Source: Chloroflexota bacterium
GTDB lineage: Bacteria; Chloroflexota; Anaerolineae; Aggregatilineales; Phototrophicaceae
DNA: 64,000 bases
Direction of reading: 5' to 3'
Assembly (NCBI GenBank): GCA_011525385.1
Contig: WTGF01000053.1
Span: forward strand, 26,953-90,952
Part shown: positions 1 through 64,000 of the stretch, piece by piece
Layout: every line of letters starts with the position of its first letter
Position numbering within the stretch: the first letter of the stretch is position 1
Notes under the pieces: generated by a model
Database searches by the model: none
What the model saw: the letters and a program-made list of their open reading frames with translations, nothing else
Told to the model about the DNA's origin: nothing
Made by a program: the position numbers and the translations under genes

Positions 1-103
1 GCAAAGCGACGCGGTCGTCTCCATCATCATCAAGCGCTTCAATAATCTGTTCATAAGTCAAATAACCGCGTTTGTCCGCCAACTCGACCAGTACTTGTAT
101 CAC
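1..103 (-). CDS. Partial CDS, N-terminus resembling sigma-70 region 1.1 (RpoD/SigA-like), truncated by window edge
   Basis: Reverse strand from GTG at 103 reads VIQVLVELADKRGYLTYEQIIEALDDDGDDRVAL, resembling region 1.1 (LVELADKRGYLTYDQI). AGAGG lies upstream of the GTG. Confidence 0.45.
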   Translation of the reverse strand, partial: MIQVLVELADKRGYLTYEQIIEALDDDGDDRVAL

Positions 104-375
104 GATGAAACCTCTGCCTGTGTATAGGTGAATAAGCTTAGTATTTCTATTTGACTGTAAATGTGCAGACGAGTCTAAATCCTATTTTGTAGGAAGTGTC
201 GATGGTATGTCAATTGAGAGTTTTTAACAAAAAAACATACCGGCTCGCTGTCGGTTTTTGACAGAGAGGCAAAGGCGCGAAAACAGGGGCATGTAGCCGG
301 CTGATTGGCGCCGGATTAGAATTCAATTAGTCTCGGCCACCTCATTGGTTTATAAGGAGCGGGAACAAGATCGCC

Positions 376-1620
376 TTAGCGAGATAGTATCCTGTTGACG
401 ATACCGAACCAGAATGGCGCGCCTTGCGCCGCGGCGATGACGGTAGCAGCAATACCCAATAATTTGCCGAGCAATAGCAGGTGCCAACCGTCTGGATTGT
501 TTTCGGGCAGGTAATTCCAAAGATTGTTAGGGTTGCCGCGCGCCGGATGATCGGAGGAATAGATGCTGAGATCTTCCATGAACCAACCGATGGGCAAGCG
601 CAGATTCTGGATATCTTGCAGCCTGTTGGCCAGTTCCGCTCCCGTCCCGATGACATCCTCGGCGCCGGCGGCGGTTTGCGCCTGGTTTGCAGTAAAGCCC
701 TGGTCATCTTCTGCCGCGTCATTGACCTCGGTTTGCAACTGTCCGCTTTGTACAGAGAAACTCACTTCGCTGCTGATTTGCTCGCGCCTGATTGGATCTT
801 CCCACAGGGTGCGGGCGATATGCAAGGTGTCAATATTGACCGTCAGCGCGATAGCCAGCGCCACGACGACGGACAAGGTCTTCATTTTCGCTGCGTAGCT
901 GGAGCTGGCGCGCGCCATCGCGCTGTTGAACCAGTTTTCCAGGTTGGCGCGGACCTCATCCACGGACTGCGCGCTGGCCATGACCGCCGACAGCGCGCTT
1001 CTGAAATAGGGATTGTCATTCTGGAGCACGCCTGCCATCACAGAGGCGTCATTTGTGGGCTGTAGACCCAGTTGACCAATCTGATCGTCTATCTGATTCA
1101 AGACATCGGCCAGCGCGCCGCGAACCTGCCTATGTTGAACAAATCGCAGCGATTGCCGCAACTCCGTCGTGCCTTGGCCCGTGCTCATGACGCGGTTGAC
1201 CATGAGGCGCAGCCCGCGCCGTTCGGGGCCGGCCGGCATTCCGTCAATGATATTGAGCAAGTCGCCGAACATTTGCTGGTCGGATTCAACTTTCACGGTC
1301 TTCAATACAACATCTACAAAGGTCGCCGGTTCAATCCAGTCGACCGTCCCTATCGGGCCGCTGGCTATTTTCTGCGCTTCCACCTCGGTGATACGTTGGT
1401 TCGGCATCACCGGATCCGCTTTGACAAGCTGGATGAGCGGATGCGTATACACTTTTGCGCGCATCACCGGGTCCTGTACGATCCCATCCAGGGTATTGCG
1501 GAGATTTCGCGATCGCAGTCGCGTAGCCCGTGACAACAGAGAGTTTGTCTCTGTTACCAGAATGCTCAGCAAGATATACACGAAGATCATGCCGACGATG
1601 ACTTCAACAATTGCAGCCAA
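376..1620 (-). CDS. Conserved hypothetical membrane protein
   Basis: 414 aa ORF with N-terminal TM, a central TM with LTVNIDTLHIARTLWEDPIRR motif, and a C-terminal TM ending GAPFWFGIVNRILSR. Confidence 0.65.
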   Translation of the reverse strand: MAAIVEVIVGMIFVYILLSILVTETNSLLSRATRLRSRNLRNTLDGIVQDPVMRAKVYTHPLIQLVKADPVMPNQRITEVEAQKIASGPIGTVDWIEPATFVDVVLKTVKVESDQQMFGDLLNIIDGMPAGPERRGLRLMVNRVMSTGQGTTELRQSLRFVQHRQVRGALADVLNQIDDQIGQLGLQPTNDASVMAGVLQNDNPYFRSALSAVMASAQSVDEVRANLENWFNSAMARASSSYAAKMKTLSVVVALAIALTVNIDTLHIARTLWEDPIRREQISSEVSFSVQSGQLQTEVNDAAEDDQGFTANQAQTAAGAEDVIGTGAELANRLQDIQNLRLPIGWFMEDLSIYSSDHPARGNPNNLWNYLPENNPDGWHLLLLGKLLGIAATVIAAAQGAPFWFGIVNRILSR

Positions 1621-1707
1621 GCCCGATCCCTTTCGCTGCCGCAGGGTAGATTTTAGAACATATGTCAGATTGAATTTTAGTATAGCGCAAGCCTAATTCA
1701 CCGCAAG

Positions 1708-2349
1708 CTAGAGGTTGATGCTTGCGACAGTGGGGGTGCGCGTGGGAACGGGCGCGATCACGTGTTTCGTGCTTGTCGCCTGATGTAATGTCGGCCAGGC
1801 GGTTGATGTGTCGCTGGGCGTAAAGCTCGCGGTCGGGGTAGCGGACGGCGTCGCAGTCGGGGTAGGGGTTGGCGTGTCGGTTGGATAGAGCGCTCGTATG
1901 ATGTCTTCGTGCATATAGACCGGTTCAAGGCGGCGCGTCAAGGTGTTTTTGTCCAGGACGTACCATTCGGAATTGGGCTGCTTGGCGATCACGCAGACGG
2001 TCTCGCCTTCTTTGATTGCCTCAACAATGCGGCTGTCTGTGGATGGGGACGCGCGAACGATGGCGCTGCGCACGATGACAACGAATTCCTGACAGGGTGG
2101 CACCGGCGTATAAGTGGGCAAGGGAGTCGGCGCAAGGTATTGCAGTTCCACGATTCTGACGGCAGTAGCGGTGGTCCGTTCAATGGCCTGTCGCGTAGAC
2201 TCGACAACGGTAAGGCCGCTGGACATAAAACTACGCAGGCCAATCCACAAGTAATAAAGCCCAAAAACGATGGCAATGCCAAGCAAAATCACAAACCAGG
2301 ATGGCGGTCCCGCGCGTCGGCCGTATGCCACGATATCCTCTATGACCAA
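1708..2349 (-). CDS. Membrane-anchored SH3b-like domain protein with Pro/Thr-rich C-terminal tail
   Basis: One N-terminal TM, then SH3b-like VRSAIVRASPSTDSRIVEAIKEGETVCVIAKQPNSEWY, then a TPTPTPTATPSATPTA low-complexity tail. Confidence 0.6.
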   Translation of the reverse strand: MVIEDIVAYGRRAGPPSWFVILLGIAIVFGLYYLWIGLRSFMSSGLTVVESTRQAIERTTATAVRIVELQYLAPTPLPTYTPVPPCQEFVVIVRSAIVRASPSTDSRIVEAIKEGETVCVIAKQPNSEWYVLDKNTLTRRLEPVYMHEDIIRALYPTDTPTPTPTATPSATPTASFTPSDTSTAWPTLHQATSTKHVIAPVPTRTPTVASINL

Positions 2350-2559
2350 TATGATCTAACGTTAGTCGAAAAAATGCCGGGCACAAGCGAGCGTTGAGAA
2401 GTCGTCGGATTACGGGCGGTCGGGCGTCCGCCAGCGAGTCGAAAATCGGGTATTCGAGGCGCGCAAGGACCAGGCAGCCGCGCTGCGGGAACCCCGACAA
2501 GTCCCTTCTCATATCGCTTGCATCGTGCATAATAACGGTCTAATTTCGAGGAAGCATGC

Positions 2560-3462
2560 ATGCGTATGGGTCGTTGTCTGCGGACTGTCTCTGTCATTGT
2601 CGCCCTGTCCCTATCCATAATCTCAAGTCAAGGTCAGCAGAAGCGGACGTTGACGATTTATGCGGCTACGTCCCTGACCGATGCCTTTGAAGAATTGGCG
2701 GCAGTATTCCTTGAGAATCACCCCGAGACGGATATCGTTTTGAACTTTGCCAGTTCATCAAAACTGGCGGCTCAGTTGTTGGCGGGGGCGCCGGCGGATA
2801 TCTTTGCCAGCGCCAACAGCGCGCAAATGGATCTGGTCGTTGCGGACGGGCGCATCAGCGAAGGCGCGGTACAATCCTTCGCGGCGAATCGGCTGGCGCT
2901 GATTGCGCCGGCTGACAACCCGGCGGAAATTGCCGGCATTGGAGATCTCGGCAGCAAGAGGCTTTTGCTTGTGCTGGCGGTGACCGGCACGCCCATTCGA
3001 GACTATACAAACGCCATGCTCGCTTCGCATAACGATGAATACGGAGACGACTTTGCCAAACGGGCGCTGGAGAATCTCGTCTCCGAAGAAAGCAATGTTC
3101 GGCAGGTCGTGGCGCGCATTGCCCTGGGCGAAGCGGATGCGGGCATCGTCTACCAGACGGACGTGACGGACGAAGTTCGAGACGATGTGATCAGGTTTCC
3201 CATCGAGGACCGCCATAATCAGATAGCGTCTTATCCAGTCGCGGTCTTGGACGACACTGCTTTACCGGAGCTTTCCGAAGCGTTTATTGTTTTTCTGAGA
3301 TCTGATGATGGTCAATCGATTCTGGGCGCTTTCGGATTCTGTTCGCCGCCAAGAGAGGCGGATGAGGCCACAGCCGAGCCCAGGGCAGAAACGGGCCAAG
3401 ACAATCCCATAGAAAACGAAATGGAAGTAGCGCCTTGTGAAGGTCTGGAAGCTGAAAGCTGA
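2560..3462 (+). CDS. modA: Molybdate ABC transporter substrate-binding protein
   Basis: Signal peptide then LTIYAATSLTDAFEELA...FASSSKLAAQLLAGAPADIFASAN, typical ModA. Confidence 0.92.
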   Translation: MRMGRCLRTVSVIVALSLSIISSQGQQKRTLTIYAATSLTDAFEELAAVFLENHPETDIVLNFASSSKLAAQLLAGAPADIFASANSAQMDLVVADGRISEGAVQSFAANRLALIAPADNPAEIAGIGDLGSKRLLLVLAVTGTPIRDYTNAMLASHNDEYGDDFAKRALENLVSEESNVRQVVARIALGEADAGIVYQTDVTDEVRDDVIRFPIEDRHNQIASYPVAVLDDTALPELSEAFIVFLRSDDGQSILGAFGFCSPPREADEATAEPRAETGQDNPIENEMEVAPCEGLEAES

Positions 3463-4240
3463 CAAGCTGCTGCTCGTTGCAGTCAGCGCGTTTGCGTTCT
3501 TATTGTTGGCTATCCCGATATTCGTGCTTGTCCTCAACGGCCTAGGCTCGCGCGCATGGGAGGGATTGCCGGAATCGTCCTCAATATTGACGGCGACCTT
3601 GCTGAGCTTTGCCTCGACGTTGGCCGTCGTTTGTCTGGCGGCGCTATTGGGAACACCGCTGGCGTATGTGCTGTCTCGCTTTGAATTTACTGGCAAACGC
3701 ATCGTAAGTCTATTCATCGAATTGCCAATTGTCATGCCGCCCGCGGTGGCGGGGTTGGCGCTGCTCATAACCTTCGGTCGCCGTGGATTTATCGGCGCCT
3801 GGCTTGCCGATGCCGGCATTGTCATTCCCTTTACGATACTTGCGGTGATCATTGCGCAGTTTTTCATTTCCGCGCCCTTTTATATTCGTTCGGCACAGGT
3901 CGGTTTCTCCAGCGTTTCGGCCGAGGTGGAAGATGCTGCCCGCGTGGATGGCGCATATGGCTGGCAGATGTTCTGGTACATAACCTTGCCGATCGCATGG
4001 AGGGCATTAGCGTCAGGCATGATACTGTGCTGGGCGCGCGCTGTGGGGGAATTCGGCGCTACTATTCTCTTTGCCGGTAATTTACAAGGCCGGACGCAGA
4101 CGATGCCTCTGCTGGTCTACAGCGTTTTTGAGCGCGACATCAGCGCGGCGATTTGGACCGGACTCATTCTGATCGTGCTGGCGCTGGTCGCCCTGTTTGT
4201 ATCGCAATGGTTCGCAGCCACGCAAGACCGGCTCGACTAG
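3437..4240 (+). CDS. modB: Molybdate ABC transporter permease
   Basis: GTG start inside the modA 3' end. ModB/CysT-type permease with EDAARVDGAYGWQMFWYITLPIAWRAL and RAVGEFGATILFAGN. Confidence 0.9.
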   Translation: MKVWKLKADKLLLVAVSAFAFLLLAIPIFVLVLNGLGSRAWEGLPESSSILTATLLSFASTLAVVCLAALLGTPLAYVLSRFEFTGKRIVSLFIELPIVMPPAVAGLALLITFGRRGFIGAWLADAGIVIPFTILAVIIAQFFISAPFYIRSAQVGFSSVSAEVEDAARVDGAYGWQMFWYITLPIAWRALASGMILCWARAVGEFGATILFAGNLQGRTQTMPLLVYSVFERDISAAIWTGLILIVLALVALFVSQWFAATQDRLD

Positions 4241-4333
4241 CGCAGGTAAGGCTGGAGAGTACGGCATGCTATTCCCGCGTTTCAGCCCGCAGTTGGGCTT
4301 GACCTGACGGACATGATCGATCATAGTTAGCGC

Positions 4334-4666
4334 ATGAGCATAGATCTCGTGAACTTCGCCAAAGCGCTAAGTGACGACACGCGCCAGGAGATTTGCCTGG
4401 AGTTGTGCTGCGTATGGCTTAGTGTCAGTGAACTGGTGGATGTGCTTGGCGGCAAGGTGAAGCAGCCGACGGTGAGCCATCACCTAAAATGCCTGGAAGA
4501 AGCAGGCTTGGTGCATATACGGCAAAAGGGTCGGCAGCGCTTCTATACGTTGAATCAAGAGCAGTTGACCGTCTGCTGCGGGTCTTTGATCAGCAGATTC
4601 GCGCCGGATTTCGCAGTACAGCATGATTTTCACCACCAGCCGCCGTCCGCCGGACGCGATGCCTGA
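4334..4666 (+). CDS. ArsR-family winged-helix transcriptional regulator
   Basis: KALSDDTRQEICLELCCVWLSVSELVDVLG...QPTVSHHLKCLEEAGLVHIRQKGRQRFYTL. Confidence 0.85.
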   Translation: MSIDLVNFAKALSDDTRQEICLELCCVWLSVSELVDVLGGKVKQPTVSHHLKCLEEAGLVHIRQKGRQRFYTLNQEQLTVCCGSLISRFAPDFAVQHDFHHQPPSAGRDA

Positions 4667-4685
4667 TCGCGGGCGATTGAATTAG

Positions 4686-5117
4686 ATGAGTCTGTCGACG
4701 CAAAAACTTATGGTTTTGATTCTGTGCACGGCGAATTCCGCGCGCTCACAGATGGCGGAAGGCTTGCTGCGAGAATTGGCAGCGGACCGCGCGGATGTTT
4801 GCAGCGCCGGCGCGAAGCCATCAGATGTTAATCCCTACGCCATTGCGGCGATGCGGGAGCGCGGAATTGATATTTCCAGCCAGTCTTCGGATCACCTCGG
4901 CAAGTACCTAGAAACGGAGTTCGACTACGTCATCACCGTATGCGACAACGCGGCCGAGACATGCCCGGTCTTCCCGGGAAGGGCCCTCCGCATCCACTGG
5001 AGTTTCCCGGATCCGGCCGCAGTCAGCGGCGAACACGACGACGTGCTGCGCTCGTTCATCAAGGTGCGCGATGGCATGGAGCGCCGGCTCCAGGAGTGGT
5101 TTTCATCACTGGGCTAG
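4686..5117 (+). CDS. arsC: Arsenate reductase / low-MW protein tyrosine phosphatase family
   Basis: VLILCTANSARSQMAEGLLRELA (CX5R loop); VCDNAAETCPVFPG. Confidence 0.88.
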   Translation: MSLSTQKLMVLILCTANSARSQMAEGLLRELAADRADVCSAGAKPSDVNPYAIAAMRERGIDISSQSSDHLGKYLETEFDYVITVCDNAAETCPVFPGRALRIHWSFPDPAAVSGEHDDVLRSFIKVRDGMERRLQEWFSSLG

Positions 5118-6370
5118 CGTGTATCAGTTTGCTCACGAGGGCTATTCAGGCTATCCAGGCTATTTTCTACCGGGCGGGTGGCTTCCGTGATCGCCGCGCC
5201 CGTCGATGGAGCGCTTTGCGTGGCGTTCAACCCTTTCAGTCGCCGTTCGGCGCTGATAGCTCTGCGCCTGGCGGCGCTAAATTCCGGATTCAGTTGTAGC
5301 GCATACCGGAAGTCAATAAGAGCCTTGTTCAACAAGCCCAATTGCTGCCTGGCCAATCCCCGATTGTAATAGGCCTCGTAGCGGTTTCCATCCAGGCGGA
5401 TCGATTGCTGGAAGTTTTCGAGGGCCGAATCGTAGTCCCCCAGGCGATAACAGGCGCTGCCTCGCAGGTTAAAGAGTTCGGCGCTATTTGGGAGCAGTTG
5501 GATCGCCTTGGTGCAGTCGTCGCGCATGGCAACCCACTGGCCCAGTTGAGCATGGATCAGAGCAAGCATACGATAGCATTGGTATTGATCCGGCTCGAGC
5601 CGTAGCGAGGTCTCAAGATCGCTGACGGCTTTTTCCAGTTCGCTGCGGTGAGAATAGCGCGCCGCCCCGCGGTTGTAGTAGGCAAGCGAGGAATCAGGGC
5701 TCAAGCGAATGATAGAGGTAAAGGTCTCTATGGCCTGCGAAAAGATTCGCTCTGACATTTGCCGCTCGCCGAGCTGGAAAAGCGTCGCGATATCCGTGTC
5801 GAGTTGTTCGGTATCGTGATCAAGCGCGAGCGAGTCGAGGGCTTGGATCAGGGACCAGAGCGTACCGGGAAAGGGCGTGCGACTGGTCAGTTCGGCGATG
5901 CCAAGCGCGCTCGACAAACCAAGGATCTCGTCCAGCTTCGGGGGCATACGACCGGCAAGCACTTGCTCTTCCAAAACGAGCGGTTTGCCTCGGACATCAA
6001 TCACGACTCTTACGAAGCAAGTCTCATCTTCTTTGCCTTGGGGCGGAATACGCTGAACGCCCGTCTTGAATCGAAATGGCGGCTCCAGCAGAATGTCGTA
6101 GCCATGTCCAGTAATCGACAGCGCCCTTTCGTCCATTCTCAATCGGACAATGCGTTGCCTCTTGTCCAGTCTCCAGGCGCCCCAAACCAGCAGCGTGAGA
6201 ACGACAACAGGCGCCAGCAGCAGCGCTTGCTGCGTGGCAATCGCCAAGATGAGCGCGGCGGTGCAGATAGCGAGGATCGGCTTCAATGGCAATCCGCGCC
6301 GATTGATATCTTTGGTGAGCAGGAATCCACCCTCAATAATGGCAGATGGTGGGCTGGAATCGCTTTGCAT
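5114..6370 (-). CDS. Membrane-anchored TPR-repeat protein
   Basis: N-terminal hydrophobic segments followed by at least four TPR units (SLAYYNRGAARY..., AELFNLRGSACYRLGDYDSALENFQQSIRLDGNRYEAYYNRGLARQQLG). Confidence 0.8.
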   Translation of the reverse strand: MQSDSSPPSAIIEGGFLLTKDINRRGLPLKPILAICTAALILAIATQQALLLAPVVVLTLLVWGAWRLDKRQRIVRLRMDERALSITGHGYDILLEPPFRFKTGVQRIPPQGKEDETCFVRVVIDVRGKPLVLEEQVLAGRMPPKLDEILGLSSALGIAELTSRTPFPGTLWSLIQALDSLALDHDTEQLDTDIATLFQLGERQMSERIFSQAIETFTSIIRLSPDSSLAYYNRGAARYSHRSELEKAVSDLETSLRLEPDQYQCYRMLALIHAQLGQWVAMRDDCTKAIQLLPNSAELFNLRGSACYRLGDYDSALENFQQSIRLDGNRYEAYYNRGLARQQLGLLNKALIDFRYALQLNPEFSAARRRAISAERRLKGLNATQSAPSTGAAITEATRPVENSLDSLNSPREQTDTR

Positions 6371-6470
6371 GACGTGACACTTTGTTCGTATTCACCTGTT
6401 ATTGTACGCCGACGAACTTGCGGACAATGCGAAGGGCACGGGCGCCTAGGGATGAACCTGATTGCACCAC

Positions 6471-6563
6471 TTATTTAACACACCCCCTTGCTCATGCAAG
6501 GAAAAGGCACGTTATTTTTATGAGCGCGGCAGATTTTTTCGCCGGTTACGCGCCGAGCGGCTG
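6471..6563 (+). repeat. ~93-bp intergenic hairpin repeat family B, copy B1
   Basis: TTATTTAACA...GCTCATGCAAGG...GTTATTTTTATGAGCGCGGCAGATTTTTTCGCCGGTTACGCGCCGAGCGGCTG. Confidence 0.8.
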
Positions 6564-6570
6564 TTTGAAC

Positions 6571-7869
6571 CTAGTTGATGAGCCCCTTTTCCGCAGCGCT
6601 GATCTTGATCACCAGTGGATTCGGCCATTTCTGATTGTTGTAAAGCCGCTGTGTCCGGCAATAGGAAATCTCGAGGACGCGATCATGTTGTGTCCAGCGC
6701 GCCGACGGGTTAACCTCCGGGCGGTATTCGAGCAGCCGTCCGGACTGTCCTAATACTTCGATATTTGTCTGCTCTGTGGCGCGCACACTTCGCAGGTATA
6801 TCGTGCGCCATTCACCCAGATCCAGCGCAGGGCCCCTATCAAATGCGTAAACGGTCCCTTCGGCTTCATTCCAACTGTATGATAGGGCGTCTTCGCGCGA
6901 GACGTGCCAAGGACGAACCTCCCGAATGGACTCGCCGTTCACGAAGTTCCAGAGGCCGATTTCACGAACGCGATCATCCATGTGGCGCGGGAGCAATCCG
7001 TCGGCATCGGGACCGCCCACCGCCAGTAGCAGCGTGCCGCCGCGGGAACGAATGTCGATCAGCAGCTCAATCAGTTCGCGGCCGGTCTTCAGGCGGTCGT
7101 TGCCCGCCTTGTATTGCCATTGACTGCCTATCGTGTAATGCGCTTCAAAGGGACCGCGAAGGTCTTCGCGGCGTTCTTGTTCCGGCGTGACAATGCCGCC
7201 TCTTGTGATCATAAGGTCCGGGCGCAGGCGCCAACTGTATTCTACGAGAGAGCGTGTAGCGTCACGGTATCCGTCAAAACAGAGTATATCCGGCTCGTAC
7301 CTTTCCAGCAGTTCGCGGACCTGCGCCTTATCGTATGCAAGAAGTTCGGGATTATGCTCGGGATTGGCGTAATCCAGGGCGCGCGCCGGAATTTTGCCGC
7401 GCCCCCATTGGAACCAGGCATCGTCGGGAGAAAAGTACATGCCGACCGCCAAGTCATTTTCTCGAAGCGCCGCCACGTATTCGCCGACGATATCCCGGCC
7501 GAAGGGCGTATTCATGACATTGAAGTCGGTCGTGGCACTGTCCCACATGCAGAAACCATTGTGATTCTTGGCCGCGATTGTCACATAGTCGAAACCGCAG
7601 AGCTTGGCCAGCTTGGCGTACCAGCGGGCGTCGAAGTCTTTCGGATCAAAAAACGCGGGCAGTTGCGTGAAATAAGATCTCAAATAGTCGCGGGAGGCGC
7701 CGATGGTCGAATGGGCGTTGACCATGCCGAAGACCGCATCAACGGTCCAATACAGGTACATGCCTATGGCCATATCCTGATACCAGGCAAGGCGCTCGGG
7801 GCGATTGGTCAACTCGGTGTAAACGCCTTGAGAAGCGCGATCTTGTTCTCTGTCCAAAGATTGGCTCAT
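6571..7869 (-). CDS. GH29-like (alpha-L-fucosidase family) protein, divergent active site
   Basis: YAKLAKLCGFDYVTIAAKNHNGFCMWDSATTDFNVMNTPFGRDIVGEYVAALRENDLAVGMYFS aligns with the GH29 core; DILCFDG nucleophile region. Confidence 0.75.
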   Translation of the reverse strand: MSQSLDREQDRASQGVYTELTNRPERLAWYQDMAIGMYLYWTVDAVFGMVNAHSTIGASRDYLRSYFTQLPAFFDPKDFDARWYAKLAKLCGFDYVTIAAKNHNGFCMWDSATTDFNVMNTPFGRDIVGEYVAALRENDLAVGMYFSPDDAWFQWGRGKIPARALDYANPEHNPELLAYDKAQVRELLERYEPDILCFDGYRDATRSLVEYSWRLRPDLMITRGGIVTPEQERREDLRGPFEAHYTIGSQWQYKAGNDRLKTGRELIELLIDIRSRGGTLLLAVGGPDADGLLPRHMDDRVREIGLWNFVNGESIREVRPWHVSREDALSYSWNEAEGTVYAFDRGPALDLGEWRTIYLRSVRATEQTNIEVLGQSGRLLEYRPEVNPSARWTQHDRVLEISYCRTQRLYNNQKWPNPLVIKISAAEKGLIN

Positions 7870-7956
7870 GACTGCGCTCGCTTTGGGATCAGTTGCGCGG
7901 GGCTTTTGATATTGTAACCAAGCTGACCGTGGGAATACGAATCTTGTCCGATGTCA

Positions 7957-8137
7957 GGTAGTGTATCCTTTTCGGTTGAAACAGGAAATTTTAACCACCG
8001 AGGGGCGCGTAGACACAACCCTTCGACACCGAGAGCACCGAGAATAATTAATCTTACAGTATTGTTGCTCTCCGTGTTCTTTGCGGATTTGTAGTGAAAT
8101 GAATTATTTCAATTTCAACCGACTTCGATACACTTCC
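7957..8137 (+). repeat. MITE-like repeat family A, copy A1
   Basis: Left end GGTAGTGTATCCTTTTCGGTTGAAAC; right end TTTCAACCGACTTCGATACACTTCC (imperfect TIR); internal CACCGAGA tracts. Confidence 0.75.
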
Positions 8138-8233
8138 TGGCGCAGTGTGCGTTGGAAGCCGATATGCGGTATCTTATCCTTTGGCAACACGTTATATGGT
8201 CTGTAGGTAAAGCGAAGGACTTTGGAGCATAAA

Positions 8234-10810
8234 ATGACTAGCGAATCTGAATTGGCGGATACCGAGTTGGCGCAACGACATACACCCAAGTCATTGGACG
8301 AGATTGAGCGCGAGGAGTTTGCGCCTCGGTTTACGCCCTGGGATGATGAAGCGGAATTGGTGGCCTTGGACGATTCGCCTATTACCCATCCACAAGGGAT
8401 GGAAGTTCTGTCACTTGATGGCCCTTGGCAATTGGCGGAAGGCGGCAAACTTGCTGATCGGCTGGGCGGGCAGTGGAGCGATGCGATCCCGGCCAATGTT
8501 CCCGGCAGCGTGCATACAGCACTGGTTGCGGCCGGCATCATTCCCGATCCAACCTTTGGGCTTAACCAGGCGATCGCGCGCGAGGAGAGCTTCAAAACCT
8601 GGTGGATGCGTTGCGATTTCCCATGTCCGGCCAAGGTCAGAGGCGATGCGCTCATGTTTGAGGGCGTCGCTAACCGCTGCACAGTTTGGCTCAACGGAAA
8701 GATGCTGGGCGGCCACGAGGGCATGTTCGGCGGCCCCGATTTTGATATCGCCGGACTCCTGCGGGCGAACAATACGCTGATCGTTCGGCTCGAACCCATA
8801 CCATTTGAATCGTGGAATCCCAGCGGCACCAATCCGGACAACAACGGGAGTTGGATGGGAACGGTGGTATTCAACAACGTCTATGGATGGCACTATTCAA
8901 ATTTACCCTCGCTGGGCATTTGGCGGTCGGTGTCGATACGGGACAAGCCGCCAGTACGACTGGAGCACCCATTTGCCACGACGGTAGATGCTCAAGCCGG
9001 GATTGTTGAGCTTTCGCTTCGGTTTGTCGGTAAGTCCGAAGGATGGTCGGGAATGCTTTCCGGCAGCGTCGAACCGGAAAACTTCGCTGGAAGGCGATAC
9101 TCATTCAAGTATCGGGTCGATTCCGATACTGTTGCGCTCAAGAAGTCTTTGCGATTCGGGGTACCCGATCCCAAATTATGGTGGCCGGTTGACATGGGAG
9201 ATCAAAATCTTTATCGGGTCACCTTGTCATTTTTGCCTGACGGTGGCGGAGAGGCGGACGTTCATTCCTTCACGCTTGGATTGCGTACGATTGCGATGGC
9301 GCCTCTGCCACAGGGACCGCAGCCGGATCTGTACAATTGGACCTTCCTCATCAACGGCGAGCCAATGTTCATCAAGGGCAGCAACTGGTGCACGCTTGAT
9401 CCGCTAATGGATTTCCGCCGGGAACGTTATGAGCGCTTCATCAAGCTGGCAGCCATGCAGCACATACAGATGCTACGCCCCTGGGGAAGCGGCATGCCGG
9501 AAACGGACGATTTCTACGATCTATGCGATCGCTACGGCATCCTGGTGATGCAAGAATGGCCAACAGCCTGGAACAGCCACGTGACGCAGCCATACGGAAT
9601 GCTGGAAGAGACGGTGCGACGCAACACCCTGCGCATGCGCAATCATCCCTCGCTGGCGATGTACGGCGCCGGCAACGAATCCGGCCAGCCCTTCGGACCG
9701 GCGATCGACATGATGGGCCGCTTGAGCATTGAACTGGATGATACGCGGCCCTATCACCGCGCCGAGCCCTGGGGTGGCAGCCTGCACAACTACAATTGCT
9801 ATTGGGGGCGCGAGCACCTTGATCACAACTTGAATATGACGTCGATCTTTTTTGGCGAATTCGGCTTGGCTTGCAGCCCGGTTTACGAATCCCTCAGGCG
9901 CTACCTGCCGGAGGACGAGCAAGACTTGTGGCCGCCGCGCGAGGACGGCGCTTTTGCCTACCATACGGCTGTCTTTAACAAGTACGAAGGCGTGTCTCGT
10001 TTGATGCAATACGCGAATTATTTTGTTCCGGCGGACTGTACTCTGGAAGACTACACGGTGGGTTCGCAGCTTTCACAAGCTGTGGGCATTCGGCATACGC
10101 TGGAGCGCGCGCGTTGCCGCTGGCCAGAGAGCACGGGCGCCCTCTATTACAAGTTGACGGACAATTATCCGGCGGCGTCATGGGCCTGTGTTGACTGGTA
10201 TGGCGCGCCTAAAATCGGCCACTACTTTTTCCAGGATTCCTTTGCGCCACTGCATGCCTGTGTGTTATTCAAGAGCCTGAACAATATGGGAACGCCTTTG
10301 GACTTGCCGGTCTATCTGCTGGATGACGCCGCGGAGCTGGCGAGCGCTTCCTGGCGAGTGCTAGTCCGAGCCTATGACGGGGGACTTCAGTTGATAAAGA
10401 GCGCGGACTTTGAGGGACGAGGCGGCGTCGCAAGTCCACATGCGCTGGGCGATTTCAGCTTGAGTTATGCGCAGACAGATACAGTCCCGCTATTTGTGGT
10501 GGCGGAAGTGTGGAAAGAGGGCGCGCTGGCGGATCGCACGTTTTACTTCGTCAATTACGAGGCGGACAAGGGCAGCTTGTTCAACCTGCCGCGGAGCGCC
10601 TTGCGTTTGGAGGTTGATGGCAGCAAGGCAGTCGTCTCCAACACGGGCTCGCTGCCCGCGGTGGCCGTCCACGTCTCGCGGCCCGGGCATCTCGATATCT
10701 TTGAAGTCTCCGACAACTACTTTTGGCTGGATGCCGGCGAGAGCGCAACTCTTGAGGTGAACAGCGCTGAGGGGCTGACAGTTGGAGCCTGGAATGCAAG
10801 CGCGGGATAG
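8234..10810 (+). CDS. Glycoside hydrolase family 2, beta-mannosidase-like (paralog 1)
   Basis: GH2 sugar-binding and catalytic domains. Acid/base motif AGNESG and nucleophile motif FGEFGLACSP. ATG at 8234 has GGAG upstream; the track ORF starts at 8222 (TTG). Confidence 0.88.
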   Translation: MTSESELADTELAQRHTPKSLDEIEREEFAPRFTPWDDEAELVALDDSPITHPQGMEVLSLDGPWQLAEGGKLADRLGGQWSDAIPANVPGSVHTALVAAGIIPDPTFGLNQAIAREESFKTWWMRCDFPCPAKVRGDALMFEGVANRCTVWLNGKMLGGHEGMFGGPDFDIAGLLRANNTLIVRLEPIPFESWNPSGTNPDNNGSWMGTVVFNNVYGWHYSNLPSLGIWRSVSIRDKPPVRLEHPFATTVDAQAGIVELSLRFVGKSEGWSGMLSGSVEPENFAGRRYSFKYRVDSDTVALKKSLRFGVPDPKLWWPVDMGDQNLYRVTLSFLPDGGGEADVHSFTLGLRTIAMAPLPQGPQPDLYNWTFLINGEPMFIKGSNWCTLDPLMDFRRERYERFIKLAAMQHIQMLRPWGSGMPETDDFYDLCDRYGILVMQEWPTAWNSHVTQPYGMLEETVRRNTLRMRNHPSLAMYGAGNESGQPFGPAIDMMGRLSIELDDTRPYHRAEPWGGSLHNYNCYWGREHLDHNLNMTSIFFGEFGLACSPVYESLRRYLPEDEQDLWPPREDGAFAYHTAVFNKYEGVSRLMQYANYFVPADCTLEDYTVGSQLSQAVGIRHTLERARCRWPESTGALYYKLTDNYPAASWACVDWYGAPKIGHYFFQDSFAPLHACVLFKSLNNMGTPLDLPVYLLDDAAELASASWRVLVRAYDGGLQLIKSADFEGRGGVASPHALGDFSLSYAQTDTVPLFVVAEVWKEGALADRTFYFVNYEADKGSLFNLPRSALRLEVDGSKAVVSNTGSLPAVAVHVSRPGHLDIFEVSDNYFWLDAGESATLEVNSAEGLTVGAWNASAG

Positions 10811-10964
10811 CCGGGGTATCCTTTTCGGTTGAAACAGAAGATTTTAACCACCGAGGACACCGAGACCACCGAGAAAAAGCCAAGGGTATAGTTGCTCTCC
10901 AAGTTCTTTGCGCAATTGTGGTGAAATGAGTTGATTTGATTTCTACCGAATTCAGTACAGTAGC
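10811..10964 (+). repeat. MITE-like repeat family A, copy A2
   Basis: Near-identical to A3: GTATCCTTTTCGGTTGAAACAGAAGATTTTAACCACCGAGGACACCGAGACCACCGAGAAAAAGCCAAGGGTATAGTTGCTCTCC... Confidence 0.8.
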
Positions 10965-11015
10965 GAAGCGGCTGGCAATTTAGCGGGAAAGGACATGGGC
11001 GCCATTGACCCGAAA

Positions 11016-11051
11016 AAGATGAGGGCTGGGGAATCTCCCAGCCCTCATCTT
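11016..11051 (-). terminator. Rho-independent terminator of the oligopeptide/sugar SBP gene
   Basis: Perfect 15-bp stem AAGATGAGGGCTGGG / CCCAGCCCTCATCTT with 6-nt loop; T-run (TTTTTCGGG) on the minus strand; between convergent genes. Confidence 0.8.
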
Positions 11052-11078
11052 GACTAAATGGTTGCAGCGCGCCCTTAG

Positions 11079-12956
11079 TTAGCAGTCAGGCATCATGTAG
11101 ATCAACTTGTGGCTCGACCAGGATCCGTGATGGAAGGGACCATCGGGCACGTTACCAATGCAATTTGACCACATGTGAACGATACCCGGACTCTCTACAT
11201 GGGTGAAGAAGGGCACGTTGTCGTAGAGCCAGGCATCCCGGGCGGCGGAGGCGGCGATGAAGCCCTCGCTGCCGGGCGGGTGGCTGACCAGGTCTTCATG
11301 GATGGCGTAGAGTTCCTTAATCCATTCCGGCGGTTCCTCGCCCGTTTCGTTATCCGCATACCATTGTCCCCATAGCGGGCCCCAATTGTAGTTGGGAATG
11401 TAATCGGGGAAGGTGTGCGCGGCGAAGAGCGGCGCCGTGTTCCAATTGATCCCGGCTTGCATCTCGTTCGAGGCGCGGCGTTCGCCGAGCAAGGCGCTAT
11501 CGATATTGCGGAAGTCGGCGTTGATGCCGACATCGCTCAGGTAATCGACGAAGAAGGGAGCGGGGTCGGAATAATCGCCGCCGCCGGCGCCGACTTCGAT
11601 CATGATTGAGAAGGGCTGGCCGCTCGGCGACAGGCGATAGCCATCGGCATCGCGTTCCGTCATGCCCATCTCGTCAAGCAGCGCGTTAGCGGCGTCGACA
11701 TCGTAATCGCTGGGCGCGATGGTCGGCAGACTGGCTTGACCGAAGTAGATGGCATTGATCAAGTCTTCACTGTCAATCGCTAGCATCACCGCATTACGGA
11801 AACGGCTGTCCCAGGTGACCTCCCGCCAGGTTTCGTCGGCGAAGGTGAGATTGATGTGGAACATGCGCGAGTCTTTGTTGGGATAGACATGGGTGGCGTA
11901 GTTGCCGTTCTCCTCGTTTTCGATGAAAAGCGGCAAGTTCGCCAGGCTGGTTGTCCAGAAGTAGTGGACGTCGCCGGCGAACATCATCAATTCAGCGGTT
12001 TCCATGATCCCCCACTGATTGATAACGGCGCGGCGTCCATCGAGATAGGGCAGTTGATTGCCATCGGCATCGACGGCGAAGTAATAGGGATTGCGACTGG
12101 TCACCACTTCTTCTTCCGGACCTTCGACGCGGACCCAGGGACCCAACTGCGGGAAGCCGATGGCAGCCAGGCTGTTCTCCGACCAGCCGCTGACATCCAT
12201 CTGGTTGAAGAGTTCAAACCAGCCGGCGAGTCCGCCTTCTTCGACCGCGGCGGCGATTTCATCGGCGTCGCCATATTCGGTATGGTATTGAGCCAGGAAG
12301 TGTTTGGGCTTGATGATGTCGAGGTAGCCAGTACCCAGGCTCACCAAACTGGCGGCAAAACCGGGATAGGGTCCGTCGAATACGAACTTGAAGGTGGTAT
12401 CATCCAGGATCTCGAGCGTTGCCGGGGCGCCGGTGGGCACGTTGCCACTGCGCAAATAGGTCGGTACGGCGGGGCGCAACTCCTCATTGCTGATCACGTC
12501 TTCGTAGGCGAAGCGCACGTCCTCAGTTGTGACGGGCGCGCCATCGGACCATTTGTGCCCGGCGCGCAGCTTGAAGGTGTATTCGCTGGCATCGTCGCTG
12601 ATGGTGAATTCTTCAATGACATTCGGCGCCAGCGTGTTGTCATCACGGTTCTGCGTATTGAAGAGCGTTTCTTTCATGACCACGTTGTTTTGCCAGGTCA
12701 TGAGGAGTTCGCCACCGTAGACGCCGATTTCCGGCACGACGAATGACTCGGGCAGCAGGACGCCACTGGACAGAACCAGCGGGTTATCCGGCAAACGGTC
12801 GCAGACGCCCGGCAAGTCGCCGGCGGCGACCATCTCCGCCAGCATAGGCGCTTCGTTATACATACAGTCCTGCGTGATGCCGGAGAGCGCGCCCGGACCT
12901 ATGATCAATAGGGACACAATCAAGAAAAGCAATAGTTTGCGAAATGGAAATGACAT
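11079..12956 (-). CDS. Family 5 (Opp/Dpp-type) ABC transporter substrate-binding protein
   Basis: GAPVTTEDVRFAYEDVIS... and full SBP_bac_5 layout. Preferred start MSFPFRKLLLFLIVSLLIIG (signal peptide) at 12956 with AAAGGAG upstream; the track ORF reads further upstream into a repeat. Confidence 0.9.
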   Translation of the reverse strand: MSFPFRKLLLFLIVSLLIIGPGALSGITQDCMYNEAPMLAEMVAAGDLPGVCDRLPDNPLVLSSGVLLPESFVVPEIGVYGGELLMTWQNNVVMKETLFNTQNRDDNTLAPNVIEEFTISDDASEYTFKLRAGHKWSDGAPVTTEDVRFAYEDVISNEELRPAVPTYLRSGNVPTGAPATLEILDDTTFKFVFDGPYPGFAASLVSLGTGYLDIIKPKHFLAQYHTEYGDADEIAAAVEEGGLAGWFELFNQMDVSGWSENSLAAIGFPQLGPWVRVEGPEEEVVTSRNPYYFAVDADGNQLPYLDGRRAVINQWGIMETAELMMFAGDVHYFWTTSLANLPLFIENEENGNYATHVYPNKDSRMFHINLTFADETWREVTWDSRFRNAVMLAIDSEDLINAIYFGQASLPTIAPSDYDVDAANALLDEMGMTERDADGYRLSPSGQPFSIMIEVGAGGGDYSDPAPFFVDYLSDVGINADFRNIDSALLGERRASNEMQAGINWNTAPLFAAHTFPDYIPNYNWGPLWGQWYADNETGEEPPEWIKELYAIHEDLVSHPPGSEGFIAASAARDAWLYDNVPFFTHVESPGIVHMWSNCIGNVPDGPFHHGSWSSHKLIYMMPDC

Positions 12957-13095
12957 GTGGTTCTCCTTTGGCAGAGACTCTGCTCGCTCAAACGTGGACA
13001 TTGGGACCGGCCTGCAAATGTGCCATTGCAGGTCATGTGTGCTATTATCCTTAATGAGAGGCTGTAAGTCAAATTGTTCGGCGGCTCGGTGGTTC

Positions 13096-13249
13096 GGTAG
13101 TGTATCCTTTTCGGTTGAAACAGAAAATTTTGACCACCGAGAACACCGAGACCATCGAGAAAAAGCCAAGGGTATAGTTGCTCTCCAAGTTCTTTGCGCA
13201 ATTGCGGTGAAATGAGTTGATTTAATTTCAACCGAATTCGATACGGTAC
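13096..13249 (+). repeat. MITE-like repeat family A, copy A3, with 9-bp flanking direct repeats
   Basis: TIR ends GGTAGTGTATCCTTTTCGGTTGAAA / TTTCAACCGAATTCGATACGGTAC; flanked by CGGTGGTTC at 13087-13095 and 13250-13258. Confidence 0.82.
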
Positions 13250-13299
13250 CGGTGGTTCAGTTTAGAGGCGTAAGGCGAGCCACCAGCCGGGGGAAATAA

Positions 13300-14304
13300 A
13301 TGCTTTACATAATTGTGCGCCGGATTTTTATTCTTATTCCTATGCTGGTCCTGCTGTCGATGATCTCTTTCATCATTATCCAGCTCCCCCCCGGCGACTA
13401 CCTGAGCAGCTATGTTTTGAGACTGGAAAGTCAAGGTCTGGTCGTTGACGAAGCCGAGATTGCACGCCTCGAACAGCGTTACGGCTTGGGCCAACCGCTG
13501 ACCACGCAGTATTTCCGCTGGATGCGCAACTTCATCGTCAATGGCGATCTGGGAAGGTCCTTCGGCTCCTACGGCAGCAGCTACGACAACAAGCCGGTTT
13601 CCGACATCATTATGGAACGGCTGCCGGCGACGATGATCATTTCGATCGTTTCGACGATCGTCGTTTGGGCGATCGCTATCCCGATCGGCATTTATTCGGC
13701 GACGCATCAGTATTCACTCATGGATTATCTGTCGATCTTCATCGGTTTTATCGGCTTGGCTATCCCCAATTTTCTCTTCGCAATCATCATCATGTGGATC
13801 GTCTTCGCGCAAACCGGTCATGCCGTCACGGGCTTGTTTTCCCTGGAATACCGCCACGAGCCCTGGTCGATCGCCAAGATCATTGACATGTTGAAGAATG
13901 TCTGGGTGCCGGTGCTGGTGCTTGCCACGGCGGGAACGGCGGGCTTGATCCGCGTGATGCGCGCCAATTTGCTGGACGAACTGAACAAGCAATATGTGGT
14001 CACGGCGCGGGCGAAGGGCTTGAGCGAAAGGCGGCTGCTTTGGAAATACCCGGTGCGTATCGCCTTTAATCCCATCTTCAGCACGATTGGCTGGCTGCTG
14101 CCAGCGATGGTCGGCGGGGAAGCCCTGGTGTCCATAATCCTCAACTTGCAGACTATCGGACCCGTGCTGCTGACGGCTGTCTTGCGACAGGATATGTATC
14201 TGGCGGGCAGCATCATTATGATCCTCAGCGCCTTGACGCTGATCGGAACGCTGATTTCCGATATTGCGTTAGTCTGGCTCGATCCAAGGATTCGTTATGA
14301 CTGA
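13300..14304 (+). CDS. ABC transporter permease, DppB/OppB family
   Basis: MLYIIVRRIFILIPMLVLLSMISFIIIQLPPGDY...; RANLLDELNKQYVVTARAKGLSERRLLWKY. Confidence 0.92.
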   Translation: MLYIIVRRIFILIPMLVLLSMISFIIIQLPPGDYLSSYVLRLESQGLVVDEAEIARLEQRYGLGQPLTTQYFRWMRNFIVNGDLGRSFGSYGSSYDNKPVSDIIMERLPATMIISIVSTIVVWAIAIPIGIYSATHQYSLMDYLSIFIGFIGLAIPNFLFAIIIMWIVFAQTGHAVTGLFSLEYRHEPWSIAKIIDMLKNVWVPVLVLATAGTAGLIRVMRANLLDELNKQYVVTARAKGLSERRLLWKYPVRIAFNPIFSTIGWLLPAMVGGEALVSIILNLQTIGPVLLTAVLRQDMYLAGSIIMILSALTLIGTLISDIALVWLDPRIRYD

Positions 14305-14347
14305 GGCCTTGTGAGCCGATTGTCAAAGAAGGGTATAGAGTTACGGG

Positions 14348-15490
14348 ATGGAAGTACCAGAAAAGAGCAGTGCGCTTTCGCCAGAACGCTTATCCCGCGA
14401 AAAGAGGGACGACTCCATCGAGTATATGTCGCGCGGGAAGTTGATCTGGCGTCGTTTCTGGCGGCATCGGCTGGCTCGGCTGGGCCTGCCGGTATTATTT
14501 GCGCTGTACATGATGGCGATATGCTCTGATTTCATCGCGCCTTACCGGCCCTATACGCGCCTGAAGGGTTTCAAGGACGCGCCGCCGAGCGTCATCCACT
14601 TTGGGGTAGGAGAAAACAGGTTTCAGCCCTACGTTTACGCGCGCAAACGCAGCTTCCATCCCAAGACATTTCGCGAGATATACACCGAAGAGGAAGACAA
14701 GAAGTACCCCATTCACTTCTTTGTTCGCGGCGAAACCTACGAGATACTGGGCTTGTTCAAGCTTGATCTACACCTCTTCGGCGTCGACGAGGGCGCCAAT
14801 ATCACGCTCTTCGGCACCGATTCGGTGAGTCGCGATTTGTTCTCGCGCACGGTCATCGGGGCGCTCGTTTCGCTTTTTGTGGGCTTGGGGGGCGTCGCCA
14901 TCAGCTTCATATTCGGCTGTTTGATTGGGGGCATTTCCGGCTATCTTGGCGGCATCGTTGACGAAATCATCCAGCGCGTCATCGACTTGCTTATCGCCAT
15001 CCCGACCTTGCCGCTTTGGATGGTGCTCTCGGCCGCGATCCCACGAGAGTGGCCGGTGGCGCATACGTATTTTGCAATCACGATAGTGTTGTCGATTGTG
15101 GGTTGGACGGGCTTGGCTCGCGTTGTGCGCGGCAAGCTGCTTTCGCTGCGAGACTTGGATTTCGTTGTCGCGTCCAGGCTGGCGGGGGGCAGCGACCTGT
15201 ATATTATCACGCGGCATTTGCTGCCGAATTTCGCCAGTCACTTGATTGTGACTTTGACGCTGGCGATTCCCGGCATGATTCTTGGCGAAACGGCGCTGAG
15301 CTTCATCGGGATTGGCATGCAGGAGCCGGGCGTAAGCTGGGGTGTGCTGCTGCAAGATACGATGAATTTCGGGGCGCTGGTGCACCAGCCCTGGAAGCTC
15401 ATTCCCGGCGTCTTCATCATTGTAACGATCTTGATGTTCAACTTTGTCGGAGATGGGTTGCGCGACGCGGCCGATCCTTACTCGCTTTGA
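14348..15490 (+). CDS. ABC transporter permease, DppC/OppC family
   Basis: LFGTDSVSRDLFSRTVIGALVSLFVGLGGV...; ETALSFIGIGMQEPGVSWGVLLQD. Confidence 0.92.
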   Translation: MEVPEKSSALSPERLSREKRDDSIEYMSRGKLIWRRFWRHRLARLGLPVLFALYMMAICSDFIAPYRPYTRLKGFKDAPPSVIHFGVGENRFQPYVYARKRSFHPKTFREIYTEEEDKKYPIHFFVRGETYEILGLFKLDLHLFGVDEGANITLFGTDSVSRDLFSRTVIGALVSLFVGLGGVAISFIFGCLIGGISGYLGGIVDEIIQRVIDLLIAIPTLPLWMVLSAAIPREWPVAHTYFAITIVLSIVGWTGLARVVRGKLLSLRDLDFVVASRLAGGSDLYIITRHLLPNFASHLIVTLTLAIPGMILGETALSFIGIGMQEPGVSWGVLLQDTMNFGALVHQPWKLIPGVFIIVTILMFNFVGDGLRDAADPYSL

Positions 15491-15498
15491 AACTGATG

Positions 15499-15590
15499 CA
15501 GCCGCTCGGCGCGTAACCGGCGAAAAGGTCTGTCGCGCTCACGTAAAATAGTAAGCCGTCTCGTCGCATGAGCGACGCGGTTTGCGTGAA
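15499..15590 (-). repeat. Family B repeat, copy B3
   Basis: CAGCCGCTCGGCGCGTAACCGGCGAAAAGG...GCGCTCACGTAAAATAGTAAGCCGTCTCGTCGCATGAGCGACGCGGTTT. Confidence 0.82.
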
Positions 15591-15602
15591 CAGAGGCAAA
15601 CA

Positions 15603-18149
15603 ATGGGTGAATTGAAAAGCCTAGACCAGGTTGACCGCGAATTATTCGGACCCGCTCCGTCTCCAGTCCGTGGTCAAGCCGATATGGTAGCGCTTTCACC
15701 CGGCAAGTTCAGGGATGTAAATGGTCCCACCCGCCTGTCTCTCGATGGCGAGTGGCTGATGGCGGAAGGCGGGACGGAGGAGGGACGACTTTCGGGACTT
15801 TGGAAGGATGCCATTCCCGCCCTTGTGCCCGGCAGTGTGCATAGCGCCTTGCTCGCGGCGGGCAGGATACCGGATCCTTATGTCGGCAGGAATGACGAGA
15901 TCGCCAAGAAAGAGAGTTTCAAGACCTGGTGGCTCATGCGCCGCTTCGAGCGGCCCGCGGAAGTCGCAAATGCGCGGCTTGTCTTTGGCGGGATCTGCGA
16001 TTCATGCTCGGTTTGGTTGAATGGCGAGAAGCTGGGCGATCACAAAGGGATGTTTGCCGAGCTGAATTTTGACGTTTCCTCCTGTCTTGTCGAGGGCGAA
16101 AACACGATCGTCGTTCGGCTTGATCCCGTGCCGGTTCGCATCAGCAGCGGCGAACCCAACGACTTTTTCCTTGGGATGAACGTTGGTTGGCTGGATACGG
16201 CTGTCATCAACAACATTTACGGCTGGCACTACATCGATTTGCCCACGCTGGGAATTTGGCGTTCGGTGACGCTGCGAGAGCAGCCCGACGTATCCATCGA
16301 AGATCCCTTTGTGGCGACGATGGAGGCTGGCGCCGGCGTCGTCCGGCTTCACACAACGCTGAAAAGCAGCGGCGCCAGCTTGTCCGGCAGTCTACAGGGT
16401 ACGATTGAACCGGAAAACTTCAAGGGAAATGCCTGTCAATTCAATTACCAGGTGGAAGCGACCGGAAGCAGGCAATCCGTTCTGCTCGAGATGAAGATAC
16501 CGGAAGCCAGACAATGGTGGCCGGTCGATTATGGTCAGCCCGATTTATACCGCATGAGACTGTCGTTTGTCTCGGCAGGCAAGACGCTTGACTGCAGGGA
16601 CTTCAGCTTCGGTATCCGCAGCATTGAAATGGCGCCGCTTCCCGACGGACCCGATCCGGAACTGTACAATTGGACATTCGTCGTCAATGGAAAGCCGATT
16701 TTTGTCAAAGGCGCAAATTGGTGCACGCTGGACGCATTGCTGCGTTTTGATCGTGATCGTTACGAGCGTTTCTTGCATTTGGCGCGGGATTCGCACATGC
16801 AGCTGCTGCGCGCCTGGGGCAGCGGCATGCCGGAAACGGAGGAATTTTATGATGTGGCGGATCGCTGCGGCATAATGGTTTTGCAAGAATGGCCTACCGC
16901 CTGGAACAGCCACCGCATTCAGCCCTACGACATCCTGGAAGAAACCGTGCGCCACAATACCATTCGCCTGCGCAATCATCCTTCGCTGGTGATGTGGGGC
17001 GGGGGCAACGAATCAGGCGAGCCCTTCGGCGAGGCGATCGACATGATGGGCCGGATAAGTTACGAACTGGACGGCACCCGCGCTTTCCACCGCGGCGAAC
17101 CCTGGGGCGGCAGCATTCACAGCTACCACGTCTTTTGGCAGCGGCAACCACTTGCGTACAATTTTACGCTGTCCGCGCCTTTCATCGGCGAATTCGGGCT
17201 GGCATCGGCGCCCAATTACGAGAGCGTTGAACGCTACTTGCCCGCCGACGAACTGGAGGCTTGGCCACCGGCGAGCGACAGTGGTTTCACCCATCATATG
17301 CCGGTCTTTAATCTTAAAGCCGAGCAGGCGATCATGTCGCAGTATGTCGCCGATTTTGTCCCGAACGACTCGCTAAGGAACTTCATCCTCGGCATGCAAA
17401 TGGCGCAAGCAACCGGCATGCGGCATACGCTCGAGCTGGCGCGAACGCGCTGGCCGGAAGCGACCGGCGTTTGCTATTACAAGCTGACCGATAACAATCC
17501 CGCCGCCTCCTGGGCGACGGTAGACTGGTATGGCGTTCCCAAGATTGCATATCACATTTTGCGTCAGGCCTATCGTCCGCTGCACGCCTGCGTTTTGTTC
17601 AACAGATTGTCATTGGTGGGCGTGTCCGCGAGCTTCCCGGTTTATCTGTTGGACGACAGAGGCGCTCTTGCCTCGACGGAGTGGGAGGTGCGGGTCCGCG
17701 CCTTCGGCAGTGATTTACATTTGCTGGAACAACAGTCATACACAGGTTTTGGTTCGGGCGAGCCTGTCCGCCGCCTGGGCGACTTCGGCCTGGACGCGGA
17801 CCAAACCTGGAATCGCCCCTTGTTTATCGTTGCGGAGATCCTTACGGCTGAGGGGCTGCGGGATCGTGTCTTTTATTGGCTGAATTACGCCTCCATTCAA
17901 GGATGTCTGTTTGACTCGCCGCGGACTCAGCTTCGCCTCCGACGAGACGATCACGGTCATTTGACAATCAGCAATGCGGGAGACAAGCCCGCGGTCGGCG
18001 TCCACTTCGTCTGTCCAGAACGCTCTGACGAATTCAGTTGTGAAGACAGCTACTTCTGGCTCGACCCCGGGGAAGAGCGAAAAATCTTAACAAGCCACCA
18101 GGTTGGCGTGCGGGTCGCCGCCTGGAACGCGGATGAAACGGGACAGTAA
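15603..18149 (+). CDS. Glycoside hydrolase family 2, beta-mannosidase-like (paralog 2)
   Basis: Paralog of 8234..10810 along its length; GGGNESG and IGEFGLASAP motifs. ATG at 15603 has AGAGG upstream. Confidence 0.88.
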   Translation: MGELKSLDQVDRELFGPAPSPVRGQADMVALSPGKFRDVNGPTRLSLDGEWLMAEGGTEEGRLSGLWKDAIPALVPGSVHSALLAAGRIPDPYVGRNDEIAKKESFKTWWLMRRFERPAEVANARLVFGGICDSCSVWLNGEKLGDHKGMFAELNFDVSSCLVEGENTIVVRLDPVPVRISSGEPNDFFLGMNVGWLDTAVINNIYGWHYIDLPTLGIWRSVTLREQPDVSIEDPFVATMEAGAGVVRLHTTLKSSGASLSGSLQGTIEPENFKGNACQFNYQVEATGSRQSVLLEMKIPEARQWWPVDYGQPDLYRMRLSFVSAGKTLDCRDFSFGIRSIEMAPLPDGPDPELYNWTFVVNGKPIFVKGANWCTLDALLRFDRDRYERFLHLARDSHMQLLRAWGSGMPETEEFYDVADRCGIMVLQEWPTAWNSHRIQPYDILEETVRHNTIRLRNHPSLVMWGGGNESGEPFGEAIDMMGRISYELDGTRAFHRGEPWGGSIHSYHVFWQRQPLAYNFTLSAPFIGEFGLASAPNYESVERYLPADELEAWPPASDSGFTHHMPVFNLKAEQAIMSQYVADFVPNDSLRNFILGMQMAQATGMRHTLELARTRWPEATGVCYYKLTDNNPAASWATVDWYGVPKIAYHILRQAYRPLHACVLFNRLSLVGVSASFPVYLLDDRGALASTEWEVRVRAFGSDLHLLEQQSYTGFGSGEPVRRLGDFGLDADQTWNRPLFIVAEILTAEGLRDRVFYWLNYASIQGCLFDSPRTQLRLRRDDHGHLTISNAGDKPAVGVHFVCPERSDEFSCEDSYFWLDPGEERKILTSHQVGVRVAAWNADETGQ

Positions 18150-19186
18150 TGGACGGCTCACCAGAGGCGCGGAAGCAGGCGCAATCGATCATCGATGTGG
18201 ACAACTTGAGTGTGCATTTTCATGTTGACGAAGGCAGGCTTAAGGCAGTTGATCGCGTCAGCTTCACAATCGCCGAGCGGCAGATGTTCGGTCTTATCGG
18301 GGAAAGCGGTTGTGGCAAGACCGTGACAGCGCAGTCATTGATGCGTCTGGTACCAAGTCCGGGACAGATTGTCGGCGGCAGCATCAATTTTTTTGGCGAG
18401 CTGGGCGGGAAAACAGATCTGGTTCAGCTCGACAAATCAGGTTCGGAGATCCGCGCAATTCGCGGCAATGAGATCGCGATGGTCTTCCAAGAGCCGATGT
18501 CCAGCTTGTCGCCAATCCACAGTATCGGCAATCAACTCACCGAAGCGGTGAGGCTGCATGTCACGCGCAACAAGCGCGAAGCCTATGAGATCGCGTTGGA
18601 AATGCTTGATCTGGTCGGGATCCCCAATCCCATTCAGCGCATGGGGGAATACCCGCACCATTTTTCGGGCGGTATGCGCCAGCGAGTCATGATCGCCATG
18701 GCGCTTTCCTGCCGGCCGCGGCTGCTAATCGCTGACGAACCTACCACGGCCTTGGACGTTACAGTGCAAGCGCAGATACTCGATTTGATCGCGCAATCGC
18801 AAGCGCAATTCAATATGGCGGTCCTTTACATTACGCACGATTTGGGGATCATCGCGGAGATATGCGACAAAGTGGCGGTGATGTATTTGGGACAGATCGT
18901 CGAGCATGGTTCGGTGCGAGATATATTTCACAACCCTCTGCATCCCTATACACGCCGTTTGTTGGCGTCGACGCCGCGCATTGGGCAGCGGACGTCTCGC
19001 TTGCAGACGATTGAAGGGACCGTACCGACGCCAATTGATTTGCCCACTGCCTGCGGCTTTTGCGCGCGCTGTCCGGACCGCATAGAGGGAGCTTGTGATG
19101 TTGCCATGCCGGCGCTGGTGGAGATTGAAGACAATCACTTCGCGCGCTGTTTTCTGCATGACGAGCGACAGGAAGCCGTTCTATGA
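18149..19186 (+). CDS. ABC transporter ATP-binding protein, DppD/OppD family
   Basis: [17 protein letters not shown] Walker [15 protein letters not shown] signature, C-terminal oligopeptide ABC extension. TAATG overlap with upstream GH2. Confidence 0.93.
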
Positions 19187-20205
19187 GCGATGTGCCCATC
19201 TTAAAGGTGGAGGGACTGAAGAAATACTTCCCGGTAGAAAAGGGCTTCCTGCGACGCGTTGTCGGTCAGGTAAAGGCGGTCGACGATGTTAGTTTGGAGA
19301 TCGCGCCTGGCGAGACCCTGGGACTGGTAGGCGAGTCCGGTTCCGGGAAGACGACAGTTGGCCGCTGCATCTTGCGCGCGCTCAAACCGACGCAAGGTTC
19401 GATTCAATTTCAGATCGCTGAGGACCGGGTTGTCGACATGGCGCAGTTGAGCGACCGAGAATTGCGCGTCGTCCGACCACAGGCCAATATGATCTTCCAG
19501 GATCCTTTCTATTCGTTGGACCCACGCTGGACTATTCTGGATATCGTAGGTGAACCGCTTAAACTGGCAAATTTGGCAAGGGGCAAAGAACTGGAAGATC
19601 GTGTGGCGTATTTGATGGAGATTGTCGGCCTCGAGGCCAAGCACCTAAGACGCTATCCGCACGCATTCAGTGGCGGACAGCGTCAGCGCATCGGCGTGGC
19701 CAGGGCTCTTGCGACCAATCCCCGCCTTATTGTTGCGGACGAGCCGGTATCCGCGCTTGACGTTTCGACACAAGCCCAGATACTCAATTTGCTGCAGGAT
19801 TTACAACGAGAATTTGGCCTGTCATATCTGTTTATCGCTCACGACCTGAGTGTTGTCGAGCACATATCAGACAGAGTCGCGGTGATGTACGTGGGCAAGA
19901 TAGTCGAGGTTGCCAAACGCGACCAACTGTTTTTCTTCCCGAAACATCCCTATACCGAAGCCCTGCTGTCCGCTGTGCCGACCCCCGATCCTGATGTCGA
20001 GAAGGAACGCATTATTCTGCCTGGCGAAATCGCCAATCCGGCTGACCCGCCCTCAGGCTGCTATTTCCACCCGCGCTGCCGCTATGCAAAGGCGATCTGC
20101 CGCGACGAAGAACCGTCCTTGCGTGAAGTGTCCCCGGGACAGTGGACGTCTTGTCATTTCGCGGAGGAACTCAGCTTGGCCGGCGCTCCACAAGGGGCGA
20201 ACTAA
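19183..20205 (+). CDS. ABC transporter ATP-binding protein, DppF/OppF family
   Basis: [56 protein letters not shown] overlap with upstream gene. Confidence 0.93.
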
Positions 20206-20275
20206 GCGCGGGGCGCGCCGAGACGACAGCGCTTTTGGAAGTTCGTTTGGCTCTTCGGACTGGAGTAGCGGTCGA

Positions 20276-20321
20276 AAACAAGACGAGGGTGGCGAGGATT
20301 CGCGCCACCCTCGTCTTGTTT
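20276..20321. terminator. Bidirectional terminator between dppF-like gene and icd
   Basis: Perfect 19-bp stem AAACAAGACGAGGGTGGCG / CGCCACCCTCGTCTTGTTT with 8-nt loop at a convergent junction. Confidence 0.85.
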
Positions 20322-20325
20322 CAGA

Positions 20326-21582
20326 TTAGACGATATCCATGTTTTCGATGATGCGCGTTGCGAATTCGCTCGTGGCAACCTTGGTGGCATTCTCCATTTG
20401 GCGCGCGAAATCATAAGTGACGCAGCGCTGTTCGATCGTCTTTTCATAGGCTTTAGTTATCAGCGCAGCCGCCTCAAACCAGTTCAGATGTTCCAACATC
20501 ATTACGCCACTGAAGAGCAGCGAACCCGGATTGACCATATCTTTGTTGGTGTATTTCGGCGCGGTGCCGTGGGTGGCCTCGAATAGGGCGATCTCGTCGC
20601 CGATATTGGCGCCGGGAGCGATGCCGACCCCACCGACTTCGGCCGCAAGCGCGTCACTGAGGTAGTCGCCGTTGAGATTGGTCGTGGCGATGACATCGTG
20701 CTCGCGGGGGCGCAACAGCATCTTCTGGAACATGATATCGGCGATGGTGTCCTGGATCAGAATCTTGCCGTCGGGCACCTGTCCATCGTGTTTGTCGGCC
20801 ACCTCGTCCCAGGAGATTGTTTCTTGGGGGAATTCCTCGCGAGCCAACTCGTAGCCCCACTTTTGAAATGCGCCTTCCGTGAACTTCTGGATATTGCCTT
20901 TGTGAACCAGTGTTACGCTGCTGCGGCGGCGCTCGATGGCGTATTGAATGGCAGCGCGTATCAAGCGTTTGCTGCCGAAGGGACTGATCGGCTTAATGCC
21001 CAGACCGGCATCAGGGAAAAAGTTCGTGGCCCCCAATTCGTTCTTGAGAAAGTCCGCTAACTTCTTGTTCTCCTCAGAGCCGGATTCGTATTCGATACCC
21101 GCGTAGGTATCTTCGGTATTCTCGCGAAAGATGACCACATCGACGTCTTCCGGATGTCTTAAGGGACTGGGTACGCCACTGAACCAACGTACCGGGCGCA
21201 CACAACTATACAGGTCAAGCACTTGGCGCAAGGTGACGTTTAGACTGCGAAAACCACCTCCGACGGGCGTCGTTAAAGGACCCTTGATACCGATCTTGTA
21301 TTCGCGAAAAGCATCGAAGGTCTCTTCTGGCATGTAATTGCCGCCGTAGACACCGGCCGCTTTCTCGCCAGCGTAGACTTCCATCCAGGAGACTGCTTTG
21401 CTGCCACTGTATGCTTTATTAACTGCCGCGTCCCAGATGCGTTTGCTGGCGGTCATAATGTCGTAACCGATGCCATCACCTTCAATGAACAGCAGAATCG
21501 GATTGTCCGGAACATTCATTCTGCCATTGGAAAATGTGATCTTGTCGCCGGTGGCTGGCGCAGATATTCGCTCGTAAGCCAT
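20326..21582 (-). CDS. icd: NADP-type isocitrate dehydrogenase
   Basis: [57 protein letters not shown]. The K-Y and Y/R positions match NADP-type ICDs. Confidence 0.95.
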
Positions 21583-21981
21583 CTTTCAAAGGTCTCCTTT
21601 TCGTTTGGCTCGATCAGTCTAATCGCGCGATTATATCACAGAATGAGGGCGCTTGAATCGGTCTGTTAGGTCCAAGTGCGCTAATGCCAATTTACCAAGA
21701 CGCCCCCGGCGACATTTCGCTATCACTTTGGTGGCGCGCGCCGACTGATCATTGTGTGCAGAGCACCCTTTGCCGAAGGTCAAGATAGCGGTCTACAGCT
21801 AGAAAACCAAATCAGTGGTTAAACGGATGGATATTATCCACCAATGGATCGAAAGCGTTGCGAGCAGGTGTCATCGCTAATCAGCCCTGAGATACCTTGA
21901 TGAAATCGCCCTTTGTTTATTCACGCCGCAAGAGCATAATCTTGAAATAGAATGCATCAGGCTGGTCCGAGGCTAACATAG

Positions 21982-22908
21982 ATGCACATCGTTTTGCTTT
22001 GTGCGACAAATCGCGGATATCGCTTTGCCGAAGCACTGTTTGATATTGGGCAGGGTCATCGCTTCACTGTCTTCAGTTTCCAAGAGACGGCTTGGGAACC
22101 GCGGTATTTCGCCGAGATCAAGCGGCTGGTACTTGAACGCGGTCATGAATTCAATGAAGCGCGATACGTTGCGCAATCAAAATGGGACGGCTTTTGGGCA
22201 AATGATTCGGTCGACTTGATTCTCATGGTAAGCTGGCGATACTTGGTGCCGGCGAGCGTTTTTCAGCGTGCCCGGCTAGGCGCATATGTGTTTCACGACT
22301 CGCTTTTGCCCAAATACCGTGGCTTTGCGCCCACTGTTTGGGCAATTAGAAACGGCGAAAAAGAATTAGGCGTTACGCTTTTCCAAGCCGTGGAAGCCGT
22401 TGACGCCGGCGACATAGTTGATCAGCGCCTGGTTGTGATTGGGGCCTGCGATTCTGTCGCCGACGTGATGAAGCGCATAACGACTACCTACCTAGATATC
22501 GTTAGAGACAATTTTTCCAGTCTTCTTAGCGGAGACTTTGAGAAAAGGCCGCAAAACCACGAAGAGGCCACATATACATGTAAATGGACGCCAGAGGACG
22601 GTCTGATTGATTGGAACGATACCGCACAAGCAGTCTTCGACCTGATCCGCGCGACGAGCAGGCCTTATCCCGGCGCATTCACATATTTGAACAATCGAAA
22701 ACTTACGGTTTGGTCGGCTGAATTGCCAGCTTCGCCGCGTCAGTATGTCTCGTCAGCGCCGGGTCGTGTGGTTGAGATACGGCACGATGTTGGAAGTCTG
22801 GTGTTGACGGGTGAAGGGTGCATTCTGTTAAAGACAGTCCAGTTTGAGGGTGAGCCGGTCATGAACGCATCCGAGGCGCTCAATTCGCTTTCGCAGACGC
22901 TCGGCTAA
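21982..22908 (+). CDS. Formyltransferase-family protein (ArnA N-domain / Fmt-like), sugar N-formyltransferase candidate
   Basis: HDSLLPKYRGFAPTVWAIRNGEKELGVTLFQAVEAVDAGDIVDQ; C-terminal ATSRPYPGAFTYLNNRKLTVW. Confidence 0.8.
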   Translation: MHIVLLCATNRGYRFAEALFDIGQGHRFTVFSFQETAWEPRYFAEIKRLVLERGHEFNEARYVAQSKWDGFWANDSVDLILMVSWRYLVPASVFQRARLGAYVFHDSLLPKYRGFAPTVWAIRNGEKELGVTLFQAVEAVDAGDIVDQRLVVIGACDSVADVMKRITTTYLDIVRDNFSSLLSGDFEKRPQNHEEATYTCKWTPEDGLIDWNDTAQAVFDLIRATSRPYPGAFTYLNNRKLTVWSAELPASPRQYVSSAPGRVVEIRHDVGSLVLTGEGCILLKTVQFEGEPVMNASEALNSLSQTLG

Positions 22909-22916
22909 AGGTACTA

Positions 22917-23861
22917 ATGATGCCTTCTGTATCCGTGGTGATTCCGGTCTTCCGCAGCGAGAAGAGCATTGCTTTGGTTGTCCGGGAGTTAGCCGATGCG
23001 CTTCCACAGGTGACTAATTGTTATGAAGTTATATTGGTTGAAGACAATGGAGACGACGAAAGTTGGCTGGTAATAGAGTCTTTGGCGGGGGAATTCGAAT
23101 GGGTGCGCGGTTTTAGGCTGATGCGGAATTACGGGCAACACAGCGCGCTGTTATGTGGCATCCGAGCGGCGAATTTCGAAACAATTGTGACGATGGACGA
23201 CGACTTGCAGCATCCGGTTGACAAAGTCCCGAGCTTAATAGAGTTACTGAGCGAAGGCTACGACGTCGCATACGGGACGCCGCAACGACAGCGGCATAGT
23301 CTATTGCGTAATCTGGCTTCTATTCTAACCAAGTGGGTCTTGCAGGGAGCGATGGGCGCGGAAACGGCGCGAAGCATTAGCGCTTTCCGCGCATTCCGTA
23401 CCAGCTTGCGCGACTCATTTGCCAATTACAACGGTCCCCTGGTCAATATCGATGTCTTACTGACTTGGGGAACAACGCGTTTCATAGCCATTCCAACGCC
23501 TCATGCTCCAAGAACATTAGGCAAATCGAACTACTCGTTTGGCAAACTTATCACTCATACTTTCAATTTGGTGACTGGCTTCAGCACCCTTCCGTTGCGT
23601 TTTGCCAGCGCGATAGGCTTGCTTCTGACCTTATTTGGACTCATAATCCTCACATATATATTGCTGAGTCAGATTTTGGCTTTCCAGTTTGAGGTGCCCG
23701 GCTTTACGTTTATAGTCTCGCTGATATCGATTTTTGCCGGGGCGCAGATGTTTACCTTGGGTATCATTGGTGAATACCTGGCGCGAATGCACTTGCGCAT
23801 CATGGACAAACCGGCGTACGTAGTTAGACAGTCAACGGAAGACAAGGAATCCGTTCAATAG
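22917..23861 (+). CDS. ArnC/DPM1-like GT2 glycosyltransferase with C-terminal TM pair
   Basis: SVVIPVFRSEKSIALVVRELADAL...TMDDDLQHPVDKVP; two C-terminal TM helices and GIIGEYLARMHLR. Confidence 0.88.
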   Translation: MMPSVSVVIPVFRSEKSIALVVRELADALPQVTNCYEVILVEDNGDDESWLVIESLAGEFEWVRGFRLMRNYGQHSALLCGIRAANFETIVTMDDDLQHPVDKVPSLIELLSEGYDVAYGTPQRQRHSLLRNLASILTKWVLQGAMGAETARSISAFRAFRTSLRDSFANYNGPLVNIDVLLTWGTTRFIAIPTPHAPRTLGKSNYSFGKLITHTFNLVTGFSTLPLRFASAIGLLLTLFGLIILTYILLSQILAFQFEVPGFTFIVSLISIFAGAQMFTLGIIGEYLARMHLRIMDKPAYVVRQSTEDKESVQ

Positions 23862-24604
23862 TGAAAAACCAGCTTGTCAGATTCTTGCCCTGGGATACAA
23901 GTCACTTCGGACATCGCATCGGTCGAGCCAACATCCACTGCCTGGACGAAGAATCCTATCAACTGCTGAGGGATTCCTGCAAGAAAGTGGAAATAGACTG
24001 TCTTTACTTTCTTGCGGATGCCAGCGATCAAGCATCCATACTGGAACTACAGCGTCACGGCTTCATCTTCGTTGATATTCGTACCACTTTAGAACGAAAG
24101 GTTCCTGACTCGCCGACGCCGCGATCTGATAGAAACGCAATCATTCGGTCGTCTAGTGCCGGTGATTTGGAGGCCTTGGCGGCAATCGCCCGGGACAGCT
24201 TTACGTCGACGCGGTTTTTCGCCGATCCCTTTCTGAACAATGAAAAATCCTCTACTATGTACCAGATCTGGCTCAGCAAGAGCGTTACCTCGGATTACGC
24301 TGATCGGGTGGTAGTGGCCGAAGTCAATCAAAAAAGCGTCGGTTTCGTAACTTGTCACCTGGACAGAGTTTCGAGTGAGGGAAAGATAGGTTTAGTTGCT
24401 TTGGCGATGTCAGCGCAGGGAAAAGGCCTTTCGCAGGCGATGATACGGCATGCTCTTGCGTGGTTTCGAGACCAAGGAATGAAGCGCGCAAGCGTTGTAA
24501 CCCAGGGACGCAATATCGCGGCGCAACGGCTGTATCAGCGTTGCGGTTTCGTGACGCGGTCGACGGAGTTGTGGTATCACAAATGGTTCCGGCATATGCC
24601 GTGA
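23861..24604 (+). CDS. GNAT N-acetyltransferase, WecD-like
   Basis: LPWDTSHFGHRIGR N-terminus; GNAT core LVALAMSAQGKGLSQAMIRHALAWFRDQG; GTG start. Confidence 0.8.
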   Translation: MKNQLVRFLPWDTSHFGHRIGRANIHCLDEESYQLLRDSCKKVEIDCLYFLADASDQASILELQRHGFIFVDIRTTLERKVPDSPTPRSDRNAIIRSSSAGDLEALAAIARDSFTSTRFFADPFLNNEKSSTMYQIWLSKSVTSDYADRVVVAEVNQKSVGFVTCHLDRVSSEGKIGLVALAMSAQGKGLSQAMIRHALAWFRDQGMKRASVVTQGRNIAAQRLYQRCGFVTRSTELWYHKWFRHMP

Positions 24605-24645
24605 AAACACGCAGTCGTTCGGGAAACTGAAGAATTCGCAGATCT

Positions 24646-25791
24646 ATGGCAAATTATCGCATCCCCTTCAACAAGCCGACTTTTCTTGGTCACGAACCGG
24701 AATACATTGCGGATAGTCTTTCTTTGTCGCATATATCCGGCGACGGGGCATATTCGCAAAAATGCCATTCCTATCTTGAGCAGCGCCTCGGGGTGGCTCG
24801 CGCCTTGTTAACAACATCGTGTACGCACGCGCTGGAAATGTCCGCCTTTTTATTGGATATTGAGCCGGGCGATGAAGTTATCGTGCCGTCCTTCACGTTT
24901 GTTTCCAGCATCAACGCCTTTGTGCTGCGGGGCGCGACGCCGGTCTTTGCCGATATACGGCCGGATACGCTGAATATCGATGAAAGACAGTTGCCGGGCT
25001 TGATATCCGACCGTACACGCGCCATCGTTCTGGTGCACTATGCCGGTGTTGCCTGCGAAATGGATGAGATTATGGCGATAGCGCGCGAAAATGGCATAGC
25101 TGTTGTCGAGGATAACGCTCACGCCTTGTTCGCGCGCTACAAAGGACGTTATCTAGGCACCTTTGGCGAGCTGGCCACGCAGAGTTTCCACGAGACCAAG
25201 AACTTCACATGCGGAGAGGGCGGGGCTTTGCTTATCAACGATCATGAGATGATCGACAGAGCCGAGATAATCCGCGAGAAAGGCACCAATCGCAGCCGGT
25301 TTTTCCGTGGACAGATAGACAAATACACTTGGGTTGACGTCGGCTCGAGCTATTTGCCCTCGGACTTGCTAGCCGCTCATCTATGGGCGCAGTTGGAACT
25401 CGCCGACCAAGTGCAGGCGCGGCGAAGGGATATATGGGAGTATTATCAGTTGCATCTGGAGGAATGGGCGGCTAGGCACGGTGTCGGGCTGCCGACGATT
25501 CCGGCTCACGTCGAACAAGCCTACCACATGTATTACCTGATACTGCCATCGTTAGAGTGTCGAACGGCGCTAATAAACCACCTCAAGAGCCGGAGCATTC
25601 TCAGCGTGTTCCACTATCTTCCGCTCCATTTATCGAACATGGGCAAACAGTTTGAGGGCAAAGGGGGCGACTGTCCAGTGACCGAAGACATCGCCGACAG
25701 ATTGCTTCGATTGCCCTTCTACCATTCGTTGACGCGTGAGGAACAAGATGAAGTCCTCGCGGGACTGTTCGCCTTTGAAGAATGGGAATAG
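24646..25791 (+). CDS. DegT/DnrJ/EryC1 aminotransferase, dTDP-4-amino-4,6-dideoxygalactose transaminase-like
   Basis: IPFNKPTFLGHEPEYI...SCTHALEMSAFLLDIEPGDEVIVPSFTFVSSINAF; SFHETKNFTCGEGGAL (PLP lysine). Confidence 0.9.
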   Translation: MANYRIPFNKPTFLGHEPEYIADSLSLSHISGDGAYSQKCHSYLEQRLGVARALLTTSCTHALEMSAFLLDIEPGDEVIVPSFTFVSSINAFVLRGATPVFADIRPDTLNIDERQLPGLISDRTRAIVLVHYAGVACEMDEIMAIARENGIAVVEDNAHALFARYKGRYLGTFGELATQSFHETKNFTCGEGGALLINDHEMIDRAEIIREKGTNRSRFFRGQIDKYTWVDVGSSYLPSDLLAAHLWAQLELADQVQARRRDIWEYYQLHLEEWAARHGVGLPTIPAHVEQAYHMYYLILPSLECRTALINHLKSRSILSVFHYLPLHLSNMGKQFEGKGGDCPVTEDIADRLLRLPFYHSLTREEQDEVLAGLFAFEEWE

Positions 25792-26094
25792 AAGTTTCAT
25801 TTGCTTGCCGCGGCCATGCGCAATGGCGCCAGCAAACGAAGTAGTCGGGAATCAGCGCTCTTTATCCCCGCGTTGTAGAAGCCGGCAATGTATGGAATAA
25901 TACCTAGGCGTTTGCGTAAACGCCGAAGTCCAGGACCTGATCATGCCTAGTCGAGAGGCATGCGCATGTAAAGTTTATAGCTAGAATGGCTGCTGGAGGA
26001 AAGCATCGAGATAAACATTCGCATAACCAGGTAATTCAGCTTAACCCGCAACGGCATTCGTTGACGGGCATTTATACATTGGAGAGAACCCCAC

Positions 26095-27753
26095 ATGGCT
26101 ACAGAATCAAGTTTCAAAATCACTCCCATTGGAGGTTTGGGAGAAATCGGCAAGAACATGACCTTGTTCGAAATGAACGGGGACGGATTCCTGATCGATT
26201 GCGGCATCATGTTCCCGGCGAACGACATGCACGGCGTCGACTACATCATCCCTGATTTTCGCTGGCTTGAAGAGCGCGATGACATCGTATTGCACGGCTG
26301 CTGCTTCACACACGGGCACGAAGACCATATCGGCGCCGTCCAGCATTTGGTGCAGTCCTTTCCGGATTTGCCACTTTTTGCCACGCCTTTGACCCGGGGA
26401 TTGCTGCAAGTCAAACTCAAGAACGCGCGCTTGTTAAAGAAAACCGATCTGCGCTCGTTTAACGCGGGCGACGTACTGCGCATCGGGCCTTTCAAATTGC
26501 ATAGCTTTCACGTTTGCCACAGCATACCTGATTGCGTCGGCTACGGCATCGAGACAGCGCTCGGTATGGTCGTACATACGGGAGACTACAAATTCGACAA
26601 CACGCCGGTTCACGGCAGGAAGACGGATTATGCCCGCCTTGCCAGCTTCGCTCGCAGAGGTATAACGTTATTGTTGGCGGATAGCACCAATGCCGACAAA
26701 TCCGGATGGACAGAGTCGGAAGCGGTGATTGGGGAGGCCCTCGACCGCGTATTCCGCAATGCCAGGGGAAGAATCATGGTTGCGACCTTCGCTTCGTTGA
26801 TCTCGCGCGTGCAGCAGGTCGTTAATGCCGCGCGAATTCATAAAAGGAAAGTCTGCATAACCGGGTATACCATGTCGGAATATGCCAAGATCGCCCGCAA
26901 GCTCGGTTATCTTGATGCTGACGGCGATATTCTGGTTGACATTGGCCGGGCACAAACTTTGCCGCCGCATAAAGTCGTTTTCATGGTCACCGGCTCGCAA
27001 GGCGAACCATCTGCCGTCCTTGGCAAACTGGCGGCCGGGCGCCATCGTCAACTGGATATTCGCGAGGGCGATACGATTATCTTGTCGTCTCATCCGATTC
27101 CAGGCAATGAAGAAATGGTGTATCGCACCATCAATCGGCTGATCGAGCGCGGCGCTGACGTCATCTATGACGCGATCGAAGCGGTGCACGTATCGGGACA
27201 CGCCTGCCAGGAGGAGATGCGTCTGATGTTGAATCTGACGCAGCCGAAGTATCTGGTTCCCGTACATGGCGAGATCCGACACTTGCATCTTCACGCGAAA
27301 TTGGCTCGCGAAAACGGTATCGCCCCGGATAACGTGATTACCATCGAAAACGGCACCACAATTGAGTTGTCCAAAAACGGAATCGCAATCGGCGAGCGAA
27401 TGCCGGGCGGATATGTGTTCGTTGACGGAAGCGGGGTGGGCGATGTGGGACCCGCTGTTATTCGTGACCGGGAGATACTGGCGCGCGATGGCTTCATGCT
27501 GGTAAGCATCAATATCGACCAAGTCACAGGAAAACTCGTTGACGAGCCGAGGATCATTTCTCGCGGCTTCGTTTATCTCAAGGATGCCGAGGACTTTTTG
27601 GAGCAAATTCGCGAGAATGTGACGGCAGTTGTCAATGGCAGTCACAATGCCAACGGGAATCGACGGCACCTGGTCGAGGACAGTCTGGGAAAACTGATCT
27701 ACAGCGAGACTAAGCGCCGCCCCATGATTTTCAGCATTGTCAACGAGATCTAG
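26095..27753 (+). CDS. rnj: Ribonuclease J
   Basis: FTHGHEDHIGAVQHL metallo-beta-lactamase motif; beta-CASP VTGSQGEPSAVLGKLA; PVHGEIRHLHLHAKLA. Confidence 0.93.
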   Translation: MATESSFKITPIGGLGEIGKNMTLFEMNGDGFLIDCGIMFPANDMHGVDYIIPDFRWLEERDDIVLHGCCFTHGHEDHIGAVQHLVQSFPDLPLFATPLTRGLLQVKLKNARLLKKTDLRSFNAGDVLRIGPFKLHSFHVCHSIPDCVGYGIETALGMVVHTGDYKFDNTPVHGRKTDYARLASFARRGITLLLADSTNADKSGWTESEAVIGEALDRVFRNARGRIMVATFASLISRVQQVVNAARIHKRKVCITGYTMSEYAKIARKLGYLDADGDILVDIGRAQTLPPHKVVFMVTGSQGEPSAVLGKLAAGRHRQLDIREGDTIILSSHPIPGNEEMVYRTINRLIERGADVIYDAIEAVHVSGHACQEEMRLMLNLTQPKYLVPVHGEIRHLHLHAKLARENGIAPDNVITIENGTTIELSKNGIAIGERMPGGYVFVDGSGVGDVGPAVIRDREILARDGFMLVSINIDQVTGKLVDEPRIISRGFVYLKDAEDFLEQIRENVTAVVNGSHNANGNRRHLVEDSLGKLIYSETKRRPMIFSIVNEI

Positions 27754-27770
27754 GACATTTCCCCAGTCTC

Positions 27771-27864
27771 TTATTTGACAAACCCCGTTGCTCATACAAG
27801 GAGGAGGTTTGTTATTTTGTGTGAGTGCGGCAGATTTTTCCGCCGGTTACGCGCCGAGCGGCTG
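27771..27864 (+). repeat. Family B repeat, copy B2
   Basis: TTATTTGACAAACCCCGTTGCTCATACAAGGAGGAGGTTTGTTATTTTGTGTGAGTGCGGCAGATTTTTCCGCCGGTTACGCGCCGAGCGGCTG. Confidence 0.82.
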
Positions 27865-27992
27865 TTGAAATTCCAGGGCCCCGCGTCGGTTTTCGTTTCG
27901 ACAAACCGACGCGCTGAAAGATCCCGATGCAACCAAGCAACCTGAGCGCCGTATTCGATGAGTAGCAGACAGATTCTGGAGAGCGCTCACCT

Positions 27993-28685
27993 ATGCCACA
28001 GCCGGTAATAAGAGCTAGCAACATCACGCGAAATCTCAAATTGGGCAGCCACTTCGTTCATGCGCTGCGCGGGGTCAATTTGGAGATACTGCCTAAAGAA
28101 ATGGTGGGTATCATAGGGCCGTCGGGAAGTGGCAAGAGCACGCTTCTAGGAATCATCGGCGGCTTGGACAGCCCGACTGACGGCAGGATCGAAATAGATG
28201 GCGTCGACATCACGCGGATGAGCGAGAATCAACTGACGGATATTCGAAACCGCAAGATCGGGTTTATCTTTCAGTTCTTCAACCTGATCCCCACTTTGAC
28301 CGCGCTGGAGAACGTCGCGCTGCCGATTGAATTCGCCCAGGTACCCCGGCACAAACCCAATCGCCGCGCAATGGAGTTACTCGAAATGCTCGGTCTGGAT
28401 GACCGGTTTCATCATCGGCCGAACGAGCTCAGCGGTGGCCAGCAACAGCGAGTGGCCATAGCCAGAGCCCTGGCAAATGACCCACCGATACTGCTGGCAG
28501 ACGAACCTACGGGCAATCTGGATACAGTTTCCGGGGACACCGTGATGGAAGCCTTAAACAGGATCCGCGATGAAAAGGGGACTACGGTGGTTCTGGTCAC
28601 GCATGATCGCTCCTTGGCGTCACAGATGGATCGCGTGTTGACGCTTGTCGACGGCGTCATAGTGGACGGCGTGCCTGTACCGTAG
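27993..28685 (+). CDS. ABC transporter ATP-binding protein, LolD/MacB type, no permease adjacent
   Basis: GPSGSGKSTLLGIIGGLDSPTDGRIEIDGVDITRM; LSGGQQQRVAIARALANDPPILLADEPTGNLD. Confidence 0.9.
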   Translation: MPQPVIRASNITRNLKLGSHFVHALRGVNLEILPKEMVGIIGPSGSGKSTLLGIIGGLDSPTDGRIEIDGVDITRMSENQLTDIRNRKIGFIFQFFNLIPTLTALENVALPIEFAQVPRHKPNRRAMELLEMLGLDDRFHHRPNELSGGQQQRVAIARALANDPPILLADEPTGNLDTVSGDTVMEALNRIRDEKGTTVVLVTHDRSLASQMDRVLTLVDGVIVDGVPVP

Positions 28686-28813
28686 AACGTCGCTTGCCAT
28701 AATCTCGTTGTATTCGCGATCTTGCAGCCAGGGAGATCAGCGGTTTTTCATGACGACCGCCGCAAGATATAATCTATGGTAGCGAAGTCGGTTCGCCAGC
28801 AAAAGGAATCGCC

Positions 28814-29371
28814 ATGTCCTCAGAGGTCCATAGTGTAGAAGTTGCCGGTATCAAGCGCGATCTGCGTTTGATGGAAATCAAACCTGGTGTCAGGATTGCC
28901 ATCCTCAATATATTGGGTGATACCGAATTCGTGAATGCGGTGAGCAAGGCGCTCGCTGAACGGCTGGCGGACAAGCGCATTGATTACCTGGTCACTGCGG
29001 AGGCAAAGTCCATTCCGCTCGCCCACGCGCTAAGCACCGAGATGAATCTGCCCTATGTCGTCTTGCGCAAGACACATAAGCCTTATATGGGCGATGCCTT
29101 GCAAAGCGAAACCTTGAGCATCACGACCGGTAAGCCTCAAACGCTATATCTGGATGAAAAAGACCGCAAACTGGTTTCTGGCAAGCGAATCGCCTTGTTG
29201 GACGACGTGATTTCGACAGGCAGTACGCTGCAGGGCATGCGCCTTATCATAAACAAAGCCGGCGCCGAAATCGTGGCCGAAGCGGCTATCTTCACCGAAG
29301 GCGATCGCGCGCAGTGGTATGACATTGTCGCTCTTGGCCACTTGCCGGTCTGGGTTGATGATAAGGCCTAA
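28814..29371 (+). CDS. apt: Adenine/purine phosphoribosyltransferase family protein
   Basis: VTAEAKSIPLAHALS...KRIALLDDVISTGSTLQGM (PRPP motif). Confidence 0.8.
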   Translation: MSSEVHSVEVAGIKRDLRLMEIKPGVRIAILNILGDTEFVNAVSKALAERLADKRIDYLVTAEAKSIPLAHALSTEMNLPYVVLRKTHKPYMGDALQSETLSITTGKPQTLYLDEKDRKLVSGKRIALLDDVISTGSTLQGMRLIINKAGAEIVAEAAIFTEGDRAQWYDIVALGHLPVWVDDKA

Positions 29372-29386
29372 CGTTTTTCCAACAGA

Positions 29387-30019
29387 TTGGATACAATAGC
29401 GCCGGAGATTGATATATTACGCGGAAGAGTCGCAGTGTCATCGCTGTCCTCGTCGAAATTGACCATCGTCCTTTACTTGGTTGTCATCATCTTCATGGCT
29501 TTTGGCGGGACTATGTTGTACTTGTCCCGGCCCGAACCGACCACAATTACGATTAATCCACCGCTTCCAACAGGGACCAATGCTCCTACCGCGACTCCGG
29601 GACCGATTCTCGTGTACGTGACCGGGGCTGTCATGCTGCCGGAATCTACTCATGAACTGCCTTTTGGCAGCCGAGTCCAAGACGCGATCGCGGCTGCCGG
29701 CGGCTTCGCGGATTCGGCGAACAAGACCTTGGTAAATATAGCCGGTATCTTGCGCGATGGTGATCAAATCCATGTGCCCTCGGTCGATGAACATGGCTTG
29801 ACCCTGCCAACTCCATCGGGGGGCGAATTACTGCGCATCAACACAGCGAGCGAGAACGAATTGCTAAGGTTGCCGGGCGTCGGACCGGCGCTGGCGGGAC
29901 GGATCGTAGCGTATCGCGATGAGATGGGCCGTATTGATAGTTTTGCTGAATTGGACCAGATCTCGGGCATTGGCGAAGCCACCATCGCCAAATGGCAGGA
30001 TTTGATCGCATTTGACTAG
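29387..30019 (+). CDS. ComEA-family helix-hairpin-helix DNA-binding protein with SLBB-like domain
   Basis: TTG start; TM; VYVTGAVMLPESTHELPFGSRVQDAIAAAGGF; C-terminal (HhH)2 LLRINTASENELLRLPGVGPALAGRIVAYRDEMG. Confidence 0.88.
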   Translation: MDTIAPEIDILRGRVAVSSLSSSKLTIVLYLVVIIFMAFGGTMLYLSRPEPTTITINPPLPTGTNAPTATPGPILVYVTGAVMLPESTHELPFGSRVQDAIAAAGGFADSANKTLVNIAGILRDGDQIHVPSVDEHGLTLPTPSGGELLRINTASENELLRLPGVGPALAGRIVAYRDEMGRIDSFAELDQISGIGEATIAKWQDLIAFD

Positions 30020-31101
30020 CGGATGCGCGCACCCGTCGTAGCTTCGAAAAAAAGCGCGCGGGACCAGTTCAAGCGACAATAGACAGTCTCTCCTGGGGAA
30101 AAAGATTGGTCGAGCGGCACCTGAATCTGCCAGCGGCGCTTGCGTAACCAGACCTCAAGCAAGTTGAACTTTTCGGCATAATAGGGTGTGACACGGTCGA
30201 TAGTCGCGGGTATGCCGGTCGCTTTTTCACAGATGAGAATATGATCCGGTCGGATGCCGACGATGACTTCGCAGCCGTTTGGGCGCTGCTGCGGCAGTCG
30301 CGCTCGTCCCATATAGCTGCCATCCCATTCGCCGTCGCTGACGACTCCCCAGAACTTATTTATCGTCGGCGTGCCCAGGAACTCCGCTACAAATAAACTG
30401 TTTGGATTCTCATGCAAGCGCTCGTAAGCGCCTGCTTGGATAATCCGTCCGGCATCCATGACAACAATACGATCAGCGACGCTCATCGCTTCTACTTGAT
30501 CGTGCGTGACGTAGACAAGCGTGACGTTAAACTCTTGTATCAGGCGCTTTAGCTCGACCCGGGCTTGCCCGCGAAACTTGGCGTCCAGGTTGGCGAAAGG
30601 CTCGTCGAAGAGCAGCAATTCCAGGTCGCGCGCAAATGCGCGGGCGATAGACACCCGCTGCTTCTCGCCACCGGAAAGATTCCTGGGGAATCTGCCCATC
30701 AAGCTCTCGATATCGACCCCGGTTATTTTGGCGACGGTTTCGACGTGGGCTGGCACCTCGTCTTCGCGATCGCGCAATCGCAAGAAAAAACCCACGGTTT
30801 TGCGGCTTTCCCAGTGCGGGATCAACACATAGTTCTGGAACACCATACCGATTCCGCGCTCTTCGATGGGAATCGCGTCAAGCGGCACATCGTTGTAATA
30901 GATTTCGCCCGAGTCGGGATGGTCCAGGCCGGCAATTAAGCGCAGCAGGGTCGTCTTGCCGCAGCCTGACGGACCCAGCAGGACTACAGCTTCACCGTTC
31001 TCTATGCGCAGATTGAAGTCCTTAACGGCCAGGACAGGCGTCAGTTTGCGGCTCTTGTCGTAAAAGGTCTTGCTCACGTTCTTGAGCGTGATCGTTCTCA
31101 T
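30016..31101 (-). CDS. ABC transporter ATP-binding protein, MalK/UgpC type with C-terminal TOBE-like region
   Basis: GPSGCGKTTLLRLIAGL; LSGGEKQRVSIARAFARDLELLLFDEPFANLD. MRTITLKNV at 31101 is preferred over the track start at 31188. Confidence 0.88.
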   Translation of the reverse strand: MRTITLKNVSKTFYDKSRKLTPVLAVKDFNLRIENGEAVVLLGPSGCGKTTLLRLIAGLDHPDSGEIYYNDVPLDAIPIEERGIGMVFQNYVLIPHWESRKTVGFFLRLRDREDEVPAHVETVAKITGVDIESLMGRFPRNLSGGEKQRVSIARAFARDLELLLFDEPFANLDAKFRGQARVELKRLIQEFNVTLVYVTHDQVEAMSVADRIVVMDAGRIIQAGAYERLHENPNSLFVAEFLGTPTINKFWGVVSDGEWDGSYMGRARLPQQRPNGCEVIVGIRPDHILICEKATGIPATIDRVTPYYAEKFNLLEVWLRKRRWQIQVPLDQSFSPGETVYCRLNWSRALFFEATTGARIR

Positions 31102-31203
31102 TCGTTCTTGCCCGGCGTCAGATTCTCCTGAATAGCATAACACAAGCCGCTCGACAGGCCGAAGCGGCCGGGAATCGTGAGGGCGCATTTCAGATTATTG
31201 GCA

Positions 31204-31498
31204 GGTCAAGCGATCCCTAACCGGTGGAAAGCATGACCAACCACAAAGACACAAAGAACACAAAGTAAATGAGGCAATTCTCTTTGCGCTCAGCAAGACC
31301 AAGTTGGTCGTGCAAAAAAGCGAGCCTTGTAGGGGCGACCAATCTGGTCGCCCGCTGCCGCCGCGACTTGTGGTTTCGGGCGACATACTATGTCGCCCCT
31401 ACACGCCACGTATTTTTTGCATTACTTACTTGCACTTGCTTTTGTGCATTTGTGGTGAAATGAGTTGATTTAATTTCAACCGACTTCGATACATTACC
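31204..31498 (+). repeat. MITE-like repeat family A, diverged/composite copy A4
   Basis: Right end TGTGGTGAAATGAGTTGATTTAATTTCAACCGACTTCGATACATTACC matches A1/A3; left end diverged (GATCCCTAACCGGTGGAAA); extra 76-bp IR inside. Confidence 0.65.
31328..31403. repeat. Nested 76-bp inverted-repeat element
   Basis: 12-bp perfect terminal IR TGTAGGGGCGAC / GTCGCCCCTACA enclosing hairpins GGGCGACCA-ATC-TGGTCGCCC and GGGCGACATA-C-TATGTCGCCC. Confidence 0.8.
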
Positions 31499-31582
31499 GG
31501 GAATCGTGAAAGCCACGACATCATAGCTTATCCGGGCTTGCTTGCTGTATAATGAACTTCGTGTCACGCGCGCGTACATTGG

Positions 31583-32569
31583 ATGTTGAGAAAATGGAGC
31601 GGGACTTTGAAGCAAACGATTCAACCGGATCTGATACCGGTGACCACGTCCGAGGAATGGCAGCCTGATCCCAAGAGCCCGCGGCGTCGTCCGCCCTGGA
31701 TTCGCGTCCGAGCGCCAAGTGGCGAGACCTACGAGCAGGTGCGAGGGCTGATGCGGGGCAAGACCTTGCACACAGTCTGTGAAGAAGCGCAGTGCCCAAA
31801 CCTGGGCGAGTGCTGGGGCCGTGGCACGGCGACGTTCTTGATGATGGGAGATACCTGCACGCGCAGTTGCGGATTCTGCGACATTAAGACGGGATTGCCG
31901 CAACCGCTAGATTGGGGCGAGCCTAATCGTGTAGCGGAAAGCGTGCGCGCGATGGGACTACAGCATGTGGTGATCACCAGCGTTAACCGCGATGACCGTC
32001 CAGATGGCGGCGCGCCTTTGTTCGCCATGGTCATCCGCAGGATCCGGCAATTGCAACCGGGCTGCTCGATTGAGGTTTTGATTCCTGACTTCAAGGGCAG
32101 TGAAATGGCCTTGAAGATCGTCATGGACGCGCAGCCGGAGATACTCAACCACAACGTTGAAACCGTAGCTCGCTTATTCAAAAAAGTGCAGCCGCAAGAC
32201 AAATACGAGTGGGCGCTTGCCACCCTGAAAAACGCCAAGGCAATGGACCCGCTTGTATTGACAAAAAGCGGAATCATGCTTGGTCTGGGTGAATCCTTGG
32301 CCGAAGTGCGAGAGACGATGCGGGATTTGGTGAATATCGGAGTGGATATCTTGACCGTCGGGCAATACCTGCAGCCGAGCAAGCAACATCTTCCTATCGA
32401 GCGTTATTATACGCCTCTGGAATTCGACCAGTTGCGGGAGGCCGGGCTGGATATGGGCTTCAAATGGGTCGAGAGCGGTCCCTTGGTGCGCAGCAGTTAC
32501 CGGGCGGAGCGGCAAGTGCGAGAACTGTCGCGGCTGGATCATTTCCGGCTGCGTGAATCCAGCGGCTAA
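31583..32569 (+). CDS. lipA: Lipoyl synthase
   Basis: [14 protein letters not shown] and [16 protein letters not shown] cysteine motifs; RSSYRAE C-terminus. Confidence 0.95.
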
Positions 32570-32680
32570 TGGACTGGCTTCGCAGGTTCTGATTGCTTGA
32601 CTTGCGCATAGACCGGCATTGCGGTCCTTAGCTGCAGCGGTTATAGTTTTGCTACGCAAAGTAAGGTATGAGGTGTTGCC

Positions 32681-33274
32681 ATGAGCGCGTTTTTCGCGGG
32701 CCGCCGCGGCCAGCCGGATGCCGAATCACAAGAAGCAGTCACTGTATTGCCTGTGGGTCAGCCAGTCGGCTTCGACACAGTCATCGGATCAAATAGTGAG
32801 ACCGAAGGCAGTTTTACCAGTTCGGGCAATGTGCGCATGGACGGCAAATTTACCGGCACGCTCGAGATTGAAGGCAACATTTTGGTTGGAGAATCGGCCG
32901 ATATCCGAGCCGATATCAACGCGCGCAATATCTCCATCGCCGGCACTGTGCGCGGGAACGTGGCGGGGAATAAGGTGCAACTGTTACGTACCGGGCGCAT
33001 ATGGGGGGACATTAGCGCATCGGCGCTGACCACGGAAGAAGGGGCTTTTATCGACGGCAAGATCACAATGATGGGCCACTCAGCGACGCAGCCGCCGACC
33101 GACGAGGACCTGATCGATCAGGAAGACCTGGTGAGAGTGCTGGACGATTCCAATGCAAACTTGGACGATGACAGCAATGCATTGATTGAAGAAGCGGAAA
33201 TCATCTCGAGCAATGGTGAAACCAGTAGTGTCATTGATAAAGATGACGAGAAAAACGACGAAAGCAAAGATTAG
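32681..33274 (+). CDS. Bactofilin (polymer-forming cytoskeletal protein) with acidic C-terminal tail
   Basis: GSFTSSGNVRMDGKFTGTLEIEGNILVGESADIRADINARNISIAGTVRGNV beta-helical repeats. Confidence 0.88.
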   Translation: MSAFFAGRRGQPDAESQEAVTVLPVGQPVGFDTVIGSNSETEGSFTSSGNVRMDGKFTGTLEIEGNILVGESADIRADINARNISIAGTVRGNVAGNKVQLLRTGRIWGDISASALTTEEGAFIDGKITMMGHSATQPPTDEDLIDQEDLVRVLDDSNANLDDDSNALIEEAEIISSNGETSSVIDKDDEKNDESKD

Positions 33275-33372
33275 CTGAAGAACTATTAAGCGAGTCTTCG
33301 CTTGTAAAATCCATGCAGAATGATTGCCTCAGTAACTCCACGTAAGTAATGAGAATTTGAAAAGGCCTTCAT

Positions 33373-33432
33373 TCAACCCCACCCCCGGCCCCTCCCCGAA
33401 GCATCGGAGAGGGGGAGCGCATTCGGCGGGAC
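33373..33432. repeat. GC-rich intergenic hairpin repeat family C, copy C1
   Basis: CAACCCCACCCCCGGCCCCTCCCCGAAGCATCGGAGAGGGGGAGCGCATTCGGCGGG. Confidence 0.7.
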
Positions 33433-33535
33433 TAAGATTACATCCAAAACTTTCTCTACAAATGAGAGTTTTTCGCATTATTTTATTGGTATTACTTCCG
33501 GGAGCCGGTATTTGCATGGCGCCTGAACTGTTAGA

Positions 33536-34306
33536 TCAGATAGCGCTTGAAGTCAATCCGCCATCCACAACGAAGACGCCGCCCGAGGTGAAGTCCGAAG
33601 CTGGCGAGGCCAGGTAGAGCGCCAGTCCGGCGATATCGGAGGGATGCCCGATCCGGCCCGCCGGTGTTTGCGCGATCACCCCACCCAATAGATCGTCGTT
33701 TTCCCAAATCGCGCGCGCGAACTTGGTCTTGATCAGTCCGGGCGCCAAGGCGTTCACTTGTATATTGTCGGCACCCAGTTCAAGGGCCAGGGTCTTTGTC
33801 AAGCTGATAATCCCGGCCTTTGTGATGCTGTATATGCCTTGATATCGTCCCGGATTTATGCCGACGATAGACGCAATATTGATGATTTTCCCGCCACCAC
33901 CCGCTCGCATGTGTCGAACAGCAGCCCCCGTTAGCCATACATTGCCCATGAGATTGACCTCTATCGTCTTGCGCCAATAGCTGTCGTCCGCCTCGAGAAT
34001 GCTGCCGAAATGGGGATTGGTCGCTGCGTTGTTCACCAGGATGTCGAGCTTGCCGAAGCGCTTGATCGTTTCACTGACCAGCGCGTTCAGGGCTGCTTTG
34101 TCGCCATTATGCGCTGCGATGGCGACAGCGATACCACCGGTTGTCCGAATCGATTCCGCCACCTCATCAAGCGCCTCCTGCTTGCGACTGGCAAGCACAA
34201 CTTTTGCGCCAGCATCAGCAAAGGTCTCGGCAATGGAGCGGCCGATTCCACGGGACGCGCCCGTCACCATTGCAACCTTGCCGGTGAGATTAAACTGTTC
34301 GCTCAT
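33536..34306 (-). CDS. SDR-family oxidoreductase
   Basis: VTGASRGIGRSIAETFADAGAKVVLASR; NNAATNP; YSITKAGIISLTKTLALEL; start MSEQFNLTG at 34306. Confidence 0.92.
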   Translation of the reverse strand: MSEQFNLTGKVAMVTGASRGIGRSIAETFADAGAKVVLASRKQEALDEVAESIRTTGGIAVAIAAHNGDKAALNALVSETIKRFGKLDILVNNAATNPHFGSILEADDSYWRKTIEVNLMGNVWLTGAAVRHMRAGGGGKIINIASIVGINPGRYQGIYSITKAGIISLTKTLALELGADNIQVNALAPGLIKTKFARAIWENDDLLGGVIAQTPAGRIGHPSDIAGLALYLASPASDFTSGGVFVVDGGLTSSAI

Positions 34307-34370
34307 GTCTTGAGCCTCCGAATTGGCCGTCCTGCCGAGAAATGTCTCAGCGCAGTTCGGTTTGCGCCGA

Positions 34371-35051
34371 TCAACGCGGGTGGCGCGGGATAGCGCCGAG
34401 GACAGATATGCCGAGCTTTTGCAGGTCGTCTTTATGGTGAATCCGCAAATCAAGGTATTCGGCCAAATATGCCAGCACGAGACCGATAAACAAGCCGAGC
34501 CCCAAACGCAGGACTGGCGCCAAACGGTTCGTCAAGGGCGGCGGCGCCGGAGCGATTACGGGCTGGTCGAGAATGGTGACTTGCGCGGGCTGGCCACCGA
34601 GTTGCGGAAAGTAGGTCTGGTTGCGACTGCCCAAGACAGCCGTGGCGGCCTCGGCAATACTTTGCAGCGATTCCGCATTGCTATGGCCGAGGTAAATGAC
34701 GCCAATGCTGCGCGCGTTGTCGGCAGCGATGCCCAAGCGCGCCATATCGATTGCAGGGTCGGCGAGCCATTCGACGATTTCATCCCGAAAGCTGCCGCTG
34801 CGCACCCAATCGGTAAAGGCATTGACCGTCAATTCGGATGCCAGCCAGACATCCTGATAATCGCCGTCTCGTTGAGGCAGGATCAGTTCCTGCGCCGCGC
34901 TATACCTTATCTGCGCGCTGAAGCCCGCGGCACTGGTAGCGGGCTCTGCTGCGATCAAACCGGCGATCACAAGCGCTCCGCTGAGCGCCACCGGCGCAGC
35001 AACCAGCCACCAGCGGCGGAAAAGCACACGCGCCAGCACCGTCAGTTCCAT
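34371..35051 (-). CDS. Wzz/chain-length-determinant-like protein
   Basis: N- and C-terminal TM helices around an extracytoplasmic region; C-terminal LAEYLDLRIHHKDDLQKLGISVLGAIPR. Confidence 0.75.
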   Translation of the reverse strand: MELTVLARVLFRRWWLVAAPVALSGALVIAGLIAAEPATSAAGFSAQIRYSAAQELILPQRDGDYQDVWLASELTVNAFTDWVRSGSFRDEIVEWLADPAIDMARLGIAADNARSIGVIYLGHSNAESLQSIAEAATAVLGSRNQTYFPQLGGQPAQVTILDQPVIAPAPPPLTNRLAPVLRLGLGLFIGLVLAYLAEYLDLRIHHKDDLQKLGISVLGAIPRHPR

Positions 35052-35070
35052 GTGATTTTTCTCCTATCTT

Positions 35071-35163
35071 CAAGCCGCTCGGCGCGTAACCTGCGAAAAG
35101 GTCAGCCAGGCTCACACAAATAATAAGCCTTCTCGTCGCATGAGCGACGCGGTTTATTAAAAT
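35071..35163 (-). repeat. Family B repeat, copy B4
   Basis: CAAGCCGCTCGGCGCGTAACCTGCGAAAAGG...CTCACACAAATAATAAGCCTTCTCGTCGCATGAGCGACGCGGTTTATTAAA. Confidence 0.82.
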
Positions 35164-36290
35164 AGAGGATCTTGCCAGGCAAAATCCCCGCCATTCTGAT
35201 GCGCATGCCAGGCTTGCTCGACAAAAGCAGTGATTTTCCGGGAAAAGACGCTTGTATCAAATTTGAGCGCATGCCGACGAATCTGCGCGGGGTCGTAAGC
35301 GCCGGCGTCAAACCGCGCCATGACGGACTTCAGGCTGCCTACGGACATGCTATCGAAATGCTCGCCAGTGACGCCGGGCAAGACCGTATCGAGCGCGCCG
35401 CCGCCTTTGAAAGCGATGACGGGTCGCCCGGCGGATTGCGCTTGCACAGTGGTGATTCCAAAATCTTCCAGACCGGGAAACAGAAGCGCTCGGCAGCGGG
35501 CTATGAGCCGGGGCAGATCCTTGTCAGGCACGTAGCCCAGGAATTCGACAGTTTCCCCCGCGATTGATTTCAGCCGTTCCAGATCGCGTCCGCGACCGGC
35601 GATCTTCAAGGGCAGACCCAATTCGCTCGCTGCTTGTACCGCAAGATCAATGCGCTTGTAGGGAATCAGGCGAGACACTACCAAATAGTAATCTTCGATT
35701 TCCATCTGAAGGGCGGGTTGAAAACGCGAGGTATCTACCGGCGGGAAGATGATGCTCGATTCGCGGTCATAAAAGGTCTTGATACGCCGACGTATCGCGC
35801 TGCTGATGGCAATGAAATGCGAAACGCGTTGCGCAGCGGCATAGTCCCAGCGACGCAGCAGATTGACGAGTGGCCGAATTAGCATCTCTGTTGGCTTGCC
35901 CAATCCCTCGCCCCCCAGGTAGTTATCGAGTTGCCAGACATAGCGCGTGGGCGCGAGGCAATAGCAGATATGCACTGTCGAGTCATCAAACTGCAGGCCG
36001 TGGCAGAAGCCGCTTTTGTTGCTCAGCACCACATCAAATTCCTTCAAGTACAGCCCGTTCCAGGCTAAAGGGTAGAAGGGCAAGTAAGGTTGATGTCGAC
36101 GATGAATAATGGGCAAATTATCGATCCATAGCGTGCGGATATCCCATTGCCGATAGCGTTCTGGCATGAGATCCGGCGCAAAGATACTCGTGAAAATTGG
36201 GCTTTGGGGATATTTGTGGACCAAAACCTCGAGTACGTCTTCCGCGCCGCCGATTTGATTCAACCAGTCGTGAACAAGCGCAATCTTCAC
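35157..36290 (-). CDS. GT4-type glycosyltransferase
   Basis: MKIALVHDWLNQIGGAEDVLEVL; VVSRLIPYKRIDLAVQAASELGLPLKIAGRG; PGLEDFGITTVQAQSAGRPVIAFKGGGALDTV. Confidence 0.92.
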   Translation of the reverse strand: MKIALVHDWLNQIGGAEDVLEVLVHKYPQSPIFTSIFAPDLMPERYRQWDIRTLWIDNLPIIHRRHQPYLPFYPLAWNGLYLKEFDVVLSNKSGFCHGLQFDDSTVHICYCLAPTRYVWQLDNYLGGEGLGKPTEMLIRPLVNLLRRWDYAAAQRVSHFIAISSAIRRRIKTFYDRESSIIFPPVDTSRFQPALQMEIEDYYLVVSRLIPYKRIDLAVQAASELGLPLKIAGRGRDLERLKSIAGETVEFLGYVPDKDLPRLIARCRALLFPGLEDFGITTVQAQSAGRPVIAFKGGGALDTVLPGVTGEHFDSMSVGSLKSVMARFDAGAYDPAQIRRHALKFDTSVFSRKITAFVEQAWHAHQNGGDFAWQDPLF

Positions 36291-36361
36291 GCCGAACTCC
36301 AGTTAATCTGAGCCGAATAATACCATAAGTTTGGGACGCGGGTCATTAATGGGAGTTGACT

Positions 36362-37036
36362 CTATGCAGTGCAGGCGCTCAACAATTCGCGCACAGGTTT
36401 AAAGGTTGCGCGGTGGTATTCGCAGGGTCCGTGACGGTCCAGGGCATTGAGGTGCGCTCTAGTACCATATCCCTTGTTTTGGGCGAATCCGTATTCCGGA
36501 TAACGATCTTCCAGCTCCTTCATGTATTTGTCGCGCCAGACCTTGGCAATGATACTGGCGCAAGCGATGCTCAGCGAGAGTTTGTCGCCCTTGACTATGT
36601 TGCGCACCGGGTAATCTTGTTGTTCTGGCCAGGGCAAATAGTCGAGAAACAAACAGTCCGGCGCCACGGGACGCCGTGCGAGCGCAGCACAAAGCGCGCG
36701 CCGCATGGCAAGCTTGGTGGCGCTTATGATGCCGTAATCGTCAATCTCTTTCGCGCCGCTATGACCGATACCCCAAGTACTGGCGATTTCTTTGATAATG
36801 ACGTCGGCCGCCAGGCGCTGGGTGGCATTCATCTCTTTGCTGTCGCGGGCTCCTTTCAGGACTACAGGGAGGTCGTCTCGATGCAGGGGCAGGGCCACGG
36901 CCCCCGCCGCTACTGGGCCGGCCAGCGGACCTCGGCCGGCTTCGTCCATGCCTATGATGACCCGGCATCCAGCCGCAAAATATTCTTTCTCGAAGCGCAG
37001 GCTGGCAGTCTTGGGCGTCCTAGTCTCTCTTTTCAT
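36362..37036 (-). CDS. rnhB: Ribonuclease HII
   Basis: IIGMDEAGRGPLAGPVAAGAVAL; LSIACASIIAKVWRDKYM; NKGYGTRAH. MKRETRT at 37036 is preferred over the long track start. Confidence 0.92.
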   Translation of the reverse strand: MKRETRTPKTASLRFEKEYFAAGCRVIIGMDEAGRGPLAGPVAAGAVALPLHRDDLPVVLKGARDSKEMNATQRLAADVIIKEIASTWGIGHSGAKEIDDYGIISATKLAMRRALCAALARRPVAPDCLFLDYLPWPEQQDYPVRNIVKGDKLSLSIACASIIAKVWRDKYMKELEDRYPEYGFAQNKGYGTRAHLNALDRHGPCEYHRATFKPVRELLSACTA

Positions 37037-37766
37037 AGTCCCCACGACGCCAGTTCTGCCGTATTTCCCAGATTTCGCGCAGCATGTTGATTGAGTCATC
37101 CCATAGGCGCATGGTCGAATAGGGATCGTAATACCAAGTGATCGGCACCTCTTTGATCTTGTAGCCGCGGCGTTTGGCAATATAGAGCAGTTCTACGTCA
37201 AAGCCGATGCCATTCATTTTTTGAACGCCGAAAAGATCAATGGCCGCGGAACGGCTGAACATCTTGAATCCGCATTGCGTATCCTCAAAATCGTCAAGCG
37301 CGGCCAGCTTGATAATCCAGTTATTTATTCTGCCGATCAGGTGTCGATATTCAGGTTCATCCACCCGCTGCGCGCCCGGCGCCTCCCGGCTGGCGATCAT
37401 CAGGTCGAAGCCGTCGCTTGCCGGTGGCAAGAAGCGGGCAATTTCCTCGATGCGCATAGACAGATCCGTGTCGCAAATGAAGCGCCAATCGCCGTTTGCC
37501 GCTAGCATACCTTGTTTGACGGCCAGGCCTTTGCCTCGCATATTATCAGGCGACTGTATAACAGAAATATGGCTGCAGGCCTCCGCAAACTCGCGGGCTA
37601 TTTCAAAAGTGCGGTCTTTGCTCCCGTTTTCCACGATGATGACCTCGAAGGAGTAGTCCTGCTCCTGCAAGTAGGCATTGATCTGTGCCAGACTGGGGGC
37701 TAATCGGCTCTCTTCGTTATGCGCCGGTATCACTATACTTAGGAACGGCGAAGCTTGCTGGCTCAA
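37020..37766 (-). CDS. GT2 glycosyltransferase, dolichyl-phosphate-glucose synthase-like
   Basis: LSIVIPAHNEESRLAPSLAQINAYLQEQDYSFEVIIVENGSKDRT; QCGFKMFSRSAAIDLF; GIGFDVELLYIAKRRGYKIKEVPITW. Confidence 0.9.
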   Translation of the reverse strand: MSQQASPFLSIVIPAHNEESRLAPSLAQINAYLQEQDYSFEVIIVENGSKDRTFEIAREFAEACSHISVIQSPDNMRGKGLAVKQGMLAANGDWRFICDTDLSMRIEEIARFLPPASDGFDLMIASREAPGAQRVDEPEYRHLIGRINNWIIKLAALDDFEDTQCGFKMFSRSAAIDLFGVQKMNGIGFDVELLYIAKRRGYKIKEVPITWYYDPYSTMRLWDDSINMLREIWEIRQNWRRGDYEKRD

Positions 37767-37851
37767 AAAAACAGACTCCTGAATGCGGCTATGCTGGTAT
37801 CCAAAAAGGCTCTGACTTATGATACGTCTATTTCAAGAAATGTACATGGAA

Positions 37852-37938
37852 CAGCCGCTCGGCGGCGGCGAATTTGGGCTATCGCGCTCACACAAAATAA
37901 TAGACTTGCTCGGCTATCGCAAATCGTGGTGTATCAAG
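37852..37938 (-). repeat. Family B repeat, variant copy B5
   Basis: CAGCCGCTCGGCGGCGGCGAATTTGGGCTATCGCGCTCACACAAAATAATAGACTTGCTCGGCTATCGCAAATCG. Confidence 0.72.
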
Positions 37939-37976
37939 TAAGAGTGCCAGGACGCTCGCGCCAGGCTCTCGGCCCT

Positions 37977-38930
37977 TCATTTTGACGGGGTCAGAATGCT
38001 GTCAATGTAGGTGTCGGGTACCATCTTGCTCCTCTGAATCTGTCTTCGTTTGCGTATGGCGCTGCCAACTGTGAGCAAACCGCGAATCGTCCCGCGAAGC
38101 CTTGCTCGCGCTTCGGCGCCGCGCCAGGCTCGCAAGGCTTGCCATGCCAGGGAGGCTTGCCGCCCGAGGATTTGGCCAGCATACTTGCGAATCAAAGCGC
38201 CGGGCATGTTCTTGACCAGAACCCAAATGCTATTGCGCCCGTCGTAGTAGCTTGCGGTTATGCCGCCGCCACTGGCGGAGAGGTGATGATAGACTACGGC
38301 GGAAGGCACATATAAGGCTTTGTAACCGGCCAATTGCGCGCGCCAGGCTAAATCTACGTCTTCCAGTAAGAAAAAGAAATCGTCGTCTAGCAGGCCAATA
38401 TCATCAAGCATTGACTTTCGATAGGCCGCGGCGCCGCCGCAGGCGCCGAAGACATATTCCACACGATCATACTGACCGACGTCCCTTTCCCATGCGCCGC
38501 GGTTGCCAGCGCTGCCATCAGTTCCGAAGGTATCGCCCGCGGTGTGAAAATGGTCGCGTTTGTCAAAAAGAAGCATTTTGCTGGCTACCATTCCGATTTC
38601 CTGATCGCTGCAAAATCCCTCGACAATTTCCTTTATCCAACCGACATCCACTTCCGTGTCGTTATTGAGCAAGGCGATGATATCGCCGCTGGCGGCTTGT
38701 ATGCCGATATTGCAGGCGCCGGTGAATCCACGATTCTCGGGCAGAGTGATCAACTGGACCTGTGGAAAGCGTTCGCGCACGAGGGCCTGTGAGCCATCAT
38801 CGGAGGCGTTGTCCACGACAATAATCTCAATGTCATTATATGTTTGCTGTTGCAGGGATGTGAGGCAGGCGCCAAGAAAGTGGCGTCCATTCCAATTGGG
38901 AATCACCACTGAAAACTTGCCTCGGCTCAT
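37977..38930 (-). CDS. GT2 glycosyltransferase, rhamnosyltransferase-like
   Basis: SVVIPNWNGRHFLGACLTSLQQQTYNDIEIIVVDNASDDGS; FFLLEDVDLAWRAQLAGYKALYVPSAVVYH. Confidence 0.9.
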   Translation of the reverse strand: MSRGKFSVVIPNWNGRHFLGACLTSLQQQTYNDIEIIVVDNASDDGSQALVRERFPQVQLITLPENRGFTGACNIGIQAASGDIIALLNNDTEVDVGWIKEIVEGFCSDQEIGMVASKMLLFDKRDHFHTAGDTFGTDGSAGNRGAWERDVGQYDRVEYVFGACGGAAAYRKSMLDDIGLLDDDFFFLLEDVDLAWRAQLAGYKALYVPSAVVYHHLSASGGGITASYYDGRNSIWVLVKNMPGALIRKYAGQILGRQASLAWQALRAWRGAEARARLRGTIRGLLTVGSAIRKRRQIQRSKMVPDTYIDSILTPSK

Positions 38931-39802
38931 AAACAGAAGCCCTCGGCCTTTAGAAAGGCGTCAACGCCTTCCTGCCATGGCCGCAGGTTAATCGCCAGGC
39001 TACTCGCTTCTATGTTCTCCAGCGCTGTGTATTCAGGCGGCAGCGACGGGCGCTGCCACTGCTGCCGGGTGATAGGCTCAATGGGCGTGTCGGAGAAACC
39101 CGCGCTATCCAAAACATAGCGAGCGAACCCCCAGCGCGAAACGGCTCCTTGATTTACCAGATGATAAGTGCCGAAACGCTCGGTCGCGATCAAGCGGGCA
39201 ATCGCCTCAGCCAGGTCGCTGGTATAGGTGGGGTTGGCGATTTCGTTGGTGACGACCCGCAGCGGCTTGCCTGCCTTGGCGGCGGCCAGGATGGCTTGAA
39301 TGAAATTGCCCCCGCCATGCGCGAATAGCCAGGCTGTGCGCACAATATAGTGGCGCGGGTTGATTTGCAGCAAGGCGCGCTCTCCATGCCATTTGCTATG
39401 GCCGTATGCGTTCTGTGGATTGGGCCTGTCGTACTCGCGATATGGATGCCTGCGCGCGCCGTCGAAGACTTCGTTTGTGCTCACATAGAGCATGGGGATG
39501 CCACTTGTCGCGCAGCAAGCGGCCATGTTGTGCGTTCCCACACCGTTAACCCGAAGCGCCCGCGCGGGATCAAGCGCGCAGCCATTAACATCGGTCCAGG
39601 CCGCGGTATGCAATACGATGGTCGGGGCTAAAGAATTGACAAGACTGCAACAGGCGTCATAGTCCTCGATATCCAGGAAATACTCGACATTGCCAAGGAC
39701 ATCCGCGCCGAAGGCCTCGTGATTTCGGCGCAACTGCTTGATTAACCGCGACCCAAGTTTACCCGCCGCGCCGCTAACTAGAATTCTCATCTGATTCGAC
39801 AC
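38927..39802 (-). CDS. rmlD: dTDP-4-dehydrorhamnose reductase
   Basis: VSGAAGKLGSRLIKQL; YVSTNEVFDGARRHPYREYDRPNPQNAYGHSKWHGE; VRTAWLFAHGGGNF. Confidence 0.9.
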   Translation of the reverse strand: MSNQMRILVSGAAGKLGSRLIKQLRRNHEAFGADVLGNVEYFLDIEDYDACCSLVNSLAPTIVLHTAAWTDVNGCALDPARALRVNGVGTHNMAACCATSGIPMLYVSTNEVFDGARRHPYREYDRPNPQNAYGHSKWHGERALLQINPRHYIVRTAWLFAHGGGNFIQAILAAAKAGKPLRVVTNEIANPTYTSDLAEAIARLIATERFGTYHLVNQGAVSRWGFARYVLDSAGFSDTPIEPITRQQWQRPSLPPEYTALENIEASSLAINLRPWQEGVDAFLKAEGFCL

Positions 39803-39829
39803 TATCCATGCTCAGGATTCATTCTAACC

Positions 39830-40552
39830 TCAGCGGAAACTTGCGACTAGCCGATTATCGCTCAGGTGAAAGCCGGCGAAACTGAAAAGGCCGCCGCTGG
39901 ACTCCACCTGTAACTGCTTCAGGATTTGCGCGAGCCCAGCCTCGATATGTCGGATGCGGTTGCCAAGCGCATTGGCGGGCAGTTCATAGCGCAGGTCTCC
40001 GAGCGAAATACTGTCGATCTTCAGAACGTCGTCTTTATCTACCGCCACATGGATTTCGATTGCAGCCCAGACGTTGATCAAGTCAAGAAAGGCCTGGCCC
40101 GAGATCGTGATGAATCCGCCGGCGACGCTGATTTTCGCTCGTCTTATTGGGTTTCCATGGTCCTCGCAAAACTCGGTAAATTGAAGGCAGAGCTTTAGCA
40201 TGTCCCTATCGCGGAAGGCGATTTGAAGAACGCGGGCGCCCAAGGCGTCATCCCCGACAGTGACCTCAAGATCTGTGCTCGGGAGCAGATCAAGCCGCCC
40301 GTAATCCTCTGTGATGAAACTGACCGGCGAACCTTTGGCCGCTTTAGCCAAAGTAGCGATCGCCTCCTCGGTGACTGGCGCATCACTTCGGCGAATAGGT
40401 TCAAAGCCGATGACTCGCATCACGAGAGTTGGCAATGCCGGGCTCAGCAGCACGACGGCGACCAAGACGAGGCTGACCAGCCCCGCCGCGATCAAGACTA
40501 TCCCGCAGCTTCGCGCGCCACGTCGCTCGTTGGAATACCTTTGGACTTGCAA
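39830..40552 (-). CDS. Hypothetical membrane-anchored protein within the rml cluster
   Basis: N-terminal TM then a soluble beta-rich-looking domain; no family recognised with confidence. Confidence 0.6.
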   Translation of the reverse strand: MQVQRYSNERRGARSCGIVLIAAGLVSLVLVAVVLLSPALPTLVMRVIGFEPIRRSDAPVTEEAIATLAKAAKGSPVSFITEDYGRLDLLPSTDLEVTVGDDALGARVLQIAFRDRDMLKLCLQFTEFCEDHGNPIRRAKISVAGGFITISGQAFLDLINVWAAIEIHVAVDKDDVLKIDSISLGDLRYELPANALGNRIRHIEAGLAQILKQLQVESSGGLFSFAGFHLSDNRLVASFR

Positions 40553-40574
40553 TGCCGTACCCGCGCGCTAGGCG

Positions 40575-41603
40575 CTAGGGAAGCTTGGCGGCGGCGAGGC
40601 GCTCGGCATATTGCCGCTGGTAATAGTCGAGATAGTCGCCGGTTTTGATCTTTCGCCACCACCACTCGTTTTCCAGGTACCAGCGCACTGTCGCTTCGAT
40701 ACCGGTCTCAAAGTCATACTGCCGGGTCCAGCCTAATTGGCGCGCCTTACCCGCGCTCATCGCATAGCGACGATCGTGTCCCTCACGGTCCGGCACGTGT
40801 TTGATCAGTGACTGTGGTTTACCCAGCAACTCCAGAATGCGCTTGGTGACATCGATGTTGAAGCGCTGGTTTTCACCCGCGAGATTGTAGACCTCGCCCG
40901 ATTTACCATGATGTAGAAGGAAATCGACGCCGAGGGCGTGGTCGTCGACGTAGAGCCAGTCACGTATCTGCTCCCCATCGCCATAGAGGGGCAAAGGCTT
41001 GTCGTCGATCGCTTCTGTCGTGAAAAACGGGATCAGTTTTTCGGGGTACTGATAGGGACCATAGGTATTGCTGCCGCGCGTGACAACCGTATCCATTCCG
41101 TAAGTGACATTGTAGGCGCGGACCATCAGTTCGCCCGCGGCTTTGCTGGCCGCATAGGGGCTATTGGGTAGAAAGCGATCGTCTTCCGAGGACTGACCCA
41201 GATCAATATCACCGTATACTTCGTCTGTTGAGACGTGACAGAAGCGGCCGATCCCGTGTTTTCGCCCCTCGTCCAGCAGAATATAAGCGCCGACTACATC
41301 AGTGTGGACGAAGGCGTCCGGGTCCAGAATACTGCGATCTACGTGGCTCTCGGCGGCGAAGTTTACAATCGTATCAATGTTGTGGTCGTTCAGTACTGAC
41401 TTGACCCTTTGTCGATCAGCAATATCGCCACGTTGGAAGCTGTAATTTTCTTCGTCGCTGACGGAAAGCAGATTGTCCAGATTGCCGGCATAAGTCAGTT
41501 TGTCGTAGCAAATGATACGATAATCAGGATAGGCTTCAACCATGTGGCGGACGAAGGCGCTGCCGATGAAGCCGGCGCCACCCGTGACCAGGATATTCTT
41601 CAT
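40575..41603 (-). CDS. rmlB: dTDP-glucose 4,6-dehydratase
   Basis: VTGGAGFIGSAFVRHMVE; HVDRSILDPDAFVHTDVVGAYILLDE; STDEVYGD; SPYAASKAAGELMVRAY. Confidence 0.95.
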   Translation of the reverse strand: MKNILVTGGAGFIGSAFVRHMVEAYPDYRIICYDKLTYAGNLDNLLSVSDEENYSFQRGDIADRQRVKSVLNDHNIDTIVNFAAESHVDRSILDPDAFVHTDVVGAYILLDEGRKHGIGRFCHVSTDEVYGDIDLGQSSEDDRFLPNSPYAASKAAGELMVRAYNVTYGMDTVVTRGSNTYGPYQYPEKLIPFFTTEAIDDKPLPLYGDGEQIRDWLYVDDHALGVDFLLHHGKSGEVYNLAGENQRFNIDVTKRILELLGKPQSLIKHVPDREGHDRRYAMSAGKARQLGWTRQYDFETGIEATVRWYLENEWWWRKIKTGDYLDYYQRQYAERLAAAKLP

Positions 41604-42424
41604 TTTTGAGCCGTCTTTTCTCCAAGCACGAATTCTTCCAAGGCAACCGCAACACCGTCTTCATCATTGTGCGGAACGATGACATCCGCTACGTCCTTTA
41701 GCACCTGGGTCGCGTTGCCCATGGCAACGCCTATGCCGACGGCTTGCAGCATCTCGATGTCGTTTTCACCGTCGCCAACAGCCAAGGCCCTGGACGGGTC
41801 AATGCCGAGTTCTTCCAGCAATGTTTTGACTGCCCCTCCCTTGGATGTATTCGGGGGTAGCACCTCAATCATGCCATCTACATTGGCGCGTGTCACATGG
41901 ACGGCGCCATCCAGCCGCGCGTCAATCGCCCGCCGGAGCGTCGTGACCTGGTTTTCCTCGCCGTAGAGAACAACCTTATTGATATCAAAGGTATCGAGGA
42001 GTTGGGGCCAAGCGGCAATTGTTTCCACATGCGGCTCGCCATATTCAGTCATTTTGATGGCGAATTCATCGACTCGAAGGGCAAATGTACGGTTATCGCT
42101 ATAAGCCAGCGCGCCGAATCCGAATTCTTCTCCCAGCGCAATGACGCGCGAGACCGATTCCTTGGCCATGACGATCCGTGTACGAACGCTTCCATCAGCA
42201 TTGTAGGTAATGAGTCCCTGCATATAGATGCCCGGCGAGTCTATACCGAGCGAGTCGATCAAGTCTTCGGCCGCATGACGCGTCTTGCCAGTTGCCAAGA
42301 CCACTTCCACTCCTTGTCGCTGCGCGGATTCAATCGCTGATCGATTGCGAGCGCTCAGCTTGTGTCGGCTGTTTAGCAAGGTGCCGTCCAGGTCGATTGC
42401 GACAAGCTTTATCTCGTTGTTCAT
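41600..42424 (-). CDS. Cof-type HAD-superfamily hydrolase
   Basis: VAIDLDGTLLNSRHKLS; GGAVKTLLEELGIDPSRALAVGDGENDIEMLQAVGIGVAMGNA. Confidence 0.92.
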   Translation of the reverse strand: MNNEIKLVAIDLDGTLLNSRHKLSARNRSAIESAQRQGVEVVLATGKTRHAAEDLIDSLGIDSPGIYMQGLITYNADGSVRTRIVMAKESVSRVIALGEEFGFGALAYSDNRTFALRVDEFAIKMTEYGEPHVETIAAWPQLLDTFDINKVVLYGEENQVTTLRRAIDARLDGAVHVTRANVDGMIEVLPPNTSKGGAVKTLLEELGIDPSRALAVGDGENDIEMLQAVGIGVAMGNATQVLKDVADVIVPHNDEDGVAVALEEFVLGEKTAQK

Positions 42425-42463
42425 AACGGATTCCGGTGTCCCTTTCCTATTGCCCCAGCCGGG

Positions 42464-43534
42464 CTAGACCCACAGTGTGCCGTGATCACCCAGGTTCATT
42501 TTGATGCCGCTCGGCTTGCCGTCGCTTCGTTTGACGGCGGCATTGCGTCCGATGAGACTGTCGCGCAGCGTTTGATCAATATCGATGACGCGGCTGTTTT
42601 CCAGGATAATGCTACGTTCGATCTGGCAGTTTCGTATTTCACAATGGTGGTAGATGCTGGTGAAGGGACCGATGAAGCTGTTTTCGATGACAGTGCCTTT
42701 GCCCAGGATAGTCGGACCTCGCACGATACTATTAACGATTCTAGCTCCGTCCTGTACGGTCACGCGCGAGTCTATGCTCGAGTCACCGTCAATCTCGGCA
42801 GACGCGGCAATGGTCGGACAAATCTCTTCCAGGACGTGGCTGTTGGCTTCCAACAAATCTGTTGGCTTGCCAGTGTCTATCCACCAGCCCTCGTGTATAT
42901 GTGGAAACACAGTATAGCCGTGGTCGATTAACCACTGAATCGCGTCGGTAATTTCGTATTCGCCGCGCGCCGACGGTTGTATTTCCGTGACCGCTTCAAA
43001 AATATGATGATCAAACATGTAGATGCCGACCAGCGCCAGATCGCTTGGCGGCGCGGTCGGTTTTTCGATGAGCTGCTTGATGCCCCCGTCGGATCGGAGT
43101 TCCGCTACGCCATAAGCCGACGGATTGTCAACTCGTTTCAAGACGATCTGACAATTCCAATGATTGTCGGCAAAGTCACTGATTAGCGAACTAATCCCGC
43201 CTTCGATCACGTTATCGCCGAGGAACATGACAAAGGGCGCATCCTCGAGGAAATCGCGCGAGATCTTTACCGCGTGAGCAAGGCCGTCTGGACTATCCTG
43301 CATGATGTAATGGAGTTCAACCCCCCAGGCGTCGCCGTCGCCCAAAGCTTCTCGGATTTCTGCCGCCGTTTGTCCGACGACGATACCGATCTCTTTGACG
43401 CCTGCCTCGCGGATGGCCTCAATGACCCTGATCAGCACGGGTTTATTTGCTACGGGAATCAACTGTTTGGCTCGGGTATAGGTCAACGGGTACAGACGCG
43501 TGCCCTTGCCGCCGCTAAGAATAAGTCCTTTCAT
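42464..43534 (-). CDS. rmlA: Glucose-1-phosphate thymidylyltransferase, long form with beta-helix domain
   Basis: MKGLILSGGKGTRLYPLTYTRAKQLIPVANKPVLIRVIEAI; long C-terminal hexapeptide-like region; start at 43534. Confidence 0.9.
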   Translation of the reverse strand: MKGLILSGGKGTRLYPLTYTRAKQLIPVANKPVLIRVIEAIREAGVKEIGIVVGQTAAEIREALGDGDAWGVELHYIMQDSPDGLAHAVKISRDFLEDAPFVMFLGDNVIEGGISSLISDFADNHWNCQIVLKRVDNPSAYGVAELRSDGGIKQLIEKPTAPPSDLALVGIYMFDHHIFEAVTEIQPSARGEYEITDAIQWLIDHGYTVFPHIHEGWWIDTGKPTDLLEANSHVLEEICPTIAASAEIDGDSSIDSRVTVQDGARIVNSIVRGPTILGKGTVIENSFIGPFTSIYHHCEIRNCQIERSIILENSRVIDIDQTLRDSLIGRNAAVKRSDGKPSGIKMNLGDHGTLWV

Positions 43535-43716
43535 GGCAGGTTGACTCCCCGGCAAGATCCCGTGTTCATATCCTTGTCTCCTCAACTAATGTGGTCTCGG
43601 TGAAGGTGTCCGTACTCTGCCGAAACGAGAGCCGGGTCATCAAAGCGGCTGCGCATTGTCCAAACCAGGGCAAAATGCCGGAACCAGTGCCATAGCGGTC
43701 TGCAGCGGACCTGGAA

Positions 43717-44421
43717 TCAATACGCTATCGTGCTTTCGCGGGGAGCATTGATCAGTACAGCGCCGACAATACGGACGTGTACTCTCTCCAATGATTGGCG
43801 CGCTTGCGCCGTATGGTCGCGGCGCGTATCTCCCGCCCGCACGACCAGCAAGGCGCCATCCAGTTTGATCCCAAGCAAAGCGGCATCTGTGGCGGCCAGT
43901 ACCGGAGGGCTGTCGAACAGGACATAATCGGCACGGTCTCTTAGTGTAGCGACAATCTCATCCATCCGTTTGCCACTAAACAAATCGGCCGGATTCGGGG
44001 GCAATTCCCCGGTTGACAGCACCTGTAGATTGTCAACTTTCGTTGTGGAGAGCGGTGGATCATCAAGCGCCTTGTCGTCAACCATCATGCTTGTCAATCC
44101 CCGCGCGTTGTCAATACCCCAAATCTGATGTTGCTTGGGTTGGCGCAGATCGGCGTCCACCAATATTGTGCGGTTTCCGCTTTGCGCGAAGGTTACTGCA
44201 AGGTTGGCAAGCGCTGAGCTTTTCTGGTTCTCGCGGGCAGGGGATGTTACGAGCAATGTTTGGATCGGATTCTCGACACTGCTGAACATCAGGTTTGTGC
44301 GTAAACTGCGAAAGGCTTCCGCCGCGGCAGATCGGGGATCGGATAAAGTGACGAGGTTCTCAACGGCCATAGCTTTTCCTAACTGTGGCGACGTTGGCGC
44401 CACTGTGTTTTCAAGCGCCAT
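43717..44421 (-). CDS. CpsD/CapB (BY-kinase) family ATPase with degenerate Walker A
   Basis: EAFRSLRTNLMFSSVENPIQTLLVTSP...ALANLAVTFAQSGNRTILVDADLRQPKQH; DYVLFDSPPVLAATDA. Confidence 0.85.
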   Translation of the reverse strand: MALENTVAPTSPQLGKAMAVENLVTLSDPRSAAAEAFRSLRTNLMFSSVENPIQTLLVTSPARENQKSSALANLAVTFAQSGNRTILVDADLRQPKQHQIWGIDNARGLTSMMVDDKALDDPPLSTTKVDNLQVLSTGELPPNPADLFSGKRMDEIVATLRDRADYVLFDSPPVLAATDAALLGIKLDGALLVVRAGDTRRDHTAQARQSLERVHVRIVGAVLINAPRESTIAY

Positions 44422-44497
44422 TTTAGCCCATTGAAGAAGAAGGCGTTAGTGAAAATTCAGGTGACTATGACAGATACAATCGCAGCTCGAGAATAGC

Positions 44498-45370
44498 TCA
44501 CTTTTCCCAGGGCTCGAAGCCGATCTCAATTCGCTGGATGCCGGCGGCGCTGAATCCGGCCGCGATCTCTGACAGGGTTTTCCCCTGCGTGGGATGACAA
44601 TAGTCGGCTGCGATATCCGCCAGCGGGATGGCGACATGGGCAAATCCTGCGATGTCAGGATCTGGCACAACCCAGGGTCGATCGCCGAATTCGAATGCTT
44701 CGTCGTTCCACAGCGAGATGTCGATATCGATGGTGCGCGGAGCATTCTTGTTGTTTGGATCGCGGGTTCGCCGCAATCGTGACTCGATTCTGTCGATAAC
44801 TTGGGTCTTGAATTCAAGCGGCTCTCGCAGCGTATGAAGCTTGACCGCCATATTTATGAACGCGTCCTGATGCGCATCGCCTTGGGGAGCGGTTCGATAT
44901 ACGGATGATAAGGCCAGGACGTTAGTGTGGCGGCGAAGGAGCTGTATGGCGTCGACAACATTTTTTTCCGGTGATATATTTGAGCCCAGCGACAAAAATA
45001 CCACATTTCTCTTATAGTCCTCGGGGCGACGCTCGATGGTGATGCCTACCGAATCCGCATGACGCAGCGCCCCTGGCTTATCTATTTTTACTTGGACGCG
45101 TCTTGCTTCAAAGCGAAGAACTACAGTTTTGGCGATCTCTTCCGCCAGTTTTTCCAATAGCCGAAAGCGTGATTCTTTTACCAGGCTGATGACCGCCTTG
45201 TTTACGGTCTTGTAGTTGAAGACATCGTTTGGATCATCTGTCTCGCCAGCGCGCCGCCCGTCAGTCTCTATGCGTATGCTGATTACGACTTCCTGTAGTC
45301 TATCCACCTCGTGAGCGCTGAAACCAATTGTGGTTTGCAATCGCAAGTTCTTGATTTCAATGATGTCCAT
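44498..45370 (-). CDS. folBK: Bifunctional dihydroneopterin aldolase / HPPK (FolB-FolK fusion)
   Basis: N-terminal FolB (IKNLRLQTTIGFSAHEVDRLQEVVISIRIETD...FNYKTVNKAV) and C-terminal FolK (VFLSLGSNISPEKNVVDAIQLL...RTIDIDISLWND). Confidence 0.92.
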   Translation of the reverse strand: MDIIEIKNLRLQTTIGFSAHEVDRLQEVVISIRIETDGRRAGETDDPNDVFNYKTVNKAVISLVKESRFRLLEKLAEEIAKTVVLRFEARRVQVKIDKPGALRHADSVGITIERRPEDYKRNVVFLSLGSNISPEKNVVDAIQLLRRHTNVLALSSVYRTAPQGDAHQDAFINMAVKLHTLREPLEFKTQVIDRIESRLRRTRDPNNKNAPRTIDIDISLWNDEAFEFGDRPWVVPDPDIAGFAHVAIPLADIAADYCHPTQGKTLSEIAAGFSAAGIQRIEIGFEPWEK

Positions 45371-45516
45371 GGGTACTCTAGTAGCAATAGGTTTCTAGGT
45401 TACATGCGAGTGCGCCGAGCTTGCTGGGATATTGTGACATGTATACGGCGATTTATCCTGCGTCGGTCACGGATTCACAACGTATTGCTAGCGACGATCA
45501 GCCTGAAAATTGATTG

Positions 45517-45546
45517 TTGCAATTGCAGGAATACAAGCATTATAAT
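45517..45546 (+). promoter_or_regulatory. Predicted sigma-70 promoter of folE
   Basis: TTGCAA, 18-bp spacer, perfect TATAAT at 45541-45546, about 70 bp upstream of the CDS. Confidence 0.5.
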
Positions 45547-45617
45547 GTATAACATCGTAGTCGACAAAGCTTGGCAGCAATTCAACACTCGCTACAGGAA
45601 CAACTGAATGACGGACG

Positions 45618-46316
45618 ATGGAAACAGATTGGCCGGTGGCAATGAACGGCCATGAAACGCAAATGCGTACCGCTCGACAAAACGAGATTCAGCAAAAACT
45701 TGAATCCAAGGAGTTGCTGAATCGTTTTGGCTTTGCTCTTAATACGGTGGATACCGAGGCAGTGAGACACTCAATCGGGGATTTGCTCTATGCCGTTGGC
45801 GAAGATCCATGCCGAGACGGCCTGCTGGAGACGCCAAAGCGAGTTGCCAGAGCCTATGAAGAATTGGTCAGCGGCTACACGACCGACCCGGTAGAGCTAA
45901 TGAATAACGCCGTTTATGATATTGATTACGACGATATGGTGATTGTCAACGATATTGATTATTACAGTCTTTGCGAACACCATCTCTTGCCCTTTATTGG
46001 TCAAGCGCACGTTGCCTATATTCCCAATGGAAGAATCGTCGGTCTTAGTAAGATTCCGCGCATTGTGGATATGTTTTCGCGCCGACTGCAAGTGCAAGAA
46101 CGGTTGACACGCCAGATTGCCGAGTTCCTCGATGAAGTCTTGGAGCCAAAGGGCGTCGCTGTCACCCTGACGGCACAACATATGTGCTCCATGATACGCG
46201 GCGTCAAAAAACACAATTCCAATTTAAAGACCTATGCCATGATCGGCGATTTCAAAAACGATCGCGAGATTCGCAATGAGTTTCTTTCACAGATCGGTCG
46301 TTCCCCAAATCTCTAA
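45618..46316 (+). CDS. folE: GTP cyclohydrolase I
   Basis: [81 protein letters not shown]. Confidence 0.95.
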
Positions 46317-46527
46317 GACATGTCATAGTTTCCTTTTCCGCTGACATCATCGACACAAGCACAGTCGAACTTGGCGAGTGTGTCTTACATCAATTGATTA
46401 CGGTCTGGCGTCCCTGTTTTGCATTGGTGAAGATGCATAATTGCAGGTCATGCGCCACCCGGCAACGTTGATTTAATCAGGCCGCAGGGAAATCCAAACT
46501 GACAGTAGATCGCCTTCGTTTTCCGAT

Positions 46528-46555
46528 TTGCAGCCGCTCATTCATGTGATATACT
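46528..46555 (+). promoter_or_regulatory. Predicted sigma-70 promoter for the SAM-riboswitch/metK transcript
   Basis: TTGCAG, 16-bp spacer, TATACT; places a start site about 25 nt upstream of the riboswitch P1 stem. Confidence 0.4.
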
Positions 46556-46587
46556 TATAAATGCTGAAATAATGACCTTGTTCAGCA

Positions 46588-46690
46588 CTCATCAAGAGCG
46601 AGTGAGAGATCCGGCTCGAAGAACTCGCGGCAACCCCCAATGAAGCGGGACGGTGCTAAATCCGGCAGGGCGTAGACTCTGGCAGATGAG
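46588..46690 (+). ncRNA. SAM riboswitch (SAM clan, S-box/SAM-I-like) in the metK leader
   Basis: P1 CTCATC(46588-93)/GATGAG(46685-90); conserved ATCAAGAG, GCGGCAACC, GGTGCTAAATCC core; directly upstream of metK. Confidence 0.9.
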
Positions 46691-46712
46691 CGTATCCTAA
46701 ATGAGTAGTTCC

Positions 46713-46740
46713 ACGCCTTCTGCCCCGCAAGGCGTTTTTT
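46713..46740 (+). terminator. Riboswitch expression-platform terminator
   Basis: Perfect 7-bp stem ACGCCTT / AAGGCGT followed by a T-run. Confidence 0.8.
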
Positions 46741-46762
46741 GTTGCATAAGGAAAGGTAGCGC

Positions 46763-47926
46763 ATGGCAACTACATTCATGACATCACCGCAGTACTTCTT
46801 CACGTCAGAATCGGTGTCGGAAGGGCATCCGGACAAGATCTGCGATCAGATAAGCGACGGCATTCTTGACGCTATTCTCGCGCAGGACAGGATGGCGCGC
46901 GTGGCATGCGAGGTTGCGATATCAAACAATCTGGTCGTTGTAATCGGGGAGATTACGACCACAGCTTCCATTGATTATGAGCGTATCGTGCGCGACACAA
47001 TTTCGGAGATCGGATATACGCGTCCCGAGTATGGTTTCGACCTCAATACCTGTGACGTGAAAATACACATCAACAAACAGTCCCCCGATATTAAACAAGG
47101 CGTTGACAGACAAGGGGCCGGTGACCAGGGCATGATGATCGGCTTCGCCTGCGACGAAACAAGCGAGTACCTGCCTCTCACGGTCTCGCTGGCGCACGGG
47201 CTGGTGCGGCGTTTGGCGCGCGCCCGCAAATCCGGCGAGATGCCCTGGTTGCGGCCGGATGCCAAGAGCCAGGTGACCGTTGAGTACGCCTGCGGACAGC
47301 CGAAACGCGTGGACACCATTGTCATATCGACTCAGCACGATCCCGATATAGAGCAAGAAGAGATTGCGCGGCAGATAATCAACGCCGTTGTGCCTGACGT
47401 GGTCGATCCCCGGCTCCTCGATGGGACGACCTACCACATCAATCCAACCGGCAAGTTCGTTACGGGCGGTCCGCAAGGCGACGCGGGTCTAACCGGGCGC
47501 AAGATCATTGTCGATACCTACGGCGGCGTGGCCCGCCATGGCGGCGGAGCGTTTTCGGGAAAAGACGGTACCAAGGTCGATCGCAGCGCCGCCTACATGG
47601 CGCGCTATGTCGCCAAGAACGTGGTGGCTGCCGGCTTGGCAGAACGCTTTGAATTGCAGGTGTCTTATGCCATCGGCAAGGCGGAACCGACGTCGCTGGC
47701 GGTGGAAACCTTCGGTACCGGACGCGTGCCCGATGACATAATCTTACGCCTGATCCGAGAGCACTTCGATATGAGTCCCGTTGCCATCATCCGCGATCTC
47801 GGGCTTCAGCGTCCAATTTACAAGCAGGTAGCGGCTTACGGCCATTTTGGCCGGGAAGACCTTGACGTGCCCTGGGAAAAAACTGACAAAGCCGACGTTT
47901 TGCGCGCTGAAGCGAGCAAGGATTGA
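46763..47926 (+). CDS. metK: S-adenosylmethionine synthetase
   Basis: [70 protein letters not shown]. Confidence 0.97.
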
Positions 47927-47954
47927 TCGTGAGGCAATGCGGCTGGGAGGCCGG

Positions 47955-48851
47955 ATGACCGGCGGACCGCGAATCTGCGACTACGGCGACTCGACCTATC
48001 GCGAGGACTTTTGGGAAGGTCAGGGACGCGACTATGAGGATGTAGTCGAGCGCCAAGTATTGGCTCAACTCTTGCCCGAGCGCGGACAGCGGCTATTGGA
48101 GGTTGGCGCGGGATTTGGGCGCATCAGCCCCGAGTATTCGATGTACGATCAGGTTGTCCTGCTCGATTATTCCCTCGAACAATTGATTTTCGCCCGGCAA
48201 CAGATGGGCGACGATCGGTTCACCTATGTCGCGGCGGATGCGTATCGCATGCCCTTTTGCGCCGGCGCATTTGACTGCGCGACCATGATCCGTGTAGTCC
48301 ATCACTTTGAAGATGTATCGGCAGTGCTCTCGCAAGTGAGCGCCTGCCTTTGTAATGGCGGGAAGTTCATTCTGGAGTATGCGAACAAGCGGCATCTTAA
48401 GTCGATGTTGCGCTATCTATTGCGACGTAATACCTGGAATCCTTATGCGCTGGAGCCGATTGAGTTTGTTGAATTGAATTTCAATTTTCATCCCGACTAC
48501 ATTCAAGCAAAGGTCGCTCAGCTGGGTTTTGAGATCCGTCGAGTGGCGCCTGTGTCCTGGTTGCGGATCGGGCTATTGAAAAGGACGCTGCCTGTGTCGG
48601 TGCTATCCGGAATCGATAGGTTGCTGCAGCGCACCGGCTGGAGGCTTTCGCCAAGCATATTTCTGTCTCTTCAGTTGGGGGACGCGCCATACGATAGTAC
48701 GGCGGCAGAATCGTGGAATCCGCTGGATATTCTTCGATGTCCGCGATCGGCAAGTCCGCTGCGGCGCGATGGCGACGTATTGGTCAGCGCAAACGGCGTC
48801 CGCTGGGGAGTTGTCGACGGGGTATACGATTTCCGTCATCCTCTCCCTTGA
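47955..48851 (+). CDS. Class I SAM-dependent methyltransferase with Trm112-like C-terminal extension
   Basis: RLLEVGAGFGRISPEYSMYDQVVLLDYSLEQLIFARQQMG; C-terminal LDILRCPRSASPLRRDGDVLVSANGVRWGVVDGVYDF. ATG at 47955 has GGGAGG upstream. Confidence 0.82.
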   Translation: MTGGPRICDYGDSTYREDFWEGQGRDYEDVVERQVLAQLLPERGQRLLEVGAGFGRISPEYSMYDQVVLLDYSLEQLIFARQQMGDDRFTYVAADAYRMPFCAGAFDCATMIRVVHHFEDVSAVLSQVSACLCNGGKFILEYANKRHLKSMLRYLLRRNTWNPYALEPIEFVELNFNFHPDYIQAKVAQLGFEIRRVAPVSWLRIGLLKRTLPVSVLSGIDRLLQRTGWRLSPSIFLSLQLGDAPYDSTAAESWNPLDILRCPRSASPLRRDGDVLVSANGVRWGVVDGVYDFRHPLP

Positions 48852-48885
48852 GCGACCGCGAACTGTGAGTTGCCATGCGGGGCGT

Positions 48886-49650
48886 TTATTGATTACGTTC
48901 AGTCCAGTCTTCAATCGCCGCAACGACCATTTCGCTGTCCTCAAGCATCGTCATATGACTTCCACCGGGGACGATAACTAACTCGGACCTTGGAATGCGC
49001 TTCGCCAGTTCTTGGCTGAGCGCGACGGGCGTCATCTTGTCGTTCTCCCCGGCAACGATCAGTGTTGGACAGACGATTTCATCGAGTCGCTCGCGGACAT
49101 CGAAACGATCACATGCGAGGAAGTCCCCCGCAATGACGGACGGTTTCGTCTGCCGCATGATTTTCGCGGACTGCTCGCGCAATTCGGCCCCTGCGTTCTT
49201 GCTCCACATCCAGCGAGTCAAAGATTCAATGGTGGCGTCACGATCGTTAACGACGCCATTGATGAGTTGGGGATTCACTCTCAAACGGGGGCCCGTCCCT
49301 ATCAAAACCAATCCACGCGCTCTGTCCCTGTGCTCCAGCGCCAGGCACTGCGCGATCGCTCCACCCATGCTGTGCCCGATTATCCACGCGCTATCGATCG
49401 CAAGCGCATTCAACAGCGCGACGACATCGTTGGTATAGGCGCCAATTGACCGGCGCCCATTGCCTTGGCTTTTCCCGTGTCCGCCAAGATCGACGCAGAC
49501 CGAATTAACGATAATGGATTGACGCAATCTTTTACTGAAACTCAGGTGGGAGCCGCCGGCGCCGTGGATGACGATCGACACTGTAGCGCTTTTGTCTCGA
49601 CGATGATCGGCGATCCACAGTTGGGCGACTGACGTTTCGACAAATGGCAT
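48886..49650 (-). CDS. Alpha/beta hydrolase
   Basis: IVIHGAGGSHLSFSKRL; IIGHSMGGAIAQCLALEH; PTLIVAGENDKMTPVALSQELAKRIPRSELVIVPGGSHMTML. Confidence 0.9.
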   Translation of the reverse strand: MPFVETSVAQLWIADHRRDKSATVSIVIHGAGGSHLSFSKRLRQSIIVNSVCVDLGGHGKSQGNGRRSIGAYTNDVVALLNALAIDSAWIIGHSMGGAIAQCLALEHRDRARGLVLIGTGPRLRVNPQLINGVVNDRDATIESLTRWMWSKNAGAELREQSAKIMRQTKPSVIAGDFLACDRFDVRERLDEIVCPTLIVAGENDKMTPVALSQELAKRIPRSELVIVPGGSHMTMLEDSEMVVAAIEDWTERNQ

Positions 49651-49802
49651 AATTGGCGTACTTTTCGGATGGATTCCATGTCGGTATTACTCCCGCGATT
49701 CTAGCACGTTTAGGATTAACCACGTACAATGATAATGGGCAAAACAACTGCCGGAATCACATGAACGACGGGGGTGTCATTGTGAAGAAGGGGAACAAAG
49801 AT

Positions 49803-50750
49803 ATGTCGGATCCGCGATCGACGTCGGACTATCTGCGCCTGATCTTGACAGGATTCGCGATGGGGGCGGCTGACATCGTACCGGGGGTGAGCGGTGGCAC
49901 AATGGCCTTCATACTCGGTGTCTACGTGAACTTGGTCAGCGCGATCAAGTCTTTCAATCTGGACGCTCTTCGATTGCTTTCCGCTCTTAGAATTCGGGAA
50001 TTGTTGGATCATATTTCTTTTCGGTTTCTGGTCGCGCTCGGCGTCGGGCTATTGCTGGCGGTGGTGTCATTGGCGGGCTTTCTAAGCGGTCTGATGGACG
50101 AGCCCGAAGGCAGGGTCTTGCTCTTCGCCTTTTTCTTTGGCTTAGTGCTGGCGTCAATTTTAACGATTGGCGTCAAAGTGAAGTGGGATCTCTCGGCGGC
50201 CGGGACCTTTGTCGCTGGTACGCTCATCGCTTTTGTCATTGTCAACGCTGTCCCGACGGAGGCGGATCATTCGGCGCCCTATTTGTTCGTCAGTGGCATG
50301 ATCGCCATCACCGCTATGATCTTGCCCGGTATCTCCGGCTCCTTCATGTTGTTGATTCTGGGACAATACGACTATGTGCTGACCGCCGTCAGCGAACGCG
50401 ATTTACCCCCGATCATCGCCGTCGGCTTGGGCGCAGTGGTTGGGATCATCGCCTTTTCGCGCGTTTTGAGTTATCTGCTGGCGCATCATTACCGGATGAC
50501 GGTAGCGCTTTTAGTTGGCTTCATGACCGGCTCGCTCTGGAAAATCTATCCATGGCGGCAGTGTTTGGAAAGCGACCTGGATCGCCACGGGGACTTCCGC
50601 TGCCTGTCGGATGCGCCTGTGTCGCCGGACGCGTCATCCGAATCTTTCGCGCTGGCGGTTGCTCTGTTGATTGGCGGGTTCTTGCTGGTCAACTTCTTGG
50701 ATCACCTGCAGGCCAAGGACAATCCAGTCTTTCGTATTTTCTGGAAATGA
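49803..50750 (+). CDS. DUF368 membrane protein (PopT-type undecaprenyl-phosphate translocase family)
   Basis: GFAMGAADIVPGVSGGTMAFILGVYVNLVSAI; MILPGISGSFMLLILGQYDYVL. Start 49803 chosen for its AAGGGG; the track ORF begins at 49653. Confidence 0.88.
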   Translation: MSDPRSTSDYLRLILTGFAMGAADIVPGVSGGTMAFILGVYVNLVSAIKSFNLDALRLLSALRIRELLDHISFRFLVALGVGLLLAVVSLAGFLSGLMDEPEGRVLLFAFFFGLVLASILTIGVKVKWDLSAAGTFVAGTLIAFVIVNAVPTEADHSAPYLFVSGMIAITAMILPGISGSFMLLILGQYDYVLTAVSERDLPPIIAVGLGAVVGIIAFSRVLSYLLAHHYRMTVALLVGFMTGSLWKIYPWRQCLESDLDRHGDFRCLSDAPVSPDASSESFALAVALLIGGFLLVNFLDHLQAKDNPVFRIFWK

Positions 50751-50774
50751 TGGCGGGGCCACAGCAAATCTGCT

Positions 50775-51206
50775 TCAGGTGTCCTTGGAGGTCGGGTCGC
50801 CCTCGCTTGGGCGATGCGTTCGTTGCTGAGCCTCGATAATGTCCTGTATGAGCGAACGGGACAAGATCCCCGATACGTCCACAGCGGTCACATCGACCTG
50901 TTCATCTCGCATTTCAAACAGCTCTTCCAGGATTTCTTGCCGCCGATACACCGAGGCCGCGATCGCATGGGTTGCGACCGGGCTAGTCAGCAGCACAAAC
51001 AAGCCCAGCGCAAATATACGCAGGCTCGCGGCCGGCATCAATAAAGCGGCGCCTACCAGCAATCCAAAGAGTCCCAATGTCGCCACTTTGCCCGAGGCAT
51101 GAAGGCGCGTCAAGGCGTCGGGCATGCGTATAACCCCCAACACGCCTACCCCACAGAAGAACAAGCCAAAAAGCAGGGCGACGACGCCGAGCAATTCCAA
51201 CAACAT
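50775..51206 (-). CDS. mnhG: Na+/H+ antiporter subunit G
   Basis: FFCGVGVLGVIRMPDALTRLHASGKVATLGLFGLLVGAALL; operon position. Confidence 0.9.
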   Translation of the reverse strand: MLLELLGVVALLFGLFFCGVGVLGVIRMPDALTRLHASGKVATLGLFGLLVGAALLMPAASLRIFALGLFVLLTSPVATHAIAASVYRRQEILEELFEMRDEQVDVTAVDVSGILSRSLIQDIIEAQQRTHRPSEGDPTSKDT

Positions 51207-51487
51207 TAGAATGCTCTGCCTTCCGAGATGTAGCGCGCGATGCTAATTGTTCCGACAAAAGCGAAGGCAGCCAGCGCAATCGCCATGTCGACAATGCCCT
51301 GCGTGCCTTCAACCAGCGCAAGCATCACAATGATGCCGATCAGCAGCGTTGTGATGAGATCGACGGCTTGCAGGCGATCCGGCAGGGTCGCGCCGACGAT
51401 AACGCGATAGGACGCAGGTATAAGCAAGCTTACCAGTGCCAACAACACCAATTTGATCGCTACTTGGGCGAATTCGCTTTCAATCAT
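51206..51487 (-). CDS. mnhF: Na+/H+ antiporter subunit F
   Basis: ASYRVIVGATLPDRLQAVDLITTLLIGIIVMLALVEG; operon position. Confidence 0.9.
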   Translation of the reverse strand: MIESEFAQVAIKLVLLALVSLLIPASYRVIVGATLPDRLQAVDLITTLLIGIIVMLALVEGTQGIVDMAIALAAFAFVGTISIARYISEGRAF

Positions 51488-51995
51488 GTCCTAGGATTCC
51501 TTTGATGCGCTTCAATCGAACAGACTGATCCTGATCGAGGCGCTTGCCGGACTCGCTTATAGTCAGGCTGTGCACAATCATCAAGACACCCTGGTCCTCC
51601 TTTTCTTCGAAATCGACGACGAGTTCGCCGGGCGTGATCGTGATTCCGTGGGCGCTGACGGCGGATATCAGCGCGCTTTTGCTTTCGTCCTGGGTCTTGA
51701 CCCGTGTGATGCCCGGGTCAATTGGCAGGGTCGGTGAGATTATGATGCGCGCGACTTGTACGCCGGATACCAATACCTCTTTTGACAAGAAAAGCACATA
51801 AGCAAACAGATTATAGAGTTGTAAGACGGCATTTTTCAGGTTGACGCTGTCGCCCTTTAGCCCGGTAGCCGTCAAAACTACCACGCTAAAGATATAGCCC
51901 AGGAGAAAGTTGCCGGGTGTGGGCTGTGCGGTATAGATTGTCCAGCCGATCGACAGGGGTAATGCCAATACGATACGTTTCGCGATCGTGTTCAT
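51480..51995 (-). CDS. mnhE: Na+/H+ antiporter subunit E
   Basis: TPGNFLLGYIFSVVVL; LYNLFAYVLFLSKEVLVSGVQVARIIISPTLPIDPGI. Confidence 0.9.
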   Translation of the reverse strand: MNTIAKRIVLALPLSIGWTIYTAQPTPGNFLLGYIFSVVVLTATGLKGDSVNLKNAVLQLYNLFAYVLFLSKEVLVSGVQVARIIISPTLPIDPGITRVKTQDESKSALISAVSAHGITITPGELVVDFEEKEDQGVLMIVHSLTISESGKRLDQDQSVRLKRIKGILGHD

Positions 51996-53500
51996 GGTCC
52001 CTCCAGGCGTAGGTTAACCGCGGAAATATAGGTATTGGGATCTCCTATCTCGCGCACAGTTTCGGTAACCAGTTGAAGAAGCGGTTCTGCCAAGACGATT
52101 CCCAGGATCAAACAGATGGAGATCAGAAGCATGGGAGCCAACAGACTGTCGCCCGCCTCTTTTGTGGGCGTGGTTTCCGGTATTGGCGCGCGCTGAAAGA
52201 TATGTTGCCAAGCTCGGACCATGTAAATCAGCGTGAGTATCCCCGCGCTGACCAACAGGATCAAGTTCACCCAATCTTGTTGAGCGACGCCACCGCGTAT
52301 CAGCGCCAGCTTGCTAATGAAGCCATTGAGCGGGGGGACACCCGCCAGCGACAAACCGCCAACAAGCACCAGCCAGCCTGCCAGTGGCGGCAACTTATGC
52401 CCGATTCCGACGATACTGGCGAAGTTCGCCGTCTTGACTTTGGTGTAACTGGCGACGACGCCCATGAGCATCAGAAGCGAGGACTTGATAAAAGCATGAT
52501 TGAAAGCATATACAATTGCGCCGATCATCGCCAGCGTATTGCCCCATCCAATGCCTACCAGGATGAATCCGATCTGGGCGAAGGTCGAGTAAGCGAGCAT
52601 TCTCTTGGCATTATATGTGCGCAGCGCGCCGAGACTTCCAAAGATGACACCAATGATGCCCAGCAAGGCTAGCCAGCGTTGGAGCAATGGCGCCTCGACA
52701 ATGAAAAGCAGCGTAACCAGACGGATGATCCCGTAGACGCCAACCTTTACAACGATCGACGACAGCATGGCGCTGACGGGCGTCGGCGCGGTTGTATGAA
52801 AGTCCGGCTGCCAAAAATGGAATGGAAAGACCGCGCTCTTGAGCAAAAAAGCGCAAAGCAGCATCAAGGCCGATGCCGGCGCCAGAAACGGCCGCTCGCC
52901 GGTTAAGAGGATCCTCGCCATATCGGCCATGTTGAGGGTACCCAGCGCCGCGTACATGGCCGCAATCCCCAGCAGCAGAAAAAGTGTTCCCATCGAGCTA
53001 ATGAGGATGTACTTCAGTGCTGCTTCCAGACCGAATTGGTCGTCAGAAATTGCTGTCAGCGACACCGAAGCCAGCACCATCAATTCCATGAAGACAAACA
53101 ATGTGAAAAGATCACCCGTCAACATTGCGCCGACGAGACCCACTTCCATGAGCAGGAATAAGGGCACAAAGGCCGGATAAGTCATGCATCTGTCATGGCT
53201 GTGCAAGGTATAGAGCATGCCGCCAATCATGATCGTCGTGACCATGAAGGCAAAGAGCCCGCCCAAACTATCCGCGACCAAGACGATGCCGTAGGGTGGC
53301 GGCCAGTTGCCTAGTTCGTAGGTTTGTACGCCTGTCTGGTGTACCTGCAGCAACACACGCGTGCTGAAGATCCAGGCTACGATACTGGAAATCAAGCCTA
53401 CAAGGCGCTGCGCATGGTTGTTCTTCGCAAAGAGCAGAGCGACTACCGCGCCCGCAAGCGGCGCGACCAGCGTACCCAGGACAAAAATGTTTTCACCCAT
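51992..53500 (-). CDS. mnhD: Na+/H+ antiporter subunit D
   Basis: NuoN/MrpD-like 502 aa: ELMVLASVSLTAISDDQFGLEAALKYILISSMGTLFLLLG; KSAVFPFHFWQPDFHTTAPTPVSAMLSSIVVKVGVYGIIRL. Confidence 0.92.
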   Translation of the reverse strand: MGENIFVLGTLVAPLAGAVVALLFAKNNHAQRLVGLISSIVAWIFSTRVLLQVHQTGVQTYELGNWPPPYGIVLVADSLGGLFAFMVTTIMIGGMLYTLHSHDRCMTYPAFVPLFLLMEVGLVGAMLTGDLFTLFVFMELMVLASVSLTAISDDQFGLEAALKYILISSMGTLFLLLGIAAMYAALGTLNMADMARILLTGERPFLAPASALMLLCAFLLKSAVFPFHFWQPDFHTTAPTPVSAMLSSIVVKVGVYGIIRLVTLLFIVEAPLLQRWLALLGIIGVIFGSLGALRTYNAKRMLAYSTFAQIGFILVGIGWGNTLAMIGAIVYAFNHAFIKSSLLMLMGVVASYTKVKTANFASIVGIGHKLPPLAGWLVLVGGLSLAGVPPLNGFISKLALIRGGVAQQDWVNLILLVSAGILTLIYMVRAWQHIFQRAPIPETTPTKEAGDSLLAPMLLISICLILGIVLAEPLLQLVTETVREIGDPNTYISAVNLRLEGP

Positions 53501-53553
53501 ATGCAGTAGACATTCTCATGTTTCGGCTATTTCAGCCTGATTCATTCAATGCA

Positions 53554-53898
53554 TCAGTGCTTCAGGTTATTCACGGCGTTCGAATCCACGGTTCCGTAGC
53601 GCAGCGAAATGATATTGACCAAACCCAGCACCAGCGAAAAACTGCCGAAACTGACCACAATGGCGGTCAATATCAGCGCTTGAATCAATGGATCGCTGGT
53701 CTGGCGTCCCGCTTCTACGTTGCTGACAAATGGCGCGTATTCGCCATCAAAGGCGCTGACAGCGACGAAGAACAAGTTAATGGCGGAGAACAGTATCGCG
53801 AAGCCGATTGCCGCCTTGATTAGATCTCGTCGCAGCAATTGAAACACGCCGATTCCAAAGAGCATTCCTATAGCAAGCGCAAACATAAATTCGATCAT
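53554..53898 (-). CDS. mnhC: Na+/H+ antiporter subunit C
   Basis: NuoK-like; AFDGEYAPFVSNVEAGRQTSDPLIQALILTAIVVSFGSFSLVLGL. Confidence 0.9.
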   Translation of the reverse strand: MIEFMFALAIGMLFGIGVFQLLRRDLIKAAIGFAILFSAINLFFVAVSAFDGEYAPFVSNVEAGRQTSDPLIQALILTAIVVSFGSFSLVLGLVNIISLRYGTVDSNAVNNLKH

Positions 53899-53910
53899 TG
53901 CCGTTGCCTC

Positions 53911-56808
53911 CTAGTCCTCTCCTAAAGGCTCTACTTCTTTGGGAAAAGCGATTGCCTCGATGATGATGCCCAGCCCGCCCATCACCGTTAGAGCGATCGC
54001 AACTTCGAATACCAGCGAAGAATTCACATGTAAGCCGAAGGAAGCAACGACGTCGTATAGCCCCAGCGCCTTGTCAAATTGAACATGCCCCATAAAGCCA
54101 CCCCCCAGCAATACAGGAAACAATGCGTTTAACAGGGCGATCAACAGCCCGAGGCGGCTAAAAAGCGCCGGGCGAAACCAAGGCAATTGTCGTTTCGCTT
54201 CGTGATAGCCGAGCACTACGTACCAAAGGGATATTGCTAGTCCGAAGGTCACGCCGGCGGTGAAGCCATCCCCCGGACCGCTGCCCCCATAGAGTATCTG
54301 CGCGATACCGATCAATATCGCGATCGGCAGAACAACCGTGGAAACGGAACGCGTAAATGGCGTAGACAGGTCCGTGGCGTCTTGAACGCCTTCGAAGACG
54401 TCGGCATCGAATTCATGGAGTCGCTCGACATTGTCGTTTCGCGGCGCCAGCGGTCCACTGCTTTTGCGCCCGCGAGCTAGCAGGGTAAGCACGCCGAGAG
54501 CAGCTGTTGTGAATACGGCGATTTCCAGCAAGGTATCGGTACCTCGGAAGTTGGCGACGATGGCGCCCACGACGTCATCGGTATTCACCGTCGGCGTATT
54601 CTCGAGGTGCCAGGCCGCGATACTGCTGCGTTCGGCTCTGTTTTGCAGGGCGATCAACGAGAATATAAATACTGCCAGACCGATGACGATGGAAATGCCG
54701 AGATCCCGCAGCAGTCCGAAGTTGCGCTGGTGCCTGCCGACCCACAAATTGTTGATTACGTGGAAACGCGTCGACGTGCTTATCCGACCCAGCATGATGA
54801 TAATAAGCACGGTGACCATGGTTTCCACCAACAATTGGACCAGCGCCACATCAGGCGCGTGCTCTATCAAGAAAATAACGCCAATGGCATAACCGATGAC
54901 GCCGAAGGCGATGGCCGCCTTGACGTGTTCACGCACGGCGACCGTTAATATGCCGGCGGCAACGGCCAATATGAGCATGAAGATTTTTGCCAGGTCGATA
55001 ATCGTCACGGACAGGTCGGATGGAAACAATGACTTTCCCGCCGTTACCGTGGTCAGCGTTCCCGAAGCGATTAAGACCGCCGAAACCGTCCCAAGAATAA
55101 TCACCAGATAGTATCGGACGTATCCCGATTGACTGTGCAGAATGTTTTCTCCGGCCCAGTCGATGTACGCGATCATTTCGCGGTAGACCCTGTCGCCGGA
55201 CAAGGGGAATCCAATGATCTTGATCAGAGGCTTGCGCAGAATAAATAGCGCGAAGCCCGTCGCCAAGATCGCCACGCTCAGCCAAAACACGTCATTAAAT
55301 CCTGCAAAGACATGGAGTTCAAACTCTTTTGGCACCGCCAATTCCAATAGCGGAACGATGACCGGTTCCACTAAAACGCCCAAGAGCAGTGATCCCAAAG
55401 ACAAAATGACAGGTCCCAACCGAATCGGAGACGGGGGCTGATGAAAATGGATTTCCCCCTCCGCTGGCTTCCAGAACAGGTCATAGACGAGCATATATGC
55501 GGCCAGTGCCGTGAATACCGAGCTCGCCATCACCACACCCAGAATCAGAATTGTCTGAGGCTCGCTATAATGCAGCATGGCTTCCAATAGCGTTTCCTTG
55601 GCAACGAAACCCAGCAGGAAAGGTATTCCTGCCATCGAAAGCGCCGAGATAATGGTGACCACGAACATAACGGGCATCTGTCTATACAGCCCGCCCAAGC
55701 GATCGATCATCCGCGTGCCAGTGGCGTGATCGATGGTTCCCGCCACCAGGAACAGTGCCGACTTGTAGAGCGCATGCGCAATTATCCCGAGGAATGCGGC
55801 TTTAAGGCCGTTTTGACCGGGCAAGCCGATCATGGCGACGATGGCCCCAAGTTTGCTTACGGTCGAGTATGCCAGCAGGCCTTTGAGATCGCGCTGTTTT
55901 ATCGCGAATACCGACCCGATCAACATTGTTGCCAGACCAAAAACAAGCAAAAGTTCCGACCAAAGCGCGTTCTTGTACATCACCGGCGACAATCGAGCGA
56001 ACAGGAAAATACCGGCTTTTACCATGGTTGCGCTGTGCAAATAAGCGCTCGCCGGAGTGGGTGCGCTCATGGCGCCGGGCAGCCAAAAGTGGAAGGGAAA
56101 CTGGGCGCTCTTGGTTAAGCCGCCCAGCAAAATCAGAACTGTGAAAATCGGGAACCATTCGTGTTTGTGTAGATCCTCCGTCTGCAAGATCTCGCTGATG
56201 TCCGCGACAAAGTGGATGCCTTCTTCGGGATAAAGTATTTGACCGCAAGCCACACCCATAATGACCAATCCAATGATCAGCGCGAGCGCGCCCGCGCCGG
56301 TAACAAACAGCGCTTTGAAAGCCCCCGCGCGGGCCTCTGCGCTTTGTCTGCCTGTGAAGCCGATCAGCATAAACGAGGTGACGCTTGTCAATTCCCAGGC
56401 GACGAAAGTCAACAATACGTTGCCCGACAGCACGACCAAAAGCATGGAGCCGGCAAAGGCGAGCAACCAGGTGATGAAACGGTTGTGTTCGGCTGCATCG
56501 TCGAAATAGTAGCCGGCGTAAAGGAATATGAGAGCGCCGACGCCCGTCACGATTAAGGCAAATATCGTTGCCAGGCCGTCGACATAAAAGTTGAGACCAA
56601 TGCCCAGGGAAGGGATCCAATCTGTCCCATATACGATGACATTTTCGTCTTGCAGGCGCGGGACAGTCAGCAGGACTGCGACGAACATGCCAGCCATTGC
56701 GACGGTAGAAATGACAGTTTGGGCTAACTTGGAAAGATCCTTAAAGGGAGCTATGACCAGCAAGAGAGCCAGCAAAAACGGTGTAGCGGTGACCAGTGCA
56801 AAATCCAT
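53911..56808 (-). CDS. mnhA: Na+/H+ antiporter subunit A fused to subunit B (MnhA-MnhB)
   Basis: 965 aa; N-terminal NuoL-like MrpA (FAWELTSVTSFMLIGFTG; FPFHFWLPGAMSAPTPASAYLHSATMVKAGIFL), C-terminal MnhB (ILYGGSGPGDGFTAGVTFGLAISL). Confidence 0.93.
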   Translation of the reverse strand: MDFALVTATPFLLALLLVIAPFKDLSKLAQTVISTVAMAGMFVAVLLTVPRLQDENVIVYGTDWIPSLGIGLNFYVDGLATIFALIVTGVGALIFLYAGYYFDDAAEHNRFITWLLAFAGSMLLVVLSGNVLLTFVAWELTSVTSFMLIGFTGRQSAEARAGAFKALFVTGAGALALIIGLVIMGVACGQILYPEEGIHFVADISEILQTEDLHKHEWFPIFTVLILLGGLTKSAQFPFHFWLPGAMSAPTPASAYLHSATMVKAGIFLFARLSPVMYKNALWSELLLVFGLATMLIGSVFAIKQRDLKGLLAYSTVSKLGAIVAMIGLPGQNGLKAAFLGIIAHALYKSALFLVAGTIDHATGTRMIDRLGGLYRQMPVMFVVTIISALSMAGIPFLLGFVAKETLLEAMLHYSEPQTILILGVVMASSVFTALAAYMLVYDLFWKPAEGEIHFHQPPSPIRLGPVILSLGSLLLGVLVEPVIVPLLELAVPKEFELHVFAGFNDVFWLSVAILATGFALFILRKPLIKIIGFPLSGDRVYREMIAYIDWAGENILHSQSGYVRYYLVIILGTVSAVLIASGTLTTVTAGKSLFPSDLSVTIIDLAKIFMLILAVAAGILTVAVREHVKAAIAFGVIGYAIGVIFLIEHAPDVALVQLLVETMVTVLIIIMLGRISTSTRFHVINNLWVGRHQRNFGLLRDLGISIVIGLAVFIFSLIALQNRAERSSIAAWHLENTPTVNTDDVVGAIVANFRGTDTLLEIAVFTTAALGVLTLLARGRKSSGPLAPRNDNVERLHEFDADVFEGVQDATDLSTPFTRSVSTVVLPIAILIGIAQILYGGSGPGDGFTAGVTFGLAISLWYVVLGYHEAKRQLPWFRPALFSRLGLLIALLNALFPVLLGGGFMGHVQFDKALGLYDVVASFGLHVNSSLVFEVAIALTVMGGLGIIIEAIAFPKEVEPLGED

Positions 56809-57087
56809 TGACGGGCATACTCTAAGAATTTGAATTGAAACAAGCCGTGGCGCGCCAACACCATTATCTCACACTTGCGCCAGGTTGGGTCCAGCCAGAC
56901 AAAACAAGCAATTGAACATTCTGCTGCGTTATTGTCGTATGTTAGTCACCGCCTTGGTTAAAAGCAGCAAAATAAGCCTAATAGGTCCGGAAGAGAATCC
57001 AATGGTGATTTCAGCTAAGCGCCTTATGTCGCTTTGTGTTGAATTGGAACAAAGGCGCTTTTAGCTGCTTCAGCTTGGTCGATCTCT

Positions 57088-57181
57088 TTTCTAACAAACC
57101 GCGATTTTCGGTAGCCGAGCAGGTTTATTATTTTCTGTGAGCGCGGTAGCCTAAATTCGCCGGTTAGGCGCCGAGCGGCTC
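57088..57181 (+). repeat. Family B repeat, variant copy B6
   Basis: CTAACAAACCGCGATTTTCGGTAGCCGAGCAGGTTTATTATTTTCTGTGAGCGCGGTAGCCTAAATTCGCCGGTTAGGCGCCGAGCGGCT. Confidence 0.8.
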
Positions 57182-58219
57182 TTACGAACCCAGCTTGCGC
57201 TGCAGCGCTGCGGTCAACGCAGGAACAACGTCATAAAGATCGCCAACAATTCCGTAACGCGCAAGTCTGAAGATTGGCGCTTGGGCGTCTTTGTTGATCG
57301 CCACGATTATTTTGCTGCCGCGCATACCCGCCTGGTGCTGTATCGCGCCGCTTATCCCGCAGGCGATGTATAGATCGGGATTGACAACTTTGCCCGTCTG
57401 CCCGACCTGGTGTTCATAGGGAATATATCCCGCGTCAACCGCAGCCCTGCTTGCGCCCACAGCGGCGCCCAGGACCGCCGCCAAGGGACGCAAGGTATTT
57501 TCAAAGCCGTCTTTGGCTTTCCATACATTGGGATCGACAGGGTCTTGGTCGGACGGAACTTGTTTGGGATTATTCGCCATGCCGCGGCCTCCGCTGACAA
57601 TTATTGCCGCGTCCGTCAAATTCACGTCCTCAGCACTGTCCGTAAAGGACTCCGCTTCAACGGTTATGTCTTTCATGGTCAAGGCGGTCTGGATTTCCGC
57701 AAGGCTGACAGTGGCATTGGCGTCTTTCGGCGGCGCCTGAAATGCCCGACCTCGGACCGTTATGTAAGTCGTAGTACTGTTTGATGTCATTTCCATCGAG
57801 ACTTTGCCGGCATACGCGGGTCGGGTAGCTATAATCCTGCCCTTGTCCAGTCGCAGGTCCGTGGCGTCTGCAATAAGCCCGCTTTCGGTATCAACTGCGC
57901 TGCTCGCGAGCAGTTCGCGGCCGCGGCTGCTGGCGACAGCCAGAACGAAGGCCGGTTGATGCTGTTTGACCAAATCCGTCATCAGCTGCGCGTAAGCTTC
58001 GAGCCGATACTCATTCACCACTTCCTCGTTACAAATGTAAGCATTTGCCGCGCCGAAGTGGCCAGCCTCCGTAGCGATTGCGCGCGCATTTTCTCCAAAT
58101 ACAAGGGCGGTAACGTCGCTTCCCAGATTTTCAGCGAGCGCTGTGGCCGCGGCGAGCGCTTCCCAGCTGGAGGGATTCGCGCGACCGAAGAAGGACTCTA
58201 TCCAGACATAAACGCTCAC
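57182..58219 (-). CDS. etfA: Electron transfer flavoprotein alpha subunit
   Basis: VSGGRGM; GASRAAVDAGYIPYEHQVGQTGKVVNPDLYIACGISGAIQHQAGMRGSKIIVAINKDAQAPIFRLARYGIVGDLYDVVPAL. GTG at 58219 overlaps the etfB stop. Confidence 0.93.
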   Translation of the reverse strand: MSVYVWIESFFGRANPSSWEALAAATALAENLGSDVTALVFGENARAIATEAGHFGAANAYICNEEVVNEYRLEAYAQLMTDLVKQHQPAFVLAVASSRGRELLASSAVDTESGLIADATDLRLDKGRIIATRPAYAGKVSMEMTSNSTTTYITVRGRAFQAPPKDANATVSLAEIQTALTMKDITVEAESFTDSAEDVNLTDAAIIVSGGRGMANNPKQVPSDQDPVDPNVWKAKDGFENTLRPLAAVLGAAVGASRAAVDAGYIPYEHQVGQTGKVVNPDLYIACGISGAIQHQAGMRGSKIIVAINKDAQAPIFRLARYGIVGDLYDVVPALTAALQRKLGS

Positions 58220-58998
58220 AGCACTTTCTCCTCGAACAAGCGCTCGGCAAGTATAGCCGCTTTTTCCGCCGAGTCCTTTCCAGTGATTATTTCCGTAGCG
58301 ACGTCGCGAACCGGTGGATTGTGATAAGCCAGGACGGCCGTGGCGGCAACTGGCAACTCTACCCCCATATCCGCCGCCGACCACACCGGTATCTGCGCTT
58401 TTGCCGCTTTGCGTATACCCAAAAAGTTCGGATAACGCGGTTCGTTTATGCCCTTCATCACCGATATGACCGCGGGAAGCCTGGCCGACAAGACGCGCTT
58501 GCCCTGTTCAAGCATTTGCTCGACGCGAATCGTTCCCGTATCCGCATCGAGGGAGATGATATTGGAAACATAACTCAGCATCGTCCAACCAAGGCGCCTG
58601 GCTAATTGATAGCTATGTTGATCCGTAGCGACATCAACGCTCTCCTTGCCGAAGATGACCAATTCCACATTGCCGAGTTCCTTAATGGCGCCGGCCGCCA
58701 GCGCAGACCAGGTCAAGCTATCGCGAATATCCGCACCTGGCTCGTCAATTCGAAGGGCGTTTGTTATGCCCATCGCAATGCTGTGTTTGAGGGCGTCGTC
58801 ATGTATGTCGGGTCCGATAGCGATGACAGTTGCCTCGCCAGCGGAGCTTTTGGCCTGGACGATGGCTTCTTCCAGGGAGTATTCATCCCAGGGGTTCACC
58901 ACGCTGGCCACGTCGCCCCAGGTGACCTGGCCCTCTTCATCCACCCAGACTTTTGCGGCTGTATCCGGTGTGCTGCGCGTAAAACTTACGACATGCAT
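58216..58998 (-). CDS. etfB: Electron transfer flavoprotein beta subunit
   Basis: NPWDEYSLEEAIVQAKSSAGEATVIAIGP; FGKESVDVATDQHSYQLARRLGW; PAVISVMKGINEPRYPNFLGIRKAAKAQI. Confidence 0.93.
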   Translation of the reverse strand: MHVVSFTRSTPDTAAKVWVDEEGQVTWGDVASVVNPWDEYSLEEAIVQAKSSAGEATVIAIGPDIHDDALKHSIAMGITNALRIDEPGADIRDSLTWSALAAGAIKELGNVELVIFGKESVDVATDQHSYQLARRLGWTMLSYVSNIISLDADTGTIRVEQMLEQGKRVLSARLPAVISVMKGINEPRYPNFLGIRKAAKAQIPVWSAADMGVELPVAATAVLAYHNPPVRDVATEIITGKDSAEKAAILAERLFEEKVL

Positions 58999-59017
58999 CT
59001 TTAGCTTCCTCCTGCCA

Positions 59018-59110
59018 CAGTCGCTCGGCGCGTAAACGGCGAAATTGGGCTACCGCGCCCACAGAAAATAACAAGGCTGCTCGGCTACCGCAGATCGTGA
59101 TTTATTAAAA
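59018..59110 (-). repeat. Family B repeat, variant copy B7
   Basis: CAGTCGCTCGGCGCGTAAACGGCGAAATTGGGCTACCGCGCCCACAGAAAATAACAAGGCTGCTCGGCTACCGCAGATCGTGATTTATTAAA. Confidence 0.8.
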
Positions 59111-59153
59111 AAGACGTTAAAGAATCCATTCTACATGGTATCGCTTGTCGAAT

Positions 59154-59771
59154 CTAATTCGAATTGACCCCTCCTGCGACTATGAAAGGCTTGAGCCCCC
59201 TAACATCGTGGCATGCCTTGCCGTCGGGCAGAATTGTCGATTGATCCACCTTGATGCTATAAGTGGCGCAGGCGGTCATGACCGCCCGGGACAGATCGGC
59301 TCCGCGAAGATCGGTCTCCCAGAGGTTGGCCGAGCTGAGATTTGCAGAGACGAGCAGCACACCGCGTAAATCGGCGCGCGCCAGGTTGGCGGATTGGAGG
59401 TTTGCGCCCGACATATCGGCCCCTTCAAGCTGCGCCTCCCGCAAACTCGCTTCGCTCAAATCCGCTTCTTTCAAGCAGGCTTTGCGCAGGTCGGAATAAC
59501 CGAAGTAGGCGCCGCGCAAGTTGGCGCCAGCGAAGTTGGCCTTTGACAGCAGGCAGGACGAAAGTGTGACGCCGTTTAGCTTCGCAAGCGACCAATCGAC
59601 TGAATTCAAGCTGCCGTCTTGATAGGCGAGACGTTCGCGCAGTGCATCAAGCATGGCTTGGGTTGCGGACCCGCTGCTGCCGCTTCGTATTTGATCAATG
59701 AGACGGTCCGTTGGCACGAACTTGTACCAGCGCAATTGTAAAGATTGTCGAAGGCGATTGATCATGGGCAT
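59154..59771 (-). CDS. Pentapeptide repeat protein
   Basis: Tandem A(D/N)LXX repeats: ANFAGANLRGAYFGYSDLRKACLKEADLSEASLREAQLEGADMSGANLQSANLARADLRGVLL. Confidence 0.9.
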   Translation of the reverse strand: MPMINRLRQSLQLRWYKFVPTDRLIDQIRSGSSGSATQAMLDALRERLAYQDGSLNSVDWSLAKLNGVTLSSCLLSKANFAGANLRGAYFGYSDLRKACLKEADLSEASLREAQLEGADMSGANLQSANLARADLRGVLLVSANLSSANLWETDLRGADLSRAVMTACATYSIKVDQSTILPDGKACHDVRGLKPFIVAGGVNSN

Positions 59772-60078
59772 TTTGGACTTCGATGACGAAGATTTGGCCG
59801 AGTCATCTTAGTGCCGTACCCAGTCTTCGACAAGATCAACTTGCGCTGTCGCGCGCGGAGCGTTTGAGATAGCTGAGTTTGACAGGATGAGCGGAGTTAT
59901 TGTTGAGGCGAAAGCGGTCAGTTCACAAGATTGCATCGTGAAGGCCTTCTCGCTTTGGTGACTATGATTAGCGTCGGAAAACAATTTTTGTCGCAATATA
60001 CCATGCTACCGCGCCGGTTGACTGGTTATGCTAGAAGTTCATGGCATCGCGCTGTACAGCTATTGAAGAGCAAAGCCC

Positions 60079-60612
60079 ATGGAGCTAGCCGCTAAACGGG
60101 CCCAGACGCTGGTCACTACTTACCTCGAAATGACCAGCAGATCGGATTTTAGGCCCGCCTTTATCCGAGCTGCCGACATCGAAATCGTAAAGATGGAAAT
60201 GCCGGATCTAGGTTTCTACAAGTTTCTTTACCAGTCGGTCGGCGAGGAATGGGCTTGGCGCGACCGACTGCAAATGACAAATTCTGAACTTCGCGACATA
60301 TTGTCTTCAGAAAACACGCAGGTACATGTTCTGTACGTCAGCGGATCCCCGGCAGGATACGTGGAATTGTTTCGCCACGAAGACGGCTCGGTTGAAATTG
60401 CCTACTTCGGACTGCGAGGCGACTACATGGGACGCGGGCTGGGCAAACACCTTCTCAGCTACGGGGTTGCGCGGGCATGGGATATGTATGCAAGCCGTGT
60501 CTGGCTGCATACCTGCAACCTTGACGGTCCGCACGCCTTGGCGAATTACCAGAAACGCGGCTTTAAGATCTATAAAGTGGTGGAAGAACCGCTACCAGCG
60601 CTTTACGCTTGA
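60079..60612 (+). CDS. GNAT-family N-acetyltransferase
   Basis: VEIAYFGLRGDYMGRGLGKHLLSYGVARAW...RVWLHTCNLDGPHALANYQKRGFKIYK. Confidence 0.9.
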   Translation: MELAAKRAQTLVTTYLEMTSRSDFRPAFIRAADIEIVKMEMPDLGFYKFLYQSVGEEWAWRDRLQMTNSELRDILSSENTQVHVLYVSGSPAGYVELFRHEDGSVEIAYFGLRGDYMGRGLGKHLLSYGVARAWDMYASRVWLHTCNLDGPHALANYQKRGFKIYKVVEEPLPALYA

Positions 60613-61646
60613 TCTGCTAGATCACCGGGCAACGGTTTCTTCAAATCCGCGGCTATCGCCGCAATTATTTCCGGATTCCAAAAGGCAAAAACGAGGCAGA
60701 TTCGATCGGCGAGCCCGCTATATCTTTGACGGATTGCGGCGGCCGCTCCCTCTGGTTCTGCCACGATCGCAATCTCACGCAGGATTTCTTCCGGAAGGCT
60801 ATGCCAAATGGAGCCCTTGTCGCCTGAAAGCGCAGATCCCCGAAGCGAATCCAACAATTCTTCCCAGCCATGGTAGGTCGCAAACGAGTGATTCCTGTGA
60901 GCGAAGGCGTAGCGCGCGATGGCCCTTCCCCTATCGTTCTGCGAGTCGAGATCCTTTTCAAGGATATCAGGCGTGAATACGAGCGCTGGAATCGCGAGCT
61001 CGAAACTTTTCCGGGGCCTGCCCGAGGTTGCGAGTCCTCGAGACAAATGTGGAACGACCACATCACGTAGATAAGAGCGCGAATGAAGCATGTTTGCATG
61101 CAGCCCTTGGCATAGTTGCCCGGCCAAGTCAAAGACATCGCTGTCGTCTCCGGACAGGAATATCGGAATCTCCGGGTGGTTTATCGGTCCGGGATTGAAG
61201 AAAGGCGCCATCAGTCGGAACTGATAATGCTTTCCACGAAATCGCAAGCGTTCATCGTATTGGAAGCTGCGCCAGATCGCTCGTAAACTCTCGATGTATT
61301 CGCGCATTGTGTCAACGGTTTCGGGCGGTTGACCACCTTCACGCGCGGGCAGAAACTCGGGCCTTTCCGCCGCCAGTCCCAATACAAAGCGTCCGCCGCT
61401 TTGCCGCGCCAGGTCCCAGGCTATCTGCGCGGTTATCATGGGGCTGCGTGGGAAAGCGTGTGCGGCCATTGTCCCAAGCGTGAACGAGCGTTGCGCGTCC
61501 TTTGCCGCTATGGTTAGAGGGAAAAAGGGATTGCTCAGCCATTCGGCGCTCCAAGCCGCGTCGAATCCCCAGTTCTCCGCTTGTAGCATTCGATCGGCGT
61601 AGGCGCGGAAATCCTTACCGGGCTGAAAGAAGATATCGATCTTCAA
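60603..61646 (-). CDS. LLM-class (luciferase-like) flavin-dependent oxidoreductase 1
   Basis: FDAAWSAEWLSNPFFPLTIAAKDAQRSFTLGTMAAHAFPRSPMITAQIAWDLARQSGGRFVLGL. Confidence 0.88.
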   Translation of the reverse strand: MKIDIFFQPGKDFRAYADRMLQAENWGFDAAWSAEWLSNPFFPLTIAAKDAQRSFTLGTMAAHAFPRSPMITAQIAWDLARQSGGRFVLGLAAERPEFLPAREGGQPPETVDTMREYIESLRAIWRSFQYDERLRFRGKHYQFRLMAPFFNPGPINHPEIPIFLSGDDSDVFDLAGQLCQGLHANMLHSRSYLRDVVVPHLSRGLATSGRPRKSFELAIPALVFTPDILEKDLDSQNDRGRAIARYAFAHRNHSFATYHGWEELLDSLRGSALSGDKGSIWHSLPEEILREIAIVAEPEGAAAAIRQRYSGLADRICLVFAFWNPEIIAAIAADLKKPLPGDLADQA

Positions 61647-61681
61647 CTTGACAAACCTTCACATCCGCCTATGTCTTGTTC

Positions 61682-62407
61682 CTAGAAAACCAGATAGTAT
61701 TCGTTCTCTTTGAACCACTTCTGCCATTTCTTGTAGTCCGGGCAATGCTTTTCAACCAACTCCCAGAAAGCTTTGCTGTGGTTCATCACGCGCAAGTGAC
61801 AGAGCTCGTGAATGATGACGCTATCTATTGCGTCTGGTGGGGTCATCATCAGCCTCATGTTGAAATTCAGATTTCGCTTCGCAGAACAGCTTCCCCACCT
61901 GGTTTTCTGGTTTTTGATCCGGATCTTGTGATAGACGAATCCGTGCCTGTCCGCGAGTTCTTTGACCCGCTGCGGCAGATATTGCTTTGCCTCATCACGA
62001 TAAAAGTTTTCTACCGCCGCGCGAATAACGCCAGTATTGTCCATAAACGCTTGCGAGAGCTTGACCTCTAACCGATCCTCGAACCGCCGCGTCCAGACCA
62101 TTTCTTGGTCTTCTCCCTCTATCAGATTGAGAGTGAGATCACCGCCGAAGTAAGGGAAGCTCGCGCCCTGCTCATAGCGCCGCTCGAAGCGCGTATGTTT
62201 CTGATAGGCGCGCATTTGCTTAAGCGCTTTCAGCACCCAGGCTTGCTTTTGTATGAACACTTCCGAGGGAGTTGGCTGATGTACGCGCAGGGGATAGACA
62301 AGTTGGAATCCACGGGCGACGTCAAATCGAAGGCTTATGCGCTTTGCGCGCTTGCTCTTGCGCACGCTGTAGTGGACAGTCTGACCTTGCAGTTCAATTG
62401 TTGGCAT
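61682..62407 (-). CDS. YgjP/WLM-like zinc metallopeptidase (DUF45/M48-like)
   Basis: KTRWGSCSAKRNLNFNMRLMMTPPDAIDSVIIHELCHLRVMNHSKAFWELVEKHCPDYK; start MPTIELQ at 62407. Confidence 0.9.
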   Translation of the reverse strand: MPTIELQGQTVHYSVRKSKRAKRISLRFDVARGFQLVYPLRVHQPTPSEVFIQKQAWVLKALKQMRAYQKHTRFERRYEQGASFPYFGGDLTLNLIEGEDQEMVWTRRFEDRLEVKLSQAFMDNTGVIRAAVENFYRDEAKQYLPQRVKELADRHGFVYHKIRIKNQKTRWGSCSAKRNLNFNMRLMMTPPDAIDSVIIHELCHLRVMNHSKAFWELVEKHCPDYKKWQKWFKENEYYLVF

Positions 62408-63426
62408 CAGTTTCCCATCGCTCGCGCAGCGTGATCCCAAATGGCGCGCCTGCTTTGATCGTCCGGTTCAAAGGGGAAGTAGTACCCGACGCGATCGAGC
62501 AAGCCGTCGTATCGTTCGCGAAGGCGATAGGGCAGTTCGTCGGGCGGCGCAATCACTGCGAAATGTTCCAGCATCTCGTCGCTGATTAGCCTATGCATTT
62601 CCTGCCAACGGTTACGTCGCAAAAGCCTGTTCAGCTGAGGAATCAGGTCCTGCCAGCCGTGCAACTCAAGGACGCGCCTATAGCTCGGTGTGCTGGCATA
62701 AAAGGCGACCTGGGACTTGCTCAGGATCTTGCTTTCTTCAACTTGAGCTTCTGTTTCGCCCGTGACGACGAACACGGCGCAAGATAGTACAAGCTTGTTT
62801 GATATTCCGGAGCCTTCGCGCCCCGCTTGGAACGCGGGCGCCAATACATCACGCAAGTATTGCGGCGTATGAAAGGAATGAATGTGAAACCCGTGACATA
62901 GCTCGCCCGCCATTCTCGCCAACCCGGTATTGACCCCTGCGATGTAAATGGGGATATCGACTTCCGACGTCTGGGCGGCTGTACATTGCGGGAAGGCCCA
63001 TTCGTAGCTGTAATATTCGCCGTCGAAACTCAAAGGCTGGCCTGTGCTGAAGCTGCGCCACGCCAGGCCTAAGACCTTGATATACTCTCGGATCTGTTGA
63101 ACCGGCTTGCCCCAAGCTGCGCTAAATCGCTTGGTGATGTGTGGTTTGATTTGCGTGCCCAGGCCAAGAATGAAGCGCCCGTGAGACTGCACTGCCAGGT
63201 CCCGCGCGTTCTGCGCCATCAGAAATGGATCGCGAGGAAAAGCAACAGCGATAGCTGTTCCCAAGGAGATTTTACGCGTTGCCAAGGCAGCATGCGCTAG
63301 TGGCAGGAACGGATTGTGCGCGGCTTCGGCAACCCACAAGCCGTCAAAACCATAATCTTCGACAGCTTCCGCAATTGTCGCGGCATTGTTCAGGTCATTG
63401 GCGAAAACAGTGACATCAAATTTCAT
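62407..63426 (-). CDS. LLM-class flavin-dependent oxidoreductase 2
   Basis: YGFDGLWVAEAAHNPFLPLAHAALATRKISLGTAIAVAFPRDPFLMAQNARDLAVQSHGRFILGLG. Confidence 0.88.
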   Translation of the reverse strand: MKFDVTVFANDLNNAATIAEAVEDYGFDGLWVAEAAHNPFLPLAHAALATRKISLGTAIAVAFPRDPFLMAQNARDLAVQSHGRFILGLGTQIKPHITKRFSAAWGKPVQQIREYIKVLGLAWRSFSTGQPLSFDGEYYSYEWAFPQCTAAQTSEVDIPIYIAGVNTGLARMAGELCHGFHIHSFHTPQYLRDVLAPAFQAGREGSGISNKLVLSCAVFVVTGETEAQVEESKILSKSQVAFYASTPSYRRVLELHGWQDLIPQLNRLLRRNRWQEMHRLISDEMLEHFAVIAPPDELPYRLRERYDGLLDRVGYYFPFEPDDQSRRAIWDHAARAMGN

Positions 63427-63438
63427 ATGTCAAGCTCT

Positions 63439-63586
63439 CTTTTGATAAACACTCTCGCTCATCTAAGGAAAAGACTTGTTACTCTCTTTTAATAAACCGG
63501 GGCGCTCATGCGACGAGAAGACTTATTATTTTGTGTGAGCGCGACATTTCTGGGGCTTTTTGACCGGTTGCGCGTCCAGCGACTGT
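63439..63586 (+). repeat. Family B repeat, copy B8 (63488-63586) preceded by a tandem partial 5' half (63439-63484)
   Basis: TTTGATAAACACTCTCGCTCATCTAAGGAAAAGACTTGTTACTC then TTTAATAAACCGGGGCGCTCATGCGACGAGAAGACTTATTATTTTGTGTGAGCGCGACA...GACCGGTTGCGCGTCCAGCGACTG. Confidence 0.72.
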
Positions 63587-63780
63587 ACCCTGCGGATATT
63601 CATTATATCTCACGGCTAAAGTCTTATGAAGTTTGGAATTAGAGCCTTTTGACATGAAGACTCCTGGCGCATGCTGGCCTTTGCCAAGGCAATCGCACCA
63701 GAACCAATATGTGTCCATGTCACATAAACCTAAGTAAATGTAGGGCTTGTCCGCTACTCCGACCAAATGCCGCCTTTTCT

Positions 63781-63840
63781 ACCCCCATCCCCCGGCCCCT
63801 TCCCCCAATGCATTGGAGGAAGGGGAGCTAAACTTGGCGG
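63781..63840. repeat. GC-rich intergenic hairpin repeat family C, copy C2
   Basis: ACCCCCATCCCCCGGCCCCTTCCCCCAATGCATTGGAGGAAGGGGAGCTAAACTTGGCGG; same layout as C1. Confidence 0.7.
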
Positions 63841-64000
63841 ATTTCGTAATAATTTGTTGATTTTCGCAAGGATCGCCACCCTTTTTGTATTGCCTCGGTA
63901 CTGTTCCTGTTATCTATGAGCAAGATTTGCAGTAGCGGACAAGCCTTGTAGACCCTCGCGCTGCACAGCAGCGGCCCACGCAAAAGGCTTTGCCTGCTTC

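Follow-up and report, generated by a model that had tools for sequence, protein, structure and literature searches.

A 155-bp MITE between divergent ABC transporter genes of an uncultured Chloroflexota shares its ends with an IS256/Mutator-type insertion sequence

The locus and the boundaries of the element

The window, the whole 64-kb stretch of DNA analyzed here, contains a divergent pair of sugar/peptide transport genes, encoding a solute-binding protein (SBP_bac_5; positions 11079 to 12956, minus strand) and an ABC permease (BPD_transp_1; 13300 to 14304, plus strand). Consensus scanning of the gap between them finds two overlapping promoter-like sites, both undisrupted: an extended -10 site directed toward the permease (GTGCCA-17-TATTAT; 13020 to 13048, plus strand) and a site directed toward the solute-binding protein gene (TTGACT-17-GATAAT; 13044 to 13072, minus strand). 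The conserved block that they form (13020 to 13072) is recognizable in 16 out of 16 orthologous gaps. Between this block and the permease lies a MITE of 155 bp (13096 to 13250, plus strand), which falls within the size range of roughly 50 to 1000 bp, has no coding capacity of its own, and contains no promoter or terminator by consensus scan. A mechanical open reading frame that starts the solute-binding protein gene at a TTG within the MITE (13169) instead of at 12956 was rejected as spurious; it would add a false N terminus.

The boundaries of the element follow the register of the family consensus. In this register the termini read GGTAGTGTATC...GATACGGTACC, and the left terminal inverted repeat (GGTAGTGTATCCTTTTCGGTTGAAA; 13096 to 13120, plus strand) agrees with the right one (GGTACCGTATCGAATTCGGTTGAAA as read on the minus strand; 13226 to 13250) at 20 of 25 positions. 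As family members end in GGTA...TACC, the element includes the C at 13250 as its final base. The target-site duplication is the 8-mer GGTGGTTC, with its left copy at 13088 to 13095 and its right copy at 13251 to 13258 (both plus strand). A scan of the window for pairs of exact 8-mers, spaced by 100 to 260 bp, around a terminal inverted repeat with 17/25 or more matches returned the locus at 13088 to 13258 as its sole match, and three shuffled windows returned none. The 9-mer version of the scan found no such match in the 64-kb window, because a 9-mer reading misregisters the inverted repeat.

These boundaries refine the sequence-only reading, which had recognized a MITE-like element with terminal inverted repeats and a bounding direct repeat, both of which are real. 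Its length of 154 bp becomes 155 bp by the family consensus, and its inverted repeat of about 24 bp with 19/24 matches becomes 25 bp with 20/25. The 9-bp direct repeat that it reported (CGGTGGTTC; 13087 to 13095 and 13250 to 13258) is present in the letters but was rejected as the target duplication: the C at 13087 equals the last base of the element by chance, and 8 bp is preferred because the flanking duplications of the family peak at that length.

Empty sites in related genomes and the permease leader

The orthologous gaps that separate the divergent solute-binding protein gene from the permease gene were retrieved from related genomes. The gap of relative L128 reads ...GGTGGTTCAGTTTAGAGG..., with a single copy of GGTGGTTC and near-identical surrounding sequence, and once its two flanks are joined the window aligns with the relatives straight through the insertion point. 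The element is also absent from eight further orthologous gaps (L125, L126, L129 to L131, and L133 to L135). The gap spans 344 bp in the window, as opposed to 179 to 182 bp in the six uninterrupted relatives measurable from both start codons; compared with L126, whose gap is 181 bp, the window has 163 bp more, exactly the element plus one duplication (155 + 8). L124 and L126, two of the genomes nearest by permease sequence, both lack the element here.

The sequence-only reading had suggested that the insertion could have reshaped the promoter region. This holds for the spacing to the permease start, and does not hold for the promoter block itself, which lies intact upstream of the insertion. 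From the end of the block to the permease start codon there are 61 to 67 bp at empty sites and 225 bp in the window, so that with the insertion the permease leader grows from about 62 bp to 225 bp and the promoter block is spared. The leader of L132 carries a different element, 240 bp long, whose ends are again of the GGTA type and whose duplication matches at 7/8 positions, and the permease leaders of L124, L127, and L139 contain about 40 to 150 bp of extra sequence without GGTA ends.

Copies of the element and their flanking duplications

The genome, which is in 131 contigs and 94% complete, is probably a metagenome bin (its nearest named relatives are all MAGs), and the genome-wide tallies given below come from searches and from stretches that were fetched. 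When the element was compared with its own genome by BLAST, 56 matches were returned, of which about 20 are near full length at 70 to 93% identity, and the 25-bp terminal pattern has 140 matches in the 4.9 Mb, with 0 for the reversed control. Near-identical copies sit at unrelated sites, and six copies in this genome are mutually 96 to 100% identical, which suggests recent movement. Matches to the element were found in 24 of the 61 genomes of the order searched, all within one of 21 genera.

The window itself holds four copies in all. Besides the element in the transporter gap, these are a copy that is 93% identical over 150 bp, with decayed ends (10810 to 10964, plus strand), a 181-bp variant (7957 to 8137, plus strand), neither of which has a recognizable duplication, and a partial copy that retains the right end only (31441 to 31500, plus strand). 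A subfamily with GGTA ends and a length of about 200 to 240 bp (L040, L042, L045, and L132:4704-4943) has a different core, which contains GTAGGGGCGAC...GTCGCCCCTAC palindromes.

Among 71 two-ended elements from this genome and its relatives, an exact 8-bp flank duplication is present in 24 and a duplication of at least 7/8 in 37, compared with 0.4% and 0.9%, respectively, in a shuffled-flank control. Exact duplications at each other length from 4 to 12 bp occur in 0 to 2 of the 71, so that the only peak is at a constant 8 bp. Decay, nesting, or loosely matched ends would account for the 34 elements that have no recognizable duplication (at least 7/8).

A presumed transposase-bearing partner

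A congener contains a decayed insertion sequence of 1246 bp with the same terminal repeats and an 8-bp duplication (GACTTGAC), and its reading frames match Pfam Transposase_mut (PF00872, E = 1.3e-27, 97 bits against a cut-off of 21). The IS256 model is the best match in NCBIfam and stays below its cut-off (114 bits against 150) with the decayed 376-amino-acid fragment used as the query, for which reason "IS256/Mutator-type" is the safe name. Internally deleted derivatives of this insertion sequence also occur, one of 554 bp in the genome under study, with both transposase termini between the same repeats, and one of 389 bp in a congener.

The assembly of this genome has seven left and seven right insertion-sequence ends, all located at contig ends and all stopping about 50 to 55 bp inside the element, a pattern expected of a collapsed repeat. 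The outer flanks of these ends pair into seven perfect 8-bp duplications next to 25-bp ends, an indication that this genome has the full-length insertion sequence in seven copies. The full-length interior is missing from the bin, and we infer an intact transposase from the contig ends only. The ends and the duplication length are common to the MITE and to the Transposase_mut insertion sequence, and the IS256/Mutator-type insertion sequence is likely to be the mover of the MITE; that particular transposase would have moved the copy at 13096 to 13250.

In another family of the order, a pair of 1387-bp copies that are 99.9% identical has GGTAGTGTATCTTTCGCGGTTGAAAT ends, which are of the same type, and a related transposase. 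The two insertion sequences (L361 and L370; G039:C1:220861-221805 and 227353-228297) lie about 6.5 kb apart in opposite orientation. Neither is bordered by matching flanks, but the 8 bp to the left of one copy (CGAAAAAT) recur next to the right end of its partner, an arrangement that an inversion or a composite event involving both copies would leave.

Transposition, which the sequence-only reading had proposed from the repeats, is thus supported by 8-bp duplications at other copies and by empty-site alleles at the exact place in relatives. The additional copies for which it proposed a search exist in the genome, their flanking duplications are present with a length of 8 rather than 9 bp, and a relative that carries a transposase shares both the terminal repeats and the 8-bp duplication.

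The interior module and a second MITE family

The interior of the element contains a 9-bp-periodic module (ACCACCGAG-AACACCGAG-ACCATCGAG; 13133 to 13159, plus strand) that is part of a broader dispersed repeat. The core pattern ACCACCGAG-nnCACCGAG-nnCACCGAG has 76 matches in this genome and 0 for the reversed control, and by the search used 16 of the 76 follow GGTA-type ends. Many of the remaining matches sit in elements with CAGGGCAATCGCATCAAA ends, and 30 of these elements, examined in fetched stretches, show an exact 10-bp duplication in 13 cases and an exact 9-bp duplication in 4, with none at the other lengths from 4 to 13 bp. These elements resemble a second MITE family in the same genome, mostly 215 to 265 bp long and with the same core (L273, L300 to L302, L311, L316, L322, L344, L349, L350, and others). 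In L334 (269-485 onward), a GGTA-ended MITE abuts the end of a CAGGG-ended one, the result of either an adjacent insertion or a nested one.

Five further genera of the order have the core as well, usually in the form ACCACAGAG or ACCACGGAG, and in the examples read it forms short intergenic palindromes. The core repeat ACCACNGAG and its 9-bp repeats were observed without GGTA terminal repeats in G041, G057, G051, G045, and G035 (e.g., L263, L265, and L266), and one genome among the other genera and families has 64 core matches. The 9-bp-periodic interior is therefore not specific to the GGTA-ended family, and this is the one odd feature of the element. We consider it possible, at somewhat less than even chance, that the interior is an independent palindromic family (TTAACCACnGAGnnCACnGAGnnCACnGAG...) that travels as cargo, within one genome, between two or more unrelated sets of transposon ends (GGTA...GGTTGAAA, which give 8-bp duplications, and CAGGGCAATCGCATCAAA, which give 10-bp ones) and that exists by itself in other families, which would make the MITEs modular.

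DISCUSSION

The locus is best explained as a 155-bp non-autonomous transposon (MITE) inserted by an IS256/Mutator-type transposase that recognizes shared 25-bp ends, and we hold this explanation with high confidence. It draws directly on the shared ends, the shared 8-bp duplication length, the occurrence of both element types in the same genome, and the empty site in close relatives. The transposase would bind the 25-bp GGTA...GGTTGAAA ends common to the MITE and the insertion sequence, and the 155-bp element would enter a staggered cut, the repair of whose gaps would yield the 8-bp duplication. The insertion entered the permease-side leader, downstream of the conserved divergent promoter block. 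Its most likely local effect would be a 5′ leader that is 163 bp longer and contains a long imperfect hairpin, with the promoter kept. The 9-bp-periodic interior may have existed earlier as a dispersed repeat and have been captured by GGTA ends.

The palindromic, 9-bp-periodic interior invites comparison with REP/BIME-like or other selected palindromic repeats, which would act as a regulator or terminator and spread by recombination or RAYT-type activity, the more so as this genome and other families also have it without GGTA ends, in intergenic positions in the examples read. Such an origin is very improbable for the whole element, which has 25-bp ends, 8-bp duplications, and an empty site. 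Furthermore, an Rfam covariance-model search of positions 12900 to 13400 gave no match up to E = 1, no terminator was predicted, and RNA folding is only modestly better than that of shuffled sequences (z = -1.9); with an empty Rfam result and weak fold z-scores, a structured RNA was rejected.

A remnant of an insertion sequence, internally deleted and decayed in place beside a coincidental direct repeat, would be in keeping with the deletion derivatives of 554 and 389 bp. Against this, the interior contains no transposase sequence, and the same 155-bp form occurs at many unrelated sites, with several of the copies 96 to 100% identical, and must therefore have multiplied as a unit. Relatives lack the element at the site of 13096 to 13250, and these empty-site alleles, together with the independent copies, refute decay in place, to which we assign a negligible probability. 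A simple deletion derivative was also rejected as the source of the 155-bp form, for its similarity to the insertion-sequence ends stops a few bases past the terminal repeats, and the interior belongs to another repeat. Several insertion-sequence families give 8-bp duplications, and another of them could have moved a MITE with which the Mutator-type element merely shares its ends. We regard such a different mover as highly unlikely, because it is specifically copies with a Transposase_mut-type transposase, in several lineages, that have the terminal repeats of about 25 bp in common with the MITE. Insertion by an IS256/Mutator-type transposase remains the preferred explanation.

The element can be compared with several known systems. 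Like MITECca01 of Cardinium (PMC9769881), it is short, non-coding, and multicopy and shares its ends with an insertion sequence of the same genome. MITECca01 is tied to ISCca4, of the IS982 family, whereas the presumed partner here is of the IS256/Mutator type, and the interior of the 155-bp MITE is no remnant of the insertion sequence. BrickBuilt, a minisatellite MITE of Porphyromonas gingivalis (PMC4596501), likewise combines insertion-sequence ends with a tandem-repeat interior and no transposase remnant; its ends are of the IS5 type, its repeat unit is 23 bp long, and its duplications are irregular, in contrast to the 9-bp unit and clean 8-bp duplications described here, and the interior of our element is also found between a second, unrelated end-set. 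A Correia element of Neisseria is inserted just downstream of the mtrCDE promoter (PMC10969869), a position between promoter and first gene of a transport operon that the 155-bp MITE shares and from which a change in regulation is possible in principle. Correia elements belong to a different family, and any IHF site or promoter role of the 155-bp MITE would be hypothetical. The presumed partner itself resembles the IS256 family (Mutator superfamily, PF00872; NCBIfam NF033543) in its Transposase_mut domain and in its ends of about 25 bp and 8-bp duplications, which agree with the roughly 20 to 30 bp and the 8 to 9 bp of that family, but its transposase is divergent (114 bits against the 150-bit cut-off), and the 155-bp MITE encodes no transposase.

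A search of the open-access literature found no earlier description of the interior sequence, of MITEs in sponge Chloroflexi, or of IS256-derived MITEs. This MITE family of uncultured Chloroflexota (Anaerolineae) has apparently not been described before, and its likely partner is of the Mutator type. The 155-bp MITE is of an ordinary kind, and its origin is unusually well documented by a clean empty site in relatives. The repeated leader insertions at this locus (in the window, in L132, and in L124, L127, and L139) form a natural series for relating leader length to expression. The common interior poses the question of what brings the same core into unrelated MITE families; if that core is indeed cargo, transposon ends would be interchangeable around it, and it may itself be functional or mobile.
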